NCBI RefSeq assembly: GCF_000296465.1
Contig: NZ_JH815204.1
Location: 681,681 to 745,680, forward strand
Length of the DNA stretch: 64,000 bases
From: Barnesiella intestinihominis YIT 11860
GTDB taxonomy: Bacteria; Bacteroidota; Bacteroidia; Bacteroidales; Barnesiellaceae
Direction: 5' to 3'
The translations under genes were made by a program, and so were the position numbers. Below, one piece after another: positions 1 to 64,000 of this stretch. A model generated the notes under the pieces. That model saw only the letters and a program-made list of their open reading frames with translations, did not search any database and was not told the origin of the DNA. Each line of letters begins with the position of its first letter. The first letter of the stretch is position 1.

Positions 1-110
1 AAGCGTATCAATGTCGTTTGGTCTACTTCGGCCATGTATTGGATATATGCATTCCCTATTGCCGTGGGGACTTCAAAAATATCCCCGATTTCAATTTTTT
101 TCTTTGTCAT
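1..110 (-). CDS. 5' end of a small protein gene, putative immunity protein to the RHS/GIY-YIG toxin (partial)
   Basis: A minus-strand reading frame starts with ATG at 110 and runs open off the left edge of the window (36 codons visible). The visible protein begins MTKKKIEIGDIFEVPTAIG and continues with NAYIQYMAEVDQTTLIR. The start lies 3 nt after the stop of the RHS toxin gene on the same strand, the usual place of a cognate immunity gene in polymorphic toxin loci. The opening (basic residues, then GDIFEVP) recalls small immunity-like proteins such as the Imm26 group, but the fragment is too short to assign a family. The immunity role is inferred from position; the reading frame itself is clear. 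Confidence 0.6.
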   Translation of the reverse strand, partial: MTKKKIEIGDIFEVPTAIGNAYIQYMAEVDQTTLIR

Positions 111-113
111 AAA

Positions 114-3100
114 CTATAAATTTTTAATATAACTATTTCCTACTTTTATAGCATCTTCGTATATAGGATTTTTACGGGAGATGCTATTGATTTTGTTAAG
201 TAAAGTTCCTCCATCTCTTCGAAATTTGTAATGCTCAATTAATGCCTGCTCTAAAGCTCTTGCATCATATTTGGTTAAATTGGATTTGAATTTTTTGATA
301 GCAAATCTATGAGCATGTTCAGCTCGTCTTCTAAGAAAATTATTTGTCATACCCACATAAATAACATTTTTATTTTCATCTGTAGCAATATATACCGTAT
401 ATTGTCCTAATGGCGGTGATTTTTTTGGAGCTTGCCATATTGGAAGAAATCTTTTATTGGACAGTAATTTTATTCCAGTAATTAAATAAAATAGGTCGTT
501 TGTGGGGGTAATTTGCCCTGAGGCTTGTTGATACCATCTTGCATCTCTAGCAAAAGGATTCCAATTGATGTTTGGTAAAGAAATTCCATTTATAACGTAT
601 TCCCTGCCGTTTGATGAATAAGAACTGGGATTAGAATTTACATAAAAGGTATACCAGCAGCCATTATCGCTATTGTACATGAGTGTTTTGCTTATATCAG
701 CAAATTCATCGTCTGACAAATAATCCCATTCACTCATATCAATATTTCCGTCACCAGATAGAATTGAATCCCAAAATTTTTCAATTTCATCGGGATCGTT
801 TGTCCCCCAGTAATCCATACCAGAGGGGTCGATATAATTCACCGGGTCGTTTCCACAATGGGCATAGGGCGATTCGTGATAAAAATGCTCGGCCAACGGG
901 TCGAAAGAGGTGAACCGATGCATGGCAGGGGAGTAGTGACGACGGCCGTTGTCGTAAGAATCGAAGCCGTGCATCTCTATAAATTCCAGTTCACCATATT
1001 TGTAAGGTTGTTCGTCGGCACGATAGCATTCGTCGTAGGGAAGTCCGTCGGGATAATATTGCATACGTTGATGCACTTTGACGAGCCTGATGGGGGGCAG
1101 GACTATATTTGTCGATGAGCTCAAAGTCTTGACAGGCTTGATGATATTGATTTTGATATTACTGTAAACAGTGCGTACATTTCCCTGATAGTCGGTGGCA
1201 TAGTATCGGAACTCTTTCTCTCGGCAATCGTAGTAGCCGTATCGGTTGTGAATGCGAATGAGAGAATCGCAGGCAAACGGCGAGCCGATATATTCCAGCG
1301 GTCCGTTCCATGCCGACATCGAACTCATTGCCCGTATGGTAAGGTCCATGCTGGCCAATGTCTCTCCGCGAGGAACGATTATCGCCGAATAGGAGGTGGT
1401 ATATTGGGCTTTTATCTTGCGTCCGTCTGCTAAATAGTGGTAGATGATGGTCGACCCGTTTTTGAACTGGACGGTATCGGGCAAGTCGATCGCATTGTAG
1501 CGTATGGTCACGATGTCCCTGTCGAGATCGGCGGTCATATTGCCGTTACTGTCGTAATAGAAATCGTCTCCCGAGTGGTTATAATCGTGATATTCCTTTA
1601 TGTTATAGGCAGACTGGTCGCCCGATATATCGGTAATTCGGGTGACTTGATTGCCGTTATAGTTCCACGAAGTTTCGTCTATCAAATGACCGTTCTCTCC
1701 ACCGTAACGGTACAGCATGGCGATATTTCCCTGTTTGTCGTATGTAAACTCTTCGGTATAGCGTTCTTGTCCGTATTTTCCGGAAGAAGAGTATGCCGAA
1801 ACCAATCTGTCCTGTTGGTCGTAGGCGAACGAATATCCATTGGTGATGGTATCGGTATTGTCGATAGAGGGAGTGAGCCATTTCATCGACGATATTTTAC
1901 CGTTGTAACGCGGAGTTCCATCGCCTGTGTTATAATATAATTTCTGTTCGAAATCCACGTCTTTTATACTCGTGATGTTTCCTTGCAAGTCATATTCATA
2001 CGAGGCATGTGTAGTCCCGTTATTCCGGCTTAACCTAGTTAATCTACCGAGTTCGTCGTATTGGAAATAACGGGTGTTGACCAAAGTGTCGTTGAGCGTA
2101 TATCTGGTGCGGGTAAGACGGCTGTCGTGGTCGTAAGTATGTTCTGCCGATTCGGTGACAGATCCGCCGTCGGCTGTTTGGTATTCGGCAAAAGATTTCA
2201 ATACGGTTCCCGAGAGGTCGCATTTTTGGTAGGCATAGCTGTATTCACCGTTTATGTTGCGGGTACAAGATGCAATGTGATTGCCGAACCGGTCGTAATA
2301 CAATGCTTCTATTTCGAATTGGTCATCGTTGGTCAGTGAATACACTCTTTTCCCGGTAAGGTATGTTTTTGCGGCGGCTTGCTGCGAGTATCCTGTTTTT
2401 CTCTTGTAGGTCAATCGATTGGCGACAGAGGTATCCAAAATGTCGAGAAAGCCATAGTCGTCGTAATAGTAGACCGTGAGTAATTGGACTTCATCTTGGG
2501 AGAATATGTTGTTGGTATAGCCGATTCCTCGCCATGAACCGGGCGATAGGTCGGGGCTTTCGTTGAACAATATGTTTCGGCATTGAAGCGTGGCTTGTTG
2601 GAAATCTATGTTTCCCGACGATATTATATAGGAGAAAAGCAAACGGTCGAAACAGTCGTATTTATAGACGGTCCATTGGTCTTTTTTCCGTTGATTCCCG
2701 TTTTGCGACATCGCCAACCGGTCTCCTTTGTCGTAAATCATTTTTATTTCGTCTATTCCGGGAAGCTTCTTATTCGTACAGTTTCCCCGTGCATCATACG
2801 TGTAGATGTAGCCATATAGGGCTAAAACACTATGGGTGCGATTCCAACTGCCGTCTGTATTAAGAGCATCGGAAGCATTGGGGGGCAAAACATAGATTAA
2901 TTGCCCGAGGTCGTCATAGACATAATAGGTATCGCAATTCCCACCCCGGCGTTCCATAACTATTTGTCCAGATTTATCGGTATAGGTGAGAATCTTTTTC
3001 CCATCTTCATCGGTCGCTTCGGTTACGGAGAGTTGTCCTGCCGGATAATATCCAGATCGGTGCAATATATCGTTCGATACGGTGTATTTACCGACTTCGG

Positions 3101-3683
3101 CAGAACGGTTGTTACGGTAAGTCATCGTTGCCGGATGGGAACGCCATTCTGTACCGGCCTTTCTCAAATCGGCGGGTCTGCTTAGCGGTGAACCTTCGTA
3201 GCTCGTTTCTACAAAGGGATTTTCGTCGTCGTAAAAATTCGTGGATAATGAAGCGTAGGTCGAGAATGGTATGTATCTTCCCCTGTTCGTCGACGAAATA
3301 GGAGTAGGCAGCCAGTTTTTATGTTCTCGTCCAGCTGCATCGTATTGGTAATAATCGATCAAATCTTTATGACCGGTAGTCATGCCTAGCCGAACTACTT
3401 GTTCGGGTCTTCCCAATCCGTCGAAATAGGTTATTTTTGTCGCCACCCGAGAGCCCGAGGCGTTGAGATGTATAGATTTACTGTCGACATCTATTGTACC
3501 GGAACCTTGTACCGGAGTGATTTCCAAAATATAATTCCTATCGCTGTCGAAATTAGTAACGAAAGTCGTATCGGGTAGAGGTATGAAGTCGGGATCGAGT
3601 ACTAAGGTATCGAATCCTGTCGCCATTTGCCAGGGAATTATTACGGCAAATAATGAGAGTATGAAATGATGTGTCTTTTTCAT
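114..3683 (-). CDS. RHS-repeat polymorphic toxin with C-terminal GIY-YIG nuclease domain
   Basis: A protein of 1189 residues. The first ~23 residues look like a signal peptide. Next comes a Bacteroidota-type RHS N-region (DUF6443-like, with YFDGLGRPEQ and YQYDAAGRE), then many YD repeats (YDxxGR/N patterns) between about residues 100 and 800, and the RHS-associated core near residues 890-956, ending in NDPVNYIDPSGMD. After the core lies a ~230-residue variable tip. The last ~100 residues are a GIY-YIG domain: YTVYI near 1095, VIYVGMT near 1107, LRRR near 1117, a Glu in ALEQ near 1143 and LLNKIN near 1170. By family knowledge such tips are nucleases carried inside an RHS shell. The gene follows its partner by 11 nt and precedes a likely immunity gene by 3 nt. 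The tip is visibly more AT-rich than the repeats. The target (DNA or RNA, rival cells) is inferred. Confidence 0.88.
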   Translation of the reverse strand: MKKTHHFILSLFAVIIPWQMATGFDTLVLDPDFIPLPDTTFVTNFDSDRNYILEITPVQGSGTIDVDSKSIHLNASGSRVATKITYFDGLGRPEQVVRLGMTTGHKDLIDYYQYDAAGREHKNWLPTPISSTNRGRYIPFSTYASLSTNFYDDENPFVETSYEGSPLSRPADLRKAGTEWRSHPATMTYRNNRSAEVGKYTVSNDILHRSGYYPAGQLSVTEATDEDGKKILTYTDKSGQIVMERRGGNCDTYYVYDDLGQLIYVLPPNASDALNTDGSWNRTHSVLALYGYIYTYDARGNCTNKKLPGIDEIKMIYDKGDRLAMSQNGNQRKKDQWTVYKYDCFDRLLFSYIISSGNIDFQQATLQCRNILFNESPDLSPGSWRGIGYTNNIFSQDEVQLLTVYYYDDYGFLDILDTSVANRLTYKRKTGYSQQAAAKTYLTGKRVYSLTNDDQFEIEALYYDRFGNHIASCTRNINGEYSYAYQKCDLSGTVLKSFAEYQTADGGSVTESAEHTYDHDSRLTRTRYTLNDTLVNTRYFQYDELGRLTRLSRNNGTTHASYEYDLQGNITSIKDVDFEQKLYYNTGDGTPRYNGKISSMKWLTPSIDNTDTITNGYSFAYDQQDRLVSAYSSSGKYGQERYTEEFTYDKQGNIAMLYRYGGENGHLIDETSWNYNGNQVTRITDISGDQSAYNIKEYHDYNHSGDDFYYDSNGNMTADLDRDIVTIRYNAIDLPDTVQFKNGSTIIYHYLADGRKIKAQYTTSYSAIIVPRGETLASMDLTIRAMSSMSAWNGPLEYIGSPFACDSLIRIHNRYGYYDCREKEFRYYATDYQGNVRTVYSNIKINIIKPVKTLSSSTNIVLPPIRLVKVHQRMQYYPDGLPYDECYRADEQPYKYGELEFIEMHGFDSYDNGRRHYSPAMHRFTSFDPLAEHFYHESPYAHCGNDPVNYIDPSGMDYWGTNDPDEIEKFWDSILSGDGNIDMSEWDYLSDDEFADISKTLMYNSDNGCWYTFYVNSNPSSYSSNGREYVINGISLPNINWNPFARDARWYQQASGQITPTNDLFYLITGIKLLSNKRFLPIWQAPKKSPPLGQYTVYIATDENKNVIYVGMTNNFLRRRAEHAHRFAIKKFKSNLTKYDARALEQALIEHYKFRRDGGTLLNKINSISRKNPIYEDAIKVGNSYIKNL

Positions 3684-3694
3684 GGCGATAGTAT

Positions 3695-6436
3695 TTAACG
3701 ATTGCGATAGTTGTATTCATACCGTTTAATGACAGCACCTTGCCATATAATTTCTTGCAGCAGGTTGTCGGAATTATAGACGTAGAGAGTCGTTATTCCG
3801 TTCGGATCGGTCGTTTTCTGCACTCCTATTAGCGGGGCTGCATTTATGGTCGTGATTTGAGCATGGGGTAATTCGTTTCGTAAGCGAGTCTCTATGTCCA
3901 AATACAGTCCGTTTTTATAAATGTTCTCTGGATTACCGGTAATTGCAGTTACTTCGGCAAGCGAGGCATTTACTATTTTAGCGACTGGGTATGAACCGTT
4001 ATCTTTTGTCCAAAGATAGACTGTGCTTACTCCATTTCTACCGGTCTCTGTCGCCAATTTCCCGAACGGATAATAGGTTCGTTGATTTTCTTGGCGAAAA
4101 TCGGGTTGTAGCTTGTTTTTGTAATAGGTTTTTACCGGGTACATTCGGGTGTAATCACCCGGAATAGAGTCGTATATTACTTTCTTGCCAGAGATAAGCG
4201 ATTGTTTGCTTCCGCTTATTTTTGTTTGTTCTGTCGCAATGACTGTCGTCGATAGATTTCGCTGAGAAAGTAGGTCGCATATTGTTTGCGGATATCCGGG
4301 ATATCCGTCGGACGGGTAGTAATAACGAGTATATATAGAATCTCCCAAGCTGGTACAGGAAAGAGTCCCTGTCATATTATAGAGGAGATTGTCGGAATAA
4401 AGATATTCTTCGGAAATTTCGTAAGGTACGGCCTCGTCGTCGTAAAGCCGTGTCGTTTTTCGTCCTAACCGGAACAGACCTGTGTGTATAGCATAATTGT
4501 CGATTGTGAAGTCGGGGTTGGAGTCTGTATCGCCTGAGATCATATTGCCGTTTACCGTGGGAGAGAATATGCCTGCAATTTCTTTATCGTGACAGATTTT
4601 GTTCAGGTGAATGGGAATGTCAGGTTCTGATGAAGGGTAGTATAAGTTCGATCGTACTGATATGCCCATTATGTAAGACAATTCGTCTTCATAATATTCA
4701 TATTCGGTATGCTCTTGAACATTATTCCCTTTATATACTTTCCTGTCGATGATATAAGGCTTGTGATAAAGCATTTGCCAAAATTCACTTACAAATCCGC
4801 TTCCGCCTTGATTGTATTGATAATTGTATTTTTCTACTGTTTTCCCAGCCGGGGTGTATTCGGCAACTTCGTCATACCATATCAAATAGCTATTTCGATA
4901 TAAGATGTTTAGAGAACTTTGGGAGATAATTTCATATATATATCCCGTGTATGACATATCGGATAAATCGTAACGTTTACGTTGTATCCAATAGTCCCAG
5001 TCGGACGGTAATGTAACTAATTTTCCATATCCCGATTCGTTATTCCCATATTTATATGTTTTAGAAACGGTTTGATTATTTTCGGGGGTATATATATTCA
5101 TCTGTTTCAGACGCAGTCCGCATATAACGATGGAATTGTCTATGGGATTGATTGCTTGATTTTTTTCATATTCGAATGAAACGTATCCGCCGGTAGGATA
5201 AACGATTTTTTGTAGTATGTTGGCTTGCATGGCAGATTCGACAGAGCTTCGTGCATTCCCTATATTTTTATTGAGCGCTTTTAACACCGTATTTTGAGGT
5301 ATCATATCGATATAAGTAGCATTCTTTTTCCCAGTATAATAACCATATAAATCTTGGGCATAAACGTTTTCGAAAGTGGTAGGGTTGTATTCGAACGAAT
5401 ATTTTCCTGAGCCCGGTATTGTCACTGACTGTAATAAATTCTTATTGGTATCGGTTATAAATGATATTGTTTTGATCAGTTGGGAATTATTGCCATAGAT
5501 TTTGATGTTTTTCAGAATTTCTTTTCGAGAAGAGTGATATTCGTAGGTAACTTTACCCAATGGAAATGTAATAGATTTCAGAATGCAGTCACCTTGAACA
5601 ACCGGGTTGTTGACGGAAATAATTTCCCAATCGTTGGACGTGGTATAAACTAATTTGTGGGATTGGGTGGGAGTCGATGTTTTAATGATTTCTCTCCCAT
5701 AGTTAAAACTAATTTTTTGACTATCGGTGTATATAATCTCTTTTAAAAGATAAACTTGTTTACATGCAGACGTCTCTATGGTATAATCGCTGTTGCCTCC
5801 GTATATGTAGACAACCCCTTGATCATCGGTAACTTTGAATCCTTCTGCGGTCCCGATAACTTCGATTTTTAAAGGAGTTTGTTTTATTTGTTTAGCAGTG
5901 AAACAATTGTTGTTTTTTTCGATAATAAAACTCGTATTTTGGTCAATTGTATTTATGAAAAATATATCATGTTCTCCGTCGTATCCCCATATAGCTTCTT
6001 CGTCAGTATTTGGTCTAGCCCAATAACTTCGAGGAAATATTGATGTATTATAATTTAATGGTAATAGTTTGCAGTGTTCGTCCACTTTTCCGAATTGCAT
6101 ACGAGTAATTCTTAATCCTGGCAATATGCTCCAACCATATCCTAATATACCGACGGGATCTTCGACTTTTATTCCAGAGGAGTGATAGGATAAGTTAAAG
6201 GAAATTTGGGTATCATCGGGAGTAGGTATAGAAAATAGAGGGATATTGATATTTGTCGTACCGGTCGATTTTGAAACCGGATAAAAATCATATCGGTTAA
6301 GTTGAGCTGATAACGGTGTAATGAAACTTGTATTGTAATCTCCAAATGGCATTGATTGTGCAATGGAACTTTTTGAGAATCCTAATAATGCACAAAATAT
6401 CAGCATGGTATTTCGATAGAATTTCATAGTACGCAA
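3695..6436 (-). CDS. RHS-associated secreted partner protein, SpvB/TcdB-like N-part
   Basis: A protein of 913 residues with a likely signal peptide (about residues 1-26, ending SSIAQ). The segment near residues 85-110 (DPVGILGYGWSILPGLRITR) is the motif found at the start of large RHS/SpvB-type shell proteins. The middle is rich in beta-strand, tyrosine and glycine. The C-terminus has a YD-like unit (DPNGITTLYVYNSDNLLQ) and ends in YEYNYRNR, a conserved ending of first-position RHS partners in Bacteroidota. The gene lies 11 nt before the toxin-bearing RHS gene and is surely co-transcribed with it. It probably forms the N-terminal half of the shell or the export module. It is not a fragment: both genes have their own signal peptide and intact ends. 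No TAnnTTTG box was found in front of it. Confidence 0.75.
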   Translation of the reverse strand: MRTMKFYRNTMLIFCALLGFSKSSIAQSMPFGDYNTSFITPLSAQLNRYDFYPVSKSTGTTNINIPLFSIPTPDDTQISFNLSYHSSGIKVEDPVGILGYGWSILPGLRITRMQFGKVDEHCKLLPLNYNTSIFPRSYWARPNTDEEAIWGYDGEHDIFFINTIDQNTSFIIEKNNNCFTAKQIKQTPLKIEVIGTAEGFKVTDDQGVVYIYGGNSDYTIETSACKQVYLLKEIIYTDSQKISFNYGREIIKTSTPTQSHKLVYTTSNDWEIISVNNPVVQGDCILKSITFPLGKVTYEYHSSRKEILKNIKIYGNNSQLIKTISFITDTNKNLLQSVTIPGSGKYSFEYNPTTFENVYAQDLYGYYTGKKNATYIDMIPQNTVLKALNKNIGNARSSVESAMQANILQKIVYPTGGYVSFEYEKNQAINPIDNSIVICGLRLKQMNIYTPENNQTVSKTYKYGNNESGYGKLVTLPSDWDYWIQRKRYDLSDMSYTGYIYEIISQSSLNILYRNSYLIWYDEVAEYTPAGKTVEKYNYQYNQGGSGFVSEFWQMLYHKPYIIDRKVYKGNNVQEHTEYEYYEDELSYIMGISVRSNLYYPSSEPDIPIHLNKICHDKEIAGIFSPTVNGNMISGDTDSNPDFTIDNYAIHTGLFRLGRKTTRLYDDEAVPYEISEEYLYSDNLLYNMTGTLSCTSLGDSIYTRYYYPSDGYPGYPQTICDLLSQRNLSTTVIATEQTKISGSKQSLISGKKVIYDSIPGDYTRMYPVKTYYKNKLQPDFRQENQRTYYPFGKLATETGRNGVSTVYLWTKDNGSYPVAKIVNASLAEVTAITGNPENIYKNGLYLDIETRLRNELPHAQITTINAAPLIGVQKTTDPNGITTLYVYNSDNLLQEIIWQGAVIKRYEYNYRNR

Positions 6437-6507
6437 ATTGGGGTGTTTCTTTTCTCAAAGAAAGGGAATATTTATTAAAAAACAAAATATTCTCAAAAAA
6501 AATAAAA

Positions 6508-6535
6508 GGCGATTAACTTTAATGAATTAATCGCC
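6508..6535 (-). terminator. Rho-independent terminator after the mlaE-mlaF operon
   Basis: A perfect 9-bp stem (GGCGATTAA/TTAATCGCC) with a 10-nt loop lies 22 nt after the mlaF stop. On the minus strand it is followed by TTTTATTTTTTTT. It also separates this operon from the RHS pair transcribed the same way. Confidence 0.85.
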
Positions 6536-6557
6536 TACAAAAAATATATACTTATAC

Positions 6558-7349
6558 TCATTCGTCGGCCGATTCGTGTTTGCGGTATTCTTCGATCATA
6601 TAGCCTTTTACTTCCTTGAATAAGCGAGTCGCAAAGACAAAGTCGTTCAGAGCTTCGTTAGATGATGTGAATATTTTGGCACGATTTCCTACCCACTCTC
6701 TGTGTCCTTTATTAATAAAGACAATATTTTCACCGATTCCTATTACAGAGTTCATATCGTGGGTATTGATGATTGTCGTTATATTGTATTCGTGTGTAAT
6801 ATCGCTTAATAATTCGTCGATAAGGATAGAGGTTTTCGGATCGAGTCCCGAGTTAGGCTCGTCACAAAATAAGTATTTGGGATTCAATGCGATGGCACGA
6901 GCTATCGCCACGCGTTTTTGCATACCTCCGCTGATCTCCGACGGATACAAATCGTTAACTCCTTTTAGATTAACACGCTCTAAACAAAATTCTGCTCTTT
7001 TTTTACAAGCGGCATAGGTGTCTCGTGTGAACATTCTTAGCGGAAACATGACATTGCCCAATACCGTCTCTGAATCGAATAGGGCCGAGCCTTGAAATAG
7101 CATGCCTATTTCGTTCCGAAGTTCTTTAATTTGTGAAGCCGACATCGAAGTGATGTCTCTACCGTCATAAATAACTTGTCCTTTATCGGGTTGCATGAGA
7201 CCAACGATACATTTCATCAATACCGTTTTGCCCGATCCACTTTGCCCGATAATTAAGTTTGTCTTTCCTGAGTAGAATTTGGCGGAGACATTGTGTAGAA
7301 TGACTTTCCCGTCGAATGATTTGGATATATTATTAACTTCTATCATCAA
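6558..7349 (-). CDS. ABC transporter ATP-binding protein, MlaF-like (phospholipid/MCE-type transport)
   Basis: A 263-residue ATPase with Walker A GQSGSGKTVLMK (about residues 34-45), Q-loop in GMLFQGSALFDS, signature ISGGMQKRVAIARAI and Walker B LFCDEPNSGLDP, followed by the His switch NTHDM. The early signature and the SGGMQKR form are typical of MlaF/TTG2A ATPases, which drive retrograde or anterograde lipid transport between membranes with an MlaE permease and an MCE-domain binding protein. The start overlaps the stop of the permease gene by 4 nt (ATGA), so the two are translationally coupled. A strong terminator follows. No MCE-domain gene is next to it in this window, so the third partner must be elsewhere. 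Confidence 0.9.
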   Translation of the reverse strand: MMIEVNNISKSFDGKVILHNVSAKFYSGKTNLIIGQSGSGKTVLMKCIVGLMQPDKGQVIYDGRDITSMSASQIKELRNEIGMLFQGSALFDSETVLGNVMFPLRMFTRDTYAACKKRAEFCLERVNLKGVNDLYPSEISGGMQKRVAIARAIALNPKYLFCDEPNSGLDPKTSILIDELLSDITHEYNITTIINTHDMNSVIGIGENIVFINKGHREWVGNRAKIFTSSNEALNDFVFATRLFKEVKGYMIEEYRKHESADE

Positions 7350-8092
7350 AATAAAATTTGAGTGAGAACCACGTCGAGAAGAAGAACGATAACGCTGCTT
7401 ACCACGACAGAGTCGGTACTGGCTTGCCCGACTTCGAGTGCTCCGCCTTTCACTTTGTATCCATAGTACGAGGCTACGCTACTGATGACAAAGGCGAAGA
7501 AGAGTGCTTTGAATATGGCTTGCCAAATGTAATATTCATTAAAAAAACTTTGTAGTCCATAGATGTATTTTGACACGGAAATTATGTCGGTGAATTGGGC
7601 TATCAGGAATCCGCCTGTAATACCACTCGCCATACTGAACACGACCAACACCGGAATGAAAGAGACCATTGCCGCGATTTTGGGTAATATCAACAGGTTG
7701 GCAGAGTTGACACCCATAATTTCGAGTGCGTCTATTTGCTCGGTTACCCGCATGGTTCCTATTTCGGAGGCTATGTTTGACCCGACTTTACCGGCCAAGA
7801 TCAGACATAGTATGGAAGAGGAAAATTCCAATAAGATGACATCTCGGGTAGCCAATCCTACGGCGTAGGCCGGTATCATGGGCGATACCACATTCTTTTG
7901 CATTTGTATGGCAATCACGGCTCCGATGAAAACGGAAATAGTAATGACGATGGGAATAGAGTCTATTCCTAATTTGTATATTTCGGAAATATATCTTTTG
8001 AAAAACTCTCTCCATCGGTCCGGTATTGTAAATACGCGTCTCATTAACAAGACGTAATCTCCGAACTTTTTTAATGAATCTTGTATAATCAT
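7346..8092 (-). CDS. MlaE-type ABC transporter permease
   Basis: A 248-residue integral membrane protein with five to six hydrophobic segments. It has the MlaE hallmarks: an N-terminal amphipathic stretch, IVITISVFIGAVIAIQMQ, the cytoplasmic coupling region GSNIASEIGTMRVTEQIDAL (the conserved E-G-T-M-R-V-T-E-Q-I-D-A-L stretch) and a hydrophobic C-terminus. It is the first gene of a two-gene operon with the MlaF-like ATPase. A -7 box (TACTTTTG on the minus strand at 8125-8118) lies about 25 nt upstream. It is expected in the inner membrane, moving phospholipid to or from an MCE protein. Confidence 0.9.
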   Translation of the reverse strand: MIIQDSLKKFGDYVLLMRRVFTIPDRWREFFKRYISEIYKLGIDSIPIVITISVFIGAVIAIQMQKNVVSPMIPAYAVGLATRDVILLEFSSSILCLILAGKVGSNIASEIGTMRVTEQIDALEIMGVNSANLLILPKIAAMVSFIPVLVVFSMASGITGGFLIAQFTDIISVSKYIYGLQSFFNEYYIWQAIFKALFFAFVISSVASYYGYKVKGGALEVGQASTDSVVVSSVIVLLLDVVLTQILF

Positions 8093-8117
8093 ATCCGCTA
8101 ATTGGATTATTGAAGAA

Positions 8118-8229
8118 CAAAAGTAATGAAAAGAATCGATGAGCCATTATCTTTTATAGTAGAATTAAGTTCTCAATCATTTTATTTCGTTAAAACGACT
8201 GATGGGATTGTCTATTTTCAATATCTTTG
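8118..8229. promoter_or_regulatory. Divergent promoter region between mlaE and lptB
   Basis: Two Bacteroidota -7 boxes (TAnnTTTG) point outward: TACTTTTG on the minus strand (8125-8118) for mlaE, and TATCTTTG on the plus strand (8222-8229) for lptB. No convincing -33 element was found for either, so these are moderate calls. Confidence 0.5.
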
Positions 8230-8339
8230 TCTCTGTGAAGATTGAATGCGGTTTGGCATAGTCAAGTCGAAAATGCAATTTTCGCTTGCCTCTGCGCTTA
8301 CCTTTCACTATTTTTGCAGATAATTTTAAAGGTAGAAAT

Positions 8340-9176
8340 ATGTTTTCCAAATTTTTTAAGCATCAACCGGTGGCTGCCAATACCGAAGAGAAGGTTCATT
8401 TGAATGTTCAATCGGATTTGGAATCTTCGGAAAATAATATGGTGCTGCGAACCGAAGATTTGGTAAAGAAATATCGTCAGCGGACGGTTGTGAACCATGT
8501 GTCGATAGATGTTACACAGGGGGAAATCGTGGGGTTGTTGGGCCCGAATGGCGCAGGAAAGACAACGACTTTCTATATGACGACCGGATTGATAACCCCC
8601 AATCAGGGGCATATTTATCTGAATGATCTCGACATTACAGATTATCCGGTTTATAAACGGGCGCAAATCGGTATCGGGTATTTGGCGCAAGAGGCTTCGG
8701 TGTTTCGCAAGTTGTCGGTGGAAGATAATATCCGGTGTGTCTTGGAAATGACTCATACCACCAAAGAGTATCAGCGGGATAAACTGGAAAGTTTAATCGC
8801 TGAGTTTCGATTACAGAAGGTACGTAAAAATTTGGGAGACCAACTATCGGGAGGAGAAAGGCGTAGAACCGAAATTGCACGCTGTTTGGCTATTAGTCCT
8901 AAATTTATTATGCTCGATGAGCCTTTTGCAGGAGTCGATCCTATTGCCGTGGAAGATATCCAGTCTATTGTATATAAGCTGAAAGAAAAAAATATCGGCA
9001 TTTTGATAACCGACCATAATGCGCCTGAAACACTGAGTATTACCGACCGTGCTTATTTATTATTCGAGGGTAAAATACTTTTTCAGGGCACATCGGAGGA
9101 ACTGGCAGAAAATCCCGTTGTCCGGGAAAAATATTTAGGGCGTAATTTTATCTTCCATCGGAAAAAATTCCTTTGA
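8340..9176 (+). CDS. lptB: LPS export ABC transporter ATP-binding protein LptB
   Basis: The ATPase that powers extraction of lipopolysaccharide from the inner membrane by LptFG. Motifs: Walker [14 protein letters not shown], signature [16 protein letters not shown], Walker [14 protein letters not shown] and H-switch [10 protein letters not shown], all in the LptB form. From the ATG at 8340 it is 278 residues, with a ~33-residue N-terminal extension ([10 protein letters not shown]...) before the conserved domain, which opens at the internal ATG at 8439 ([12 protein letters not shown]). The reading frame is open further up to 8286, but that region holds the presumed leader. Either 8340 or 8439 could be the true start; E. 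coli LptB is about 240 residues, which favours 8439 by length. Its last 42 nt overlap the converging protease gene. Confidence 0.93.
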
Positions 9177-10034
9177 TTTCGAGACAAAAACTTTTTTATA
9201 AAGCACGTATAATAAAATTACCGTACCGATAAGGCTTGCTCCTGCCAGCCAGCTCGTAGGGGAACCGCTTGTGCCGACCGTCTCTATCAGATTATCGGGG
9301 GATTTGTCATTTGTAAAATAGGAAATGCACGCGACCGTGCTGTTATTGAACAGGTGGGCGAATATCGGTAGCCATAGATTTTTGCTCCATACCAATAGAT
9401 ATCCGAAGAATGCGCCTAATAATAATCGAGGTATAAAACCATAGAATTGTAAATGTATGGCACTGAACAGGAATGCACAAATCCACACGGCTACATGTGC
9501 CCGGTGATTTTTGTCTTGTACGATTCGTTGAAGAACACCTCTGAAAATCATTTCTTCGCCAATTCCGGTGAGGATTCCAATCCCGAAAATGACGGCTAAG
9601 AAATGAGAAAATGAATTTACTTGCAGAATTTGTTCGGTTATCTTTGTCGCAGCATTTTCTTGTTGACGCATCCATTGTTCAATATTATACAGCGCTTCGG
9701 GCAGGTTCATGGCTTCATTCCATTCTACGATTCTGTTAAGAGCCGGAGTCGCAACGATGAATAAAGCGATTATCCCTAACAATTCTATGATACGCGGGGC
9801 TTTATTCAAATAAAGGGATTTTCCTGCATTTCCCCAAAACAGAGTCGCAGCGATCCATGCCGGGAGAATGAACATGCCTATGTTTTGTAAATACATGGCT
9901 ATCAACAATGCATTAGAGCCTTTTACAAAAAACATGGGAATGGCAACGATTAGAGCTCCCCATAAAATTAAGAGTAGCAGAATGATAAGCTTTATTCCTG
10001 TCGATGAGTTATGGCAATATCCCGAGATTCTCAT
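9135..10034 (-). CDS. CPBP-family (CAAX-type) intramembrane metalloprotease
   Basis: A 299-residue membrane protein with about eight hydrophobic segments. It carries the three CPBP/Abi motifs: [14 protein letters not shown] (paired Glu and Arg, about residues 157-170), [21 protein letters not shown] (His, then a glycine-rich helix) and FAHLFNNS near the C-terminus. These residues form the active site in Rce1-like proteases. The bacterial substrate is unknown; some relatives act in bacteriocin self-protection or protein maturation, and nothing nearby indicates which applies here. A TATATTTG-type -7 box lies on the minus strand at 10064-10057 (23 nt upstream), with another box (TACCTTTG) at 10125-10118. 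The gene ends inside lptB, a tail-to-tail overlap of 42 nt. Confidence 0.85.
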
Positions 10035-10201
10035 GTATTCATTGTTTTTTCGTGTACAAATATAACGTAGATGTCATTAAAATATGCAGTTGTGTGGCAA
10101 CTGTTTCATATTTTACGCAAAGGTAACGAAAATAAATATAAGGATAGTTTGTCAAAAGAGAAAGAATATAAGCAATATGTGCGTGTTTTGTCAATATAAT
10201 T

Positions 10202-10231
10202 TTTGAAAATGTAGATAAATATTTATATTTG
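10202..10231 (+). promoter_or_regulatory. Promoter of the hisHAF-IE-ftsE operon
   Basis: TTTG at 10202-10205, an 18-nt spacer, then TATATTTG at 10224-10231: an excellent match to the Bacteroidota housekeeping promoter. hisH starts at 10261, so the leader is only about 20-25 nt, leaving no room for a peptide attenuator or riboswitch. Confidence 0.75.
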
Positions 10232-10260
10232 CAAATATAAATGTGGCAATTTTATAATTT

Positions 10261-10851
10261 ATGAAAGTCTCTATCATAAAATATAATGCCGGAAATGTAT
10301 ATTCGGTCGAATGTGCGTTACGCCGATTGGGTGTAACGCCGGTTGTTAGCGATTCTCCCGACGTGTTGTCGCAATCCGACAAGGTCCTTTTTCCCGGAGT
10401 GGGAGAGGCTTCTTCGGCGATGAAATATTTGCAAGAGCACGGGTTAGATAGGGTTATCGTCAATCTCACGCAGCCGGTGTTGGCTATTTGCATCGGATTG
10501 CAGCTTTTATGCAAACACTCCGAAGAAGGAGATGTTGACACATTGGGTATATTCGATACGGTAGTCCGTCGGTTTGTTCCAGAAGATACCGAACAGAAGA
10601 TTCCTCACATGGGGTGGAATGTACTGACTCGTTTGAAAGGCCCTTTGTTCACCGGCATTCCCGAAGGTAGCTATGCCTATTTTGTACATAGTTATTATGC
10701 TCCTGTATCGGAGTTTTTTGTGGCGGAGTGTAACTATGTAATTCCATTTAGTGCGGCTTTAAATAAAGGTAATTTTTATGCGACCCAGTTCCATGTGGAA
10801 AAGAGCGGTACAGTAGGTATGCGAATTCTTGAAAATTTTCTTTCGTTATGA
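10261..10851 (+). CDS. hisH: Imidazole glycerol phosphate synthase, glutaminase subunit HisH
   Basis: A class I glutamine amidotransferase of 196 residues that releases ammonia from glutamine and passes it to HisF. The catalytic triad is visible: Cys77 in AICIGLQLLCK, and His178 and Glu180 in TQFHVEKSG. The usual GICLGMQ and QFHPEKS motifs are slightly varied (I for L, V for P), but all key residues are kept. The oxyanion-region PGVG is at 45-48. It is the first gene of the operon, and its stop overlaps the hisA start by 4 nt. The other his genes (hisG, D, C, B) are not in the window. Confidence 0.96.
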   Translation: MKVSIIKYNAGNVYSVECALRRLGVTPVVSDSPDVLSQSDKVLFPGVGEASSAMKYLQEHGLDRVIVNLTQPVLAICIGLQLLCKHSEEGDVDTLGIFDTVVRRFVPEDTEQKIPHMGWNVLTRLKGPLFTGIPEGSYAYFVHSYYAPVSEFFVAECNYVIPFSAALNKGNFYATQFHVEKSGTVGMRILENFLSL

Positions 10852-11591
10852 TCGAGTTGATTCCTGCCATAGATATAATGAACGGTCGATGTGTCCGGTT
10901 GTCGCGAGGGGATTACTCTTGTCGAAAGGTATATGATGAAAATCCGTTGGAAGTGGCGAAAGCGTTTCAAGACAATGGATTGAACAGGCTACATTTGGTC
11001 GATTTGGACGGTGCGAAAGCCGATCATGTCGTAAATTATAGGACGCTTGAACAAATAGCTACTCATACGACTCTTTCCGTCGATTTTGGCGGAGGAATAA
11101 AAAGTGACGAAGACTTGCGTATCGCATTTGAGTGCGGCGCCGATATGGTGACGGGAGGAAGTATCGCTGTGAAGAATCGTAGTTTGTTCCTCCAATGGCT
11201 CGATCGGTATGGCAAAGAGCATATAATTTTGGGTGCAGATACCCGAGACGGGAAAATATCAATAAACGGGTGGCTCGAAGAATCGGAGTGGGAATTGATT
11301 CCGTATGTCCGCGAATATGCTCAGGCGGGTGTTTATAAAGTAATAACGACAGATATAAGCCGAGATGGTATGTTGGAGGGCTGTGCCGTGAATTTGTATG
11401 AATCCATGCTGTCGGAGATTCCCGAAATTTACCTAATTGCGAGCGGAGGAGTCGCTTCGTGGAACGACATAGAGTCGTTGCAATCCATAGGTGTTCCTGC
11501 CGTAATATTGGGAAAATCGATTTACGAGGGGAAAATATTATTGTCGGAAATATCCCGGTTTGTCGCTAAAAATCAAAGTTATGTTGGCTAA
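10848..11591 (+). CDS. hisA: ProFAR isomerase HisA
   Basis: A 247-residue (beta/alpha)8 barrel that opens the ribose ring of ProFAR to give PRFAR, the fourth step of histidine synthesis. It opens with [15 protein letters not shown] (catalytic Asp near residue 8). The second catalytic Asp is in [10 protein letters not shown], and the two phosphate-binding loops are [10 protein letters not shown] and IASGGVAS. The start ATG at 10848 overlaps the hisH stop (ATGA), and its own 3' end overlaps the start of hisF by 11 nt, which supports tight translational coupling. Confidence 0.96.
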
Positions 11592-12336
11592 ACGTATTAT
11601 ACCGTGTCTCGACGTGAAAGACGGAAAGACCGTGAAGGGAACGAAGTTTGTGGATTTCAAAGAGGCCGGCGACCCGGTTTTATTGGGCGAAATATACAGT
11701 AAAGAGGGAGCCGATGAACTTGTTTACCTCGATATAACTGCGTCGAGCGAGGGTCGTAGCACGTTCACCGATTTGGTGAAACGGGTGGCTTCCCGTATCG
11801 ACATACCTTTTACTGTCGGAGGCGGTGTCAACTCTTTACAAGATATAGACCGTCTATTGAATGTAGGGGCGGATAAAGTGTCGTTGAATTCTTCGGCTCT
11901 GAAAAATCCGCAAATTATAGACGATGTGGCAAAAAAATTCGGTTCACAAGTTTGTGTTATCGCAATAGATGCTAACTTTGAAAATGGAAACTGGGTTTGT
12001 TATTTGAATGGTGGAAAAGTCGCTACCCAACGAACGCTTTTTGAATGGGCTTTGGAAGCAGCTGAAAGGGGAGCGGGTGAGATACTCTTTACAAGCATGA
12101 CTCATGATGGCACTCGAAGCGGATATGCCCATGAAGCGTTATTGGAACTTCACCGACTATTACCTATCCCAATCATAGCTTCGGGAGGAGCGGGTACGAA
12201 GGCGCATTTTAAAGATGCGTTTCTCCGTGGCAAGGCCGATGCCGCATTGGCTGCGGGCGTATTTCATTTTGGCGAGATAACGATTCCTGAGTTGAAAAAA
12301 TATTTATCGGAAAGTGGTATTCCTGTGAGGAGGTAG
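11581..12336 (+). CDS. hisF: Imidazole glycerol phosphate synthase, cyclase subunit HisF
   Basis: A 251-residue barrel enzyme that joins HisH-derived ammonia to PRFAR, giving IGP and AICAR. The start was set at ATG 11581 ([20 protein letters not shown]), the universal HisF opening, not at the in-frame upstream codon at 11560. Catalytic Asp11 (CLDVKDG) and the second Asp in [10 protein letters not shown] are present, as are the phosphate loops FTVGGGVNS and IIASGGAGT. Normal length. It overlaps the hisA 3' end by 11 nt and is followed after 4 nt by hisIE. Confidence 0.96.
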
Positions 12337-12340
12337 ATTT

Positions 12341-12949
12341 ATGGAAAAAGAAACGATACAGTTGGATTTTGAAAAAATGGGTGGGCTTGTTCCAGCCGTC
12401 GTTCAAGACGATGTTACTCAAAAAGTACTTATGGTAGGGTTTATGAATGAAGTGGCTTTTCATAAAACCTTAGATACGAATCGAGTGACATTTTTCAGTC
12501 GGACGAAAGGTCGATTGTGGACCAAAGGAGAACAAAGCGGGAATTTCTTAGAGGTGAAATCCATTCTACCGGACTGTGATAACGATACGCTTCTGATTAA
12601 GGTAACTCCGTGTGGCCCTGTATGTCATACCGGGACGGATACTTGTTTTGGAGAAAAAAATGAAGATGCACTTTCATTCATCGGGTATTTGCAAGATTTC
12701 ATAGAACGGAGAAAACAAGAGATGCCCCAAGGCTCATATACCACCTCGCTTTTTCAGTCGGGGATAAACCGTATGGCACAGAAAGTGGGAGAGGAGGCTG
12801 TGGAGACAGTCATCGAAGCTACGAATGGGACCGATGACCGTCTTATTTATGAAGCCTCGGATTTGTTGTACCATTTGATCGTGTTGCTTACTTCGAAAGG
12901 GCATCGCATAGAAGATTTAGTTCGAGAATTACAGAAAAGACATCAATAA
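12341..12949 (+). CDS. hisI: Bifunctional PR-AMP cyclohydrolase / PR-ATP pyrophosphatase HisIE
   Basis: A 202-residue fusion. Residues ~1-110 are the HisI cyclohydrolase, with VTFFSRTKGRLWTKGEQSGN, the metal ligands CDNDTLL, and the zinc cysteines in TPCGPVCHTG and DTCF. Residues ~113-202 are the HisE pyrophosphatase with FQSGINRMAQKVGEEAVETV and the helix YEASDLLYHLIVLL. They carry out the second and third steps of the pathway. It sits 4 nt after hisF and 6 nt before the ftsE-like gene. Confidence 0.95.
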   Translation: MEKETIQLDFEKMGGLVPAVVQDDVTQKVLMVGFMNEVAFHKTLDTNRVTFFSRTKGRLWTKGEQSGNFLEVKSILPDCDNDTLLIKVTPCGPVCHTGTDTCFGEKNEDALSFIGYLQDFIERRKQEMPQGSYTTSLFQSGINRMAQKVGEEAVETVIEATNGTDDRLIYEASDLLYHLIVLLTSKGHRIEDLVRELQKRHQ

Positions 12950-12955
12950 AAAGCT

Positions 12956-13627
12956 ATGGAAAAGAAGTTGCTTGTCAAATATACCGATGTGCAGATTTGC
13001 CGGGAGGAACTGACTATATTGAAACATATCAATTTTGAGTTATACAGCGGTGAATTTGTCTATTTCATCGGACGTGTGGGTAGTGGAAAAAGTAGTCTGC
13101 TGAAAACGATGTATGCCGATTTGCCTATTTATGAAGGAGAGGCAATCGTGCTTGATTTCGATGTTCGTCACCTCAAAAATAAAGAGATACCCAATTTGAG
13201 ACGAAAACTGGGTATCGTGTTTCAAGATTTTCAGTTATTGACCGATCGTTCGGTATACGAGAACCTTGCTTTTGTTTTGAGGGCTACCGGTTGGAAAGAT
13301 AGAGAGGAGATAGACACCCGTGTGTCGGAAGTCTTGGATCAAGTGGGCATGCGCAAAAAATCTTACAAAATGCCTCATGAGCTATCGGGGGGCGAACAAC
13401 AGCGAATCGTCATAGCCAGAGCTTTATTGAATTCTCCTAAAATCATCTTGGCCGATGAGCCTACTGGAAATCTCGATCCTCAAACCGGGCAACAAATCGT
13501 GTCGTTACTTCATCACATCTGCGAAACAGGAACCGCCGTTATCATGACGACTCACAATTTGAATTTGGTAGAGGAATTCCCGGGAAGAATCTTGAAATGC
13601 GAAGATAAAAGTTTGGTAGAAGTTTAA
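12956..13627 (+). CDS. ftsE: FtsE-like ABC ATPase, last gene of the his operon
   Basis: A 223-residue ATPase with Walker A GRVGSGKSSLL, Q-loop IVFQDFQLLTDRSVYENLAF (the FtsE form), signature LSGGEQQRIVIARAL, Walker B IILADEPTGNLDP and His in MTTHN. FtsE works with the permease-like FtsX to activate cell-wall hydrolases during division. No ftsX is adjacent; the gene stands 6 nt after hisIE and is read with histidine genes. A MacB/LolD-type ATPase is the alternative, but the close FtsE motif set makes FtsE the better call. Confidence 0.85.
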   Translation: MEKKLLVKYTDVQICREELTILKHINFELYSGEFVYFIGRVGSGKSSLLKTMYADLPIYEGEAIVLDFDVRHLKNKEIPNLRRKLGIVFQDFQLLTDRSVYENLAFVLRATGWKDREEIDTRVSEVLDQVGMRKKSYKMPHELSGGEQQRIVIARALLNSPKIILADEPTGNLDPQTGQQIVSLLHHICETGTAVIMTTHNLNLVEEFPGRILKCEDKSLVEV

Positions 13628-13637
13628 TGGCGAATAG

Positions 13638-13668
13638 TTGATAATCCCGCAAAAAAGACATATTTTTG
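13638..13668 (+). promoter_or_regulatory. Promoter of lysC
   Basis: TTG at 13638-13640, a 20-nt spacer and TATTTTTG at 13661-13668, starting 10 nt after the ftsE stop. lysC begins at 13717, so lysC has its own promoter separate from the his operon. The leader (~45 nt) is too short for a lysine riboswitch. Confidence 0.65.
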
Positions 13669-13716
13669 CGAAGAAATAAGAACCGTTTTGTTATATTAAA
13701 AACAAGTAAATAAAAA

Positions 13717-15036
13717 ATGAAAGTACTCAAATTTGGTGGAACTTCCGTCGGCAGTGCTCAATGCATGAAAGATGTTGCCAAATTAATTTGTGATGGGAAT
13801 CGGAAAATCGTAGTGTTGTCGGCTATGGCCGGAACAACGAATACCTTAGTGGAAATATCTGATTATTTGTATAAGAAAAATACAGATGGCGCTAGGGAAA
13901 CGATCGGAAACCTCGAAAGGAAATACAATAAAGTCATAGACGAATTGTATAGTACCGACGAGTATAAGCAAAAGACACTCGAAGTAATTAAAGGGTGTTT
14001 CGACCATATTCGTTCCTTTACAAAAGATTTGTTCACTTTATTTGAGGAAAAAGTTATTTTGGCTCAGGGCGAGTTGATGTCGACTGCGATGATGAATAAC
14101 TATTTATTGGAGCAAGGTGTGAAATCGGTTATTATTCCTGCTCTTGATTATATGCGTACAGACAAAAATTCAGAGCCTGACAACCAATTTATTAAAAATA
14201 AATTGCTTTCATTGCTTCAAGAAAGTCCAGACGCCGAAATTTACATTACTCAGGGATATATATGCAGGAATGCTTATGGAGAAATAGATAACCTTCAAAG
14301 AGGAGGTAGCGATTATTCAGCGTCGTTGATAGGTGCGGCAATCAATTCAGAAGAGATACAAATATGGACCGATATCGATGGTATGCACAATAACGACCCT
14401 CGGTTTGTAGAGAACACGAAGCCTGTTCGTTTCCTGCAATTTGAGGAGGCCGCAGAATTGGCCTACTTCGGTGCGAAGATATTGCATCCTACATGTGTAT
14501 TGCCGGCCAAGTTGAATAACATTCCGGTGAGACTTCTCAATACGATGCAGCCCGAAGCTCCGGGTACTCTGATTTACGATCATTCATCAGATGGGCAAAT
14601 TAAAGCTATTGCCGCGAAGGAGAATATTACAGCCATAAAAATAAAATCGGGGAGAATGTTATTGGCGTATGGTTTCTTGCGGAAGGTATTCGAAATATTT
14701 GAAAGCTATCAGACTTCTATTGATATGGTGACGACATCGGAAGTGGGAGTTTCTCTTACGATAGACAACACCAAACATCTGCAAGAAATTCTCGACGATT
14801 TGCGTAAATTCGGAACCGTGACTGTCGATGAAGATATGGTGATCATTTGCGTTGTCGGGGATTTGGAATGGAATAATGTCGGATTTGAGTCCGAAGCTGT
14901 TCAAGCCATGAAAGATATTCCCGTGCGAATGATATCTTATGGAGGAAGTAATTACAATATTTCTTTCTTGGTTCGCCGGGAGGATAAGGTAAAGGCTCTT
15001 CGGTCTTTAAGTCATTATCTTTTTGAGAATAAATAA
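13717..15036 (+). CDS. lysC: Aspartate kinase (monofunctional, ACT-domain type)
   Basis: A 439-residue kinase that phosphorylates aspartate, the entry step to lysine/diaminopimelate, threonine and methionine. It begins MKVLKFGGTSVGSAQCM (nucleotide-binding loop). The aspartate-binding and catalytic stretch RGGSDYSASLIGAAI is near 190-205, ILHPTCVLPA lies near 255, and tandem ACT domains fill ~300-439 (VTTSEVGVSLTID, MISYGGSNYNISFLV), predicting feedback control by an amino acid. There is no homoserine dehydrogenase fusion. It is followed at once by a strong hairpin before lysA. Confidence 0.95.
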   Translation: MKVLKFGGTSVGSAQCMKDVAKLICDGNRKIVVLSAMAGTTNTLVEISDYLYKKNTDGARETIGNLERKYNKVIDELYSTDEYKQKTLEVIKGCFDHIRSFTKDLFTLFEEKVILAQGELMSTAMMNNYLLEQGVKSVIIPALDYMRTDKNSEPDNQFIKNKLLSLLQESPDAEIYITQGYICRNAYGEIDNLQRGGSDYSASLIGAAINSEEIQIWTDIDGMHNNDPRFVENTKPVRFLQFEEAAELAYFGAKILHPTCVLPAKLNNIPVRLLNTMQPEAPGTLIYDHSSDGQIKAIAAKENITAIKIKSGRMLLAYGFLRKVFEIFESYQTSIDMVTTSEVGVSLTIDNTKHLQEILDDLRKFGTVTVDEDMVIICVVGDLEWNNVGFESEAVQAMKDIPVRMISYGGSNYNISFLVRREDKVKALRSLSHYLFENK

Positions 15037-15041
15037 TATAT

Positions 15042-15080
15042 TGTCATGTAGAAATATCTCTACATGACATTTAAATTTTT
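15042..15080 (+). terminator. Hairpin between lysC and lysA (terminator or attenuator)
   Basis: A perfect 11-bp stem (TGTCATGTAGA/TCTACATGACA, 15042-15052 with 15059-15069) with a 6-nt loop is followed by TTTAAATTTTT. It starts 5 nt after the lysC stop and ends ~10 nt before the lysA start, so it should end or weaken transcription before lysA. Confidence 0.75.
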
Positions 15081-15089
15081 GTGTGTAGA

Positions 15090-16226
15090 ATGTTTCCCAT
15101 CAGTCATTTCAATATAACGAAGACTCCTTTTTATTATTATGATAAGACATTGCTGAGTAACACATTAGCAAAACTGATTCGCTTGGCAGGAGAGCGGAAT
15201 TATCATGTCCATTATGCTGTAAAAGCCAATGCTAATCCAGAAATATTGAAACTTATTGCGGCTTCGGGAATAGGAGCCGATTGTGTGAGCGGAGGGGAAA
15301 TAAAAGCTGCTTTGGAGGCTGGGTTTCCTGCAAAAAAAATTGTATTTGCCGGGGTTGGAAAGGCCGACTGGGAAATAGAATATGCCCTTGAAAAGAAGAT
15401 ATTTTGCTTTAATGTGGAATCGGCAGAGGAGTTGTCGGTTATAGAAGAACTTGCCAAGAAAAAGGAGAATATAGCTTCGATTGCATTGCGTATTAATCCG
15501 AATATCGATGCTCATACTCATGAGTATATTACGACAGGACTTAGTGAAAATAAATTCGGTATTCCTATCGAAATGTTGGATTCGATATTTTCGCAAATAC
15601 AACGTTCTCCGCATGTTCAGCTTGTGGGATTTCATTTTCACATAGGTTCTCAAATATTGAATTTAGAAACATTTCATGTTCTTTGCGAGCGAATCAACCA
15701 ATTACAAGACGATTTGTCGAAGCGCAATATTCAAGTAAAACATATTAATGTAGGTGGTGGATTGGGAGTCGATTACGAAAATCCCGATAAAAATCCTATT
15801 CCCGATTTCGGTCGTTATTTCGATATTTTTCAGCATAATCTGAATTTGAGAGGGGGCCAACAGTTGCATTTCGAGTTGGGACGTTCTATCGTTTGTCAAT
15901 GCGGATCGTTGATAACCAGAGTACTATATATCAAGAAGGGTATCGAAAAACAGTTTGTTATCGTAGATGCCGGTATGACCGATTTGATTCGTCCGGCACT
16001 TTATCAGGCACATCATTGCATCGAGAATATCACTTCGGATATGGAGAAGTGTCGATATGATGTCGTTGGACCTATTTGTGAATCTTCGGATTGTTTCGGG
16101 AGAGATGTAATGCTCAACGAGACAAAAAGAGGTGATTTGATTGCCATTCGATCGGCAGGCGCTTATGGGGAAGCTATGGCTTCCCAGTATAATTGTAGGA
16201 CATTACCCGGATATTTGATAGAATAA
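15090..16226 (+). CDS. lysA: Diaminopimelate decarboxylase
   Basis: A PLP enzyme (fold III) of 378 residues that converts meso-diaminopimelate to lysine. The PLP lysine is in HVHYAVKANANPEI, with GFHFHIGSQ, the glycine loop VGGGLGVDYENP, GRSIV, and CESSDCFGRD, whose Cys contributes to the dimer active site. The ATG at 15090 (MFPISHFNITKTPFYYYD) was chosen over a GTG three codons upstream, which lies directly against the hairpin T-run. It is shorter than the ~415-residue enzymes of Proteobacteria but normal for the Bacteroidota form. No promoter of the usual type lies between the hairpin and the gene, so it may depend on read-through from lysC. Confidence 0.95.
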   Translation: MFPISHFNITKTPFYYYDKTLLSNTLAKLIRLAGERNYHVHYAVKANANPEILKLIAASGIGADCVSGGEIKAALEAGFPAKKIVFAGVGKADWEIEYALEKKIFCFNVESAEELSVIEELAKKKENIASIALRINPNIDAHTHEYITTGLSENKFGIPIEMLDSIFSQIQRSPHVQLVGFHFHIGSQILNLETFHVLCERINQLQDDLSKRNIQVKHINVGGGLGVDYENPDKNPIPDFGRYFDIFQHNLNLRGGQQLHFELGRSIVCQCGSLITRVLYIKKGIEKQFVIVDAGMTDLIRPALYQAHHCIENITSDMEKCRYDVVGPICESSDCFGRDVMLNETKRGDLIAIRSAGAYGEAMASQYNCRTLPGYLIE

Positions 16227-16227
16227 T

Positions 16228-16254
16228 AAAATTATTAACAATAATTTTTATTTT
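16228..16254 (+). terminator. Weak AT-rich terminator after lysA
   Basis: AAAATTATT/AATAATTTT stem (9 bp) with a 3-nt loop, then TATTTT, directly after the lysA stop. It contains no GC pair, so stability is low. Confidence 0.4.
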
Positions 16255-16271
16255 CGTATTTAGAAATATAT

Positions 16272-16305
16272 TATTTTTGCCATTACAAAATTGTAATCAT
16301 TACAA
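16272..16305 (+). promoter_or_regulatory. perR-rubrerythrin promoter with a Per box
   Basis: TATTTTTG (16272-16279) is a -7 box. Just after it, TTGTAATCATTACAA (16291-16305) is a perfect 7-1-7 inverted repeat, matching the PerR consensus TTATAATnATTATAA at all but two positions. A second overlapping palindrome, TTACAA-AA-TTGTAA (16283-16296), shares its arm. The sites would cover the transcription start and lie 11-25 nt before the perR ATG at 16316, predicting autoregulation of the perR-rbr operon. Confidence 0.75.
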
Positions 16306-16315
16306 ATAAAGAAAG

Positions 16316-16726
16316 ATGAAAGAATCGGCACAAAATAGATTACGACGATATAATATAAAGCCTTCGGTGCAACGCATGGCCGTGTTGGATTATTTGATGA
16401 CACACCATACACACCCCACAGCCGATACGATATTCAATGCTTTATATCCATCTATTCCGACGTTGTCCAAAGCTACTGTTTATAACACTTTAAATTTATT
16501 AACAGAACACGGTGTTATACAGATGATTACGATCGATGAGAAAAATGCCCGTTTTGATGCCCGGGAGACTCCGCATTTGCATTTTAAATGTGCTTCTTGC
16601 GGAGAGATATTCGATTTTGATTTACCCCCTTTACAAATAGAATCTTTGAAGGATTATGATATTTCTGATATTCAAGTTTATTGTAAGGGAACGTGTCCAT
16701 CTTGCCAGAAGAAAACTCAACATTAA
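16316..16726 (+). CDS. perR: Fur-family peroxide-responsive repressor, PerR type
   Basis: A 136-residue regulator. The N-terminal winged helix includes the recognition helix TLSKATVYNTLNLL (about 49-62). The structural zinc site is C92-x2-C95 and C127-x2-C130. The regulatory metal residues match PerR rather than Fur: His33 (HPTAD), Asp81 (RFDA), His87, His89 and Asp100 (FDF) align with H37, D85, H91, H93 and D104 of Bacillus PerR, whose iron-catalysed histidine oxidation senses peroxide. A Per box lies over its promoter and reverse rubrerythrin follows after 23 nt, which fits peroxide control. Confidence 0.9.
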   Translation: MKESAQNRLRRYNIKPSVQRMAVLDYLMTHHTHPTADTIFNALYPSIPTLSKATVYNTLNLLTEHGVIQMITIDEKNARFDARETPHLHFKCASCGEIFDFDLPPLQIESLKDYDISDIQVYCKGTCPSCQKKTQH

Positions 16727-16749
16727 ATAACTAACTAAAATAACCAATC

Positions 16750-17298
16750 ATGAAAAAATTTATTTGTACAGTATGCGGTTACGTATACGAAGGTGATGAA
16801 GCTCCTGAATTTTGCCCGCAATGTAAACAACCTCGTTCAAAATTCAAAGAAGTTGTTGAATCAGATGAACTTGATTTTGTAACGGAACATCATATCGGTG
16901 ACGGTGTAGTAGAGGATGCCGAAGTTATGGAGGGTCTTAAAGCTCATTTCATGGGTGAATGTACCGAAGTAGGTATGTACCTTGCCATGAGCCGTCAGGC
17001 AGATCGTGAAGGTTATCCCGAAGTGGCAGAAGCCTTTAAACGTTATGCTTGGGAAGAGGCTGAACATGCATCTAAGTTTGCAGAACTTTTGGGAGAAATC
17101 GTTTGGAATACAGAGAAAAATCTAAAAGCTCGTATGGAAGCTGAAAGTGGAGCTTGTGCAGACAAAATGCGTATTGCAAAACGTGCCAAAGAACTTGGCT
17201 ATGATGCTATACATGACACTGTACATGAAATGGCTAAGGACGAAGCTCGCCACGGTAAAGGCTTCGAAGGTTTATACAATCGTTATTTCAAGAAATAA
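16750..17298 (+). CDS. Reverse rubrerythrin (N-terminal rubredoxin, C-terminal diiron domain)
   Basis: A 182-residue protein. A rubredoxin-like Fe(Cys)4 site is at the N-terminus (C6, C9, C22, C25), followed from ~55 by a four-helix diiron domain with [30 protein letters not shown] and [15 protein letters not shown], which supply the Glu and His ligands. Domain order is reversed relative to classical rubrerythrin, hence the name. Such proteins reduce hydrogen peroxide (and oxygen in clostridia) in anaerobes using NAD(P)H-derived electrons. It is second in an operon with perR and ends at a strong terminator. Confidence 0.93.
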
Positions 17299-17319
17299 AA
17301 TTGTATTTATATTTGTAAG

Positions 17320-17353
17320 AGGGGTAGCTCATCTTGTGAGCTACCCCTTTTTG
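17320..17353 (+). terminator. Terminator after the perR-rubrerythrin operon
   Basis: A 12-bp GC-rich stem (AGGGGTAGCTCA/TGAGCTACCCCT) with a 5-nt loop TCTTG, then TTTTGTCT. A textbook intrinsic terminator 21 nt after the rubrerythrin stop. Confidence 0.92.
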
Positions 17354-17357
17354 TCTA

Positions 17358-17388
17358 TTGCCCATTATTGTAAAAATCGTTATCTTTG
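17358..17388 (+). promoter_or_regulatory. Promoter of lepA
   Basis: TTG at 17358-17360, a 20-nt spacer and TATCTTTG at 17381-17388, lying directly behind the previous terminator. lepA starts at 17412. Confidence 0.65.
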
Positions 17389-17411
17389 CGCACACTATCA
17401 GATTAATTTCA

Positions 17412-19199
17412 ATGAAAAATATACGCAATTTTTGTATTATTGCACATATAGACCACGGAAAAAGTACCCTGGCCGATCGCTTGTTGGAGTATACCAAAAC
17501 CATTGCAGACAAAGATTTACAGGATCAAGTTCTCGACAATATGGATTTGGAACGAGAACGGGGAATTACGATCAAAAGTCATGCAATACAGATGGAATAT
17601 ATTTACAAGGGTGAAAAGTATATTCTGAATCTTATAGACACTCCGGGGCACGTGGATTTCTCTTATGAGGTTTCTCGGTCTATTGCCGCATGTGAAGGTG
17701 CATTGCTTATCGTCGATGCCTCTCAGGGAATACAAGCACAGACTATTTCCAATCTGTATATGGCGATTGAACATGACTTGGAAATCATACCGGTTGTCAA
17801 TAAAGTAGATTTGGATAGCGCTCGTCCCGATGAAGTAGAAGACCAAATTATTGATTTGCTGGGGTGTAAACGGGAAGAAATTATACGTGCCAGCGGAAAA
17901 ACAGGACAGGGGGTCGAAGATATTCTTTCGGCTATTATAGAACGGGTAAATCCTCCTCAGGGAGATGTGGATGCACCGTTACAGTGCCTTATTTTCGATT
18001 CTGTATTTAACTCATTCAGAGGAATTATCGCTTATTTCAAAATTTGTAACGGACGAATAAAAACCGGCGATAAGGTAAAATTCGTTGCGACCGGAAAAGA
18101 GTATGAGGCCGATGAGATAGGTGTTTTGAAATTGGATATGGTTCCTCGAAAAGAGTTGTCGGCCGGCGATGTAGGATACATTATTTCCGGAATAAAAACG
18201 TCCAGAGAGGTGAAAGTGGGAGATACGATTACCCATATAGAGCGACCGTGTTCTTCGGCAATCGATGGATTCGAAGAAGTTAAGCCTATGGTCTTTGCCG
18301 GAGTGTATCCCATCGAAACAGAAGATTTTGAGAACCTGAGAGCTTCATTGGAAAAGCTGCAATTAAACGATGCATCCTTGACTTTTCAACCTGAATCATC
18401 TGCGGCTTTGGGCTTTGGTTTCCGATGTGGCTTTTTGGGGCTGCTCCATATGGAAATTATTCAGGAAAGATTGGATAGAGAATTCAATATGGACGTTATT
18501 ACCACGGTTCCGAATGTTTCTTATAAGGTTTACGATAAGAAAGGTGCAATGGTGGAGGTTCATAATCCTTCTGGATTGCCAGATCCTACGTTGATAGATC
18601 ATATCGAAGAACCTTATATACGGGCATCGGTCATTACTTCGACCGACTACATCGGACCTATTATGACTTTGTGTCTGGGGAAGCGTGGAGAGCTGGTCAA
18701 GCAGGAATATATATCGGGGAATAGAGTAGAGATTATCTACGATATGCCGTTAGGAGAAATTGTCATTGATTTCTATGATAAACTTAAAAGTATATCGAAA
18801 GGGTATGCTTCTTTCGATTATCATATTCATGATTTCAGGGAGTCTAAATTGGTCAAACTCGATATTCTTTTAAACGGGGAGTCGGTGGATGCTTTGTCGA
18901 CGTTGACGCACGTAGACAATGCGGTAACTTTTGGACGAAGAATGTGTGAAAAGTTGAAAGAGCTTATTCCTCGCCAGCAATTCGAGATCGCTATTCAGGC
19001 CGCAATCGGGGCTAAAATTATAGCCAGAGAAACGATCAAACCAGTGCGTAAAGATGTTACGGCAAAATGTTATGGCGGTGATATTAGCCGGAAACGAAAA
19101 CTGTTGGAAAAACAGAAAAAAGGGAAAAAGCGTATGAAACAAATCGGTTCGGTAGAAGTGCCTCAAAAAGCATTTCTAGCGGTATTGAAACTCGATTAG
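17412..19199 (+). CDS. lepA: Elongation factor 4 (LepA), ribosome-associated GTPase
   Basis: A 595-residue translational GTPase. Start ATG 17412 gives the standard opening [19 protein letters not shown] (G1 loop AHIDHGKST); the longer in-frame extension to 17358 overlaps the promoter. G2 [10 protein letters not shown]3 DTPGHVDF and G4 NKVD follow, then the EF-G-like domains and the LepA-specific C-terminal domain ([24 protein letters not shown]). It acts on ribosomes in initiation or back-translocation under stress. Full length. Confidence 0.96.
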
Positions 19200-19278
19200 G
19201 GTAAATCGGTTTCTTTTTTTCGTCATTGGAAAACCGTAAAAGGCTTTCTTTGTTTAAATTACAAATACGGAATGTTAT

Positions 19279-20628
19279 ATGGATAGCTTATATGCCATAA
19301 AAAAGTCGATTAAAAATTATGCCAGCGGAGGTAATGTTTTGATAGTGGCGACATTGTTGGCTTTTATCATCGCTAATTCTCCGATTGCCGATATGTATTT
19401 TTCTTGGTGGGCACAACCTATATCTTTACAGTTGGGGGATTTCAACTTATTTAGCCATAATGGGCATCCTATGACCGTAATGGAATTTATCAACGATGCA
19501 TTGATGGCGATTTTCTTTTTTTCTATCGGACTGGAAATAAAGAGAGAGGTATTGGTTGGAGAGTTGACGTCCATAAAGCAAGCATTATTACCGATCGTTG
19601 CCGCTATTGGTGGAATGGTTATTCCTGTTTTATTATTTATGTATATTGGCAGAGGCAGTGATTTCCTGAGAGGGAGCGCCATTCCTATGGCGACAGATAT
19701 TGCTTTTTCGTTGGGCGTTTTGGCTATGTTGGGAAAAAGAGTCCCCATTTCCTTGAAAATATTCCTAACAACATTGGCGGTGGTCGATGACATAGGAGGT
19801 ATATTGGTTATTGCGATTTTCTATTCCAGTCATATATCGGTTACTTACTTGTTTTATGCTGCCGGCATATTTTTGATTTTATGGTTGGGCGGACGTGCCG
19901 GAATCAATAGTAAAATGTTCTATTTCATACTTGGCGGTGTAGTTTGGTTTTTATTCTTAAATTCAGGTATTCACCCTACGATAGCCGGTGTATTAGTGGC
20001 TTTTTGTATTCCCGCTAAACCGGTATTGGCGACTACTCGTTTTATCAGTACGATTCGAGATGAAATAGCTAATTTCCCGCAGGAACAGTTTCATGGGGAC
20101 AGCGATAGCTCGATAATGCTCTCCAAAGATCAAATAAACTGTTTGAAGAGTATAGAATCTGCATCCGATAAAGTGATAAGCCCGTTACAAGACCTTGAAG
20201 ATACATTGCATCCGGTGATCAACTATCTTATTATCCCTTTATTCGCTTTTGCCAATGCAGGGATCGTTTTGTCGGGAATAGAATTGTCTTCGTTATTTAC
20301 GGGTATTAGTTTGGCCGTTTTTGTCGGGTTGTTGTTCGGAAAATTTGTGGGTATCTTTTTCTCTTCTTGGTTAATCATTAAACTGAAAATTGTTCCGATG
20401 CCGACACACTCTACATGGAAGTCGTTAGCGGCAGTATCTGTGTTGGGTGGTATTGGTTTTACAGTATCTTTGTTTATTGCAAATCTTTCTTTTGGTAATA
20501 TGGGGCCAGAAGGAATAGAATTGTTGGAGCATGCGAAACTCGGTATTGTAATGGGGTCTCTCGTATCCGGTATTTTAGGATATATCTTACTCAACCTGTT
20601 TTTACCGAAGCAACAAGAAGTCGAGTAG
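19279..20628 (+). CDS. nhaA: Na+/H+ antiporter NhaA
   Basis: A 449-residue membrane protein with about twelve hydrophobic segments. The NhaA signatures are clear: IFFFSIGLEIKREVLVGEL, GSAIPMATDIAFSLGVLAML and the ion-binding pair in TLAVVDDIGGILVIAIFY (equivalent to Asp163/Asp164 of E. coli NhaA). The C-terminal half has GIGFTVSLFIANLSF. There is a longer hydrophilic loop near residues 255-310 than in E. coli, so it is ~60 residues longer. It exports sodium in exchange for protons in pH and salt homeostasis. Its end is 5 nt from the converging permease gene. Confidence 0.95.
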   Translation: MDSLYAIKKSIKNYASGGNVLIVATLLAFIIANSPIADMYFSWWAQPISLQLGDFNLFSHNGHPMTVMEFINDALMAIFFFSIGLEIKREVLVGELTSIKQALLPIVAAIGGMVIPVLLFMYIGRGSDFLRGSAIPMATDIAFSLGVLAMLGKRVPISLKIFLTTLAVVDDIGGILVIAIFYSSHISVTYLFYAAGIFLILWLGGRAGINSKMFYFILGGVVWFLFLNSGIHPTIAGVLVAFCIPAKPVLATTRFISTIRDEIANFPQEQFHGDSDSSIMLSKDQINCLKSIESASDKVISPLQDLEDTLHPVINYLIIPLFAFANAGIVLSGIELSSLFTGISLAVFVGLLFGKFVGIFFSSWLIIKLKIVPMPTHSTWKSLAAVSVLGGIGFTVSLFIANLSFGNMGPEGIELLEHAKLGIVMGSLVSGILGYILLNLFLPKQQEVE

Positions 20629-20629
20629 G

Positions 20630-20672
20630 GCGCTTATTCGAATTTTATAGATTTGGCCGGGCGAATAAGCGC
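20630..20672. repeat. Inverted repeat at the junction of converging genes
   Basis: GCGCTTATTCG (20630-20640) and CGAATAAGCGC (20662-20672) form an 11-bp perfect inverted repeat with a 21-nt loop. It spans the last codons and stop of the permease gene and begins just after nhaA. No T-run follows on either strand, so it is not a classical terminator, but it may end or stabilise both messages. Confidence 0.55.
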
Positions 20673-21881
20673 AACCAAATAGGAAGGTGCGATCAACATC
20701 AAAACCGATACAAGCATGCAGCCGATGTTCAACCATAAAACGTACCAAAAATTTATTTCGATAGGAACATAAGGCACGTAGTATGCTTCGGGATTGAGTG
20801 TTACAATGTGAAAGTGTCGTTGAATCAGGCATAAGACGACACCAATAATATTTCCCCATATCATACCTTTCCCGACAAGGAAAACCGATACGTATAAAAA
20901 TATTTTCCGAATAGAGGTATTGTTCGCTCCTAATGCTTTCAATATGCCAATCATATTCGCTCGTTCCAATATAATAATGAGCAATCCTGAAATCATGGTA
21001 AAGCCAGATACGGCAGCCATGAGAATAAGTATGATCCAGACGTTCATATCGAGTAAATCGAGCCAGCCGAAAAAGACCGGATTCAATGTGCGAATGGATT
21101 GAGGATAATAATGTGTTCCATAATCATCGGGACGGTCTATTAATTGTGTATATAGTTCATATGCTATGTCGTCGGCTCTATCGAAATCTTTTACCATTAG
21201 TTCTATTTCGCTATACTGGTCGGGATTCCAATCGTTAAGGCGTTGAACATGTCTTACATCTCCGATAATCAACAGTTTGTCATAATCCGAAAAATCGGTC
21301 TGATATATTCCTGAAATAGAAAATCGTCGAGCTCTTACTTGCTCTTGGATAAAGTAGCAGTATATTTTATCCCCGATATGCAGGTCCAATTTATCTGCTA
21401 TGGTTTTGGAAACGAGGACTTCGTTGGATATTATTGAGTCTTGAATTTTGGGTAAACAGCCATCGACCAGATATTTCTTGAAAAAAGACCAGTTATAGTC
21501 GGGGGTAACTCCTTTCAGAACCGTTCCCATAAAATCGGTATCGGTCTTTATCATACCCAGTTTGGTCCCGATAGGATCTATTTTTGTGATGTCATCGCGG
21601 TCTGACAGTATTTCACGCAGACTATCGGTATATTGAATCGGCTGCTTTTCGTAAGTCATGTTATTATCGAATGACGTTATCTGAATGTGTGCGCCGAATC
21701 CTACAACTTTGCTTCGGATTTCTTTTTTAAAACCGATGACAATCGCAACCGACAGTATCATTATGGCTAATCCTAGCGCAACACCGGCCACAGCTACACG
21801 TACGGCCGGTGGGGTAGCTTTTTTTCGATGCTGTTTGTCGAAATGTATGCGATTAGCAATATATAATTTCCAATTATTCAT
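20634..21881 (-). CDS. FtsX/LolC-E-like ABC transporter permease
   Basis: A 415-residue permease with the LolC/LolE layout. A basic cytoplasmic N-terminus holds IANRIHFD. Transmembrane segment 1 lies near 28-50 (VALGLAIMILSVAIVIGF), followed by a large periplasmic domain (~55-270) and three C-terminal membrane helices (WIILILMAAVSGFTMISGLL, FLYVSVFLVGKGMIWG, YVLWLNIGCMLVSVLML). The segment ILERANMIGILKALGANNTSIR before the third helix is the FtsX coupling motif. Lol permeases move lipoproteins toward the outer membrane. The ATPase partner (LolD) is not adjacent. The start overlaps the stop of the aminotransferase gene by 8 nt. Confidence 0.85.
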   Translation of the reverse strand: MNNWKLYIANRIHFDKQHRKKATPPAVRVAVAGVALGLAIMILSVAIVIGFKKEIRSKVVGFGAHIQITSFDNNMTYEKQPIQYTDSLREILSDRDDITKIDPIGTKLGMIKTDTDFMGTVLKGVTPDYNWSFFKKYLVDGCLPKIQDSIISNEVLVSKTIADKLDLHIGDKIYCYFIQEQVRARRFSISGIYQTDFSDYDKLLIIGDVRHVQRLNDWNPDQYSEIELMVKDFDRADDIAYELYTQLIDRPDDYGTHYYPQSIRTLNPVFFGWLDLLDMNVWIILILMAAVSGFTMISGLLIIILERANMIGILKALGANNTSIRKIFLYVSVFLVGKGMIWGNIIGVVLCLIQRHFHIVTLNPEAYYVPYVPIEINFWYVLWLNIGCMLVSVLMLIAPSYLVALIRPAKSIKFE

Positions 21882-23079
21882 TAATGGTGCGGCCGGGGTA
21901 TGTTTCTAATGCTTTTTGTAAAACGATTAGAGCTTTTGATAGTTCTTCTTTTTCCAGTACATAGGCTAAACGAACTTCGTTTTTCCCCAATCCGGGCGTG
22001 GTATAGAACCCTGAGGCGGGAGCCATAAATATGGTTTGTCCTTCGTACTCGAATTCAGATAAACACCATTCACAGAATTTATCGGCATTATCTACCGGTA
22101 ATCGAGCCACGGTGTAGAATGCTCCCATAGGGATAGGGGAGTAACACCCCGGAATTCGGTTTAAACCGTCAATTAGGTGTTTACGCCGTTCTACATACTC
22201 GTTATAGGTAGAAAGCATATAACTTTCGGGAGCATCGATAGAGGCTTCGGCTACGATTTGTCCTAAAAGCGGTGGACTGAGTCTGGCCTGACAGAATTTC
22301 ATAACACTCTTTTTTAATTCTTTATGTCGAGTGATCAGGGCTCCTATGCGAATTCCGCATTCGCTGTATCTTTTTGAAACGGAATCTATTAACACTACCT
22401 GTTCTTCAATCCCTTCTAAGTGGAAAGCCGATATATAGGGCGCTCCTGTATAGCAAAATTCCCGATATACTTCGTCGGAGAATAGGAACAAATCATATTT
22501 CTTTACCAGATCCCGTATTTGGTTCATTTCTCTTTGGGTGTATAAGTACCCTGTGGGATTATTGGGATTACAGATTAGTATAGCCTTAGTTTTTGGCGTA
22601 ATTAGAGATTCGAATTTTTCGATAGAAGGTAATGCGAAGCCTTCTTCAATAGAAGAGGGTAAAGTTTTGATTACTGCTCCGGCCGAGATAGCGAATGCCA
22701 TGTAGTTGGCGTATGCCGGTTCTGGAACAATAATTTCATCGCCGGGGTCCAGACAAGCCATGAATGAGAATAATACAGCCTCAGAGCCTCCTGTGGTGAT
22801 GATTATATCATCGGCTGTCACATGAATATGGAATTTGTCATAATATTGGACTAACTTTTCCCGAAGGCTTTTTATGCCTTCACTAGGACTGTATTCCAGT
22901 ATTCGGCGATGCATGTGCCGTAACGCATCCAACCCTATTTGAGGAGTCGGCAAATCGGGTTGCCCGATGTTTAGATGAAAAACTTTTATTCCTTTTTCTT
23001 TGGCTTTGTTGGCGAGAGGGACAAGTTTTCGTATAGGAGAGGCCGGCATGACTTCGCCTCTATGAGAGATTGTGGGCAT
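21874..23079 (-). CDS. PLP-dependent aminotransferase, class I/II (aspartate aminotransferase-like)
   Basis: A 401-residue fold-type I aminotransferase. Visible motifs: NIGQPDLPTP, ITTGGSEAVLF (cofactor phosphate region), NPNNPTGYLYT, LFSDEVYREF (Asp binding the pyridine N), the PLP lysine in LIDSVSKRYSECGIRIG and the C-terminal Arg in NEVRLAYVLE for the substrate carboxylate. Family members use aspartate, aromatic or other amino acids, and the exact substrate cannot be told. It is the first gene of a two-gene operon with the LolC/E-like permease, an unrelated neighbour. A -7 box TATCTTTG is on the minus strand at 23164-23157. Confidence 0.88.
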   Translation of the reverse strand: MPTISHRGEVMPASPIRKLVPLANKAKEKGIKVFHLNIGQPDLPTPQIGLDALRHMHRRILEYSPSEGIKSLREKLVQYYDKFHIHVTADDIIITTGGSEAVLFSFMACLDPGDEIIVPEPAYANYMAFAISAGAVIKTLPSSIEEGFALPSIEKFESLITPKTKAILICNPNNPTGYLYTQREMNQIRDLVKKYDLFLFSDEVYREFCYTGAPYISAFHLEGIEEQVVLIDSVSKRYSECGIRIGALITRHKELKKSVMKFCQARLSPPLLGQIVAEASIDAPESYMLSTYNEYVERRKHLIDGLNRIPGCYSPIPMGAFYTVARLPVDNADKFCEWCLSEFEYEGQTIFMAPASGFYTTPGLGKNEVRLAYVLEKEELSKALIVLQKALETYPGRTINE

Positions 23080-23240
23080 ATTTTTTAATTTAATATAGAC
23101 TAACCTGTGAAATATGCGATATCAAACGGGGTGTCTATTTTTTTATTTTTAAAGTACAAAGATAAGAATTTTACTTTTTTCTTCCCTTATGGAGATAGTA
23201 GAATATGAAGAGAGAAGTCGTAAAATAGAATAAATGATGC

Positions 23241-23248
23241 TATATTTG
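23241..23248 (+). promoter_or_regulatory. -7 box of the yip1-like/smpB operon
   Basis: TATATTTG followed by CG, 28 nt before the ATG at 23277. No clear -33 element was seen. Confidence 0.5.
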
Positions 23249-23276
23249 CGTACAAATATAGAAATACAGCAGTTTT

Positions 23277-23837
23277 ATGGACGATTTGAAGCATCTCTTT
23301 TTGCTTATTGTTTCTCCCGGGAAGACATGGCAAAAAATGGATAAAGTGCCGTATGCGACACAAATATTTTTGAATCAATTCCTATATCCGTTTATGGGAA
23401 TAACTGCGATAGTATCCTTTTTAGGATATTTTTTTAACGATGCTTCTTTACCGAGAGCCTTGCAGTTGGCGATCGTGGAATTTGTGAAATTTTTTGCCGG
23501 CTTCTATGCTCTTGTATATGTAATGAAAATTTTTTCGACTTACATGTTGGAGGTTTTGCAACCAGAGTCTCGTATAAAACGTTTTGTCGGATACACATTA
23601 GCATTGTATATGTTGTTTGATATTTTCATTTTTGTTATCCGATTGTTTATAGAACTTCCATCTATAGTCGATTTTTTACCCCTTCTGTTAGCCTATGTGA
23701 TTTGGAACAGTCAAAGGTATATGGAAATTCCAGATCAAAAAAATATTTTATACGTAGTGGCTACAACCATATTATTTCTTGTTATACCTTTGTCCATTCA
23801 GAAACTGTTGTACTTTTTGATGCCCGGATTGATTTAA
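23277..23837 (+). CDS. Yip1-like membrane protein
   Basis: A 186-residue protein with about five hydrophobic helices (around 30-50, 68-88, 105-128, 130-145, 155-175) after a short cytoplasmic start with the pattern [12 protein letters not shown], which resembles the W-containing opening of Yip1-domain proteins. The function in bacteria is unknown. It precedes smpB by 11 nt and is probably co-transcribed with it. Confidence 0.65.
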
Positions 23838-23848
23838 TTAGTATAGAA

Positions 23849-24301
23849 ATGAAGTTACCACAAATAAATATAAAAAATAAGAGGGCGAGTTTCGATTATG
23901 AATTGCTCGATACCTTTCATGCGGGAATTGTGCTGTCTGGAACTGAAATAAAGTCAATTCGGTGGGGTAAGGCCGGGCTGACGGACTCTTTTTGTTACAT
24001 CAATAATGGAGAAATCTGGATAAAAAATATGTATATAGCCGAGTATTTCTATGGTTCTTATAACAATCATTCTTCTCGGCGAGACAGAAAGCTTTTATTA
24101 ACTCATAAAGAAATTCAGAAAATAGAGAGGGCTGCCAAAGAATCGGGGTTTTCAATAATACCGACACGAGTTTTTATTAATGAGAAGGGATTGGCAAAAG
24201 TGGTTATTGCTATCGCTAAGGGTAAAAAAGAATATGATAAGCGAGATTCGATTAAGGAGAGAGAGGATAAACGGCAAATGGATCGAATGTTTAAGCGTTA
24301 G
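23849..24301 (+). CDS. smpB: SsrA-binding protein SmpB
   Basis: A 150-residue beta-barrel RNA-binding protein that carries tmRNA to stalled ribosomes. The start is ATG 23849 ([20 protein letters not shown]); the frame is open further upstream, but that part is in the preceding gene. Motifs: [23 protein letters not shown] (with a 20-residue stretch typical of SmpB), [17 protein letters not shown] and the basic C-terminal tail [17 protein letters not shown], which folds into the decoding centre. The tmRNA gene is not in the window. The end overlaps the converging methyltransferase gene by 11 nt. Confidence 0.96.
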
Positions 24302-25496
24302 TCGCTCTCTTGCAGATAATTAATACTTTGTTGTCATTCGATAGGGTTGTGGCGAAAAGATATAAATCACCTCCGTCCTTGGTCTTTAACTTTTTCTGTA
24401 ATTCTGCTGTGGTTAGGGGAAAATTACGTGTCGATAGGTTTGTCTGAGGATATTTCGTTTTGATATCTTTTATATTTTTCGAATTGAATGTAACTGTTTC
24501 TATGATCTCAAATTTCCGTCCCGGAAAATTAGAGATGTAGTTGTCCGAAGTATATAAATGGCTATTGGTTTGTAACTTTTCTATGTTATATTCAATAGCG
24601 ATAGATTTATAAGCTCCTGCTTTGAGTATAGATGTGTTGGGCTCATAGAGGTATTTCTTTATACTTTTACAAAAAGTCGAGTAGGGAAGGCCTTTTTCTT
24701 GTTTTATTCCAAACGTGAAATCCGATATATTGTCAAAAGAATTGATTTGTATACAATGAATAATCGTATCTCGATCACTCGATTTTTCCGACTCGGTATC
24801 GATGACTAATAATAATTCCTTACATTCGTTTTTTACGGATACAACATGTACCTCTGAAATATCTGGTAAGAGAGAAAGGGTAGCTGTTATATCGACCATA
24901 GGAGATACCTTTATTATGATACGTTTCCCGCATTGGAAAAGTATAGGCATAAGCTCTATTACATTAGGCTCACATTCGTCGATAGCGAATATCCGTTTAT
25001 TGCAGGAGCCTCTTCTCGCAGGATCGATATATATATTTTGAAAATGTCGATCGTTATTTTGTAGAAAGTTTATGCAGTCGTCGTGCGTAACGGTTATGTT
25101 ATCGGTACATAAGTTTTTAAAGTTTTGTTTTGCCGCTCGGCAATATTCGGCTAATTGCTCCACATAAACTACGTGATCTGATTTTTGAGAAAAAAAGAAA
25201 CTGTCTACACCTAAGCCTCCGGTCAAATCGACAGTATCTCCCGGAATTATCAAATTTTGCTTATATCGTGCGGTCAGTTCCGAGGAACATTGTTCTGTCG
25301 ATAGAATAGATGGGAAAACAATATTCATGTTTGAAGCCCATGTAGGTAGCTTGTCGCGTATCTTTTTACGGGCTTCGATTTGTTGAATGGCCCAAGCTAC
25401 ATCAAAATCAGCTTGGATATTTTTCAACCGTAACTTATTAGTATCAAAATCAGAATATTCTAAAATAAAATCCTGAATAGATTTTTGGTACATCAT
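24291..25496 (-). CDS. Class I SAM-dependent methyltransferase, PG_1098 type with THUMP-like domain
   Basis: A 401-residue protein. An N-terminal helical part (1-75) is followed by a Rossmann methyltransferase with motif [15 protein letters not shown] (about 88-101), the acidic motif II YVEQ, and IYIDPARRG (about 156-164). Then comes a ferredoxin-like region, and a C-terminal THUMP-like domain carries [17 protein letters not shown] and [10 protein letters not shown]. This arrangement is that of the Porphyromonas PG_1098 family. The substrate is not established; the THUMP-like domain suggests RNA. A second Met directly follows the first, so the start may be 25493. Confidence 0.8.
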
Positions 25497-25652
25497 ATTT
25501 ACAAATATACAAATTATATATCGAATTAAAGAGTTTGTGGAGGATATATTATTATTTGAATTAAATTTGTCCTATAATTTGTATTATGTTAAATAAAATA
25601 TTAGAGATATTAATTTAATAAAATGAAAAACAGCTATTTATATACTTACAAG

Positions 25653-25685
25653 AAATCCGGTTCACATGAAATGTGAACCGGATTT
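25653..25685 (-). terminator. Terminator after the gyrA-TPR operon
   Basis: A perfect 15-bp stem (AAATCCGGTTCACAT/ATGTGAACCGGATTT) with a 3-nt loop, 30 nt after the TPR gene stop. The stem ends in AAA/TTT, so it could work in both directions. Confidence 0.85.
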
Positions 25686-25714
25686 CCCTATGAATTATCT
25701 ATGCAATGCGAAAA

Positions 25715-26980
25715 TTATTGACCTTCAATAGCTTTTAATTTTTCTGCATCGTTCAAATTATAATAGATATTACGTAATGCATATTTATAGTCGGGTTCGT
25801 CCGGTTTCAATTCATATGCTTTTTCGTAATAAGGACGAGATTTCTCAAACAAAGGAAGAACTTCTTTTTCTCTTGCTTCTGTATATTTCGCATTGTCTGT
25901 TATCGTGCTGATTTCATTATTTTTTTGAACAGCCAGATTAAAATAAACACGTCCTATGCTGCCCAAAGCATCGGCATAAGATGGATTTATGGAGATTGCC
26001 TTCTCAAAACATTCTATGGATTGATCGTACTTTTTCTGGGATTCATACAGATTTCCTTTTACATTCCAATATTCTGCATTGTTAGGTTCGTCGGCCAATA
26101 CAGATTCGAGTGTAGCTATGGCTTCATCGTATTTCCCGCTAAATATATAAAGATTGATCAACTTCAATGTGTAGGTATTCTCTTTCTGCATTTTGGTATT
26201 TCCGTTCTCGTCTTTCACTTCAACCATTTCGTTTTTGAATAGTTTTTCACCTTCTTGAAGTGTTTTAATCAGATTGGCCGTATCTTGTGTCATCTCATAT
26301 TCATATACGAGATATTTATAGATATCGTTTTGATTGTATCCATTTCCTTTTGCTTCGTTCAACGCTTTTATGGCTAATGTCGTATCATTGGTTTGAAGTG
26401 CTGCCAGTGCCCTGTTAAATTCTAAAATAGCCAGAGTTGAATCTGCCGGAAGGCCTTCTTTTTCGCCTTTCATGATAGACATCTTAGGAATATTTAGATA
26501 GATACCCCACACATCGTATGCTTTTTTATACTCTTTTTGTGTGAAATAATAAACTCCTGCATTGGCATATCCATCGATGTTTTGTTTTAATGTTTTTCTT
26601 ATGTCTTTGACATATCGGGGTTTGATTTTCCCTTTTTCGTTGGGCAAAGTGTCTAATGCGATGGCTTGAAGAAAATATTCATAACTTTTTACTAACGCAT
26701 CATACATTGGTCCGTCACCGTCTTTCAATGTCATTCCCAATGTTTTCTGAACATTGTCTTTTTCAAAATAAGAGTTTTCTACAAATCCCGCAACATACCA
26801 AGTTTTGGCATCGTCCTTAGTTTCTGGATTTGTTAGTGCTCCTTTAATATTATCACGGGCTTCCTGAAAGTTGGGTTTTTCCATTTTAGCTTCGCTAAAT
26901 GCCCTATTTACAGCTTTCTTTTGACCAAATGCGCAAATGATAGAAAGCAGTAATACTACCGTTAATGTTGTTTTTTTCAT
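25715..26980 (-). CDS. Secreted tetratricopeptide-repeat protein
   Basis: A 421-residue protein with a signal peptide (MKKTTLTVVLLLSIICAFGQ). It is rich in helix-turn-helix TPR units; the clearest are residues ~280-350, with the pattern AEYWNVKGNLYESQKKYDQS and ALGSIGRVYFNLAVQ, and the last near 385-405 (ARPYYEKAYELKPDEPDYKY-like). It should be a periplasmic scaffold for protein assembly. It lies 35 nt after gyrA on the same strand, so the two are likely co-transcribed. No enzyme motif was seen. Confidence 0.8.
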   Translation of the reverse strand: MKKTTLTVVLLLSIICAFGQKKAVNRAFSEAKMEKPNFQEARDNIKGALTNPETKDDAKTWYVAGFVENSYFEKDNVQKTLGMTLKDGDGPMYDALVKSYEYFLQAIALDTLPNEKGKIKPRYVKDIRKTLKQNIDGYANAGVYYFTQKEYKKAYDVWGIYLNIPKMSIMKGEKEGLPADSTLAILEFNRALAALQTNDTTLAIKALNEAKGNGYNQNDIYKYLVYEYEMTQDTANLIKTLQEGEKLFKNEMVEVKDENGNTKMQKENTYTLKLINLYIFSGKYDEAIATLESVLADEPNNAEYWNVKGNLYESQKKYDQSIECFEKAISINPSYADALGSIGRVYFNLAVQKNNEISTITDNAKYTEAREKEVLPLFEKSRPYYEKAYELKPDEPDYKYALRNIYYNLNDAEKLKAIEGQ

Positions 26981-27015
26981 TGCGTTTTTATTTTAAAAAT
27001 TAATTATATCTAAAT

Positions 27016-29514
27016 TTATTCGGCAACTTCGGTTACGTTATCGTCTTGTAAGTTTTCATCGACACTTTCTGATAAAACTTTGCAAACCGATGCTATTTCA
27101 TCGTTACGTTTTTCCAAGTTTATTAATCTTACACCCTGTGTTGCTCGTCCCATGACTCGTACGTCGGCTACTTTCATTCGTAGAGTAATGCCCGATTTGT
27201 TTATGATTACCAAATCATTTTCATCTGTTACGCATTTAATCGCTACCAAACAGCCTGTTTTATCGGTAATATTCAGCGTTTTTACGCCTTTCCCTCCTCG
27301 GTTTGTTATCCGATAATCTTCTATAAGAGAGCGTTTTCCATAGCCTTGCTCCGAGACAACCATGATGGTTTCTTTTTCGGGATCGTTTACACAAATCATT
27401 CCTACCACTTCGTCGCCATTATTGTCAAGGGTCATACCCTTTACACCTGTTGCATTACGACCCATTTCGCGTACTGCACTTTCATGGAATCGAATAGCGC
27501 GACCGTTTTTGTTGGCGATAATTATTTGGCTGTCTTCCGTGGTGAGACGCACTTGTATAACTTGATCGTCTTCCCGAATCGTAATCGCGTTTACTCCATT
27601 CTGTCGAGGGCGTGAATAGGCTTCGAGTTTTGTCTTTTTTATTACACCTTTACGCGTACAGAATAGTAAGTTATGAGACATATTGTATTCGGGGTCTTGT
27701 AATTTTTTTACCCGAATGAATGCGTTTACCTTGTCGTCGGACTCTATATTGAGCATGTTCTGAATGGCTCGTCCCTTTGAGTTTTTAGCACCTTCGGGGA
27801 TTTCATAGACTTTCAGCCAATAGCATTTACCCTTTTGGGTAAAGAACAACATATAATTGTGCATTGATGCTGGATAGATATACTCGATGAAATCTTCTTC
27901 ACGAGTATTGCTTCCTTTTGCTCCGACTCCTCCTCGATTTTGAGCACGGAATTCGGACAGAGGAGTCCGTTTGATATACCCCATGTGCGATATGGTGATA
28001 ATCATCTCGTCGTCGGCATAGAAGTCCTCAGCATTGAACTCTTCCGAGGAATAAATGATTTCTGTTTTACGTTCGTCGCCATACTTCTCTTTTATTTCGA
28101 GAAGCTCGTCTTTTACCACTTTCATACAAACAGACTCATCGGCGAGAATTTCTTTGTAATAGGCAATCATTTTTTCCACCTCGGCGTATTCATTTCTCAG
28201 TTTGTCTTGATCCAAACCGGTCAACTGTCCAAGACGCATATCTACGATGGCCTGAGCTTGTTTTTCGCTTAACGAGAATCGCTCCATTAAACGTGTCTTG
28301 GCTTCTTCACGAGTCCGTGATGACCGAATCAGTTTAACGACTTCGTCTATGTGATCGGATGCAATGATAAGTCCTTCAAGAATATGCGCCCTTTCTTCGG
28401 CTTTCGCCAGATCGAAACGAGTGCGGCGAATAACGACTTCGTGGCGATGATCCACAAACGCCTCTAACAGTTGTTTTAGATTTAGTGTTTGAGGACGTCC
28501 GTTTACCAAAGCAATATTATTGACACTGAAAGAGGATTGCAAGTCGGTCATTTTGAATAATTTATTTAAAATAACGCTTGCATTGGCATCTCGTTTTATT
28601 TCGATAACGATTCTCATTCCGGCTCGGTCGGATTCATCGTTGATGTTGGAAATACCTTCTAACCGTTTTTCTTCCACCAAATCGGCGATTTTCTTAATCA
28701 ATTCCGACTTATTGACGGCATATGGTATTTCAGATACGACGATGGTCTCCCGCCCTGTGGTGCTGTCTACTTCAATCTCGGCTTTTGCCCGAATTACAAT
28801 TCGGCCCCGTCCTGTTTCGAAAGCATCTTTTACCCCTGCAAAACCATAAATAATACCTCCTGTGGGGAAGTCGGGAGCCTTGATATATTGCATCAGGTCT
28901 TCCACCGTCAATTCTCTGTCGTCGATTAGGGCGACAGAAGCATCTATACATTCCGACAGGTTATGAGGGGGCATATTCGTTGCCATACCCACAGCAATAC
29001 CCGAAGCTCCATTGACTAGTAAGTTGGGGATTCGGGTCGGCAAAACAGTTGGCTCTTCTAATGTGTTATCGAAGTTTGGAGTAAAATCGACCGTATCTTT
29101 TTCAATATCTCGAAGCATCTCTTCTGCGATACGAGAAAGGCGAGCTTCGGTATAACGCATGGCAGCAGGGCTATCGCCGTCGACAGACCCGAAGTTACCT
29201 TGCCCATCGACCAAAGGATAACGTAAAGACCAGGGTTGCGCCATACGCACCAATGCAAAATATACCGACGAATCGCCATGCGGGTGATATTTACCCAGCA
29301 CATCTCCCACGATTCTTGCTGATTTCTTATAAGGCTTATCCGATGTGTTACCCAATTTGTCCATACCGAACAGAACTCTGCGGTGTACCGGTTTAAAACC
29401 ATCTCTTACATCGGGTAAGGCACGAGCTACAATCACCGACATAGAATAATCGATGTAGGCCGATTGCATCTCTTGTTTGATGTCTATTTTTAAAATTCTA
29501 TCTTGATCAATCAT
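27016..29514 (-). CDS. gyrA: DNA gyrase subunit A
   Basis: An 832-residue type IIA topoisomerase subunit that cuts and rejoins DNA during negative supercoiling. The opening is [21 protein letters not shown], the catalytic Tyr121 sits in [11 protein letters not shown], and the quinolone region is [20 protein letters not shown] with Ser82. The C-terminal beta-pinwheel begins after ~500, with six blade-like repeats and the GyrA-box-like [10 protein letters not shown] near 530. This box, absent from ParC, supports GyrA. The position equal to E. coli Asp87 is Phe86. The N-terminus is complete. A TATCTTTG box lies at 29567-29560 on the minus strand. Confidence 0.95.
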
Positions 29515-29559
29515 TTATTTTGATGAAAATTGGTTATACAAATTATGCTGTTTAGCGTA

Positions 29560-29701
29560 CAAAGATAACCATTTTTTGAAAAATCGAGATACCAAATTCA
29601 AGAAATAATCTTTTGTGAATAGGAATTTTCGGCATATTATTTGTTATATATAATAAACTAATAAATACCCGCCATTATTCGGCTTAAAGGTGGTATATTT
29701 G
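29560..29701. promoter_or_regulatory. Divergent promoters of gyrA and clpC
   Basis: TATCTTTG on the minus strand at 29567-29560 (46 nt before the gyrA ATG) and TATATTTG on the plus strand at 29694-29701 (29 nt before the clpC ATG). clpC also has a strong, unusual-for-the-phylum ribosome-binding site AAAGGAGA at 29713-29720. Confidence 0.55.
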
Positions 29702-29730
29702 CTAAATCAATAAAAGGAGACAGATTGTTT

Positions 29731-32262
29731 ATGGAAAGAAACTTCTCACAACATGTTAAGGAAATTCTCGGTTATAGCCGGGAAGAGGCTGAACGCCTCC
29801 AAAATTCCAACATTGTTCCCGAGCATTTATTGTTAGGAATTATACGTGACGGCGCAAATCGTGCTGTCGATGTATTGGTCGGGCTCGGAGCTTCCCTCCG
29901 AACACTGAAAAGTTCATTGGAAAATGAACTGTCCGCTTCCAATAATCACATGGAACAAACGAATGAGTTGACTATTAGTAAAAGCACAGATAGAGTTTTA
30001 AAGATGAGTATGCTTGAAGCTCGATTTATGAAAAGTTCGGAGACAGACACCGAACATTTATTGTTGGCTATATTGAAAGAGCCGGACTCTTCTGCTGCAA
30101 AAATTTTAAACACGAATGACATAACTTATGACGAAGTGGCAGCTTTTTTAAAAGGTAATGAGAAGCCGGATTTCCCTTCGCCGAGCATGGGCGCCGGATT
30201 TACGGACGATGATGACGACGAATTGGAGGAAGACCGAAATTATCGGAGGGAACAGCAAAGCGGAAATAGTACGACTGCTCAGCGTAGTAATAATGAAACT
30301 CCCGTATTGGACAACTTTGGGACCGATATGACAAAGGCTGCCGAAGAAGGTCGGCTCGACCCTGTTGTCGGACGTGAAAATGAAATTGAACGATTGGCAC
30401 AAGTATTGAGCCGAAGAAAAAAGAATAATCCGGTTCTTATAGGGGAACCCGGCGTAGGAAAATCTGCAATAGTAGAAGGTCTTGCTTTGAGAATCGTGCA
30501 ACGTAAAGTGTCGAGGGTGCTATTCGATAAGAGACTTGTCTCTCTCGACATGGCCTCGATTGTAGCAGGAACAAAATATAGAGGACAATTCGAGGAGCGT
30601 ATAAAAGCAATTCTAAATGAGTTGTCGAAGAATCCGAATATTATTTTATTTATCGACGAGATTCATACTATTGTCGGTGGAGGTGGAGCCACAGGGTCTC
30701 TTGATGCTGCCAATATGTTAAAACCGGCTCTTTCGCGGGGAGAGATTCAGTGTATCGGAGCTACAACACTCGATGAATATAGGAAAAATATAGAAAAAGA
30801 TGGTGCTTTGGAACGCCGTTTCCAAAAGATTATGGTCGAGCCTACAACTCCCGAGGAGACTCTGCAAATCCTCAATAATATAAAAGGTAGATACGAGGAT
30901 CATCATAATGTCACCTATACCGATGATGCATTGGAGGCGTGTGTCAAATTGACAGACCGTTACATAAGTGACCGTAATTTCCCGGACAAAGCCATTGATG
31001 CATTGGACGAAGCCGGGGCGCGAGTGCATGTTTCTAATATTATTGTCCCCAAAGAAATCGAAAGTTTGGAGGCTCAAATAGAGACTTGCCGGGAAGATAA
31101 AATAAATGCTGTTAAATCCCAAAACTATGAGCTTGCGGCGAGTTTTAGAGACAAGGAAAAAGAATTGCAACTTTCCCTTGAATCGGCGAAAGCAAACTGG
31201 GAAAGGCAGATGCAACAACATAGAGAGATTGTCAATGAGGAAAAGGTTGCCGAAGTTGTCGCTATGATGACTGGTGTCCCGGTGCAGCGTATCGCACAAG
31301 CTGAGGGAAATAAACTTTTAGCTATGTCGGGAGAGTTGAAGCGCGAAATTATCGGGCAAGATGATGCTGTCGATAAAATTGTAAAAGCGATACAGCGAAA
31401 TCGTGTAGGATTAAAGGATCCGGGGAAACCTATCGGCACTTTCATGTTTTTGGGCCCTACGGGTGTGGGTAAGACTCATTTAGCAAAAAAATTGGCCGAA
31501 TACTTATTTGACTCGAAAGATGCTCTTATCCGAATAGACATGAGTGAATATATGGAGAAATTTACTGTGTCCAGACTGGTCGGAGCCCCTCCGGGATATG
31601 TGGGATATGAGGAAGGAGGACAGTTAACGGAGAAAGTGAGACGCAAACCCTATTCGGTTGTGCTGCTCGATGAAATAGAAAAGGCTCACCCCGATGTCTT
31701 TAATCTATTGTTGCAAGTCTTAGACGAAGGACGCCTAACCGATAGCTTGGGGCGTAGAATCGATTTTAAGAATACGATTCTGATTATGACATCTAATATC
31801 GGTACGCGTCAATTAAAGGATTTTGGACAAGGAGTAGGATTCTCGACTAATACTGTTTCGGAAAAGGATTATTCGAGGGGCGTTATACAAAAGGCGTTGA
31901 ATAGAGCTTTCTCTCCCGAATTTTTAAATCGTATCGACGATATTGTAATGTTCGACCAATTGGATAAAGAATCTATTTTCAAAATTATCGATTTGGAACT
32001 AAGCGGATTTTACAAACGGGTGGAAACACTGGGTTATCATCTGACTATTACCGACGATGCCAAAAACTTTATTGCCGAAAAGGGGTATGATATTCAGTTC
32101 GGAGCACGACCTCTAAAACGGGCCATACAGAAATACCTCGAAGATGAACTTGCCGAAATGATTATTCGGGCGACGGTTCAAGAAGGTGATACTATTGTCG
32201 TTGATTTTGATAAGGAGAATCAGAAGATCGTGTCTTCGATTCATAATTCCCAAACGAAATGA
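29731..32262 (+). CDS. clpC: ATP-dependent Clp protease ATP-binding subunit ClpC
   Basis: An 843-residue HSP100 unfoldase that feeds proteins to ClpP. Order: Clp N-domain repeats (1-145, with VPEHLLLGIIRDG and DTEHLLLAILKEP), AAA1 with Walker A GEPGVGKSAIVEGLA, a UVR-type middle segment (YELAASFRDKEKELQ, about 465-480) in place of ClpB's long coiled coil, AAA2 with GPTGVGKTHLAKKLAEYLF, and a C-terminal D2 domain. The UVR motif makes it ClpC rather than ClpB or ClpA. ATG 29731 follows the AAAGGAGA site by ~11 nt; a TTG two codons earlier is less likely. Confidence 0.94.
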   Translation: MERNFSQHVKEILGYSREEAERLQNSNIVPEHLLLGIIRDGANRAVDVLVGLGASLRTLKSSLENELSASNNHMEQTNELTISKSTDRVLKMSMLEARFMKSSETDTEHLLLAILKEPDSSAAKILNTNDITYDEVAAFLKGNEKPDFPSPSMGAGFTDDDDDELEEDRNYRREQQSGNSTTAQRSNNETPVLDNFGTDMTKAAEEGRLDPVVGRENEIERLAQVLSRRKKNNPVLIGEPGVGKSAIVEGLALRIVQRKVSRVLFDKRLVSLDMASIVAGTKYRGQFEERIKAILNELSKNPNIILFIDEIHTIVGGGGATGSLDAANMLKPALSRGEIQCIGATTLDEYRKNIEKDGALERRFQKIMVEPTTPEETLQILNNIKGRYEDHHNVTYTDDALEACVKLTDRYISDRNFPDKAIDALDEAGARVHVSNIIVPKEIESLEAQIETCREDKINAVKSQNYELAASFRDKEKELQLSLESAKANWERQMQQHREIVNEEKVAEVVAMMTGVPVQRIAQAEGNKLLAMSGELKREIIGQDDAVDKIVKAIQRNRVGLKDPGKPIGTFMFLGPTGVGKTHLAKKLAEYLFDSKDALIRIDMSEYMEKFTVSRLVGAPPGYVGYEEGGQLTEKVRRKPYSVVLLDEIEKAHPDVFNLLLQVLDEGRLTDSLGRRIDFKNTILIMTSNIGTRQLKDFGQGVGFSTNTVSEKDYSRGVIQKALNRAFSPEFLNRIDDIVMFDQLDKESIFKIIDLELSGFYKRVETLGYHLTITDDAKNFIAEKGYDIQFGARPLKRAIQKYLEDELAEMIIRATVQEGDTIVVDFDKENQKIVSSIHNSQTK

Positions 32263-32283
32263 CAAATAATAGTTGAATAAGTC

Positions 32284-32318
32284 AAAATGTCAGACTCAAA
32301 GAGTCTGGCATTTTTTTT
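32284..32318 (+). terminator. Terminator after clpC
   Basis: TGTCAGACTC/GAGTCTGGCA (one G-U pair) with a 3-nt loop, flanked by AAAA and an 8-T run. It lies 22 nt after the clpC stop. Confidence 0.92.
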
Positions 32319-32361
32319 GAAAAATCATAGTCAGAAATTTAAATGATAAAAATATACAATT

Positions 32362-34416
32362 ATGCAAAAAGGTACAATTGGGGTTACAACCGACAATATC
32401 TTCCCCGTCATTAAAAAATTTTTGTATAGCGACCATGAAATATTTTTAAGGGAGCTCGTTTCTAATGCTGTGGATGCCACTCAGAAATTGAAGACATTAT
32501 CTTCTTTTGGCGATTTCAAAGGTGAGTTAGGCACGATGAATGTCACAGTGTCGATTGATAAAAATAAGGGGACGTTGACTATATCGGATCGCGGTATAGG
32601 AATGACAGCCGAAGAGATAGACAAATATATCAATCAAATTGCTTTTTCGGGGGCCGAAGAGTTTTTGGAAAAATATAAAAATGATGCGAATGCCATTATC
32701 GGGCATTTCGGGCTGGGATTTTATTCTTCTTTCATGGTTTCCAAAAAAGTAGAAATACGTACATTATCCTATAAAGAAGGAGCCCAAGCAGTCATGTGGA
32801 GCTGCGATGGTTCTCCGGCTTACGAGATGACCGATATCGAAAAGAGCGAACGGGGAACAGATATTATTTTATATGTCGATGATGACAATAAGGAATTCCT
32901 TGAAGAACAACGTATCGAGACCCTGTTGAAAAAATATTGCCGTTTCTTGCCTGTTCCCGTTGTGTTTGGAAAAGAACAAGAATGGAAAGACGGGAAATAT
33001 GTCGATACAGACAAGGATAGGGTCATTAATGATATGGAGCCTGCATGGACTCGGAAGCCGACAGATTTGACCGATGAAGATTACAGGAAATTCTATGCCG
33101 ATCTTTATCCGGGAATAGATGAACCTCTGTTTTGGATTCATTTGAATATCGACTATCCGTTTAAGTTGACGGGAATTCTTTATTTCCCGAAAATCAAAAA
33201 TAATATCGATATCAATCGATACAAGATACAATTATATTGCAACCAAGTATTCGTTACCGATTCGGTAGAGGGTATCGTTCCTGATTTCCTAATGCTTTTA
33301 CAGGGTGTGATTGATTCACCCGATATTCCGTTGAATGTTTCGCGTTCATATCTGCAAAGCGATTCTAATGTAAAGAAAATATCGGGGTATATCACTAAAA
33401 AGGTTTCAGAGCGTCTGCAAGAGATATTCAACAGCGATCGCAAACAGTTCGAGGAGAAATGGGACGATTTGAAAATCTTCATCGAATATGGTATGCTGTC
33501 TGATGAGAAATTCTACGAGCGTGCTCAGAAATTCGTATTATTGAAAGATACGGAGGATAAATATTATACGCTCGATGAATATAAAAAACTGATAGAGGGC
33601 AACCAAACCGATAAAGACGGACAACTCGTTTATCTGTATGCCACTGATAAGGAAGCACAATACAGTTATATCGATACGGCTGTATCAAGAGGTTACGATG
33701 TACTATTGATGAACGGACAGCTGGATCCTCATTTCATCGGTATGTTGGAGCAGAAATTAGAGAAAAGCCGTTTCGTGCGCGTGGATAGCGATCTGATCGA
33801 TAAACTAATCAAGAAATCGGATACAACTTCAAATACAGCTCTCGATGAGCAACAGCGCGATATGATGACTTCTGTTTTCAAATCGCAAATCCCTGCTATG
33901 GAGAAAAGTGATTTCTTGGTTATGTTCGAGCCCGTAGGTGCGACTGCTCAACCTATCGTTATTACGCAAAATGAATTTATGCGTCGTATGAAAGATATGG
34001 CTGCTATACAATCAGGAATGGCTTTCTATGGGGAGCTTCCCGACAGCTATAACCTCATAGTGAACACAGATCACCCTCTTTCGCAAAAGGTTATTGCTGA
34101 TACCGAAAGTGCTTGTAAGAGTGAATTAACTCCTATATTGGACGAGTTGAAAACTGTCAATGAAGAAATCGAACGGTTACAAGAGGCCAAAAAAGATAAA
34201 AAGGACGATGAAATTCCCGTAGCAGATAAGGAGGCTTTGAAGCATGCTGAGGAAAAGGCAAAAGAATTGAGAGCAAAGGAATCGGATATATTGAAGACTT
34301 ATGCCGACCGGACACCTTTGGTTCGTCAGTTGGTCGACTTGGCTCTGCTTTCCAATAACATGTTGAAGGGAGAGGCTTTGAGTAAATTTATCAAACGGTC
34401 GGTTGAAATGCTCTAA
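32362..34416 (+). CDS. htpG: Molecular chaperone HtpG (Hsp90)
   Basis: A 684-residue ATP-dependent chaperone dimer. GHKL ATPase motifs are visible in the N-domain: FLRELVSNAVDA, TISDRGIGMTAEEI (ATP-binding Asp and Gly) and IGHFGLGFYSSFMVSKKVEI. Then come the middle domain (IDSPDIPLNVSRSYLQSD, with the catalytic Arg region) and the C-terminal dimerisation part ending in helices (LVRQLVDLALLSNNML). A charged segment, KKDKKDDEIPVADKEALK (about 610-630), is a lineage-specific insertion. There is no TAnnTTTG promoter between the clpC terminator and this gene, so a stress-type promoter may be used. Confidence 0.95.
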   Translation: MQKGTIGVTTDNIFPVIKKFLYSDHEIFLRELVSNAVDATQKLKTLSSFGDFKGELGTMNVTVSIDKNKGTLTISDRGIGMTAEEIDKYINQIAFSGAEEFLEKYKNDANAIIGHFGLGFYSSFMVSKKVEIRTLSYKEGAQAVMWSCDGSPAYEMTDIEKSERGTDIILYVDDDNKEFLEEQRIETLLKKYCRFLPVPVVFGKEQEWKDGKYVDTDKDRVINDMEPAWTRKPTDLTDEDYRKFYADLYPGIDEPLFWIHLNIDYPFKLTGILYFPKIKNNIDINRYKIQLYCNQVFVTDSVEGIVPDFLMLLQGVIDSPDIPLNVSRSYLQSDSNVKKISGYITKKVSERLQEIFNSDRKQFEEKWDDLKIFIEYGMLSDEKFYERAQKFVLLKDTEDKYYTLDEYKKLIEGNQTDKDGQLVYLYATDKEAQYSYIDTAVSRGYDVLLMNGQLDPHFIGMLEQKLEKSRFVRVDSDLIDKLIKKSDTTSNTALDEQQRDMMTSVFKSQIPAMEKSDFLVMFEPVGATAQPIVITQNEFMRRMKDMAAIQSGMAFYGELPDSYNLIVNTDHPLSQKVIADTESACKSELTPILDELKTVNEEIERLQEAKKDKKDDEIPVADKEALKHAEEKAKELRAKESDILKTYADRTPLVRQLVDLALLSNNMLKGEALSKFIKRSVEML

Positions 34417-34425
34417 CAAGCTATA

Positions 34426-34531
34426 CAGATATAAAGTAATACTTTAATATCTGTTCGCAAATATAATATTGAACTGATACTTTAATAGCGAATGTGGATT
34501 GTATTAGATAGCACAATCTACATTCGCTATT
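34426..34531. terminator. Two hairpins between htpG and pyrD, second a probable bidirectional terminator
   Basis: First hairpin: CAGATAT-AAAGT pairs with ACTTTA-ATATCTG (34426-34453, one bulge). Second: an 18-19 bp stem, AATAGCGAATGTGGATTGT (34484-34502) with ACAATCTACATTCGCTATT (34513-34531), with one G-U pair and a 10-nt loop, then TTTATA. The second can end htpG transcription from the left and pyrD transcription from the right. Confidence 0.75.
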
Positions 34532-34550
34532 TTATACTATTGATAATAAA

Positions 34551-35465
34551 TTAATTACAAACCAAGCCACCGATAAGCTCTTTTACGGATGCAATGTTAT
34601 TCCTATCGAGATATTCGTCTATTCCGTCCGCTATTTTTTCAGTTATTTGAGGATCTATGAAGTTAGCTGTTCCGACCTCTATGGCAGATGCACCGGCCAA
34701 TATAAATTCAATGGCATCGGTGGCGTTCATGATTCCACCCAATCCTACAATAGGGATTTTTACGACATGGTAAGTTTGCCAAACCATACGCAATGCGATG
34801 GGCTTAACACATGCACCGGATAATCCCCCTGTAATTGTAGAGAGTACTGGCCTGCGACGATTTGAATCAATAGCCATACCCAGCAGAGTATTGATCAAGG
34901 ATACAGCATCGGCGCCTTCGGCCTCGACTGCTCGGGCTATCTCGGTAATATCGGTAACGTTTGGCGAAAGTTTGACAATCAGAGTTTTAGGATAAACGGC
35001 ACGCACAGCTTTTACCACAGCGGCAGCACTTTGGCAGCTTGTCCCGAAAGCCATTCCACCCTCTTTCACATTCGGGCAAGAGATGTTTAACTCAATTCCC
35101 GGAATCTTGTCCAATGCAGCGATTTTCTCTGCCGTGACGGCGTAGTCTTCTATTGAGGATCCCGATACATTTACCAAGAAATGGGTATCGATATCTTTTA
35201 TGCGAGGATATATATTTTCGATGAAGTAATTGACACCTTTGTTTTGTAATCCTACTGCGTTGAGCATTCCCGAAGGCGTTTCGGCCATACGTGGATACGG
35301 GTTGCCTTCTCTATGATGCAGCGTCGTTCCTTTTACAATGACTCCTCCCAGCCGAGATAAATCGACGAAATCGGCAAATTCTTCGCCGTAGCCAAACGTT
35401 CCCGATGCCGTCATTACGGGATTCTTCAAAAGCAACCCGCCTATATTTACTTTCAAATCTGCCAT
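34551..35465 (-). CDS. pyrD: Dihydroorotate dehydrogenase B, catalytic subunit
   Basis: A 304-residue FMN barrel enzyme of class 1B that oxidises dihydroorotate to orotate in pyrimidine synthesis. Motifs: [16 protein letters not shown] near the start, [17 protein letters not shown] (with the class 1B catalytic Cys), [12 protein letters not shown], and the phosphate loops [20 protein letters not shown] and AIEVGTANF. It needs the PyrK subunit to pass electrons to NAD+. It overlaps pyrK by 13 nt, so the pair is coupled. The enzymes upstream in the route, carA and carB, are elsewhere in the window. Confidence 0.96.
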
Positions 35466-36232
35466 TTTAGTTTTTCTATATTAAAGATAGGACCTTCCTT
35501 ACATACACAAGTATTGCCTTCGATCGTATCTTCTACGCAACAGAGACATGCGCCTACGCCACAGGCCATCATATTTTCGAGAGATACTTCACAGGATATG
35601 TTTCGTTCATGAGCAAATCGGGCGACGGCTACCATCATGGGTTTCGGGCCGCAAACATACAGCTTATCGAGTTTACTATTTAACAAGGAGTGCTGAGTCA
35701 CGAATCCTTTTTCGCCCAAAGAACCGTCTTCGGTGGAAATATATACATCTCCAAACTGCCGAAACATTTCATATTGCAGTATATCCTTGTCTGAACGGAA
35801 TCCTAACAAAAATTTGGGGGTATAATTCCGTTCTTTTAAGTATTTACCCCAATATAGCATCGGGGCTATTCCAACGCCTCCTCCGATAAGCAATATATTC
35901 GAATCTGTTTCATCGGGTAAACTGAATGTATTACCCAATGGTAAAACTAAATTAATACTATCTCCTTGTTTCAAATCGCATAAAGTCCGAGTTCCTTCAC
36001 CGGCTTTTCTTATCAATAGCCATAGCTCATTGCGAGTGGAATCGACGAAATTGATAGAAATCGGACGCCTTAAAAATGTACCAGGAGACCGGTCTACACG
36101 AACCTCGACAAACTGCCCGGGTAACATATCGGGCAACGGTTCATTATTATCGGGTTTCAATTTCAAAAGAGCATAATTATCGTGCAGTTTTGTGTTTTCA
36201 ACAACCCGAAAGTCAAGAATATATTTTTTCAT
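35453..36232 (-). CDS. pyrK: Dihydroorotate dehydrogenase electron transfer subunit PyrK
   Basis: A 259-residue ferredoxin-reductase-like protein. The FAD site [13 protein letters not shown] lies near 48-60, the NAD-binding glycine loop [20 protein letters not shown] near 109-128, and CGPKPMM near 193. The C-terminal 2Fe-2S cysteines are in [14 protein letters not shown] and NTCVCKEGP. It carries electrons from PyrD to NAD+. First gene of the pyrK-pyrD operon, with an excellent promoter 19 nt upstream. Confidence 0.95.
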
Positions 36233-36250
36233 AAAATTATTTTAGCTGAA

Positions 36251-36282
36251 CAAAGATAGTATAAACCCAAAAGCGAAACAAA
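36251..36282 (-). promoter_or_regulatory. Promoter of pyrK-pyrD
   Basis: On the minus strand: TTTG (36282-36279), a 20-nt spacer and TATCTTTG (36258-36251), 18 nt before the pyrK ATG. Both elements match the Bacteroidota consensus. Confidence 0.75.
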
Positions 36283-36335
36283 AGTTTATCGGATTATGCA
36301 ATCGTTTTATTTCTCCTTTAAAAGATAAAGACGAG

Positions 36336-36872
36336 TTATTCATTGTCCGGGGAAAATGTCTCGAACGTATTATCGGAGTAGAAAATCATGATTTTAGTTG
36401 CTTTTTTATTTTTTACGACCTGTTCCGATGGCTCGAAAAATGGTGCTTTTAAGTTTGTTATTTCTTCATTTTCAAGTTTATGGTCCTGCTTTTGATGAAT
36501 ATTAGAGTCATTTTCCCTCGAATATTTTGAAGGAGCTGTATATTCGTCCGGTTTTATTTCATTCTCCTCGGGAAATAAAGATGTTGAAAATTCTTTGGAG
36601 GGTGAGGTAATGTTTTCGGCCGGAGGTATTGTCGCCGTCAAAATCATAGGGCCTGTTCCATATAACAGCCAATAGATAGATAAGTCGGGATAGGCAGAAT
36701 GTATCTTCCCAATGGTATTGATACTGATCTTCTGATTTCGTCCACCCAAAATTTGAGACATTGAAGATCTCTGTATCTTAGTTGCATCGGCAAATTGCGT
36801 AACAGATATACCCTTATACTCGATAAAACTTTTCATTCTTTCGGCAACAATTAGAGCTTCATTTTCTTCCAT
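36336..36872 (-). CDS. XRE-type helix-turn-helix regulator with unassigned C-terminal half
   Basis: From ATG 36872 it is 178 residues; the frame is open 53 codons further up, but that part crosses the promoter. Residues ~8-70 form an HTH: AERMKSFIEYKGISVTQFAD, KIQRSSMSQILGGRN (recognition helix), NTIGKIHSAYPDLSIYWLLY, which is the layout of small Bacteroidota repressors. Residues ~80-178 are polar, rich in Glu, Lys, Pro and Ser, with no family match, ending KKATKIMIFYSDNTFETFSP. Its promoter overlaps a palindrome that is repeated further upstream, so autoregulation is likely. It is not a LexA/CI type, as no peptidase motif was seen. The target genes are unknown. Confidence 0.75.
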   Translation of the reverse strand: MEENEALIVAERMKSFIEYKGISVTQFADATKIQRSSMSQILGGRNQKISINTIGKIHSAYPDLSIYWLLYGTGPMILTATIPPAENITSPSKEFSTSLFPEENEIKPDEYTAPSKYSRENDSNIHQKQDHKLENEEITNLKAPFFEPSEQVVKNKKATKIMIFYSDNTFETFSPDNE

Positions 36873-36911
36873 TTTTAGGGGTGTAAATAGATTCGTAATA
36901 ATAAAATTATA

Positions 36912-36977
36912 GTTTACAAATGTAACAAGAATAAATAAAAAACACAAGTTTGTTTTGTAAATTGCGTGATTTACAAA
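36912..36977 (-). promoter_or_regulatory. Promoter of the XRE regulator with two operator-like palindromes
   Basis: On the minus strand: TTG (36947-36945), a 20-nt spacer and TACATTTG (36924-36917). The -7 box lies inside GTTTACAAATGTAAC (36912-36926), an imperfect palindrome. Just upstream, TTTGTAAAT-N6-ATTTACAAA (36954-36977) is a perfect 9-bp inverted repeat with the same half-site. Confidence 0.6.
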
Positions 36978-37522
36978 TGCAAATAAAACAACATGAGGTA
37001 TACTTCGTAAATAGCCTTCATTGTTTACCAATAAGAATATTTATTAAAAGTATTATTTTACATTTATATATATAATTATTTAGAAATCAATATTTTATTT
37101 GTTGTATATAAAAAACAGCCTGCGTGTATCGTTCGAAATTCGAAGTTATACCTCGAATATACTTTACATTAAACATATTAAAACGTTGGTTTTTAATTAT
37201 TTGTATTATATATATTGTAGATATAATAATTGTTTATATATCTCTGTACTTGGTGGATATGCAAATGTAACACCTCTACCCTTTATGAGTTACAGATTTT
37301 TATTTTGTGTGATTTTGTTTTGTGTGTCACATTTGTAAACAGTAGTTATGAATTACAAATGTAAACTGCAAGCCGGTTTATAACTCAACTTCACGAGATT
37401 TTATTTTTCTAGTACAGATGTAATCTTGTTCAAAAATATGAGAATTATAAGCCCTTTAAATCCTATTCGAAATAGATTTATATTATTGATTCAAAATATA
37501 TTACAACTGTAAATAGTGTAAA
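36978..37522. other. AT-rich gene-free stretch with repeated TTACAnnTGTAA sites
   Basis: About 550 nt between the XRE regulator and the uvrA terminator with no convincing gene. It holds GCAAATGTAAC (37261-37271), ACATTTGTAA and TTACAAATGT facing each other over a 14-nt spacer (37329-37338 and 37353-37362), a looser GTACAGATGTAAT (37412-37424) and TTACAACTGTAA (37501-37512). They share the half-site of the palindromes at the XRE promoter. Sites at 37262-37269 and 37357-37364 also read as a TACATTTG or similar -7 box on the minus strand. No RNA gene or origin could be identified. Confidence 0.5.
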
Positions 37523-37556
37523 AAAAGGGTCCAAATTTTATACTTTGAGCCCTTTT
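37523..37556 (-). terminator. Terminator after uvrA
   Basis: AAAAGGGTCCAAA with TTTGAGCCCTTTT (one mismatch, one wobble) and an 8-nt loop. On the minus strand a 7-T run follows. It lies 32 nt after the uvrA stop. Confidence 0.8.
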
Positions 37557-37588
37557 CTATCTTTCAAAATCGTAATATGTCGTTTTTC

Positions 37589-40408
37589 TTATATCTTTAA
37601 TTCCGCCTTTAAATAACGAGCCGTAAAAGTATCCTGTACACAAACTTCTTCCGGAGTACCCGTCGTTAAAACATATCCTCCATTTTTACCGCCTTCCGGT
37701 CCCATATCGATAATGTGGTCGGCACATTTGATTATATCCAGATTGTGCTCAATGACTATCACGGTATTGCCTTTATCTACCAACCGGTTCAATACAGAGA
37801 GCAATACTCGAATATCTTCGAAATGTAAACCTGTGGTAGGTTCGTCCAGTATATAGAGAGTTTTACCCGTATCTCTTTTTGAAAGTTCCGCAGCCAGTTT
37901 TACCCGTTGACTCTCCCCTCCTGATAATGTCGTAGACGGCTGCCCCAGTTTAATGTATCCGAGACCAACGTCCTGTAAAACTTTAATTTTAGAAATAATA
38001 GAGGGTATATTTTCAAAAAATTCTACGGCTTGATTGATGGTCATGTCCAAAACGTCGGCAATAGATTTTCCTTTAAATCTTACTTCAAGGGTTTCTCTAT
38101 TGTATCGTTTCCCATGACAGGCTTCACAAGGCACGAGTACATCGGGCAGGAAATTCATTTCGATAGTCTTATATCCATTTCCTCCGCAAACCTCGCAACG
38201 TCCTCCCGGAATATTGAACGAGAATCTCCCCGGTTTATAACCTCGGATTTTGGCTTCCGGCAATTCGACGAACACGTTGCGTATGTCGGCAAAAACACCG
38301 GTATAAGTGGCCGGATTCGATCGAGGCGTTCGACCCAGCGGCGATTGGTCGACCGTTACGATTTTATCGATGTTTTCCAATCCTTCTATTTTCTCATAGG
38401 GTAACGGATTTTGCAAAGAACGATAAAATTTTTGACTAATGATAGGTTGCAAAGTCCCGTTAATCAAACTTGATTTACCACTACCCGAAACTCCTGTGAT
38501 ACAAATGAATTTTCCCAGAGGAAATTCGACGGTCACATTTTTTAGATTATTTCCGGTAGCTCCTGATAGTATTATCTTTTTTCCGTTTCCTGTTCTCCTT
38601 TGGGAGGCAAATTCGATTTCTTTTTTACCGGTAAGGTATCGAGCCGTAAGAGTGTCGGTTTTCAACATTTCTTTCGGCGTACCGGCGAAAACGATATTTC
38701 CTCCCAGCCGTCCAGCCCGAGGCCCCAAGTCTACAATATAATCGGCTTCGAGCATCATTTCCTTATCGTGTTCTACCACAATAATCGAATTCCCCATATC
38801 CCTTAATTCTTTTAAAGACTGAATCAATCGGGTGTTATCCCGTTGATGAAGTCCTATACTGGGTTCATCGAGAATATAAAGGACATTAACCAATTGAGAT
38901 CCTATTTGAGTCGCTAATCTTATCCGTTGGCTTTCTCCACCCGACAATGTGGCAGAAGCTCTGTTCAGGGATAAGTAATCCAAGCCCACATCGACGAGGA
39001 AATGGAGTCTGTTACGTATTTCTTTGAGAATCTCGGCCGCAATTTTACGTTGCTGAGAAGATAAATATTCCTCTACATGATTTACCCACTCGTATAATTC
39101 CGAAATATCCATATCGGCTAGATCGGCAATATTTTTTCCTGCGATTTTGTAATGTAAAGCCTCCTTGTTCAGGCGATGTCCTTCGCATAGCGGGCATGTA
39201 GCTGTCGTGACGAATTGTCCGGCCCATTTTTGAGCTTGCGATGAAGCGTCGCTTTGCTGTTGAATTTCTATATATTTTATCAGACCGTCGAACGATAAAA
39301 AATAGTTCGAGGTTCCCAGCGATTCATTTTTAATTTGCAAACGCTCGTCTGTTCCGTTCAGTATATCGTCCAACGCTTCTTCCGGAAGATTTTTGATAGG
39401 GGTTTTCAAACTACTGTCGTATTTTTCACAAATTGCGGCGATTTGCCAAAATATCAACGAATTTTTATATTTGCCAAGCGGAACGATTCCTCCTTCATAG
39501 ATGGATTTTTCGTCATTCGGGATAATTTTGTTTTTGTCAATTATATTGACATATCCCAGTCCCTTACATTTCGGGCAAGCACCTTGTGGGGAATTGAATG
39601 AAAAGCTATGAGGAGCAGGTTCACTATAAGACAACCCGGTTTGCGGGTCCATCAATGTTCGGCTGTAATGTCTTATTTCTTGTGTCTCTGCATCGAGAAC
39701 AATCAGTTGGCCATCTCCTTGTTTCATCGCAGTCTTGACACTTTCCTGCAAACGCCGTTCATCGTCTTTATCCACGATCAGTTTATCGATTACCAGTTCG
39801 ATGCTGTGGTTTTTATAACGGTCGAGTTTCATTCCATGCGTTATTTCCCGTAGCTCTCCGTCGATTCTGACCGTCAAATAACCTTTTCTCCGAACTTGCT
39901 CGAACAAATCTTTATAATGACCCTTACGGTTACGAACCAATGGAGCGAGGATATAAGTTTTCTTATTCTGGTATAGGTCCATTATCAGAGAAATGATTTT
40001 CTCCTCGGTATAACGAACCATTTTTTCCCCCGATAAATAAGAGTATGCTTCCCCTGCCCTCGCAAACAGCAACCGAAAGAAATCGAATATCTCCGTTGTT
40101 GTCCCTACGGTCGAACGAGGGTTTTTATTCGTCGTTTTTTGTTCTATGGAAATAACAGGACTCAATCCGGTTATTTTATCTACATCTGGGCGCTCCATAC
40201 CTCCGAGCATATTCCGTGCGTATGCTGTAAAAGTCTCAATGTAACGCCTTTGCCCTTCGGCAAAAATAGTATCGAATGCCAATGACGATTTGCCGCTGCC
40301 GCTTAATCCTGTAATAACGGTGAGACTGTTCCGAGGAATATTGACATCTATATTTTTAAGATTATGGACACGAGCCCCATATACTTCAATTTGTTCTTCT
40401 GCTTTCAT
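37589..40408 (-). CDS. uvrA: Excinuclease ABC subunit A
   Basis: A 939-residue damage-sensing ATPase of nucleotide excision repair. Two ABC modules are visible: Walker [15 protein letters not shown] near 32-45 and [14 protein letters not shown] near 635-650, and signatures [14 protein letters not shown] and [15 protein letters not shown]. Zinc-binding cysteines are in [28 protein letters not shown] and CEACHGKRY. The start was set at ATG 40408, which overlaps the transglycosylase stop as ATGA; the frame is open six codons further up. It is the last gene of a three-gene operon with a secreted protein and a transglycosylase. Confidence 0.96.
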
Positions 40409-41352
40409 TTTTTGTCGATCACCCACTCTTTTTTATAAGTAGTAAATTTACGTTTCGTATAATACAAATCGTCTTTCATCGGTATTTTTATATAGTAAAC
40501 TTTTCTGGACTTATCCGGTAAGAAACGGGAACGAAGCCACGGGTTGGCTTCTTTTAATTGGGCATAAGAAACGCCCTTAGATTGAGCGAATACGGCTAGG
40601 TCGTTAATCGTGGTATCTACTTTTATTTCCGAATATCTGATTGGTTGATAGAGTTGTTTGGCTTTTAGTTTGTATCCATATTTTGCCGGAGAAGAAAATA
40701 TTTCTTTCATGGCTAAAATGCGAAATACATAACGAGATGTTTCTTCGTTTAACCATAAATCGAACGATCGATCGGCCAGCTGTTTTTCCAATTCGGTCGA
40801 TATACGTCCCATACCGGCATTATAAGATGCTGCGACAGTCGTCCAACTACCGTATTTTTCATAAGCATCTTTCAAATATTTGCAGGCTGCGCGAGTGGAC
40901 TTTTCTATATGATAGCGTTCGTCTATATCGTTATTTACTTCTAGTCCATATTCTCTTCCCGTACGAGGCATAATTTGCCAGATACCAACGGCTTTTGCCG
41001 GTGAAACGGCTCTTGGATTCAAGGTACTTTCAATAACGGCCAAATATAAGAAATCGGTCGGGACTTTCTCTTCTTTCAATATAGGTTCCAATATGGGAAA
41101 ATATCGGTTGGCTCGTTTTATGGCTAATGATGTAGACGAGTGCATATAACATAGCGTGGTGAGTTCCCTGTCGAATCGTTCATACATATCCAGACGATCC
41201 AGATCTACAAGCTCATTTGCGAATTTCACTTGTAGTGGAAATTCGGGAACGATTACATCGGAAAATTCTTTTGTCGTATTTGCATACCCTTTAATGAACA
41301 GCGGTGTATACAAAAATAACAGTACAATAAAAAAATACCTCTTTGGCGTCAT
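40405..41352 (-). CDS. Lytic transglycosylase (MltD-like)
   Basis: A 315-residue exported peptidoglycan-cleaving enzyme. An N-terminal signal or anchor ([18 protein letters not shown]) precedes an SLT domain (~95-225): the catalytic Glu in [22 protein letters not shown] and the motifs [26 protein letters not shown] and [11 protein letters not shown]. The C-terminal ~60 residues ([24 protein letters not shown]...) resemble one LysM repeat, so it probably binds peptidoglycan. It lies 13 nt after the type IX-secreted protein gene and overlaps uvrA by 4 nt. Confidence 0.9.
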
Positions 41353-41365
41353 TTACTTATATCCA

Positions 41366-42682
41366 TTAATTTTTAGGACGTAATATATTGATGTGTCCCT
41401 TTAATTTCATCTTTTTATTGTTTGCCCCCTTTGCTTCTATTACATAATAATATACTCCCGGGTCTACATATTTGCCACGATACTTTCCGTCCCAGCCTTG
41501 ATCGGGGCTATCGAAGTAAAACATTTGAACTCCCCATTTATTGAATATCCAACATTTAAAACTAACGATCGATTTATAAGCTACTTTCCATTCGTCGTTA
41601 ACTCCGGGGCTTGTTCCCGGTGAAAAAACGTTTGGTGCTTCCAAACGAGGTTCTCCGATATTTATGGTGAATGTCTCGCTGTATGCCTGACATGTAGCGG
41701 TACTATTACTGGCGACTAAGCGAACATAAGTGACACCCTCGTCTCTGAAAGTGTACCATAAGGTTTCATCGTTATACCGGGCAATTGTATTTGAAAAGTC
41801 CTCCTTGTCCGAGAATTCCCATTCGATATGAGTAACAGCATCCGTTACATAAGCTTTGAATTCGATCTCGGCCGGTGCAGACCCTCCCAAATAATCGGTG
41901 GGATGTCTATCGTCTTCGTTCGTGGCATCTTCCCGATATGTTTGTTCTGCCGTCGCTGTCACCCCTATCGCCGATGTTATATATTCCTCGGTCGATGCCG
42001 TCTGCGACAGACCCCAATAATTCAATATCTGATCTCCTGTTACTGTAAAATCGGTATTACAGAGAGGAGACGGTACTTGGATAGAAGAAGAAAAGTCATA
42101 CACCCTTTCAGTCTGGAATGTTTGGGTATATGCCAGAGACTCTTTATCCCATGTCAAACTCATATAACTAACCGTGAGCTCACGGCGTAGCGATTTAGGG
42201 GCTCCATTGGTCGAGTAGTAATTGAGCTTTTTCCCTTCCCCATCTAGCATTAATGTGGTCATATCGCACTGACCTTCTTCATTTGATGTAGAAACAGCAT
42301 TAAGAATCAAAGGAGATTGGGAATAATCGATTATCCATAAATAATAACTCTCTCCATTTTGTTCAATTATATATCCACAATCGGCTTCCGAAATATTCAA
42401 TGTAGAAATGTTCCCGTTTTGTATAGCTCCACTTATCGGTGTAGCAGATTCTTTACCGATTTCCCTGAATAGGCACCAAGAAATGGGAGAATCATCTTCC
42501 CCCGAAAATTCGATCGTTGCGTTATTTAGCGAATATATCACAAAAACACCACCTGTTAAACCGGTACTAATCTCTGGCGTATGGTTATAGGCAGGTCTCC
42601 CCCCCCCCGATACGGTAATTTGTTGAGCATATAACTCACCGATTGTAATGATGCACGCGAAAAATAGCAGGTATCTACGCAT
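41366..42682 (-). CDS. Secreted protein with type IX (type B) sorting domain, gliding-motility-associated C-terminus
   Basis: A 438-residue protein from ATG 42682, with a signal peptide (MRRYLLFFACIITIGELYAQ). The last ~90 residues are a gliding-motility-associated/type B T9SS domain: APNVFSPGTSPGVNDEW, IFNKWGVQMFYFDS, GWDGKYRGKYVDPGVYYYVI and KLKGHINILR. The central part has a PKD-like Ig fold around 255-350 (ITHIEWEFSDKEDFS-like, VTYVRLVASNSTATC). It should be exported across the outer membrane and kept at the surface. Codons for residues 24-27 carry a 10-G tract, a possible frameshift hotspot. It heads an operon with the transglycosylase and uvrA. Function unknown. Confidence 0.85.
   Translation of the reverse strand: MRRYLLFFACIITIGELYAQQITVSGGGRPAYNHTPEISTGLTGGVFVIYSLNNATIEFSGEDDSPISWCLFREIGKESATPISGAIQNGNISTLNISEADCGYIIEQNGESYYLWIIDYSQSPLILNAVSTSNEEGQCDMTTLMLDGEGKKLNYYSTNGAPKSLRRELTVSYMSLTWDKESLAYTQTFQTERVYDFSSSIQVPSPLCNTDFTVTGDQILNYWGLSQTASTEEYITSAIGVTATAEQTYREDATNEDDRHPTDYLGGSAPAEIEFKAYVTDAVTHIEWEFSDKEDFSNTIARYNDETLWYTFRDEGVTYVRLVASNSTATCQAYSETFTINIGEPRLEAPNVFSPGTSPGVNDEWKVAYKSIVSFKCWIFNKWGVQMFYFDSPDQGWDGKYRGKYVDPGVYYYVIEAKGANNKKMKLKGHINILRPKN
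42599..42608 (-). repeat. Homopolymer tract of ten G (coding strand) in the secreted protein gene
   Basis: Ten C in the plus strand, ten G in the coding strand, encoding Ser-Gly-Gly-Gly just after the signal peptide. It is by far the longest G/C homopolymer noticed in the window. Slippage by one unit would frameshift the protein at about residue 27. Confidence 0.8.
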
Positions 42683-42706
42683 ATTTATCCAAATAATAAT
42701 GAATGA

Positions 42707-42714
42707 CAAAGTTA
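42707..42714 (-). promoter_or_regulatory. -7 box of the T9SS protein-transglycosylase-uvrA operon
   Basis: TAACTTTG on the minus strand, 24 nt before the ATG at 42682. No good -33 element. Confidence 0.45.
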
Positions 42715-42816
42715 CAATTTTTCAAGTAATCGTGTTTGTATCTTGAATTTAAAATTTCCCAATAATCTCGTTTCCGAGAGAGAAATGATAATATGATTTC
42801 CATAATCTCGATCGGG

Positions 42817-42848
42817 TTTGCAACTAACGATATTTTTATATACTTTTG
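42817..42848 (+). promoter_or_regulatory. Promoter of the LysM-fusion gene
   Basis: TTTG (42817-42820), 20-nt spacer, TACTTTTG (42841-42848), 46 nt before the ATG at 42895. Both elements match consensus. Confidence 0.7.
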
Positions 42849-42894
42849 TTTCTTGTATATCAAGTTTGTATATAAAAGATAACGATTTGAAAAT

Positions 42895-44940
42895 ATGAAA
42901 TATAATCGAATAACCATAGCTCTATTATTTTGTTTTGCCTTTACTTTTTTGTTGTCTGCTCAGACAGAGAATTTACAAACAAAGGTTATAGACGGGAAAG
43001 AATTTTATATTTATAAGGTTAAACCGTCGGAGGGATTTTATATATTATCTCATAAATTCGGTATTTCTCAGGAGGAAATTATTCGCTATAATCCTGCCGC
43101 TAAAAATGGCTTAAAAAAAGGACAGCTGCTCATGATTCCGACAAATAAGGGCGTGAATAAACAAGATTCTGAACCGGAAATCGAAAGCACATTTGAACAT
43201 ACAATCGTACGGGGAGAATCCCTGTATTCTATTTCAAAGACTTATAAAGTTCCTATTAGAAGCATTATTGCACTTAATCCGGGTTCTGAACGTGGAATAA
43301 AAGCCGGTGCGACTTTAAAGATTCCACAACGTTATCAAAAACCTGAGAAACAATCTATTCCTCTTGTACAAAAGGACACTCAAACAGCAATGAATACCGC
43401 CGATAGTGAAGTTGTAGAGGATTCTTCGAACGGGACCTCGAATGAATATGTCTATCATACGATTGCCGACGGAGAAACTTTATTCTCTATATCAAAAAGA
43501 TATGATGTTGACATAGAGACTATTTTGAAACTTAATCCCGGTATTTCCCCTACTCATATGAAGAAGGGTTCCGTGATACGCATAACTCCCGATACGAAAG
43601 AATTAAATGTTACGATAGAGCCCAAACAGTTGTATACGGAATATAAAGTAAGGAAAAAGGAGACTTTATATAGTATCTCAAAAAAGTTTGGAACGACTGT
43701 TGAAGAGATAAAGAAATGCAATCCGAACATAAAACAAATAAAGCAAGACGATATAATAAATATTCCCGCAGGAATAGAGTACAATACAGTTACTGCTGAA
43801 AATCCTATCACGAGTGCAGAAATCAATAATATATACAATAAGTTATATAAAAGCGACAAGAAGGGGGTAATCAATGTCGCGGTTATACTACCGTTCATGT
43901 TGCGACAGTCGTCTCCCGATACGAAAGCCTGTTTATATACCGAGTATTATCAGGGTTTTTTAATGGCAGTAGACAGCCTTAAACGTCAAGGGGCCTCTAT
44001 CAATGTATATGCGTACGATTCCGAAGAGTCCGAATCAACGGTTCGTCGTATTCTTTCAGATCCGATATTAAAAGAAATGGATTTGATTATCGCTCCTGAA
44101 AATGACAGTCATATAAAGTTAATCGCTGATTTCGGACTGGCTAACGATATAAATGTCGTTAATACTTTTTCGCTTAAAAACGAGGAGGTTTCGCACAATG
44201 CAAAAGTATTCCAAACCAATATTCCTCATTCCTATTTATATGCAGAAGCTGCTGACAGATTTATCCGTTATTTGGGAAATCGGAAAGTCGTATTTTTATC
44301 TCATACACCGGAAGAACCCGACAAAAGAGATTTTATCGGCGGTCTGAAAGAAGAATTGAATCGAGCTCATATCGCTTATCACGAAATAAAGTTCGGTAAT
44401 GAGTTGAACCTATTAGATCAAGATTCTATATTGGCAGATGCAAGCGGGATTGTATTTGTACCTACCTCGGCCAAAAAGAAGGTTCTTTCTTTAATTGTAG
44501 CGCCTATTGAATCGTTGAAAGAAAAAAGAGCAGATTTGGATATTGCACTTTTCGGATACCCGGAATGGCTGACACAGGTTCCTGAATATCTGAACGAATT
44601 TTATAAACTAAATACTTATTTATATTCCCGGTTCTATGCCAATCCGTTCGAGGAAGATACTAAGACGTTTCACAAACGATTCCTTTATTGGTATAATAAG
44701 GATATGATAAATGCCAGCCCTCAATATGCTTTATTAGGATTCGATACCGGAATATATTTCCTTTCGGCTATACGGGAACATGGGAAGAATTTTGCGTCAC
44801 AGGATATTCGGCCTTCGATCGATCGCATACAAACCGATTTTTCATTTCAACGTGTAAACAATTGGAGTGGCTTTATCAATAAATCTTTTTATTTCATCAA
44901 TTTTACACCTAATTTCACAATCAGGAAAATTAGAGAATAA
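42895..44940 (+). CDS. LysM-repeat protein fused to a periplasmic-binding-protein-like domain
   Basis: A 681-residue protein with a signal peptide (1-22, ending LLSAQ). Four LysM repeats follow at roughly 38-83, 98-142, 170-215 and 230-275 (for example GESLYSISKTYKVPIRSIIA, GETLFSISKRYDVDIETIL, KETLYSISKKFGTTVEEIK). From ~325 to 660 there is a type I periplasmic-binding fold (INVAVILPFML, YYQGFLMAVDSLKRQGA, DLIIAPENDSHIKLIADFG, VVNTFSLKNE, YAEAADRFIRYLGNRKVVFL). It should sit on peptidoglycan in the periplasm. The ligand, if any, is unknown. The barrel-type gene follows after 3 nt, so the two form an operon. Confidence 0.85.
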   Translation: MKYNRITIALLFCFAFTFLLSAQTENLQTKVIDGKEFYIYKVKPSEGFYILSHKFGISQEEIIRYNPAAKNGLKKGQLLMIPTNKGVNKQDSEPEIESTFEHTIVRGESLYSISKTYKVPIRSIIALNPGSERGIKAGATLKIPQRYQKPEKQSIPLVQKDTQTAMNTADSEVVEDSSNGTSNEYVYHTIADGETLFSISKRYDVDIETILKLNPGISPTHMKKGSVIRITPDTKELNVTIEPKQLYTEYKVRKKETLYSISKKFGTTVEEIKKCNPNIKQIKQDDIINIPAGIEYNTVTAENPITSAEINNIYNKLYKSDKKGVINVAVILPFMLRQSSPDTKACLYTEYYQGFLMAVDSLKRQGASINVYAYDSEESESTVRRILSDPILKEMDLIIAPENDSHIKLIADFGLANDINVVNTFSLKNEEVSHNAKVFQTNIPHSYLYAEAADRFIRYLGNRKVVFLSHTPEEPDKRDFIGGLKEELNRAHIAYHEIKFGNELNLLDQDSILADASGIVFVPTSAKKKVLSLIVAPIESLKEKRADLDIALFGYPEWLTQVPEYLNEFYKLNTYLYSRFYANPFEEDTKTFHKRFLYWYNKDMINASPQYALLGFDTGIYFLSAIREHGKNFASQDIRPSIDRIQTDFSFQRVNNWSGFINKSFYFINFTPNFTIRKIRE

Positions 44941-44943
44941 ACG

Positions 44944-45621
44944 ATGAAACTTTTTCGATACATACTATTTGTTATAGCAGTTGTGTCTCTGCAATCAGGA
45001 TTGGCACAGAGAAGTGATTATCAACCTGAATTTACAGTGGGAGTAAAGGGTGGAACGACCCTTTCGAGAGTTTCGTTTACTCCTACTGTAACGCAATCGT
45101 TACTTTTGGGTTACACCGGCGGGGTATCGGTTCGTTATATCGAAGAAAAATTTTTCGGGTTAATTGCTGAAATCAATTTTACTCAGTGCGGTTGGAACGA
45201 AACTTTTGAAGAAGATCCCTATACCTATACTCATACGTTGAATTATGTGACAATTCCATTTCTGACTCATTTCTTCTTTGGCAATCGTGTCGTGCGTGGA
45301 TTTGTCAATGCGGGACCTCAAATCGGACTTTTATTGGGGGATAGTTATAAAAGCAATTTTGACATTTATAATTTGCCTGAGTTCAGCCAAAAAAGTAAGG
45401 TAAAAGAAATATATACGATGGATATAGCCCATCGATTTGATTATGGTATTACCGCAGGAGCAGGTATTGAGTTTCGTATAAAGGAAACACATGGTATCGT
45501 ATTGGAAGGCCGATACTATTATGGATTGGGAGATATATTCAAAAACAGGAAGAAAGATGTATTCGCGGCTTCCCACAGCCAAATAATAACGGTATCACTG
45601 GGATATTTATATCACTTTTAA
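44944..45621 (+). CDS. Outer-membrane beta-barrel protein, PorT-like
   Basis: A 225-residue protein with a signal peptide (1-21, ending SGLAQ), then alternating beta strands ending in an aromatic residue (SLGYLYHF), the mark of an outer-membrane barrel. FTVGVKGGTTLSRVSFTP, LLLGYTGGVSVRYI, YVTIPFLTHFFF, VNAGPQIGLLLGDS and GAGIEFRIKETHGIVLEGRYYYGLGD are typical of the PorT/OmpW-like 8-strand family of Bacteroidota. The true PorT is part of type IX secretion, but paralogues of other roles exist. It lies 3 nt after the LysM-fusion gene and 5 nt from the converging holA stop. Confidence 0.8.
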   Translation: MKLFRYILFVIAVVSLQSGLAQRSDYQPEFTVGVKGGTTLSRVSFTPTVTQSLLLGYTGGVSVRYIEEKFFGLIAEINFTQCGWNETFEEDPYTYTHTLNYVTIPFLTHFFFGNRVVRGFVNAGPQIGLLLGDSYKSNFDIYNLPEFSQKSKVKEIYTMDIAHRFDYGITAGAGIEFRIKETHGIVLEGRYYYGLGDIFKNRKKDVFAASHSQIITVSLGYLYHF

Positions 45622-45626
45622 TCAAA

Positions 45627-46652
45627 TCAGTGCATTATTTTAAAAACCAATTCTTTAAGCAGGTCTCCGTCGTTACTCGAAGCTCCTGAGCCTATACCCT
45701 TAGAGCGAGCATCATACTGGCGTATCAATGCGATAATGTCGATACATTTAAATGCGTTGTAAGCTCGCATGGCTGTCAAATAATCTCTGGATTGGAAAGA
45801 AGACCTTAGATTCAGTTCGTTCATAATTCCATTCTCCGACTTGTCTGTCGAAAAATAGCATAGCATAAGATTTGAAAAAAAATTGAATAATACACTTATC
45901 GTAACAACCAGCGGATTGTTCTTGGGATTTTGTTCGAAATATTGTATGATTTGAGTCGCTTTTAATATATTCCGGGTGATGATTGCATTTAGCAATTCAT
46001 AATTATTGAAATCTTTACTGATGCCAACATTACGTTCTACGATTTCGGGGGTAATGCGAAGACTCCCTTCCGGAAGTGAAATCGATAATTTGTCAAGTTC
46101 GCTACTAAGTCGGCTTAGGTCATTCCCGACAAAATCGGCCATCATAGAAGCTGCTTTGGGGTCGATCGACAGTTTCTTCGCTACTACGTAGTTGTTTATG
46201 AATGCCGGTAACTGATTGTCATATAATTTTTTCGATTCATATACTACTCCTATTTTTTCAATGCCGGCAACAACCTTCTTGTTTTTAAGCGAGCCATTTT
46301 TATGACAAATGACTAAGATCGTGCTCATCAACGGTTTTTGTAAATAATATAGAAGATTATCTACCCCTTTGATATTCTGGGCTTCCTTAACAACAATCAA
46401 TTGTCGTTCAGCCATCATGGGAAACCGCTTTGCTGCATTGACCACTATGGCGAAATCGTCGATATCGGCCCCGTATAGAATGGTTTGGTTAAAATCCCTT
46501 TCCGAGTCTTTCAAGGCATTTTCGATGATTGTCTCACAGATTAAGTCGATATAATACGATTCTTCGCCCATGAGTAAATAAACGGGCTTAAATACTTTGT
46601 TGCGAATGTCTTGCAAAATGGCAAGATGCTGATTGGTATCTTTTTTAGCCAT
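45627..46652 (-). CDS. holA: DNA polymerase III subunit delta
   Basis: A 341-residue clamp-loader subunit that opens the sliding clamp. The N-terminal domain shows KPVYLLMGEESYYIDLICETI, then FPMMAERQLIVVKEAQNIKG and TILVICHKNGSLKNKK; a middle helical lid includes DFVGNDLSRLSSELDKLSI; the C-terminal domain is the collar. It lies 2 nt after the amn gene on the same strand. Confidence 0.93.
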   Translation of the reverse strand: MAKKDTNQHLAILQDIRNKVFKPVYLLMGEESYYIDLICETIIENALKDSERDFNQTILYGADIDDFAIVVNAAKRFPMMAERQLIVVKEAQNIKGVDNLLYYLQKPLMSTILVICHKNGSLKNKKVVAGIEKIGVVYESKKLYDNQLPAFINNYVVAKKLSIDPKAASMMADFVGNDLSRLSSELDKLSISLPEGSLRITPEIVERNVGISKDFNNYELLNAIITRNILKATQIIQYFEQNPKNNPLVVTISVLFNFFSNLMLCYFSTDKSENGIMNELNLRSSFQSRDYLTAMRAYNAFKCIDIIALIRQYDARSKGIGSGASSNDGDLLKELVFKIMH

Positions 46653-46654
46653 AA

Positions 46655-47434
46655 TTACTCCTCGTCGAATCTCAAATGTTTCACCGTCGTCCGTTTATCT
46701 ATGATCAATTTTAGAGCCTCCACTCCTATCAATACATGTTCTTCTACGAAATCTCGCGTGATTTTTTTGTCACTTTCTTCTGTTTTAACTCCCGTTGAAA
46801 TCATCGGCTGGTCTGAAACCAACAACAATGCTCCTACCGGAATCTGATTTGCGAATCCAACTGAAAACAATGTGGCTGTTTCCATATCGACGGCCATACA
46901 ACGTATGCGACGTAAATAGTCTTTGAAATTATCGTCAAACTCCCATACCCGACGGTTAGTCGTGTAAACCGTTCCGGTCCAGTAGTCTCGATGGTGATTC
47001 CTGACGGCTGTGGAAACTGCCCGTTGCAACATGAAAGCCGGCAATGCCGGGACTTCTGGTGGAAAGTAGTCGTTCGATGTCCCTTCCCCACGAATGGCAG
47101 CTATCGGTAAAATATAATCGCCTAATTTGTTTACCTTTTTTATACCGCCGCATTTACCTAAAAACAATACGGCTTCTGGTTTTACGGCACTTAACAAGTC
47201 CATAACCGTAGCTGCATTGGCACTACCCATTCCAAAATTAATAATCGTCACCCCATCGGCCGATGCACTAGGCATATTACTGTCCTCTCCTAAAATAGGA
47301 ACATGAAAGTGGGTTGCGAATATTTCGACATATTTAGAGAAGTTTGTCAATAATATATACTTCGTAAAATCTTTAACGGGTCTTTGGGTATATCGGGGTA
47401 GCCAATTCTCGACAATTTCTTGCTTTGTCTTCAT
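46655..47434 (-). CDS. amn: AMP nucleosidase
   Basis: From ATG 47434 (MKTKQEIVENWLPRYTQ) it is 259 residues; the frame is open 16 codons up, but the shorter start matches family openings. It cleaves AMP to adenine and ribose 5-phosphate. Nucleoside-phosphorylase-fold motifs: INFGMGSANAATVMDLLS, AVLFLGKCGGIKK, YFPPEVPALPAF, CMAVDMETATLFSVGF and LLLVSDQPM. It is the short Bacteroidota form without the long N-domain of E. coli Amn. Operon with holA, 2 nt apart. Divergent from the HsdR-N gene. Confidence 0.9.
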   Translation of the reverse strand: MKTKQEIVENWLPRYTQRPVKDFTKYILLTNFSKYVEIFATHFHVPILGEDSNMPSASADGVTIINFGMGSANAATVMDLLSAVKPEAVLFLGKCGGIKKVNKLGDYILPIAAIRGEGTSNDYFPPEVPALPAFMLQRAVSTAVRNHHRDYWTGTVYTTNRRVWEFDDNFKDYLRRIRCMAVDMETATLFSVGFANQIPVGALLLVSDQPMISTGVKTEESDKKITRDFVEEHVLIGVEALKLIIDKRTTVKHLRFDEE

Positions 47435-47496
47435 AAATATGTAATTTTGGAGTAAATTTACAGAAATAATTAGAAAGAACAAATATCAAATATGAG

Positions 47497-47946
47497 ATGA
47501 TCGAGTTAAATCTACCGCCGTATCCCTATAAAGTAAAACAAGAAAAAGATAAGATTCTTATTTTCGATGAATTGAGAAGGCGATATGTAACCTTGACTCC
47601 CGAAGAATGGGTCAGGCAACATTTTGTTGCCTACCTTGTTAATCAAAAAAAATTTCCTCGCGGATTAATCGGGAATGAAATCTCTTTGACTCTCAACAAA
47701 TGTAATCGCCGATGTGATACGATTGTTTATGATCGAAACGGGAATCCATTGTGTATAGCGGAATATAAAGCGCCTCATGTCGAGATTACACAAAAAACTT
47801 TCGATCAGATCGTTCGATATAATCTTGTATTGCAAGTGAGCTATTTGTTTGTTTCTAATGGTATGAAACATTATTGTTGCCATATAAATTATACCACCAA
47901 TAGTTATACATTTTTACCCGATATTCCTTTGTATAAGGATTTATAA
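47497..47946 (+). CDS. Orphan HsdR-N-terminal-like PD-(D/E)XK protein
   Basis: A 149-residue protein matching the type I restriction enzyme HsdR N-terminal nuclease domain: Glu61, Asp74 in RRCDTIVYD and the pair Glu89/Lys91 in CIAEYKAPH, the PD-(D/E)XK core. There is no helicase part, and no HsdM or HsdS gene, so it is not a working type I restriction unit. It is a stand-alone protein found widely in Bacteroidota with unknown role; the placement next to a DNA-repair-like MGMT gene and holA suggests DNA metabolism. ATG 47497 was chosen; an ATG at 47492 hits a stop after two codons. 8 nt before the MGMT-like gene. Confidence 0.8.
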   Translation: MIELNLPPYPYKVKQEKDKILIFDELRRRYVTLTPEEWVRQHFVAYLVNQKKFPRGLIGNEISLTLNKCNRRCDTIVYDRNGNPLCIAEYKAPHVEITQKTFDQIVRYNLVLQVSYLFVSNGMKHYCCHINYTTNSYTFLPDIPLYKDL

Positions 47947-47954
47947 CCACGCTT

Positions 47955-48266
47955 ATGTCTTGTGTTCCCGACGATTTTTACGAACAAGTATATAACATAG
48001 TTAGTCAAGTTCCATCAGGAACAGTGATAACATTTAAAAGTATCGCTGTTTTAATGGGGTATCCCCAGCATGCCCGTTTGGTAGGACGAGCATTAAAACT
48101 TGTTCCTAAAAACCTGAATATCCCTTGTCATCGGGTCGTTAATTGTCAAGGACGACTTGTCCCCGACTGGATTGAGCAGAAAGAACTATTATCCCGAGAA
48201 GGAATATCGTTTACACCAAAGGGATATGTAGATATGAAACGATTCGCTTGGCGTTTTTGGGATTGA
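47955..48266 (+). CDS. MGMT-family protein (methylated-DNA-cysteine methyltransferase DNA-binding domain)
   Basis: A 103-residue stand-alone C-terminal domain of O6-alkylguanine-DNA alkyltransferases: VPSGTVITFKSIAVLMG, the helix-turn-helix RLVGRALKLVP and the active-site loop IPCHRVVN with Cys58 present. Alkyltransferase-like proteins (ATL) have Trp at that Cys, so this one may still transfer alkyl groups or act as a damage sensor. It lacks the N-terminal domain of Ogt/Ada. It follows the HsdR-N gene by 8 nt and ends at a bidirectional hairpin. Confidence 0.85.
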   Translation: MSCVPDDFYEQVYNIVSQVPSGTVITFKSIAVLMGYPQHARLVGRALKLVPKNLNIPCHRVVNCQGRLVPDWIEQKELLSREGISFTPKGYVDMKRFAWRFWD

Positions 48267-48276
48267 TTAAAAAATA

Positions 48277-48303
48277 AAAAAGCTCACTTGCAGTGAGCTT
48301 TTT
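48277..48303. terminator. Bidirectional terminator between the MGMT-like gene and tRNA-Cys
   Basis: A 12-bp stem AAAAAGCTCACT/AGTGAGCTTTTT with a 3-nt loop. T-runs lie on both sides, so it ends the MGMT-like gene (plus) and the tRNA (minus). Confidence 0.88.
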
Positions 48304-48305
48304 AG

Positions 48306-48376
48306 AGGTTCCTGGCAGAATCGAACTGCCGTAAACGGTTTTGCAGACCGGTGCCTAACCACTCGGCCAAGGAACC
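48306..48376 (-). tRNA. tRNA-Cys (anticodon GCA)
   Basis: On the minus strand the cloverleaf is complete: acceptor stem GGTTCCT/AGGAACC, D-arm with GAGTGGTTAGGC, anticodon arm CGGTCTGCAAAACCG giving GCA, and T-arm GGCAGTTCGATTCTGCC. The discriminator base is U, as expected for tRNA-Cys. The 3' CCA is not encoded. A promoter and a terminator flank it. Confidence 0.97.
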
Positions 48377-48402
48377 CTTATTCTTTTGAGTGATTGCGAG
48401 TG

Positions 48403-48433
48403 CAAAGGTATATTATATTTTTCTATTTTCCAA
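48403..48433 (-). promoter_or_regulatory. Promoter of tRNA-Cys
   Basis: On the minus strand: TTG (48433-48431), 20-nt spacer, TACCTTTG (48410-48403), 26 nt before the tRNA. Confidence 0.65.
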
Positions 48434-48453
48434 TATTCGAGCTTATTTTTTTT

Positions 48454-48621
48454 CTATCTTTTCTTATCTATTTTTTCGACCTTGCAAGGCTTGTTACACC
48501 CGCAACAAGCAGATGTTGGCGACTTACGATTTCGTACCATCTTGAATATCTTATGTATAACATAAAATACAACTATTAAGAGGATAACACCTACTATTAA
48601 AGATTGAATCGTTGAATTCAT
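48454..48621 (-). CDS. FeoB-associated Cys-rich membrane protein
   Basis: A 55-residue protein, easy to miss. One transmembrane helix (IQSLIVGVILLIVVFYVIH) is followed by a basic tail with a Cys cluster, SACCGCNKPCKVEK, the pattern of the FeoB-associated Cys-rich family. It lies 3 nt after the DUF3267 gene, in the feoAB operon. Family members are thought to assist FeoB ferrous-iron transport, perhaps as FeoC-like partners; the Cys cluster may bind iron. Function is inferred from family and place. Confidence 0.88.
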   Translation of the reverse strand: MNSTIQSLIVGVILLIVVFYVIHKIFKMVRNRKSPTSACCGCNKPCKVEKIDKKR

Positions 48622-48624
48622 AAT

Positions 48625-49260
48625 TTATTTTTCCATAAAATAAGTAAAACGGTTATCGATATCATCGACGGTAATAACATTACGGCGTTTGTATCGCTTC
48701 ATATAAGATAACATAGATAAATCTCCAGAACAAGAAACGATGTGAAACAATAATATTGCGGCGATCGAGATTTTTCCCCATAAAGGTACTGGTGACAAAA
48801 GTAATAGTATCAATAATACCGATAGGATATAAAAGGGTGCGAGAGCTATTCGTCGAAAAGTTTTATAATCGGTCGCAAAATTATGTGCGGCTGCATAAAA
48901 CACAAATGACTTCCAGATGGCTCCAAAACGTACATCATTAGCTCCCTCTTTTTTGTATGCAATCCAATGAATAAATTCATGTACCGGAATTATCAGAGCA
49001 CAACCCAGAATAGAAAATACGACACATTTCAATATCTGTATCCCGAATTGTGAGAAAGATAATGAATCGGACCATAGTTTTCCCATAGCGAATCCTATAA
49101 AAAACAGTATGAAGAACCCGCTTATGAAAACGATCCAAATTATATGATTTTTACGAGGTTTGTTTCTCTCTAAAAATGTTTTTATATCGTCATATATAAA
49201 TGAATCAATGACCTGATATCCGTCTTTTTCATAAGACGACAAAAATGTTTGTTTATCCAT
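48625..49260 (-). CDS. DUF3267 membrane protein, putative zincin metalloprotease
   Basis: A 211-residue protein with four or so hydrophobic helices (~40-60, 77-93, 150-170, 172-190). The segment PVHEFIHWIAYKKEG (His94, Glu95, His98) is an HExxH zinc site embedded in a membrane helix, the hallmark of DUF3267. Whether it cuts proteins is unproven. It starts 1 nt after feoB ends and is followed 3 nt later by the FeoB-associated gene, so it is translated as part of the iron operon. A role in turnover or maturation of iron-uptake proteins is a guess. Confidence 0.82.
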   Translation of the reverse strand: MDKQTFLSSYEKDGYQVIDSFIYDDIKTFLERNKPRKNHIIWIVFISGFFILFFIGFAMGKLWSDSLSFSQFGIQILKCVVFSILGCALIIPVHEFIHWIAYKKEGANDVRFGAIWKSFVFYAAAHNFATDYKTFRRIALAPFYILSVLLILLLLSPVPLWGKISIAAILLFHIVSCSGDLSMLSYMKRYKRRNVITVDDIDNRFTYFMEK

Positions 49261-49261
49261 A

Positions 49262-51670
49262 CTAAATAATTAGTAGTCCTATTTGATAGACTAAGAATGA
49301 AACGATCCAAGCTACTCCTGTATTGTATAACACCGTAAATGCCCCCCATTTCCAACTTCCCGCTTCTTTGGCTACCGCAATGACAGAGGCGATACACGGG
49401 AAGTACAGTAATACAAATACCATAAAGGAAAGCGCTACTAACGGTGTGAAATCGGGAACTCCCGTAACAGGATTCGGCTGTGATATTTTTTGAGACAAAG
49501 ATATGGTTTCGTCGGCATCGCTTTCGGAATATAATACACCGAGTGTGCTTACCACCAATTCTTTGGCTGCTGTCCCAGAAAGTAAAGAAGTCGTTACTTT
49601 CCAATTAAAGCCCAGTGGTTCCACAAGGGGGGTAACAGCTTGGCCTATTTTCCCTAAATAAGAATTGCTTTGTTGTTCCATTTGCTCATGAGGAGTAAGT
49701 TCTCTTTCATAAGAGGCTTTGGGACGTGGATAGTAACTTAAAAACCACACGATGACAGAGGCAACTAATATAACCCCACCCATTTTGCGTAGATATTGTT
49801 CGGCTTTATTCCACATGTGGCGAAAAGTAGCTTTCGCTGTCGGCATACGATATGGTGGTAATTCCATGACGAAGGGTGTTTCATCTACTTTAAAGAAGAA
49901 ACGGCGCATCAATTTGGCCGTAATAACCGCAACAATAATTCCGAATAAATACAGTCCTATAAATACCAGACTAGCGTATTGAGGGAAAAAAGTACCTACC
50001 AACAAAATGTAAATAGGTATTCTGGCACTACACGAGATAAATGGGTTTATAAGAATGGTTATCAATCGACTGCTACGACTCTCGATAGTCCGGGTCGCCA
50101 TAATGGCTGGCACATTACACCCGAATCCCATAACAAGAGGAATAAAAGATTTTCCGTGCAACCCTATTTTGTGCATGATTTTATCCATGATAAAAGCGGC
50201 CCGAGCCATATATCCTGAGTCTTCCATGAACGAAATAAACAGATAGAGTATTAAAATGTTAGGTAGAAAAACTATTACCCCTCCTACTCCTCCGAGAATA
50301 CCATCGATCAATAGATCTTTTAATGGTCCAGAAGGCATATAATTACCTATAATTTCGGATAACCATGCGACTCCATTTTCGATCCACTCCATAGGATATG
50401 CCCCGATGGAAAAGGTCGCCTCGAACATCAGCCACATCAAGAAAATAAATATAGGAAATCCGAATAGTTTATTTGTGACGAAAGAGTCTATAATACGAGT
50501 CGTTTTCGCTTCCTCTTTATCTCCCGGTCTATATGTTTCCGCCAAAGCTCCCGATATGAATCCATACTTTTCATTGGCAATAGCCGACTCTATGTCTTCA
50601 TTAAGCGTTGTTTCTATTTTCTCGACTTCTGCATTGCGGATATTCATCAATTCGGGATAGGACTCGGAACCTTCCAGCATTCGCTTGACTTCCGTATCTC
50701 CTTCGAGTATCTTAATCGCTAAATATCGAGGTGAGAACTCCCGGTTACAAGTAGGGTCTTTTTTTAATAAGTCTTTTAGAGGGGTAATACTGTTTTCGAT
50801 TACTTTCCCTAAACCGACATGAACATGACGAACCGACTCATCACGGCCTTCATATACCTCGATAATGGTATCGAATAGTTGATTTACACCTTTTCCAGAA
50901 CGTGATACGGTGGGCACAATAGGAACTCCAATCATATTTCCCAAATGCTTATAGTCGATTTTTCCACCGCTTTGCTCCAATTCATCAAACATATTCAGAG
51001 CAATCACCATGCGGTAATCCATATCTATTAATTCTGTGGTCAAATATAGATTCCTTTCCAAATTGGAAGCTACGACTACATTGACAATAACATCGGGAAT
51101 TTCATTTTTTAAATAACGGCGAACATATAGCTCTTCCGGAGAATAGGCCGAAAGAGAGTATGTACCCGGTAAATCGCATATGTTGAAGTGATAACCTTTA
51201 TATTCGAAAAATCCCTTTTTGGCATCGACCGTAACGCCGCTATAATTGCCCACATGCTCATGTGCACCGGAGGCAACGTTGAATAAAGATGTTTTTCCAC
51301 AGTTGGGATTTCCGACCAAAGCTATATTTATTGTTTTACTACTTTGGGTAAGCGCTCTCTCTATACAGTCGTCTTCCTCGGTTTTCCAACTTTCTACATT
51401 TAGTTTGTTTTTTTCTCCCTGTCGATTTTCGAGTTGATTCGCTTCTTCGGGAGTAATAACTTCGACTAATGAAGCCTCACTGCGTCTTAGAGAGATTTCA
51501 TAGTCCATTATTTTATATTTAATGGGATCTTTCAATGGAGCATTCAATTCGACAAGCACCGTTTGTCCCCGAACGAACCCCATCTCGATAATTCGTTTTC
51601 GAAATGCTCCATAGCCTAATACCTTAACAACAACAGCTTTATCTCCTGTTTGCAAATCGGACAATCGCAT
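49262..51670 (-). CDS. feoB: Ferrous iron transport protein, FeoA-FeoB fusion
   Basis: An 802-residue fusion. FeoA (1-72, MRLSDLQTGDKAVVVKVLG, MGFVRGQTVLVEL) is followed by a linker and the FeoB G-domain with G1 GNPNCGKTS (~118), G3 DLPGTYSLSAYSPEE and G4 NMFDE. The membrane part carries two Gate motifs, GFGCNVPAIMATRTIE and INPFISCSARIPIY, and ~10 helices. It imports Fe2+ across the inner membrane. The fusion is common in Bacteroidota. First gene of an operon with DUF3267 and the FeoB-associated protein. A near-perfect palindrome lies 76-102 nt upstream. Confidence 0.95.
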   Translation of the reverse strand: MRLSDLQTGDKAVVVKVLGYGAFRKRIIEMGFVRGQTVLVELNAPLKDPIKYKIMDYEISLRRSEASLVEVITPEEANQLENRQGEKNKLNVESWKTEEDDCIERALTQSSKTINIALVGNPNCGKTSLFNVASGAHEHVGNYSGVTVDAKKGFFEYKGYHFNICDLPGTYSLSAYSPEELYVRRYLKNEIPDVIVNVVVASNLERNLYLTTELIDMDYRMVIALNMFDELEQSGGKIDYKHLGNMIGVPIVPTVSRSGKGVNQLFDTIIEVYEGRDESVRHVHVGLGKVIENSITPLKDLLKKDPTCNREFSPRYLAIKILEGDTEVKRMLEGSESYPELMNIRNAEVEKIETTLNEDIESAIANEKYGFISGALAETYRPGDKEEAKTTRIIDSFVTNKLFGFPIFIFLMWLMFEATFSIGAYPMEWIENGVAWLSEIIGNYMPSGPLKDLLIDGILGGVGGVIVFLPNILILYLFISFMEDSGYMARAAFIMDKIMHKIGLHGKSFIPLVMGFGCNVPAIMATRTIESRSSRLITILINPFISCSARIPIYILLVGTFFPQYASLVFIGLYLFGIIVAVITAKLMRRFFFKVDETPFVMELPPYRMPTAKATFRHMWNKAEQYLRKMGGVILVASVIVWFLSYYPRPKASYERELTPHEQMEQQSNSYLGKIGQAVTPLVEPLGFNWKVTTSLLSGTAAKELVVSTLGVLYSESDADETISLSQKISQPNPVTGVPDFTPLVALSFMVFVLLYFPCIASVIAVAKEAGSWKWGAFTVLYNTGVAWIVSFLVYQIGLLII

Positions 51671-51745
51671 ACTAAAAATTTTATCGTGTTAATTTCGATT
51701 GCAAATTTCGTAATTTGTTCCGATTTCTATTCTATTTTCTGTGTA

Positions 51746-51772
51746 TATTATTTATAATCCGTATAAATAATA
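51746..51772 (-). promoter_or_regulatory. Candidate operator upstream of feoAB
   Basis: TATTATTTATA / TATAAATAATA, a perfect 11-bp inverted repeat with 5-nt spacer ATCCG (51746-51756 and 51762-51772), 76-102 nt before the feoAB start. It is the right size for a dimer of a metal-responsive regulator. No match to a known Fur box was forced. No TAnnTTTG promoter was found for feoAB. Confidence 0.5.
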
Positions 51773-51793
51773 ACATATTTTTGCACACTGTGG

Positions 51794-51832
51794 AATAAAG
51801 CAGGATAATTTTCTATTTTATCCTGCTTTATT
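51794..51832 (-). terminator. Terminator after the PurF-like gene
   Basis: A 14-bp perfect stem AATAAAGCAGGATA/TATCCTGCTTTATT with an 11-nt loop, 19 nt after the PurF-like stop. Confidence 0.85.
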
Positions 51833-51851
51833 TCCGTTTGTCTGAATCTAT

Positions 51852-53744
51852 TTATAACTGTCGTTTGTTGTCTATTCCCTCAACGAAATTTATAAAAGCA
51901 TTATTGACTAATCTGTTTCCTCCGGGAGTAGGATAGTTTCCTGAAAAATACCAGTCACCCGGGTGGTTAGGAATAGCTTGATGCAACCCTTCTAATGTTT
52001 GATAGATGATTTCCACTTGTGAAGTAATATCTTCCGAAGTTAACATTCGTGCTATTTTCTTCGATATTTCCTTTTGGGTAAAAGGTGCATAAATTTCTTT
52101 TACATAGTTGGTTATCTGTTCTTTGGGGAAATTTTGCTGTGCTTTGGATTTGTTGTATACATCTTCAATGATATGCTGCATTCCCCTGTCGTTCAGTAAT
52201 TCTATTGCCGCTTTGAAAGCGATAAATTCTCCCATTCGGGACATATCGATGCCGTAACAATCTGGAAATCTAACTTGGGGAGAAGACGACACGATGATTA
52301 TCTTTTTGGGATGCAATCGGTCCAATATTTTTATAATACTTTGTTTTAATGTCGTGCCGCGAACAATACTGTCATCTATAATAACCAAATTATCGATGTC
52401 CGCTTGTACTGTTCCATAAGTAATATCGTATACATGTGCAGCCAAATCGTCTCTTGTATCTCCCTCGGCGATGAAAGTCCGTAGTTTTATATCCTTGATG
52501 GCGACTTTCTCAGAACGCACTTTGAGTGAAAGTATATGTTTTAACTCACTGTCGTTTAATGGAGCAGTAGCATTGCGCAACATATAGAATTTTTGCTCGC
52601 TCAAATAATTATTCAGTCCTTCGAGCATACCATAAAAAGCGACCTCGGCCGTATTCGGAATAAATGAGAATACAGTATGCTCCAAGTCATAATCAATGCT
52701 TTCCAATATTTGAGAAGTCAAATATCGACCTAATTCTTTCCGTTCTTTATAAATATCGATATCGCTCCCTCTTGAAAAATAGATACGTTCGAATGAGCAG
52801 GCGCTGTAATTTCGAGGTGGCAGGATTTGTTCTGTGTGTATGTTTCCCCTACGGTTTACCACCAAACATTCTCCCGGCTGTAACTCTTTGACTTGCTCCA
52901 CGGATAGATTCATTGTAGTTTGTATCACCGGACGTTCAGATGCGACGACGACAATCTCGTCATCGGCATAATAAAACGCCGGTCGTATGCCATGCGGGTC
53001 GCGGAATGAAAACATATCGCCACTGCCCGTCATTCCACAAATCACGTATCCCCCATCCCAAATTCGAGCCGGCTTTTTGAGAATATCGGCAATATTAAGA
53101 TTTTCCTCGATCGATTTTGTTATTGCGATGTCGTCCAATCCTTCTTTCTTATATCGGTCATAGAGCTTTTGATTCTCCATGTCGAGAGCATGTCCGACTT
53201 GTTCCAGCAAGACAAAAGTATCGGCGTAGCTACGCGGGTGTTGCCCCTGTGCGACAATACTATTAAAAATCTCATCTACATTAGTCATATTAAAGTTACC
53301 GCACAGTAACAAATTTCTCGATCGCCAATTTCCTCTTCTCAAAAAAGGGTGTACGTAAGATAAGCCTGAACGTCCTGTCGTACTATAACGTAAGTGCCCC
53401 ATATAAACCTCACCGGCAAACGGTAAATGTAGGGCTGCCCAGTCGGCATCTGCCGTATCGTGAGGAGTGTTCTTGATTTGGTCCTTTATGTTTGCGAAAA
53501 TTTCTTGAATTGCACTTGTTCCGATGGCACGTTCACGGTAAATAAACTCCTCGGCTGGGCGAGCATGTAACTTTACGCACGCTAAACCGGCTCCTTCCTG
53601 TCCCCGATTATGCTGTTTTTCCATCAAAAGATACAACTTGTTCAACCCATATAAATATGAACCGTACTTTTTTTGATAATAAGAGAGCGGTTTTAACAAT
53701 CGCACCATTGCTATACCGCACTCATGCTTAATAATTTCTGTCAT
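51852..53744 (-). CDS. PurF-like glutamine phosphoribosylpyrophosphate amidotransferase
   Basis: From ATG 53744 (MTEIIKHECGIAMV) it is 630 residues; family PurF is ~500. The glutaminase half has Cys9 (HECGIAM), MGHLRYSTTG, CGNFNMTN and FRDPHGIRPAF. The phosphoribosyl half has IDDSIVRGTTLKQSI (PRPP loop) and RFPDCYGIDMSRMGEF. Extra residues include an insertion near 60-100 and a C-terminal extension (~540-630). It may make phosphoribosylamine for purines or serve a related role. A terminator separates it from glnN, so no clear promoter of its own was found and partial read-through may supply it. The N-terminal residues before Cys9 would have to be cut off for activity as in PurF. Confidence 0.85.
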   Translation of the reverse strand: MTEIIKHECGIAMVRLLKPLSYYQKKYGSYLYGLNKLYLLMEKQHNRGQEGAGLACVKLHARPAEEFIYRERAIGTSAIQEIFANIKDQIKNTPHDTADADWAALHLPFAGEVYMGHLRYSTTGRSGLSYVHPFLRRGNWRSRNLLLCGNFNMTNVDEIFNSIVAQGQHPRSYADTFVLLEQVGHALDMENQKLYDRYKKEGLDDIAITKSIEENLNIADILKKPARIWDGGYVICGMTGSGDMFSFRDPHGIRPAFYYADDEIVVVASERPVIQTTMNLSVEQVKELQPGECLVVNRRGNIHTEQILPPRNYSACSFERIYFSRGSDIDIYKERKELGRYLTSQILESIDYDLEHTVFSFIPNTAEVAFYGMLEGLNNYLSEQKFYMLRNATAPLNDSELKHILSLKVRSEKVAIKDIKLRTFIAEGDTRDDLAAHVYDITYGTVQADIDNLVIIDDSIVRGTTLKQSIIKILDRLHPKKIIIVSSSPQVRFPDCYGIDMSRMGEFIAFKAAIELLNDRGMQHIIEDVYNKSKAQQNFPKEQITNYVKEIYAPFTQKEISKKIARMLTSEDITSQVEIIYQTLEGLHQAIPNHPGDWYFSGNYPTPGGNRLVNNAFINFVEGIDNKRQL

Positions 53745-53772
53745 ATAATGTTCTATCAATAATCAAGAAACA

Positions 53773-53821
53773 AAAATGAGCCATAACCCGATATTTTTAT
53801 TTTTCTGTTATAGCTCATTTT
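53773..53821 (-). terminator. Terminator after glnN
   Basis: AAAATGAGC-ATAAC with GTTAT-GCTCATTTT (one internal mismatch) and a 19-nt loop, then TTTTTG on the minus strand. It lies 30 nt after glnN and 29 nt before the PurF-like start. Confidence 0.78.
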
Positions 53822-53850
53822 ATAATATTCAAATTTTACTGTCCCGAAAA

Positions 53851-56040
53851 TCAACGAATGAAAAGTAGTTCTCTATACTTCGGTAACGGCCACATTTCAT
53901 TGTCGACCATCAATTCGAGTTTATCTATATGATAACGAATGTCATCGAGTTGCGGGGCAACCGTATCGTGATAGGCAATGGCTTTCTCTCGTTCGTTTTC
54001 AATTTTATTCGCAACCTTACGAGCCTCGACCATCGCATGTACTTTTTCCTTTATAGTCAGCAAATGGAATGCTATTTTCTCGATGACCTCCATATCCTGA
54101 GTGGCTATCAATTCGCTTTTTTCAGCCGGGAAGAGACTCTTTATTTTGAATACATTATCCAGTAAAAGAGATTGGTAACGAGTTGCCACCGGAACAATAT
54201 GATTGATAGCCAAATCGCCTAATACACGGGCTTCTATCTGTATTTTCTTTGTATATATTTCCCATTTTACTTCATTGCGTGCTTGTAGCTCGACTTGCGT
54301 AAAGACATGTGTTTGTTCAAACATTTTCACCACATCGTCTTTTAAATAGCTGTCGAAAATTAAAGGGACACTGGTCTCGCAATCCAAACCTCGGCGCTTG
54401 GCTTCCTCCTTCCACTCTTCGCTATATCCGTTTCCATCGAAACAAATATCTTTACTTTCTGTTATTAAATCTTTTACAACCGAAAGTATGGCTTGGGTTT
54501 TCTCTTTACCGTTGGCAATAAGAGCATCAACTTTTTTCTTAAAGTCTTGCAATTGATAGGCTACCGCCGCATTTAATGCGATCATTGCCGAAGCGCAATT
54601 CGCCGAAGAGCCGACGGCTCGGAATTCAAAACGATTGCCTGTGAAAGCAAAGGGTGAAGTTCTGTTACGGTCGGTGTTATCCATTAGAATTTCAGGTATT
54701 TGAGCGACATCTAATTTTAATCCCAACTTACCGCTCATGTTCAAAACGTCATCTGATGTACTTTCTGCCAACTTTTCTAAAACCTCGCTGATCTGTTTTC
54801 CCATGAAAATGGAAATAATAGCCGGTGGCGCTTCATTGGCCCCTAAACGATGTCCATTAGTCGCAGACGATATACTTGCTTTCAATAATCCGTTATATTT
54901 ATAAACGGCAGCCATCACATTAACTATAAATGTGATAAATTGTAAATTCTCTTTCTGGGTTTTCCCCGGAGCAAAAAGTAATACGCCGGTATCTGTCCCC
55001 AACGACCAGTTATTATGTTTCCCCGATCCGTTAACTCCTTTGAATGGTTTTTCGTGGAGAAGGACTCTGAAATTGTGCCGACGGGCAACCTCTCTCATTA
55101 CCGACATCAATAACAAATTGTGATCGTTGGCCAAATTGGTCTCTTCAAAAATAGGGGCAACTTCAAATTGATTGGGCGCAACTTCATTATGACAGGTTTT
55201 AACCGGGATACCCAACATGTGACACTCGATTTCGAGGTCTTGCATGAAAGCTTCTACTCGTGAAGGTATAGCCCCGAAATAGTGATCTTCCAATTGTTGA
55301 TTTTTGGCACTTTCGTGTCCCATGAGAGTTCGGCCGGTAAGTACCAAATCGGGACGAGCCGCATACAAACTTTCATCTACCAAAAAATATTCCTGTTCCC
55401 AACCCAAATAGGAATAGACGTGCTTTACATTTTTATCGAAATATCCACATACGGCCGTTGCCGCTTTGTTTACGCTATTCAATGCTTTTAATAGCGGTGT
55501 TTTATAATCGAGAGATTCCCCCGTATAGGATATAAATATGGTAGGAATACACAATGTTTTATCGAGAATGAATGCAGGAGAAGATATATCCCATGCCGAA
55601 TATCCCCGAGCTTCGAAAGTATTGCGAATACCGCCATTCGGAAAACTCGAAGCATCGGGTTCTTGTTGAATTAACAATTTTCCCGAGAACTCCTCGACTA
55701 CTCCGCCTTTCCCGTCATGCTCAATAAAGGAGTCGTGCTTTTCAGCCGTACCATCTGTAAGCGGGTGAAACCAATGTGTATAGTGGGTAGCCCCCATTTC
55801 AAGAGCCCATTTCCTCATACCGGCAGCGACACTATCTGCCACCTCTCTACTCAATGGGGTACTGTTGTCTATCGCTTCTATAACTGCTTCATACGTCTTT
55901 TTAGGTAAGTATTTAAACATCTTTTCCCGGTTGAAGACATATTTCCCGAAATATTCAGAAGGCCGTTCTTTGGGTTCATTAACGGGAACTGCTTTCCGGC
56001 TGAATGCTTCCTTTGCTACCTTAAATCTTAGCATTGACAT
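53851..56040 (-). CDS. glnN: Glutamine synthetase type III
   Basis: A 729-residue type III enzyme, which makes glutamine from glutamate and ammonia with ATP. Length and opening (MSMLRFKVAKEAFSRKAVPV) fit GSIII, not the 450-residue type I. Motifs: THWFHPLTDGTAEKHDSF, FPNGGIRNTFEARG, EQEYFLVDES, NEVAPNQFEVAPIFEETNLANDHN (metal and ATP ligands), HEKPFKGVNGSGKHNNWS and ANEAPPAIIS. It lies 39 nt after dapL in the same direction, so it may be co-transcribed with dapF-dapL. Confidence 0.96.
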   Translation of the reverse strand: MSMLRFKVAKEAFSRKAVPVNEPKERPSEYFGKYVFNREKMFKYLPKKTYEAVIEAIDNSTPLSREVADSVAAGMRKWALEMGATHYTHWFHPLTDGTAEKHDSFIEHDGKGGVVEEFSGKLLIQQEPDASSFPNGGIRNTFEARGYSAWDISSPAFILDKTLCIPTIFISYTGESLDYKTPLLKALNSVNKAATAVCGYFDKNVKHVYSYLGWEQEYFLVDESLYAARPDLVLTGRTLMGHESAKNQQLEDHYFGAIPSRVEAFMQDLEIECHMLGIPVKTCHNEVAPNQFEVAPIFEETNLANDHNLLLMSVMREVARRHNFRVLLHEKPFKGVNGSGKHNNWSLGTDTGVLLFAPGKTQKENLQFITFIVNVMAAVYKYNGLLKASISSATNGHRLGANEAPPAIISIFMGKQISEVLEKLAESTSDDVLNMSGKLGLKLDVAQIPEILMDNTDRNRTSPFAFTGNRFEFRAVGSSANCASAMIALNAAVAYQLQDFKKKVDALIANGKEKTQAILSVVKDLITESKDICFDGNGYSEEWKEEAKRRGLDCETSVPLIFDSYLKDDVVKMFEQTHVFTQVELQARNEVKWEIYTKKIQIEARVLGDLAINHIVPVATRYQSLLLDNVFKIKSLFPAEKSELIATQDMEVIEKIAFHLLTIKEKVHAMVEARKVANKIENEREKAIAYHDTVAPQLDDIRYHIDKLELMVDNEMWPLPKYRELLFIR

Positions 56041-56079
56041 AATTGAACTTATTAGATTGGTTTGATATTTTTCTTTTCG

Positions 56080-57315
56080 TTACAACTTCCAATTTTGAAT
56101 TCGTGAAATCGATTCTATCGTATCTTCATATCTGCCAAAAGCCGTTAATCGGAAATATCCCTCCCCCGACGGGCCGAATCCCACTCCGGGAGTGCCTACT
56201 ATATGACATTCATAAAGCAATCGATCGAAAAATTTCCACGAAGATAATTCATTAGGAGTCTTTACCCAAATATATGGGGCATTATCTCCACCATAAATCT
56301 GTAATCCGGCCTTTTGAAGACAATCTTTCAAAAGGCCGGCATTACGCATATAATAGTCGATAGATTCTTGTATTTGTATTTTACCGACCGGACTGTAAGT
56401 CGCTTCGGCAGCCCGCTGTACGATATACGATGTCCCATTGAATTTCGTAGTTTGGCGTCTATTCCATAAACGGTTGATATTTACTTTCTTTTTAGAAGTG
56501 TCGTACAATTTTAATTCTTTCGGGACAACTGTATATCCACATCGTAGGCCTGTGAATCCGGCCGTTTTTGAGAAGCTGCGAAATTCTATGGCCACTCGTT
56601 TGGCATCTTTTACTTCATAGATGCTGTGCGGTATGCCCTCGTCATGAATATAAGCTTCATAAGCAGAGTCAAATAATATGAGTGTTTCATTTTCAAGAGC
56701 ATAGTTTACCCATTTTTCCAATTCGTTTTTTGACAGCGTGGTTCCTGTTGGATTATTGGGATAACACAGATATATAATGTCGGGACGTACCGAAGGAGGT
56801 TCAGGAATAAAATTGTTCTCAGATGTGCAAGGTATATAAATGATATTATCCCAGTGCTGTCCGTCTTTCGCTATATTTCCGGCTCGACCTCCCATCACGT
56901 TGGTATCTATATATACCGGATAAACGGGATCGGTTACGGCCACCCTATTTTGCATACTCAGAATGTCCCCGATGTTTCCGATATCGCTTTTGGCTCCGTC
57001 GCTAATAAAAATTTCGTCGGGGGCTAAGTCGACTCCCCGATGTATATAATCGTTTTCAATAATTTTTTTCTGTAAGAAGTCGTACCCTTGTTCCGGTCCG
57101 TACCCCCTGAATGTTTTCGAATCGCCCATTTCATCAACGGCAGCATGCAGGGCTTCTATTACAACCGGTGCAATCGGGCGCGTTACATCGCCTATGCCCA
57201 AACTGATAATATTAGCGTCGGGGTGAAGATGCTTGAATGCTTCGACCTTCTTTTTTATATCGGAGAAGAGATAGCTTTCGGGCAACTTTAAGAAATTTTC
57301 ATTGATTAATGCCAT
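56080..57315 (-). CDS. dapL: LL-diaminopimelate aminotransferase
   Basis: A 411-residue fold-type I PLP enzyme converting tetrahydrodipicolinate straight to LL-diaminopimelate. Motifs: [70 protein letters not shown], the PLP lysine in [17 protein letters not shown] and the DapL-type substrate-binding residues in [20 protein letters not shown]. It overlaps nothing, follows dapF after 5 nt and precedes glnN by 39 nt. Confidence 0.96.
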
Positions 57316-57320
57316 TTTTC

Positions 57321-58160
57321 CTATATATTATTGTTCCATTCTCCTTCAAAAACCGTAACGGCCTCTCCTGTCATATAAACTCTATCATTCTTTTCATTCC
57401 ACTCAATATCCAGATTTCCACCTAACAAGTGTAATACAGCTTTTCTATTAGCCTTTCCATTTAGGACAGCAGCGACTAACGAAGCACAAGCTCCGGTTCC
57501 ACAAGCGAGGGTTTCGCCCGTTCCACGCTCCCAAACTCTCATTTTTAAATGGTCGGGAGATAAAATTTCTACAAACTCGACATTGGTTCTTTTAGGAAAC
57601 AGTTCATGGTGTTCTATGAGCGCTCCTATATGATGTAAGTCGTATCGCTCCATCTCATTGAGAAAAATGACGGTGTGAGGGTTTCCCATCGAAACACAAG
57701 TTATATTGAATGTATTATTCTCTATCTCTAACGGATAAGATATAATTTCACTCAAAGATGTATTTACAGGAATTTTCGGGGCAGATAGGATAGGATTTCC
57801 CATATCGACAGAAACCCTATTTACGGTTCCATTTTTTACATCTAAAATCAGGTGCTTAATTCCAGCCAGCGTTTCAAGAGTCAATAGGGTTTTGGAAGTC
57901 AGTCCTTTGTCATAGACATATTTTCCTATACACCGAGAGGCGTTTCCACACATTTCTGCTTCTGTACCATCTGCATTGAACATTCTCATTCGAAAATCAC
58001 AATGATCTGAGGGCATAATAACGACTATCCCATCGGCTCCAATGCCGAAGTGCCTGTCACTCATTCGTCGAGATAATGCACTTAAATCTGCCGGTAATTT
58101 CTCGAAACCATTCAGATAAATATAATCATTACCTGCACCCTGCATTTTTGTGAATCTCAT
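57321..58160 (-). CDS. dapF: Diaminopimelate epimerase
   Basis: A 279-residue PLP-independent epimerase that makes meso-diaminopimelate from the LL form. The two active-site cysteines are Cys71 in [10 protein letters not shown] and Cys220 in [11 protein letters not shown]. The opening is [20 protein letters not shown]. It is the first gene of a dapF-dapL(-glnN) operon. A TATTTTTG box is on the minus strand at 58229-58222. The product feeds lysA and cell-wall synthesis. Confidence 0.96.
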
Positions 58161-58470
58161 AAGAGTATTCTTTTTGATACTACAATTTAGCTTTTAAGAA
58201 CTAATTGTAGTTATTTTGAGACAAAAATAGTCGTTTTGATAAATATGATAATAAAATATAAATATAAATATTGTATAAATATATTTCGATAATATAAACA
58301 ACTATCTGTATATTATTGCAGAATAATAGCATAACAAAAATTTATTTTTACAATATGTTTATAAAACCGGAAGAATAGGGATTTTTTCATTACCTTTGCA
58401 TGGTTTTCACGATAGAAATCCACAATATTTATTCGAGCTAATTACTAATACAAAATATAATTCTATCGTA
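58161..58470. promoter_or_regulatory. Divergent intergenic region of dapF and carA
   Basis: 310 nt, very AT-rich, no gene seen. -7 boxes: TATTTTTG on the minus strand (58229-58222) for dapF, and TACCTTTG on the plus strand (58391-58398) for carA, whose ATG lies at 58471 after a ~65-nt leader. No clear -33 element and no riboswitch-like fold found by eye. Confidence 0.5.
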
Positions 58471-59541
58471 ATGCAAACAAAAAGAAAGGCTTCTCTAATC
58501 CTTGATGATGGAACCGTATTCGAGGGGAAATCATTTGGCTACGAAAAACCTGTTGCTGGCGAGGTTGTCTTTAATACGGCTATGATGGGTTATCCCGAAA
58601 GTTTGACAGACCCCTCCTACTCCGGTCAAATTTTAGTTACTACTTATCCGCTCATCGGGAATTATGGCGTACCTCGTCGTGAAGAGGAAAATGGATTGTC
58701 TCGATTTTATGAATCGGAAAAAATCCATGTCGAAGCGTTGGTCGTATCGGACTACTCGTTTGAATACAGTCATTGGAATGCTGATAAAAGCCTTGCCGAT
58801 TGGTTGAAAGAAGAAAAAATCGTAGGAATTTACGATATCGATACTCGAGAGTTAACCAAACTATTGAGAGAGCATGGTTCCATGAAAGGGAAAATTGTTT
58901 TCGAAGATGGTGAAGATATTGATTTCGTCGATCCTAATTTAACTAATTTGGTCGCCAAAGTCAGTTGTAAGGAAGTAATTCGATATGGTAACGGTAATAA
59001 AAAAGTAGTATTGGTAGATTGCGGCGTAAAACACAATATTATTCGCTGCCTACTCAAAAGAGATGTTACAGTCATTCGAGTGCCGTGGAACTATGATTTC
59101 AATACGATTGAATATGATGGGCTGTTTATCTCTAATGGCCCGGGGGATCCTGATATGTGCGATGTTACGGTAGAACATATTCGTAAAGCCATGAATGGGA
59201 CCAAACCAATATTTGGAATATGCATGGGGAATCAGCTTTTATCGAAAGCCGGAGGTGCTCGCACCTATAAACTTAAATACGGTCATCGAAGTCACAATCA
59301 ACCCGTGCGGCAAGTCGGGACGAATAGGTGTTTTATCACCTCTCAGAATCATGGTTTTGCAGTCGATAATTCGACACTTGGATCTGATTGGGAACCGTTG
59401 TTTATCAATATGAACGATGGCACGAATGAAGGAATACGGCACAAATCGAAGCCTTATTTCTCGGCGCAATTCCACCCGGAAGCGGCTAGCGGGCCAACCG
59501 ACACGGAGTTTTTATTTGATGAGTTTGTAAATATGTTGTAA
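58471..59541 (+). CDS. carA: Carbamoyl-phosphate synthase, glutaminase (small) subunit
   Basis: A 356-residue class I amidotransferase that hydrolyses glutamine for carbamoyl phosphate synthesis. The start ATG 58471 gives MQTKRKASLILDDGTVFEG; an in-frame ATG 25 codons up overlaps the promoter. The N-domain has GEVVFNTAMMGYPESLTDPSY. The glutaminase domain has ISNGPGDPDMC, the nucleophile Cys in FGICMGNQLL, the His of SQNHGFAVD and the His-Glu of QFHPEAASGP. It heads the carA-carB operon, 19 nt before carB. Confidence 0.95.
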   Translation: MQTKRKASLILDDGTVFEGKSFGYEKPVAGEVVFNTAMMGYPESLTDPSYSGQILVTTYPLIGNYGVPRREEENGLSRFYESEKIHVEALVVSDYSFEYSHWNADKSLADWLKEEKIVGIYDIDTRELTKLLREHGSMKGKIVFEDGEDIDFVDPNLTNLVAKVSCKEVIRYGNGNKKVVLVDCGVKHNIIRCLLKRDVTVIRVPWNYDFNTIEYDGLFISNGPGDPDMCDVTVEHIRKAMNGTKPIFGICMGNQLLSKAGGARTYKLKYGHRSHNQPVRQVGTNRCFITSQNHGFAVDNSTLGSDWEPLFINMNDGTNEGIRHKSKPYFSAQFHPEAASGPTDTEFLFDEFVNML

Positions 59542-59560
59542 TCCGGAAATAAAAAGCCTT

Positions 59561-62500
59561 ATGAATCAAGCTGAAATAAAGAAAATCAAAAAAGTATTAT
59601 TGTTGGGCTCCGGAGCCTTGAAAATAGGTGAAGCGGGTGAATTTGACTATTCTGGGTCACAGGCATTGAAAGCGCTCAAAGAAGAGGGTATCACGACTAT
59701 TCTTATTAATCCCAATATTGCGACGGTACAAACTTCGGAAGGAGTGGCAGATAAAATTTATTTTCTGCCGGTTACCCCCTATTTTGTAGAACGTGTCATT
59801 CAAAAAGAAAAACCCGAAGGGATACTTCTGGCTTTCGGGGGACAAACAGCTCTCAACTGCGGTGTTCAACTCTATCAATCTGGAATATTAGAAAAGTATA
59901 ACGTACAAGTTTTGGGAACTCCGGTTCAAGCGATTATGGATACCGAAGACCGGGAACTTTTCGTTAAAAAGTTAGATGAGATTGATGTTAAAACCATTAA
60001 AAGCGAGGCTGTCAATTCGATAGAAGATGCAGCGAAGGCCGCCTCCGAGTTGGGTTATCCTATTATTATCAGAGCGGCCTATGCATTAGGAGGATTAGGC
60101 AGCGGTTTCTGCGATAACGAGGAAGAATTGCGTGTAAAAGCGGAAAAAGCGCTTTCCTTTTCTCCACAAATACTGGTGGAGAAATCGCTGAAAGGCTGGA
60201 AAGAAATAGAATATGAAGTCGTTCGAGATCGTTACGACAACTGTATTACAGTATGTAATATGGAAAATTTCGACCCGTTGGGGATTCATACGGGCGAAAG
60301 TATCGTGGTAGCGCCTTCTCAGACATTAACCAATAGCGAATATCATAAATTGCGCGAATTAGCCATACGGATTATACGCCATATCGGTATTGTCGGAGAA
60401 TGCAACGTACAATATGCGTTCGATCCTAGATCGGAAGACTATCGGGTCATCGAAGTGAATGCGCGGCTAAGTCGTTCGTCGGCTTTGGCTTCTAAGGCTA
60501 CCGGATATCCTTTGGCTTTCGTTGCAGCAAAATTGGGATTGGGATACGGGTTGTTCGATTTGAAAAACTCGGTCACCAAAGAGACCAGTGCTTTCTTTGA
60601 ACCAGCTCTTGATTATATCGTATGTAAAATTCCTCGTTGGGACTTGGGAAAATTTCAAGGTGTAGACAGGGAGCTCGGATCAAGTATGAAATCGGTCGGA
60701 GAAGTGATGGCTATCGGCAGAACGTTCGAGGAAGCCATTCAAAAAGGACTCCGTATGATTGGTCAAGGAATGCATGGATTCGTTGAAAATAAAGATTTGG
60801 TTATTCCTGATATCGACAAGGCATTGCATGAACCGACGGATAAGCGGATATTCGTGATCAGCAAAGCCATGCGTGCAGGGTATACCGTCGATCAAATACA
60901 TGAATTAACGAAAATAGATCGCTGGTTCCTGCAAAAATTAATGAACATTGTTCGTACAGCTCAGGAGCTGGAAACTCTCGACGAATCGATCGCACAATTC
61001 AAAAGCGATAAAAAGGCCGGGGCGGAATTGATACGTCGGGCGAAAATACAAGGGTTCTCCGATTTCCAAATAGCACGAGCCATTTGGAAAGATAAAATGG
61101 AAGATTGCCATATGCAATGGGTGCGTGAATATCGTAAATCATTGGGGATTGTTCCTGTTGTAAAACAGATCGACACGTTGGCAGCCGAATATCCGGCTCA
61201 AACCAATTACCTTTATTTGACTTATAGCGGTATTGCCAACGATGTGAAATATCTCGGAGACAAAAAATCTATTGTCGTATTGGGATCAGGCGCTTACCGT
61301 ATAGGTTCCTCGGTGGAATTCGATTGGTGTGGAGTCCAAGCGTTGAACACAATACGTAAAGAGGGCTATCGGAGTGTAATGATAAACTACAATCCCGAGA
61401 CTGTTTCGACAGATTACGATATGTGTGACCGACTCTATTTCGATGAATTGACCTTTGAACGGGTAATGGATATTCTCGAATTGGAAAATCCTCATGGGGT
61501 TATTCTTTCGACCGGAGGTCAAATACCGAACAATTTGGCTACCCGCCTTGACGAGCAGCATGTTAATATATTGGGGACGACAGCCAAAAGTATTGATAAT
61601 GCAGAAGACCGTCACAAGTTCTCTTCTATGCTCGACTCGTTAGGTATAGACCAACCCCGTTGGCGAGAACTAACCTCGTTGTCAGATATTTACGATTTCG
61701 TGAAAGAAGTCGGTTATCCGGTATTGGTTCGCCCCTCTTACGTGCTTTCCGGTGCGGCAATGAATGTTTGTTCGAACAATACGGAGTTGGAGCAGTTCCT
61801 ACAACTGGCAGCTAATGTTTCTAAAAAACACCCTGTCGTTGTGAGTGAATTTATTCAGAATGCCAAAGAAATAGAAATGGACGCTGTTGCCCGTAATGGT
61901 GAAGTCCTGATTTATGCCATATCCGAGCATATTGAGTTTGCCGGTGTTCACTCTGGTGATGCGACCATACAATTTCCACCTCAAAAATTGTATGTCGAGA
62001 CTATGCGGCGTATCAAGAAGGTTGCCGGACAGATTGCTCAGGCGCTTAACATATCGGGGCCTTTCAATATTCAATTTTTAGCCAAAAACAACGATATCAA
62101 GGTCATCGAGTGTAACCTGAGAGCTTCTCGGAGCTTTCCTTTTGTATCGAAAGTATTGAAAATTAATTTTATCGAGTTAGCTACCAAAGTAATGATGGGG
62201 CTTCCTGTGGAAAAACCGAATAAAAACGAATTTGATTTAGACTATGTCGGGATTAAAGCATCTCAATTCTCGTTCTCCCGGTTGCAGAAGGCCGACCCCG
62301 TATTGGGTGTGGATATGGCTTCGACCGGCGAGGTCGGTTGTATAGGGCTCGATACGAGTGAAGCGGTATTAAAGGCTATGCTTTCGGTCGGATATCAAAT
62401 ACCCCAAAAGAATATTTTACTTTCAACGGGAACAACAAAGCAGAAAGCCGATATGCTTGAAGCTGCGCAATTATTGTATCAAAAGGGATATAATTTATTT

Positions 62501-62812
62501 GCAACAGGAGGGACTCACCAATTCCTTACCGATAACGGCATTCCTGCGGTGAAAGTATACTGGCCTAGTGAAAGTGACCATGAGCCTCAGGCATTAGAAA
62601 TGTTGCACAATAAACAAATCGATTTGGTAGTCAATATTCCCAAGAATCTAACTCAAAAAGAGTTGGATAACGGATATAAGATACGCCGAGCCGCCATTGA
62701 CTTTAATATCCCGCTTATTACGAATGCCCGGTTGGCATCGGCATTTATTCAGGCATTTTGCAGTTTGAGTATCGATGATATACAAATCAAAAGTTGGGAC
62801 GAGTATAAATAG
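59561..62812 (+). CDS. carB: Carbamoyl-phosphate synthase, ammonia (large) subunit
   Basis: A 1083-residue enzyme with two ATP-grasp halves and a C-terminal allosteric (MGS-like) domain. Motifs: VLLLGSGALKIGEAGEFDYSGSQ, LLAFGGQTALNCGVQL, YPIIIRAAYALGGLGSG and NARLSRSSALASKATGYPLA in the first half, VVLGSGAYRIGSSVEFDWCGVQ, YPVLVRPSYVLSGAAMNV and ECNLRASRSFPFVSKVL in the second, and the end domain with LFATGGTHQFLTDNG. It makes carbamoyl phosphate from ammonia, bicarbonate and two ATP for pyrimidines and arginine. Confidence 0.97.
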   Translation: MNQAEIKKIKKVLLLGSGALKIGEAGEFDYSGSQALKALKEEGITTILINPNIATVQTSEGVADKIYFLPVTPYFVERVIQKEKPEGILLAFGGQTALNCGVQLYQSGILEKYNVQVLGTPVQAIMDTEDRELFVKKLDEIDVKTIKSEAVNSIEDAAKAASELGYPIIIRAAYALGGLGSGFCDNEEELRVKAEKALSFSPQILVEKSLKGWKEIEYEVVRDRYDNCITVCNMENFDPLGIHTGESIVVAPSQTLTNSEYHKLRELAIRIIRHIGIVGECNVQYAFDPRSEDYRVIEVNARLSRSSALASKATGYPLAFVAAKLGLGYGLFDLKNSVTKETSAFFEPALDYIVCKIPRWDLGKFQGVDRELGSSMKSVGEVMAIGRTFEEAIQKGLRMIGQGMHGFVENKDLVIPDIDKALHEPTDKRIFVISKAMRAGYTVDQIHELTKIDRWFLQKLMNIVRTAQELETLDESIAQFKSDKKAGAELIRRAKIQGFSDFQIARAIWKDKMEDCHMQWVREYRKSLGIVPVVKQIDTLAAEYPAQTNYLYLTYSGIANDVKYLGDKKSIVVLGSGAYRIGSSVEFDWCGVQALNTIRKEGYRSVMINYNPETVSTDYDMCDRLYFDELTFERVMDILELENPHGVILSTGGQIPNNLATRLDEQHVNILGTTAKSIDNAEDRHKFSSMLDSLGIDQPRWRELTSLSDIYDFVKEVGYPVLVRPSYVLSGAAMNVCSNNTELEQFLQLAANVSKKHPVVVSEFIQNAKEIEMDAVARNGEVLIYAISEHIEFAGVHSGDATIQFPPQKLYVETMRRIKKVAGQIAQALNISGPFNIQFLAKNNDIKVIECNLRASRSFPFVSKVLKINFIELATKVMMGLPVEKPNKNEFDLDYVGIKASQFSFSRLQKADPVLGVDMASTGEVGCIGLDTSEAVLKAMLSVGYQIPQKNILLSTGTTKQKADMLEAAQLLYQKGYNLFATGGTHQFLTDNGIPAVKVYWPSESDHEPQALEMLHNKQIDLVVNIPKNLTQKELDNGYKIRRAAIDFNIPLITNARLASAFIQAFCSLSIDDIQIKSWDEYK

Positions 62813-62835
62813 AAATAAAAGAGTGATGATAGATA

Positions 62836-62868
62836 AAAATAGGGTGTCCAATAAAGATACCCTATTTT
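62836..62868. terminator. Terminator between carB and the DUF454 gene
   Basis: AAAATAGGGTGTC/GATACCCTATTTT, 13 bp with one G-U, 7-nt loop, T-rich after. It ends right at the stop of the DUF454 gene, so it can serve both genes. Confidence 0.88.
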
Positions 62869-63231
62869 TTATTTACTCAATGTTTTATATGAAAGAATAT
62901 GCCAAGTTATGCCTATCGCTAAAACTATAAAAAGAGTTGCTAACCATATATTTCCAGTCATGAAAAATGAACAATACAGCAAAGTCAGCCAAACTAATGA
63001 AACGGAGATAACCTTTACTCGTAGAGGGATAGCTTTGTTTTCCATGAAATTTCGAATGTATGGCCCCAACTGTTTATGATTCAATAGCCACTTATATAGT
63101 CGCGGGGAACCACGAAACCATAAAATACTAGATAACAAAAGAAATGGTGTTGTAGGTAATAAAGGTAGAAAAATCCCCATAACTCCTAAACAGAGAGAGA
63201 TACTTCCTAAAACGATATATATGACTTTCAC
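62869..63231 (-). CDS. DUF454 (YbaN-family) inner-membrane protein
   Basis: A 120-residue protein if begun at GTG 63231 (MKVIYIVLGSISLCLGVMGIFLPLLPTTPFLLLSS); a TTG five codons up is also open, but the family opening matches the GTG. It has the DUF454 pattern LPLLPTTPFLLL followed by WFRGSPRLYKWLL, then two or three further helices. Role unknown. Confidence 0.82.
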   Translation of the reverse strand: MKVIYIVLGSISLCLGVMGIFLPLLPTTPFLLLSSILWFRGSPRLYKWLLNHKQLGPYIRNFMENKAIPLRVKVISVSLVWLTLLYCSFFMTGNIWLATLFIVLAIGITWHILSYKTLSK

Positions 63232-63277
63232 ATCACAAAAATACAATAAATATCGAATATGCTTTATAAATAATAAG

Positions 63278-63307
63278 AAAGGGAGTATCTTTTCAGATAT
63301 TCCCTTT
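63278..63307 (-). terminator. Terminator after groL
   Basis: AAAGGGAGTATC/GATATTCCCTTT, 12 bp with one G-U, 6-nt loop, then TTCTTATTATTT on the minus strand, 28 nt after the groL stop. Confidence 0.85.
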
Positions 63308-63334
63308 CTTATTATTTGTCAGGAAATCGAGGAA

Positions 63335-64000
63335 TTACATCATTCCACCCATGCCGCCCATTCCGGGAGCCGGCATAGCGGGTGCAGGATTTTCCTCTTT
63401 CTTATCGGCAATCACACATTCTGTTGTCAAGAACATGCCTGCGATAGAGGCTGCATTTTCCAGAGCTACACGAGTTACCTTAGCCGGGTCAATAACGCCT
63501 GCTGCAAAGAAATTTTCATAGGTATCTGTACGGGCGTTGTATCCAAAATCTCCTTCTCCGTCTTTAACCTTTTGAACAACAACAGCCCCTTCCACTCCGG
63601 CGTTAGCGGTAATTTGGCGAAGAGGTTCTTCTATGGCTCTTTTTACAATTTCAATACCTGTCGTTTCATCTTCATTTGCTCCCTTTAAACCATCTAATGC
63701 GGGGATACAACGAATGTATGCAACACCTCCACCCGGAACGATGCCCTCGGCAATAGCTGCTCTTGTAGCGCTTAACGCATCGTCTACACGGTCTTTTTTC
63801 TCTTTCATTTCGACTTCGGAAGCGGCTCCAATATAGAGAACTGCGACTCCACCGGCTAATTTGGCTAAACGTTCTTGCAGTTTCTCACGATCATAATCGG
63901 AGGTTGTCGTTTCTATTTGGGCTTTGATTTGGGCAACGCGTGCAGCGATGGAATCTTTGCTTCCCATACCGTTGACAATCGTGGTATTCTCTTTGTTTAC
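63335..64000 (-). CDS. groL: Chaperonin GroEL, C-terminal part (5' end beyond the window)
   Basis: An open frame of 221 codons enters from the right edge ([18 protein letters not shown]) and ends at 63335. It matches the GroEL end: [86 protein letters not shown] and the flexible GGM tail [11 protein letters not shown]. The chaperonin folds proteins in an ATP-driven cage with GroES. It is cut by the window, not a pseudogene. Confidence 0.95.

Follow-up and report, generated by a model that had tools for sequence, protein, structure and literature searches.

At the left edge of the window (the whole stretch of 64,000 nucleotides analysed here, G000:C2:681681-745680; its left neighbour on the same contig is L006) lie two RHS genes and the beginning of a small third gene (Table 1). 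The second RHS protein, RHS-B, starts with MKKTHHFILSLFAVIIPWQMATG, which reads by eye as a Sec signal, followed by DUF6443, the N-terminal domain of Bacteroidota RHS proteins, and by a match to the Pfam RHS_repeat family (E=1.3e-6). The end of its RHS-associated core, NDPVNYIDPSGMD, closes with ...NDPVNYIDPSGM at residue 956 and the variable tip begins right behind it at residue 957. A first-pass annotation had described this open reading frame as a conserved core followed by a GIY-YIG tip, and frame, core and tip are present as claimed, with the motifs YTVYI, VIYVGMT, LRRR and ALEQ all in place. By analogy with other Rhs and TcC proteins a self-cleavage site is presumed after DPSGM.

Table 1. 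Features of the RHS locus in the window (positions of the window; strand in brackets)
Feature	Position	Strand	Evidence
Imm26-like immunity gene, start (36 codons in window)	1..110	(-)	3-nt gap; profile E=3.1e-9
RHS-B, 1189-aa RHS protein with toxin tip	114..3683	(-)	ORF
GIY-YIG/Tox-URI1 nuclease domain	114..401	(-)	PF01541; invariant alignment columns
Variable tip, residues 957-1189	114..815	(-)	GC 33% vs 46% in RHS core; GC3 24% vs 52%
RHS-associated core end, residues 890-956	816..1016	(-)	TIGR03696 (Rhs_assc_core), E=9.1e-11
DUF6443 domain, residues 72-185	3129..3470	(-)	Pfam PF20041, E=1.8e-26
RHS-A, 913-aa RHS/YD protein	3695..6436	(-)	ORF; weak YD repeat, E=0.088
Island leader/promoter stretch, edge next to mlaF	6437..6557	(-)	congener copy; empty-site comparison

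The small gene reported 3 nt downstream of RHS-B is indeed there: the RHS-B stop codon TAG occupies positions 116-114 and the next ATG positions 110-108, a gap of exactly 3 nt. The gene begins MTKKKIEIGDIFEVPTAIGNAYIQYMAEVDQTTLIR and runs on in L006 from 19791 downwards, where about 770 nt of N bases (L006:18912-19681) intervene; legible are its first 36 residues and, past the N bases, a tail of 99 residues that keeps the frame. Leftward extension had been proposed as a check, and beyond the N stretch it recovered this Imm26-like tail in frame with the start. Two open reading frames of 393 and 636 aa in L006, both of which cross N bases, were dropped as genes. RHS-A lies directly upstream of RHS-B in the same orientation, with 11 nt between the frames, and its N-terminus is also signal-like; from this spacing RHS-A, RHS-B and the small gene very probably form one operon. 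To the left of the immunity tail L006 holds, in order, a gene for a 342-aa protein (L006:17574-18602), a DUF4279 gene (Pfam, E=6.9e-11) that runs into a second N stretch, and an orphan Imm26-like start. The 342-aa protein contains two internal repeats, matches neither a Pfam family above cut-off nor anything in the congeners' genomes, and is a candidate for an additional immunity gene. At the island's left end the orphan start (L006:15400-15460; MGIQKIEIGDIFEI...) breaks off at a stop after 25 codons and is a recombination scar. The system thus has a wider extent than first described: the finding on RHS-B and the small gene stands, yet the description ended at the window edge, and the system extends leftward by about another 4.4 kb and also takes in the upstream RHS gene, the whole island measuring about 10.9 kb.

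The island has been inserted between mlaF and a conserved LRR gene. While cvfB and mlaFE are common to 9/9 genomes of the genus, no more than about 110-165 nt separate the LRR gene from the mlaF behind it in five congeners (L078-L082). Two further congeners carry glycerol kinase or aquaporin-type genes at the site (identified by eye), and one could not be joined there, the two genes being on different contigs. The RHS island was absent from the LRR-mlaF site in seven congeners and found in this genome only, and the congeners gave no RHS core match. The comparison of the sites argues that the island is horizontally acquired. These data do not show the site to be an RHS hotspot, the extra genes of the two congeners being ordinary glycerol kinase and aquaporin-type genes. 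A PADLOC search returned chance-level matches only.

To characterize the tip we compared it with Pfam and structure databases, as had been suggested. The isolated tip matches PF01541 (GIY-YIG) with E=1.8e-6 and 28.6 bits against a Pfam cut-off of 22.6. The published signature of the Tox-URI1 nucleases consists of Y, YxG, R, [RK]xxE and N (PMC3482391), and the tip contains it in full as Y1098, Y1109-x-G1111, R1119, R1142xxE1145 and N1163. In the alignment of tip relatives, Y22, G24, R32, E58 and N76 of the domain are among the invariant positions and correspond to Y1109, G1111, R1119, E1145 and N1163 of the protein. The two further marks of Tox-URI1 toxins, a C-terminal place behind a delivery module and modular exchange, were both found. 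The PDB structures nearest to an AlphaFold2 model of the tip (mean pLDDT 82) are UvrC GIY-YIG domains, with probabilities up to 0.99 and weak E-values of about 0.08; PDB searches by sequence, one with full RHS-B and one with the tip profile, found nothing significant. From its family and the example of TkeA (below), we infer that the RHS-B tip is a predicted metal-dependent DNA nuclease.

We then asked how often the tip and a downstream gene occur together. Scanning a collection of 84,980 species genomes gave 17 loci whose carriers are RHS or CDI-type proteins with tips 30-49% identical, from at least five phyla as the records label them (Bacteroidota, Bacillota, Acidobacteriota, Pseudomonadota and Verrucomicrobiota, with others). 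The recurrence of the tip at this identity over many phyla, with its catalytic residues invariant, places the GIY-YIG assignment beyond chance, and the same tip is borne by a filamentous haemagglutinin-type protein (L040) and by several different RHS proteins. All 17 loci have an adjacent downstream gene, with a gap of -38 to +48 nt in the 15 that were measured. This gene is Imm26-like by profile in 15/17 loci; since most of these 15 went into the profile itself, the result is one of adjacency and not of detection. At L049 the downstream gene matches Pfam Imm26 instead (E=2.5e-8), and at L048 it matches the profile weakly but shares 45% identity with the protein of L049. As a control we took the GIY-YIG open reading frames outside the system from an order-wide search of 393 genomes, where none of the 22 stand-alone frames had an Imm26-like neighbour, as against 15 of the 17 tip carriers (Fisher p=5e-9). 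The sole other RHS protein of the order-wide search (L011) does have such a neighbour. Among plasmid records the immunity gene adjoins the tip in 4/7 tip carriers. The distance matrices of tips and immunity proteins are correlated (r=0.62, p=5e-5), also with phylum controlled (r=0.43, p=0.0015). In these genome comparisons the pairing of tip and immunity gene is independent of lineage, and the recurrent adjacency and correlated distances give good support to the earlier reading of the two genes as a toxin-immunity pair.

The family of the small protein, which had been given as not known, is Imm26-like by both profile search and profile-profile comparison. Against the profile of the tip relatives' downstream genes (built from 14 proteins) a small search gave E=3.1e-9 for the 36-residue start and E=4.9e-21 for the tail; the best of 100 shuffles of both pieces reached 0.013. 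NCBIfam and Pfam gave no match for the 36- and 99-residue pieces alone because they are too short, and the family was obtained from the relatives. These downstream genes form one continuous family of about 150 aa; those of L036, L044, L047 and L049 exceed the cut-off of Pfam Imm26 (PF15428), which neither the window fragment nor the complete homologue in the congener G356 (155 aa) reaches. Profile-profile comparison of the window-type clade with the Imm26 members over the cut-off gave E=3.7e-13 (probability 97.9), so that homology to accepted Imm26 members and a position next to a Tox-URI1 toxin were both found. A gene much longer than an immunity protein and with another clear function would have spoken against the pair; the visible part of this gene shows nothing of the kind, and its complete congener homologue has 155 aa. 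By sequence the immunity profile had no significant match in the PDB. A model of an Imm26-like homologue (L041:784-1230, m35df84979fdd; mean pLDDT 94) is mostly beta, with no PDB neighbour at E<=0.001; its Spindlin/Tudor-type neighbours were weak and were set aside.

From the gene order, domains, catalytic residues, pairing, island insertion and a congener's toxin-less immunity genes (below) established here, we consider it highly probable that the locus is an RHS polymorphic toxin operon, made up of RHS-A, RHS-B with its Tox-URI1/GIY-YIG tip, the Imm26-like gene and further immunity-type genes, in a horizontally acquired island. In such a system RHS-B, perhaps with RHS-A, would be exported through Sec and form the usual RHS shell, with self-cleavage at DPSGM and the tip held inside. 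The tip would enter a rival cell and cut its DNA as a metal-dependent GIY-YIG nuclease, while in the cytoplasm of the producer the Imm26-like protein would bind and block it, so that the producer and immune relatives survive. Tip and immunity gene would travel together as a cassette that is exchanged among RHS or CDI carriers of different kinds, a reading suggested by the GC step at the core/tip junction, the varied carriers and the empty site in congeners.

Delivery is where this scheme is weakest. The sheath components VipB and Bacteroidota TssC of the type VI secretion system (T6SS) were not found in the genome (99.98% complete); the TssC search was positive in 3/119 genomes of the order. 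According to Pfam neither RHS-A nor RHS-B carries the Por_Secre_tail of the type IX system (T9SS), which has matches at 57 places elsewhere in the genome. By these searches the proteins fall outside T6SS Rhs effectors, defined by a T6SS in the genome, and outside T9SS substrates, defined by a C-terminal sorting domain; both look Sec-exported. It is tempting to speculate that RHS-A and RHS-B could make up a two-protein shell like that of TcB-TcC, Sec-exported and delivering the GIY-YIG nuclease between Bacteroidota cells without T6SS, a proposal that we regard as doubtful. If true, such a T6SS-free RHS route would mean contact or soluble delivery, of which we found no description for Bacteroidota; no open-access paper was found that names RHS, DUF6443 and Bacteroidetes together. 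Should the toxin prove active, the system would allow a direct test of how RHS toxins that Bacteroidota export through Sec arrive at their targets.

Elsewhere in the genome of G356 we observed an orphan immunity island (L054:8429-10175), with 40% GC in flanks of 56-57%. In front of its 155-aa immunity homologue stand the final ~25 codons of the same tip (84% identical). Behind it come a copy of the RHS-A leader that extends over the first ~50 nt of the RHS-A gene and then a DUF4279 gene that is 92-97% identical in DNA; the leader stretch of the window is 87% identical over ~180 nt to L054:9468-9649. Read most simply, this island reflects deletion of the toxin genes and retention of the immunity genes; the latter, with the 25 tip codons, would then document in the genome an immunity locus that outlasted its toxin. 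Two reports (PMC10470768, PMC12247911) describe orphan immunity genes of this sort in Bacteroidales as acquired interbacterial defence. The immunity region of our own island is ~702 nt longer than that of G356, and a second Imm26-like copy is likely there, within the N bases. One may ask whether our island, too, is now mainly an immunity reserve, its toxin encoded but undelivered and its tandem immunity genes selected against neighbours with the same tip. A congener that keeps Imm26-like and DUF4279 genes and a tip remnant without any RHS core match would fit this, as would the additional immunity-type genes and orphan Imm26 start of our island and the failure to find a T6SS. We nevertheless hold it to be unlikely: RHS-A, RHS-B and the tip have intact frames and conserved catalytic residues, which is unexpected for a toxin long unused.

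Under the preferred reading of an active toxin operon the target could still be RNA and not DNA. One paper (PMC11669294) describes Imm26 as characteristic of immunity against RNase toxins, but known GIY-YIG enzymes are overwhelmingly DNA nucleases, the closest solved folds of the tip are UvrC domains, and the Rhs GIY-YIG effector TkeA degrades DNA (PMC12302616), which together make an RNA target quite improbable. That the tip is a GIY-YIG nuclease of the housekeeping type which became joined to an RHS protein by chance would agree with the stand-alone GIY-YIG frames common in the same order, yet it is largely refuted by the pairing, seen in none of those 22 frames and in essentially all 17 tip carriers, and by the recurrence of the tip on different carriers in many phyla, and we give it next to no credence.

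The pair is known in kind. For Bacteroidetes, Zhang et al. (2012; PMC3482391) tabulated Imm26 among the partners of Tox-URI1, so the pair type is already catalogued and our locus is another example of it, sharing the nuclease fold, the five signature residues, the RHS carrier, the adjacent Imm26-type gene, the occurrence in Bacteroidetes and the polyimmunity neighbourhood. It differs in its immunity subfamily, which lies below the Pfam cut-off and is joined to Imm26 by profile-profile comparison and intermediate relatives; moreover Imm26 is called mostly alpha in that study, whereas the modelled L041 homologue is predicted to be mostly beta. TkeA of Yersinia pseudotuberculosis, a GIY-YIG Rhs DNase neutralised by the downstream-encoded TkiA (PMC12302616), resembles RHS-B by description in being an Rhs protein with a GIY-YIG tip and a partner gene downstream, but it is delivered by a T6SS and our genome has none detectable. 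Also by description, Bae2/Bai2 of Bacteroides acidifaciens is a similar case of a Bacteroidales Rhs effector with a GIY-YIG-resembling tip and an immunity gene; Bae2 is a PAAR-Rhs T6SS effector with the immunity gene upstream (PMC12694586), whereas here RHS-A and RHS-B are of Sec type and the immunity gene is downstream. The TANFOR polymorphic toxins of Bacteroidetes include GIY-YIG tips, and the neighbourhood of their genes is enriched in T9SS-secreted substrates (PMC7073777); in contrast, our carrier is of the RHS/DUF6443 type and Pfam found no TANFOR domain in it. The value of the locus lies in a clear pairing of Tox-URI1 and Imm26, tested against a negative control, within a Bacteroidota genome that has no detectable T6SS. 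Two aspects deserve to be followed: the immunity subfamily, for which no solved fold was found and which stays under the Pfam cut-off, and a delivery that apparently needs no T6SS.

The genome has a second RHS locus (L007:6174-13348; G000:C1 at about 904-911 kb), which holds a paralogous RHS-A start and a full RHS-B paralogue, 49% identical over the core and ending in a different, HExxGH-containing tip. Behind it lie displaced core fragments that are 94-98% identical in DNA to the full copy and joined to another tip, and then tandem small genes, a pattern of tip displacement as expected of polymorphic toxins. The same displaced-cassette pattern was observed in an Acidobacteria MAG (L045:3405-5396), where three tandem Imm26-like genes stand behind one GIY-YIG RHS toxin and the third of them is preceded by a remnant of the tip C-terminus.

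Follow-up and report, generated by a model that had tools for sequence, protein, structure and literature searches.

Upstream of an XRE regulator gene in Barnesiella intestinihominis lies an array of short palindromes that we read as the operators of this regulator, which would use them for cooperative repression of its own transcription, with looping or compaction of the DNA bringing a second, distant cluster of sites to the promoter. We put the probability of this model as a whole at roughly 0.7. It is built on features taken from the sequence, namely palindromic sites that are concentrated at this locus, form two clusters, overlap a promoter, are conserved and change along with the recognition helix of the regulator.

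Palindromes upstream of the XRE regulator gene

The gene-free gap (716 nt; positions 36873 to 37588 of the window, i.e., the whole 64-kb stretch of DNA analyzed, from a genome of 3.44 Mb) lies between the 3' end of uvrA on the minus strand and the start of the regulator gene (36336 to 36872, minus strand, start at 36872), which encodes a Cro/CI-type HTH protein with a translation of 178 amino acids, the presumed binder of the array. Exact copies of TTACANNTGTAA (TTACA-N2-TGTAA) are found three times in this gap, at 36914 to 36925 (operator O1), 37353 to 37364 and 37501 to 37512. Sites with one mismatch are present at 36971 to 36982, at a distance of 57 bp from O1 (57 to 58 bp in congeners), at 37327 to 37338 and at 37412 to 37423, the last being homologous to a conserved TTTACATCGGTACA block in congeners, and a weak distal site with two mismatches is located at 37259 to 37270. 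O1 is exact TTACATTTGTAA at the homologous site in eight of nine Barnesiella genomes and has one mismatch in the ninth (G006), and at the place of the exact copy at 37501 to 37512 most congeners have no operator, even with one mismatch allowed. The latter site adjoins an inverted repeat with a T-run at the uvrA 3' end (37520 to 37552, minus strand), a probable terminator that was recognized by eye and was not listed by the automatic scan; comparable GC-rich repeats stand at this position in most congeners. At least five copies of the palindrome had been listed by the sequence-only reading, and these are real, with coordinates correct to within a few bases; the copy at 37412 to 37423 had been overlooked.

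The palindrome is far more frequent here than expected. Nine matches at up to one mismatch were found in the window, six of them within the 600-nt stretch, and whole-window shuffles gave a mean of 3.0. The whole genome contains five exact TTACA-N2-TGTAA sites, including the three in this gap, and four copies of the reversed pattern, which served as the composition control for motif counts; at up to one mismatch, the genome-wide numbers are 153 for the motif and 139 for the control. Thus, the motif is not common in the genome but concentrated at this locus. Across the nine Barnesiella genomes, 22 of 39 exact sites fall into this one gap, and the other 17 are close to the number obtained with the reversed pattern (18). 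The genome-wide count against expectation that had been proposed on first sight of the array thus shows that the motif is not equally frequent elsewhere. The gap has a GC content of 18 to 28%, and this AT-richness is not the explanation, since the nine Barnesiella gaps contain 22 exact and 43 one-mismatch sites, compared with 0.01 and 1.34 in dinucleotide shuffles. A de novo palindrome search of single regions ranked the motif first in many loci, often with a z-score under that of the best of 12 shuffles (14.5 versus 15.8 for the best shuffle in the window). The single-region search alone is therefore not decisive, and the strength of the case lies in the pooled and genome-wide counts.

The order slt-uvrA-gap-regulator is found in all nine Barnesiella genomes, with pyrK-pyrD next in eight of them, and the gap measures about 716 to 783 nt in all nine, although the value for one genome (G003), in which the gene start lies 21 nt further upstream, overstates the length by about 21 nt. 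Of 393 genomes in the order, 180 have a homologue of the regulator (E value of 1e-10 or better). It often stands just ahead of pyrK-pyrD, and in most cases several hundred nucleotides of noncoding DNA precede it. In 38 upstream regions from other families, which are the best-scoring loci rather than all 180 homologue-bearing genomes, 88 one-mismatch sites were counted, compared with 4.79 in shuffles. A pooled search with no preset motif returned TTACA-N2-TGTAA first for the proximal region (16 of 43 loci) as well as for the distal region (14 of 43). When the comparative set was assembled from 43 processed loci, five were dropped for upstream stretches of at most 250 nt (L034, L037, L045, L085 and L093), and two (L029 and L030) were replaced by longer stretches of the same places (L060 and L061). 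The upstream boundaries were set by script, and some stop at contig ends; several start codons are wrong (L035, L043, L084, L094, L095, L098 without usable protein). The array accompanies the XRE gene also in families in which the upstream neighbor is not uvrA. Judged by these comparisons, the palindromes have been conserved over an order of gut bacteria.

Two clusters and the DNA between them

The sites fall into two clusters, at -20 to -150 and at -350 to -650, which are about 300 bp apart and have nearly no sites between them. Indeed, the Barnesiella sites at up to one mismatch (n = 43) divide into 24 proximal, 0 middle and 19 distal sites, with none of the 43 between -340 and -180, and the two-cluster layout is seen in all nine Barnesiella loci. 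O1 is positioned about 45 nt before the start codon in Barnesiella, with a second site 57 to 58 bp upstream in most of these genomes and often a third in between. Among the loci of other families, 11 combine a long gap with three or more sites, and both clusters were found in 6 of these, some of the start codons being unsure.

In the window, the DNA between the clusters (36983 to 37258) is AT rich and free of operators at up to one mismatch. It contains an IHF-like site, AATCAATATTTTA, at 37085 to 37097 (plus strand), a second one, AACCAACGTTTTA, at 37179 to 37191 (minus strand), which is aligned in congeners, and a dyad, ATAA-N7-TTAT, at 37223 to 37237, which is identical in all nine Barnesiella genomes. 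Besides the operators, conserved blocks were noted, namely ATAA-N7-TTAT, AAATAGAGTAGGG and AAAATCCYTGGCATATTTC, with conserved blocks also in L052 to L059. The IHF-like pattern WATCARN4TTR occurs nine times in the gap, in seven of the nine Barnesiella genomes, compared with 0.56 in shuffles; outside Barnesiella, it is about equally enriched in the distal part and the gap. The genome has five HU/IHF-family matches, and, together with the enrichment of the pattern, this leads us to read the gap as a bend-prone spacer across which the two clusters would meet. Spacings within clusters are periodic near 11 bp (R of 0.45 versus a 95% level of 0.25 for jittered positions; none of 300 jitters was as high), as would be expected if dimers sat on one face of the helix. 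Distances across the gap have no helical phasing at one mismatch. DNA looping, which had been offered as one possible role of the array, is thus compatible with the data and is our preferred mechanism for the distal cluster. Against a loop speak the unphased cross-gap distances, the lack of gap specificity of the IHF-like pattern outside Barnesiella and a protein model in which no bridging domain was seen. We consider the chances even that a loop or compaction brings the distal cluster to the promoter.

The sequence-only reading had also suggested the control region of an unseen small RNA. In this case, the array would control a small RNA or small protein encoded in the gap, and the clusters would flank its promoters. 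Non-operator blocks are in fact conserved in the region (AAAATCCYTGGCATATTTC, AAATAGAGTAGGG and ATAA-N7-TTAT), and a plus-strand promoter-like pair is present in the window at 37327 to 37338, but no sigma-ABfr promoter match in the gap or the distal cluster is conserved between congeners, and the distal sites overlap no conserved promoter. Furthermore, no consensus RNA structure was obtained on either strand of the gap, with a weak consensus fold in the distal part (-0.81 kcal/mol), Rfam gave no match near threshold, and a search of eight congeners for a conserved open reading frame in the gap gave no convincing match (best E value of 0.012 over 24 amino acids). A hidden RNA or gene was rejected on these grounds, and we regard it as an unlikely explanation of the array.

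Regulator promoter and binding protein

Bacteroidota promoters differ from those of E. coli. The regulator promoter, with a -33 element (TTG; 36945 to 36948, minus strand), a spacer of 20 and the -7 box TACATTTG (36917 to 36924, minus strand), has the form TTG-N20-TACATTTG here and TTTG-N19/20-TAnnTTTG in many loci, and it matches the sigma-ABfr consensus, with the -7 box TAnnTTTG, given in PMC7366714. The palindromic operator O1 covers the -7 box, and this arrangement is conserved. That the copy near 36912 contains the -7 box of the regulator itself, as had been noted from the sequence, is borne out by TACATTTG at 36924 to 36917 on the minus strand. Since O1 lies over the -7 box, an occupied O1 should block the regulator's own promoter.

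Control of pyrKD as the main output was rejected, because pyrK has a promoter-like pair of its own (-7 box TATCTTTG at 36251 to 36258, spacer of 20), which was found in all eight congeners with pyrK (seven perfect, one with one mismatch); therefore, the array need not control pyrKD. Outside Barnesiella, the rule used for this pair frequently gave no promoter for pyrK. Read-through from the regulator gene into pyrKD may occur.

There was no sign of a wider regulon, with 17 off-locus exact sites against a control of 18 and flanks with no target in common. Among the flanks of the two other exact sites in the genome (L004 and L005) and of 15 in congeners, no shared intergenic target was found, and no DNA-repair gene was recognized at the inspected flanks of off-locus exact sites in the nine genomes. 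Many of the off-locus exact sites are inside coding sequence, e.g., in two genomes (G004 and G008) at identical codons of a gene that is probably pck. Degenerate sites entered the regulon search through the genome-wide count. One off-locus exact site is next to a tiny frame, seen by eye (L005, 1502 to 1640), for a 24-residue lipoprotein-like peptide upstream of a GAPDH gene. With O1 on the regulator's own promoter and no shared target elsewhere, the regulator probably represses itself.

The lack of an evident regulon outside its own locus would also fit an array that is mainly a structural or chromosome-organizing site and not a gene operator; arrays confined to one position on the chromosome are characteristic of partition sites. 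However, O1 sits on the regulator promoter and accompanies it across families, and the distance from dnaA varies between genomes (about 0.26 of 3.08 Mb, 0.55 of 3.4 Mb and about 0.9 of 4.3 Mb), which led us to reject a fixed replication-linked site. We therefore consider a structural role quite improbable.

The regulator has a match to HTH_26 (PF13443) with 23.1 bits in a profile search (cutoff, 22). Its model has a five-helix N-terminal domain (residues 3 to 71), residues 78 to 178 are below a pLDDT of 50, and Foldseek gave weak fold matches of the N terminus to SinR, 434 Cro and P22 c2. The profile match, the five-helix model and the weak fold matches together describe a Cro/CI-type HTH of the lambda-repressor kind, and, as judged by its domain and the placement of its operators, the regulator belongs to the broad Cro/CI-HTH class. 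It does not belong to the S24 LexA-like repressors; the profile search of the 178-aa protein revealed no S24 peptidase domain. No oligomerization domain is visible in the model, in which residues 78 to 178 are without confident prediction. A C-terminal stretch, KIMIFYSDNTFETFSP (residues 158 to 175), is strongly conserved across families and is preceded by a variable linker; the family libraries searched gave no name for it. No viral relatives were confirmed.

The identity of the binding protein can be approached through the recognition helix. Regulators with x-Q/K-R at the start of this helix (class A) are accompanied by TTACA-N2-TGTAA in 22 of 22 loci (87 sites; 3.4 in shuffles). In the x-N-R group (five loci, four of them from one family), TTACA is at background (one site), and GTTCA-N6-TGAAC is found instead, with five sites in four of the five loci (0.1 in shuffles), at positions that correspond to the same two clusters (near -470 and -400, and near -95 and -58). 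The x-P-R group (class B; eight loci, of which L099 was misassigned to it through a wrong expression match) has a strong signal for ATTTGCAAAT (22 sites versus 1.35 in shuffles), but this palindrome is not exclusive to class B, since class A likewise has more of it than the shuffles do (21 versus 3.6). In 9 of 47 loci, the class of the helix could not be assigned clearly. The palindrome changes with the recognition helix and the layout stays, which makes the regulator very probably the binder. Sequence comparison thus makes it highly probable that the palindromes serve the adjacent XRE regulator as its operators. The proposal of an operator array is strongly supported by this change of the palindrome with the helix, by its concentration genome-wide and by its conservation in Barnesiella and in other families.

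A different protein, an S24 LexA-like or a BlaI/CopY-type repressor, might bind the array instead. uvrA is an SOS gene elsewhere, and the BlaI/CopY-type box, TACAnnTGTA, falls inside TTACA-N2-TGTAA. The genome has a single S24 protein (HTH plus S24, CI/LexA-like; L019/L101, G000 contig 4, about 475.9 to 476.6 kb) and two Penicillinase_R (BlaI-family) proteins, and LexA-like proteins of Bacteroidetes recognize short palindromes, one of them being TTAC-AAATT-GTAA (PMC8565304). However, the S24 gene has another perfect palindrome, GGTAATTTTACC, immediately before its start, and its upstream region lacks TTACA-N2-TGTAA even with one mismatch allowed. Neither of the two Penicillinase_R loci has TACANNTGTA, so that a BlaI/CopY-type operator was rejected. 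A noncanonical LexA was rejected as well: the regulator has no S24 domain, and no DNA-repair gene was recognized at the off-locus flanks inspected. Moreover, the array follows the XRE gene where uvrA is not the neighbor and changes with the XRE recognition helix. Another binder is therefore very improbable. The S24 protein and GGTAATTTTACC are candidates for the SOS-type repressor of the genome and its operator.

Chance repeats of a -7 box in AT-rich DNA or the remains of a mobile element, the latter also raised by the sequence-only reading, are hardly credible: TTACATTTGTAA does contain TAnnTTTG and some off-locus sites in the genome look promoter-like by eye, but the shuffle and genome counts contradict this explanation, the distal sites in the Barnesiella gaps often read TTACAATTGTAA, which is not a -7 box, and the synteny of slt-uvrA-gap-regulator in all nine Barnesiella genomes, together with the conserved layout, contradicts a mobile element.

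In the cooperative autorepression that we favor, the XRE regulator would bind the palindromes and repress its own transcription. A dimer bound at O1 on the -7 box would block sigma-ABfr RNA polymerase, and proximal sites 23 to 58 bp away, on the same face of the helix, would reinforce binding. The second cluster, 350 to 650 bp upstream, would bind the same regulator and reach the promoter when the AT-rich, bend-prone gap is looped or compacted, a folding that HU/IHF-family proteins would probably assist. The outcome would be a steep, self-limiting control. Binding, repression, cooperativity, the loop and the help of HU/IHF-family proteins are what we infer from the features of the locus.

Relation to known systems

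To our knowledge, there are few descriptions of DNA looping or of large operator arrays from Bacteroidota. The locus is a compact looping or array candidate in gut commensals, with a testable protein, defined sites and natural variants of both protein and operator. It also poses a puzzle, for a conserved regulator with an elaborate control region shows no other evident target. A bolder idea, which we rate as doubtful, is that a Bacteroidales-wide regulator is devoted to nothing but its own control region of 600 to 900 bp and that this region is folded into a closed nucleoprotein switch by the regulator and HU/IHF-family proteins, the layout being kept and the operator and recognition helix changing together. 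If this were true, the folded state (bistable or signal-gated) and not a regulon would be what selection preserves. No paper on this regulator or operator was found in the open-access literature; BtModulome (PMC12596196) may hold expression data for a homologue. The Cro/CI class is known, but within the open-access literature we found no description of a two-cluster architecture that is order-wide, apparently has a single target and switches its operators.

Several systems share features with the one proposed here. Like the noncanonical LexA of Bacteroidetes (PMC8565304), the regulator has a CI-like N-terminal HTH, short palindromes at its own promoter and operators that diverge between lineages, but it has no S24 domain, no sign of a DNA-damage regulon and more sites per locus. 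At the arsR promoter of Helicobacter pylori, Fur has several operators, and short-range compaction was proposed as the repressing state (PMC5007355). There, too, several operators of one repressor are found at a promoter on a similar scale, but protein family and signal are different, and compaction was reported from experiments in H. pylori and is proposed in our case. C.AhdI, C.BclI and SinR are similar in the N-terminal fold only (Foldseek probability of 1.00, but an E value of 0.05 or worse); unlike with C.AhdI and C.BclI, no restriction-modification genes were seen adjoining the regulator gene, and size and operator layout differ. In phage lambda, the operator clusters OL and OR of CI are joined by a loop. 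Unlike CI, the regulator is chromosomal and order-wide, its clusters are only about 300 bp apart with no second divergent operon, and the Barnesiella protein has no recognizable oligomerization or S24 domain; like CI, it has a Cro/CI-type HTH, palindromic operators in two clusters with spacings of 23 to 24 bp among those observed and, if our reading is correct, autoregulation.
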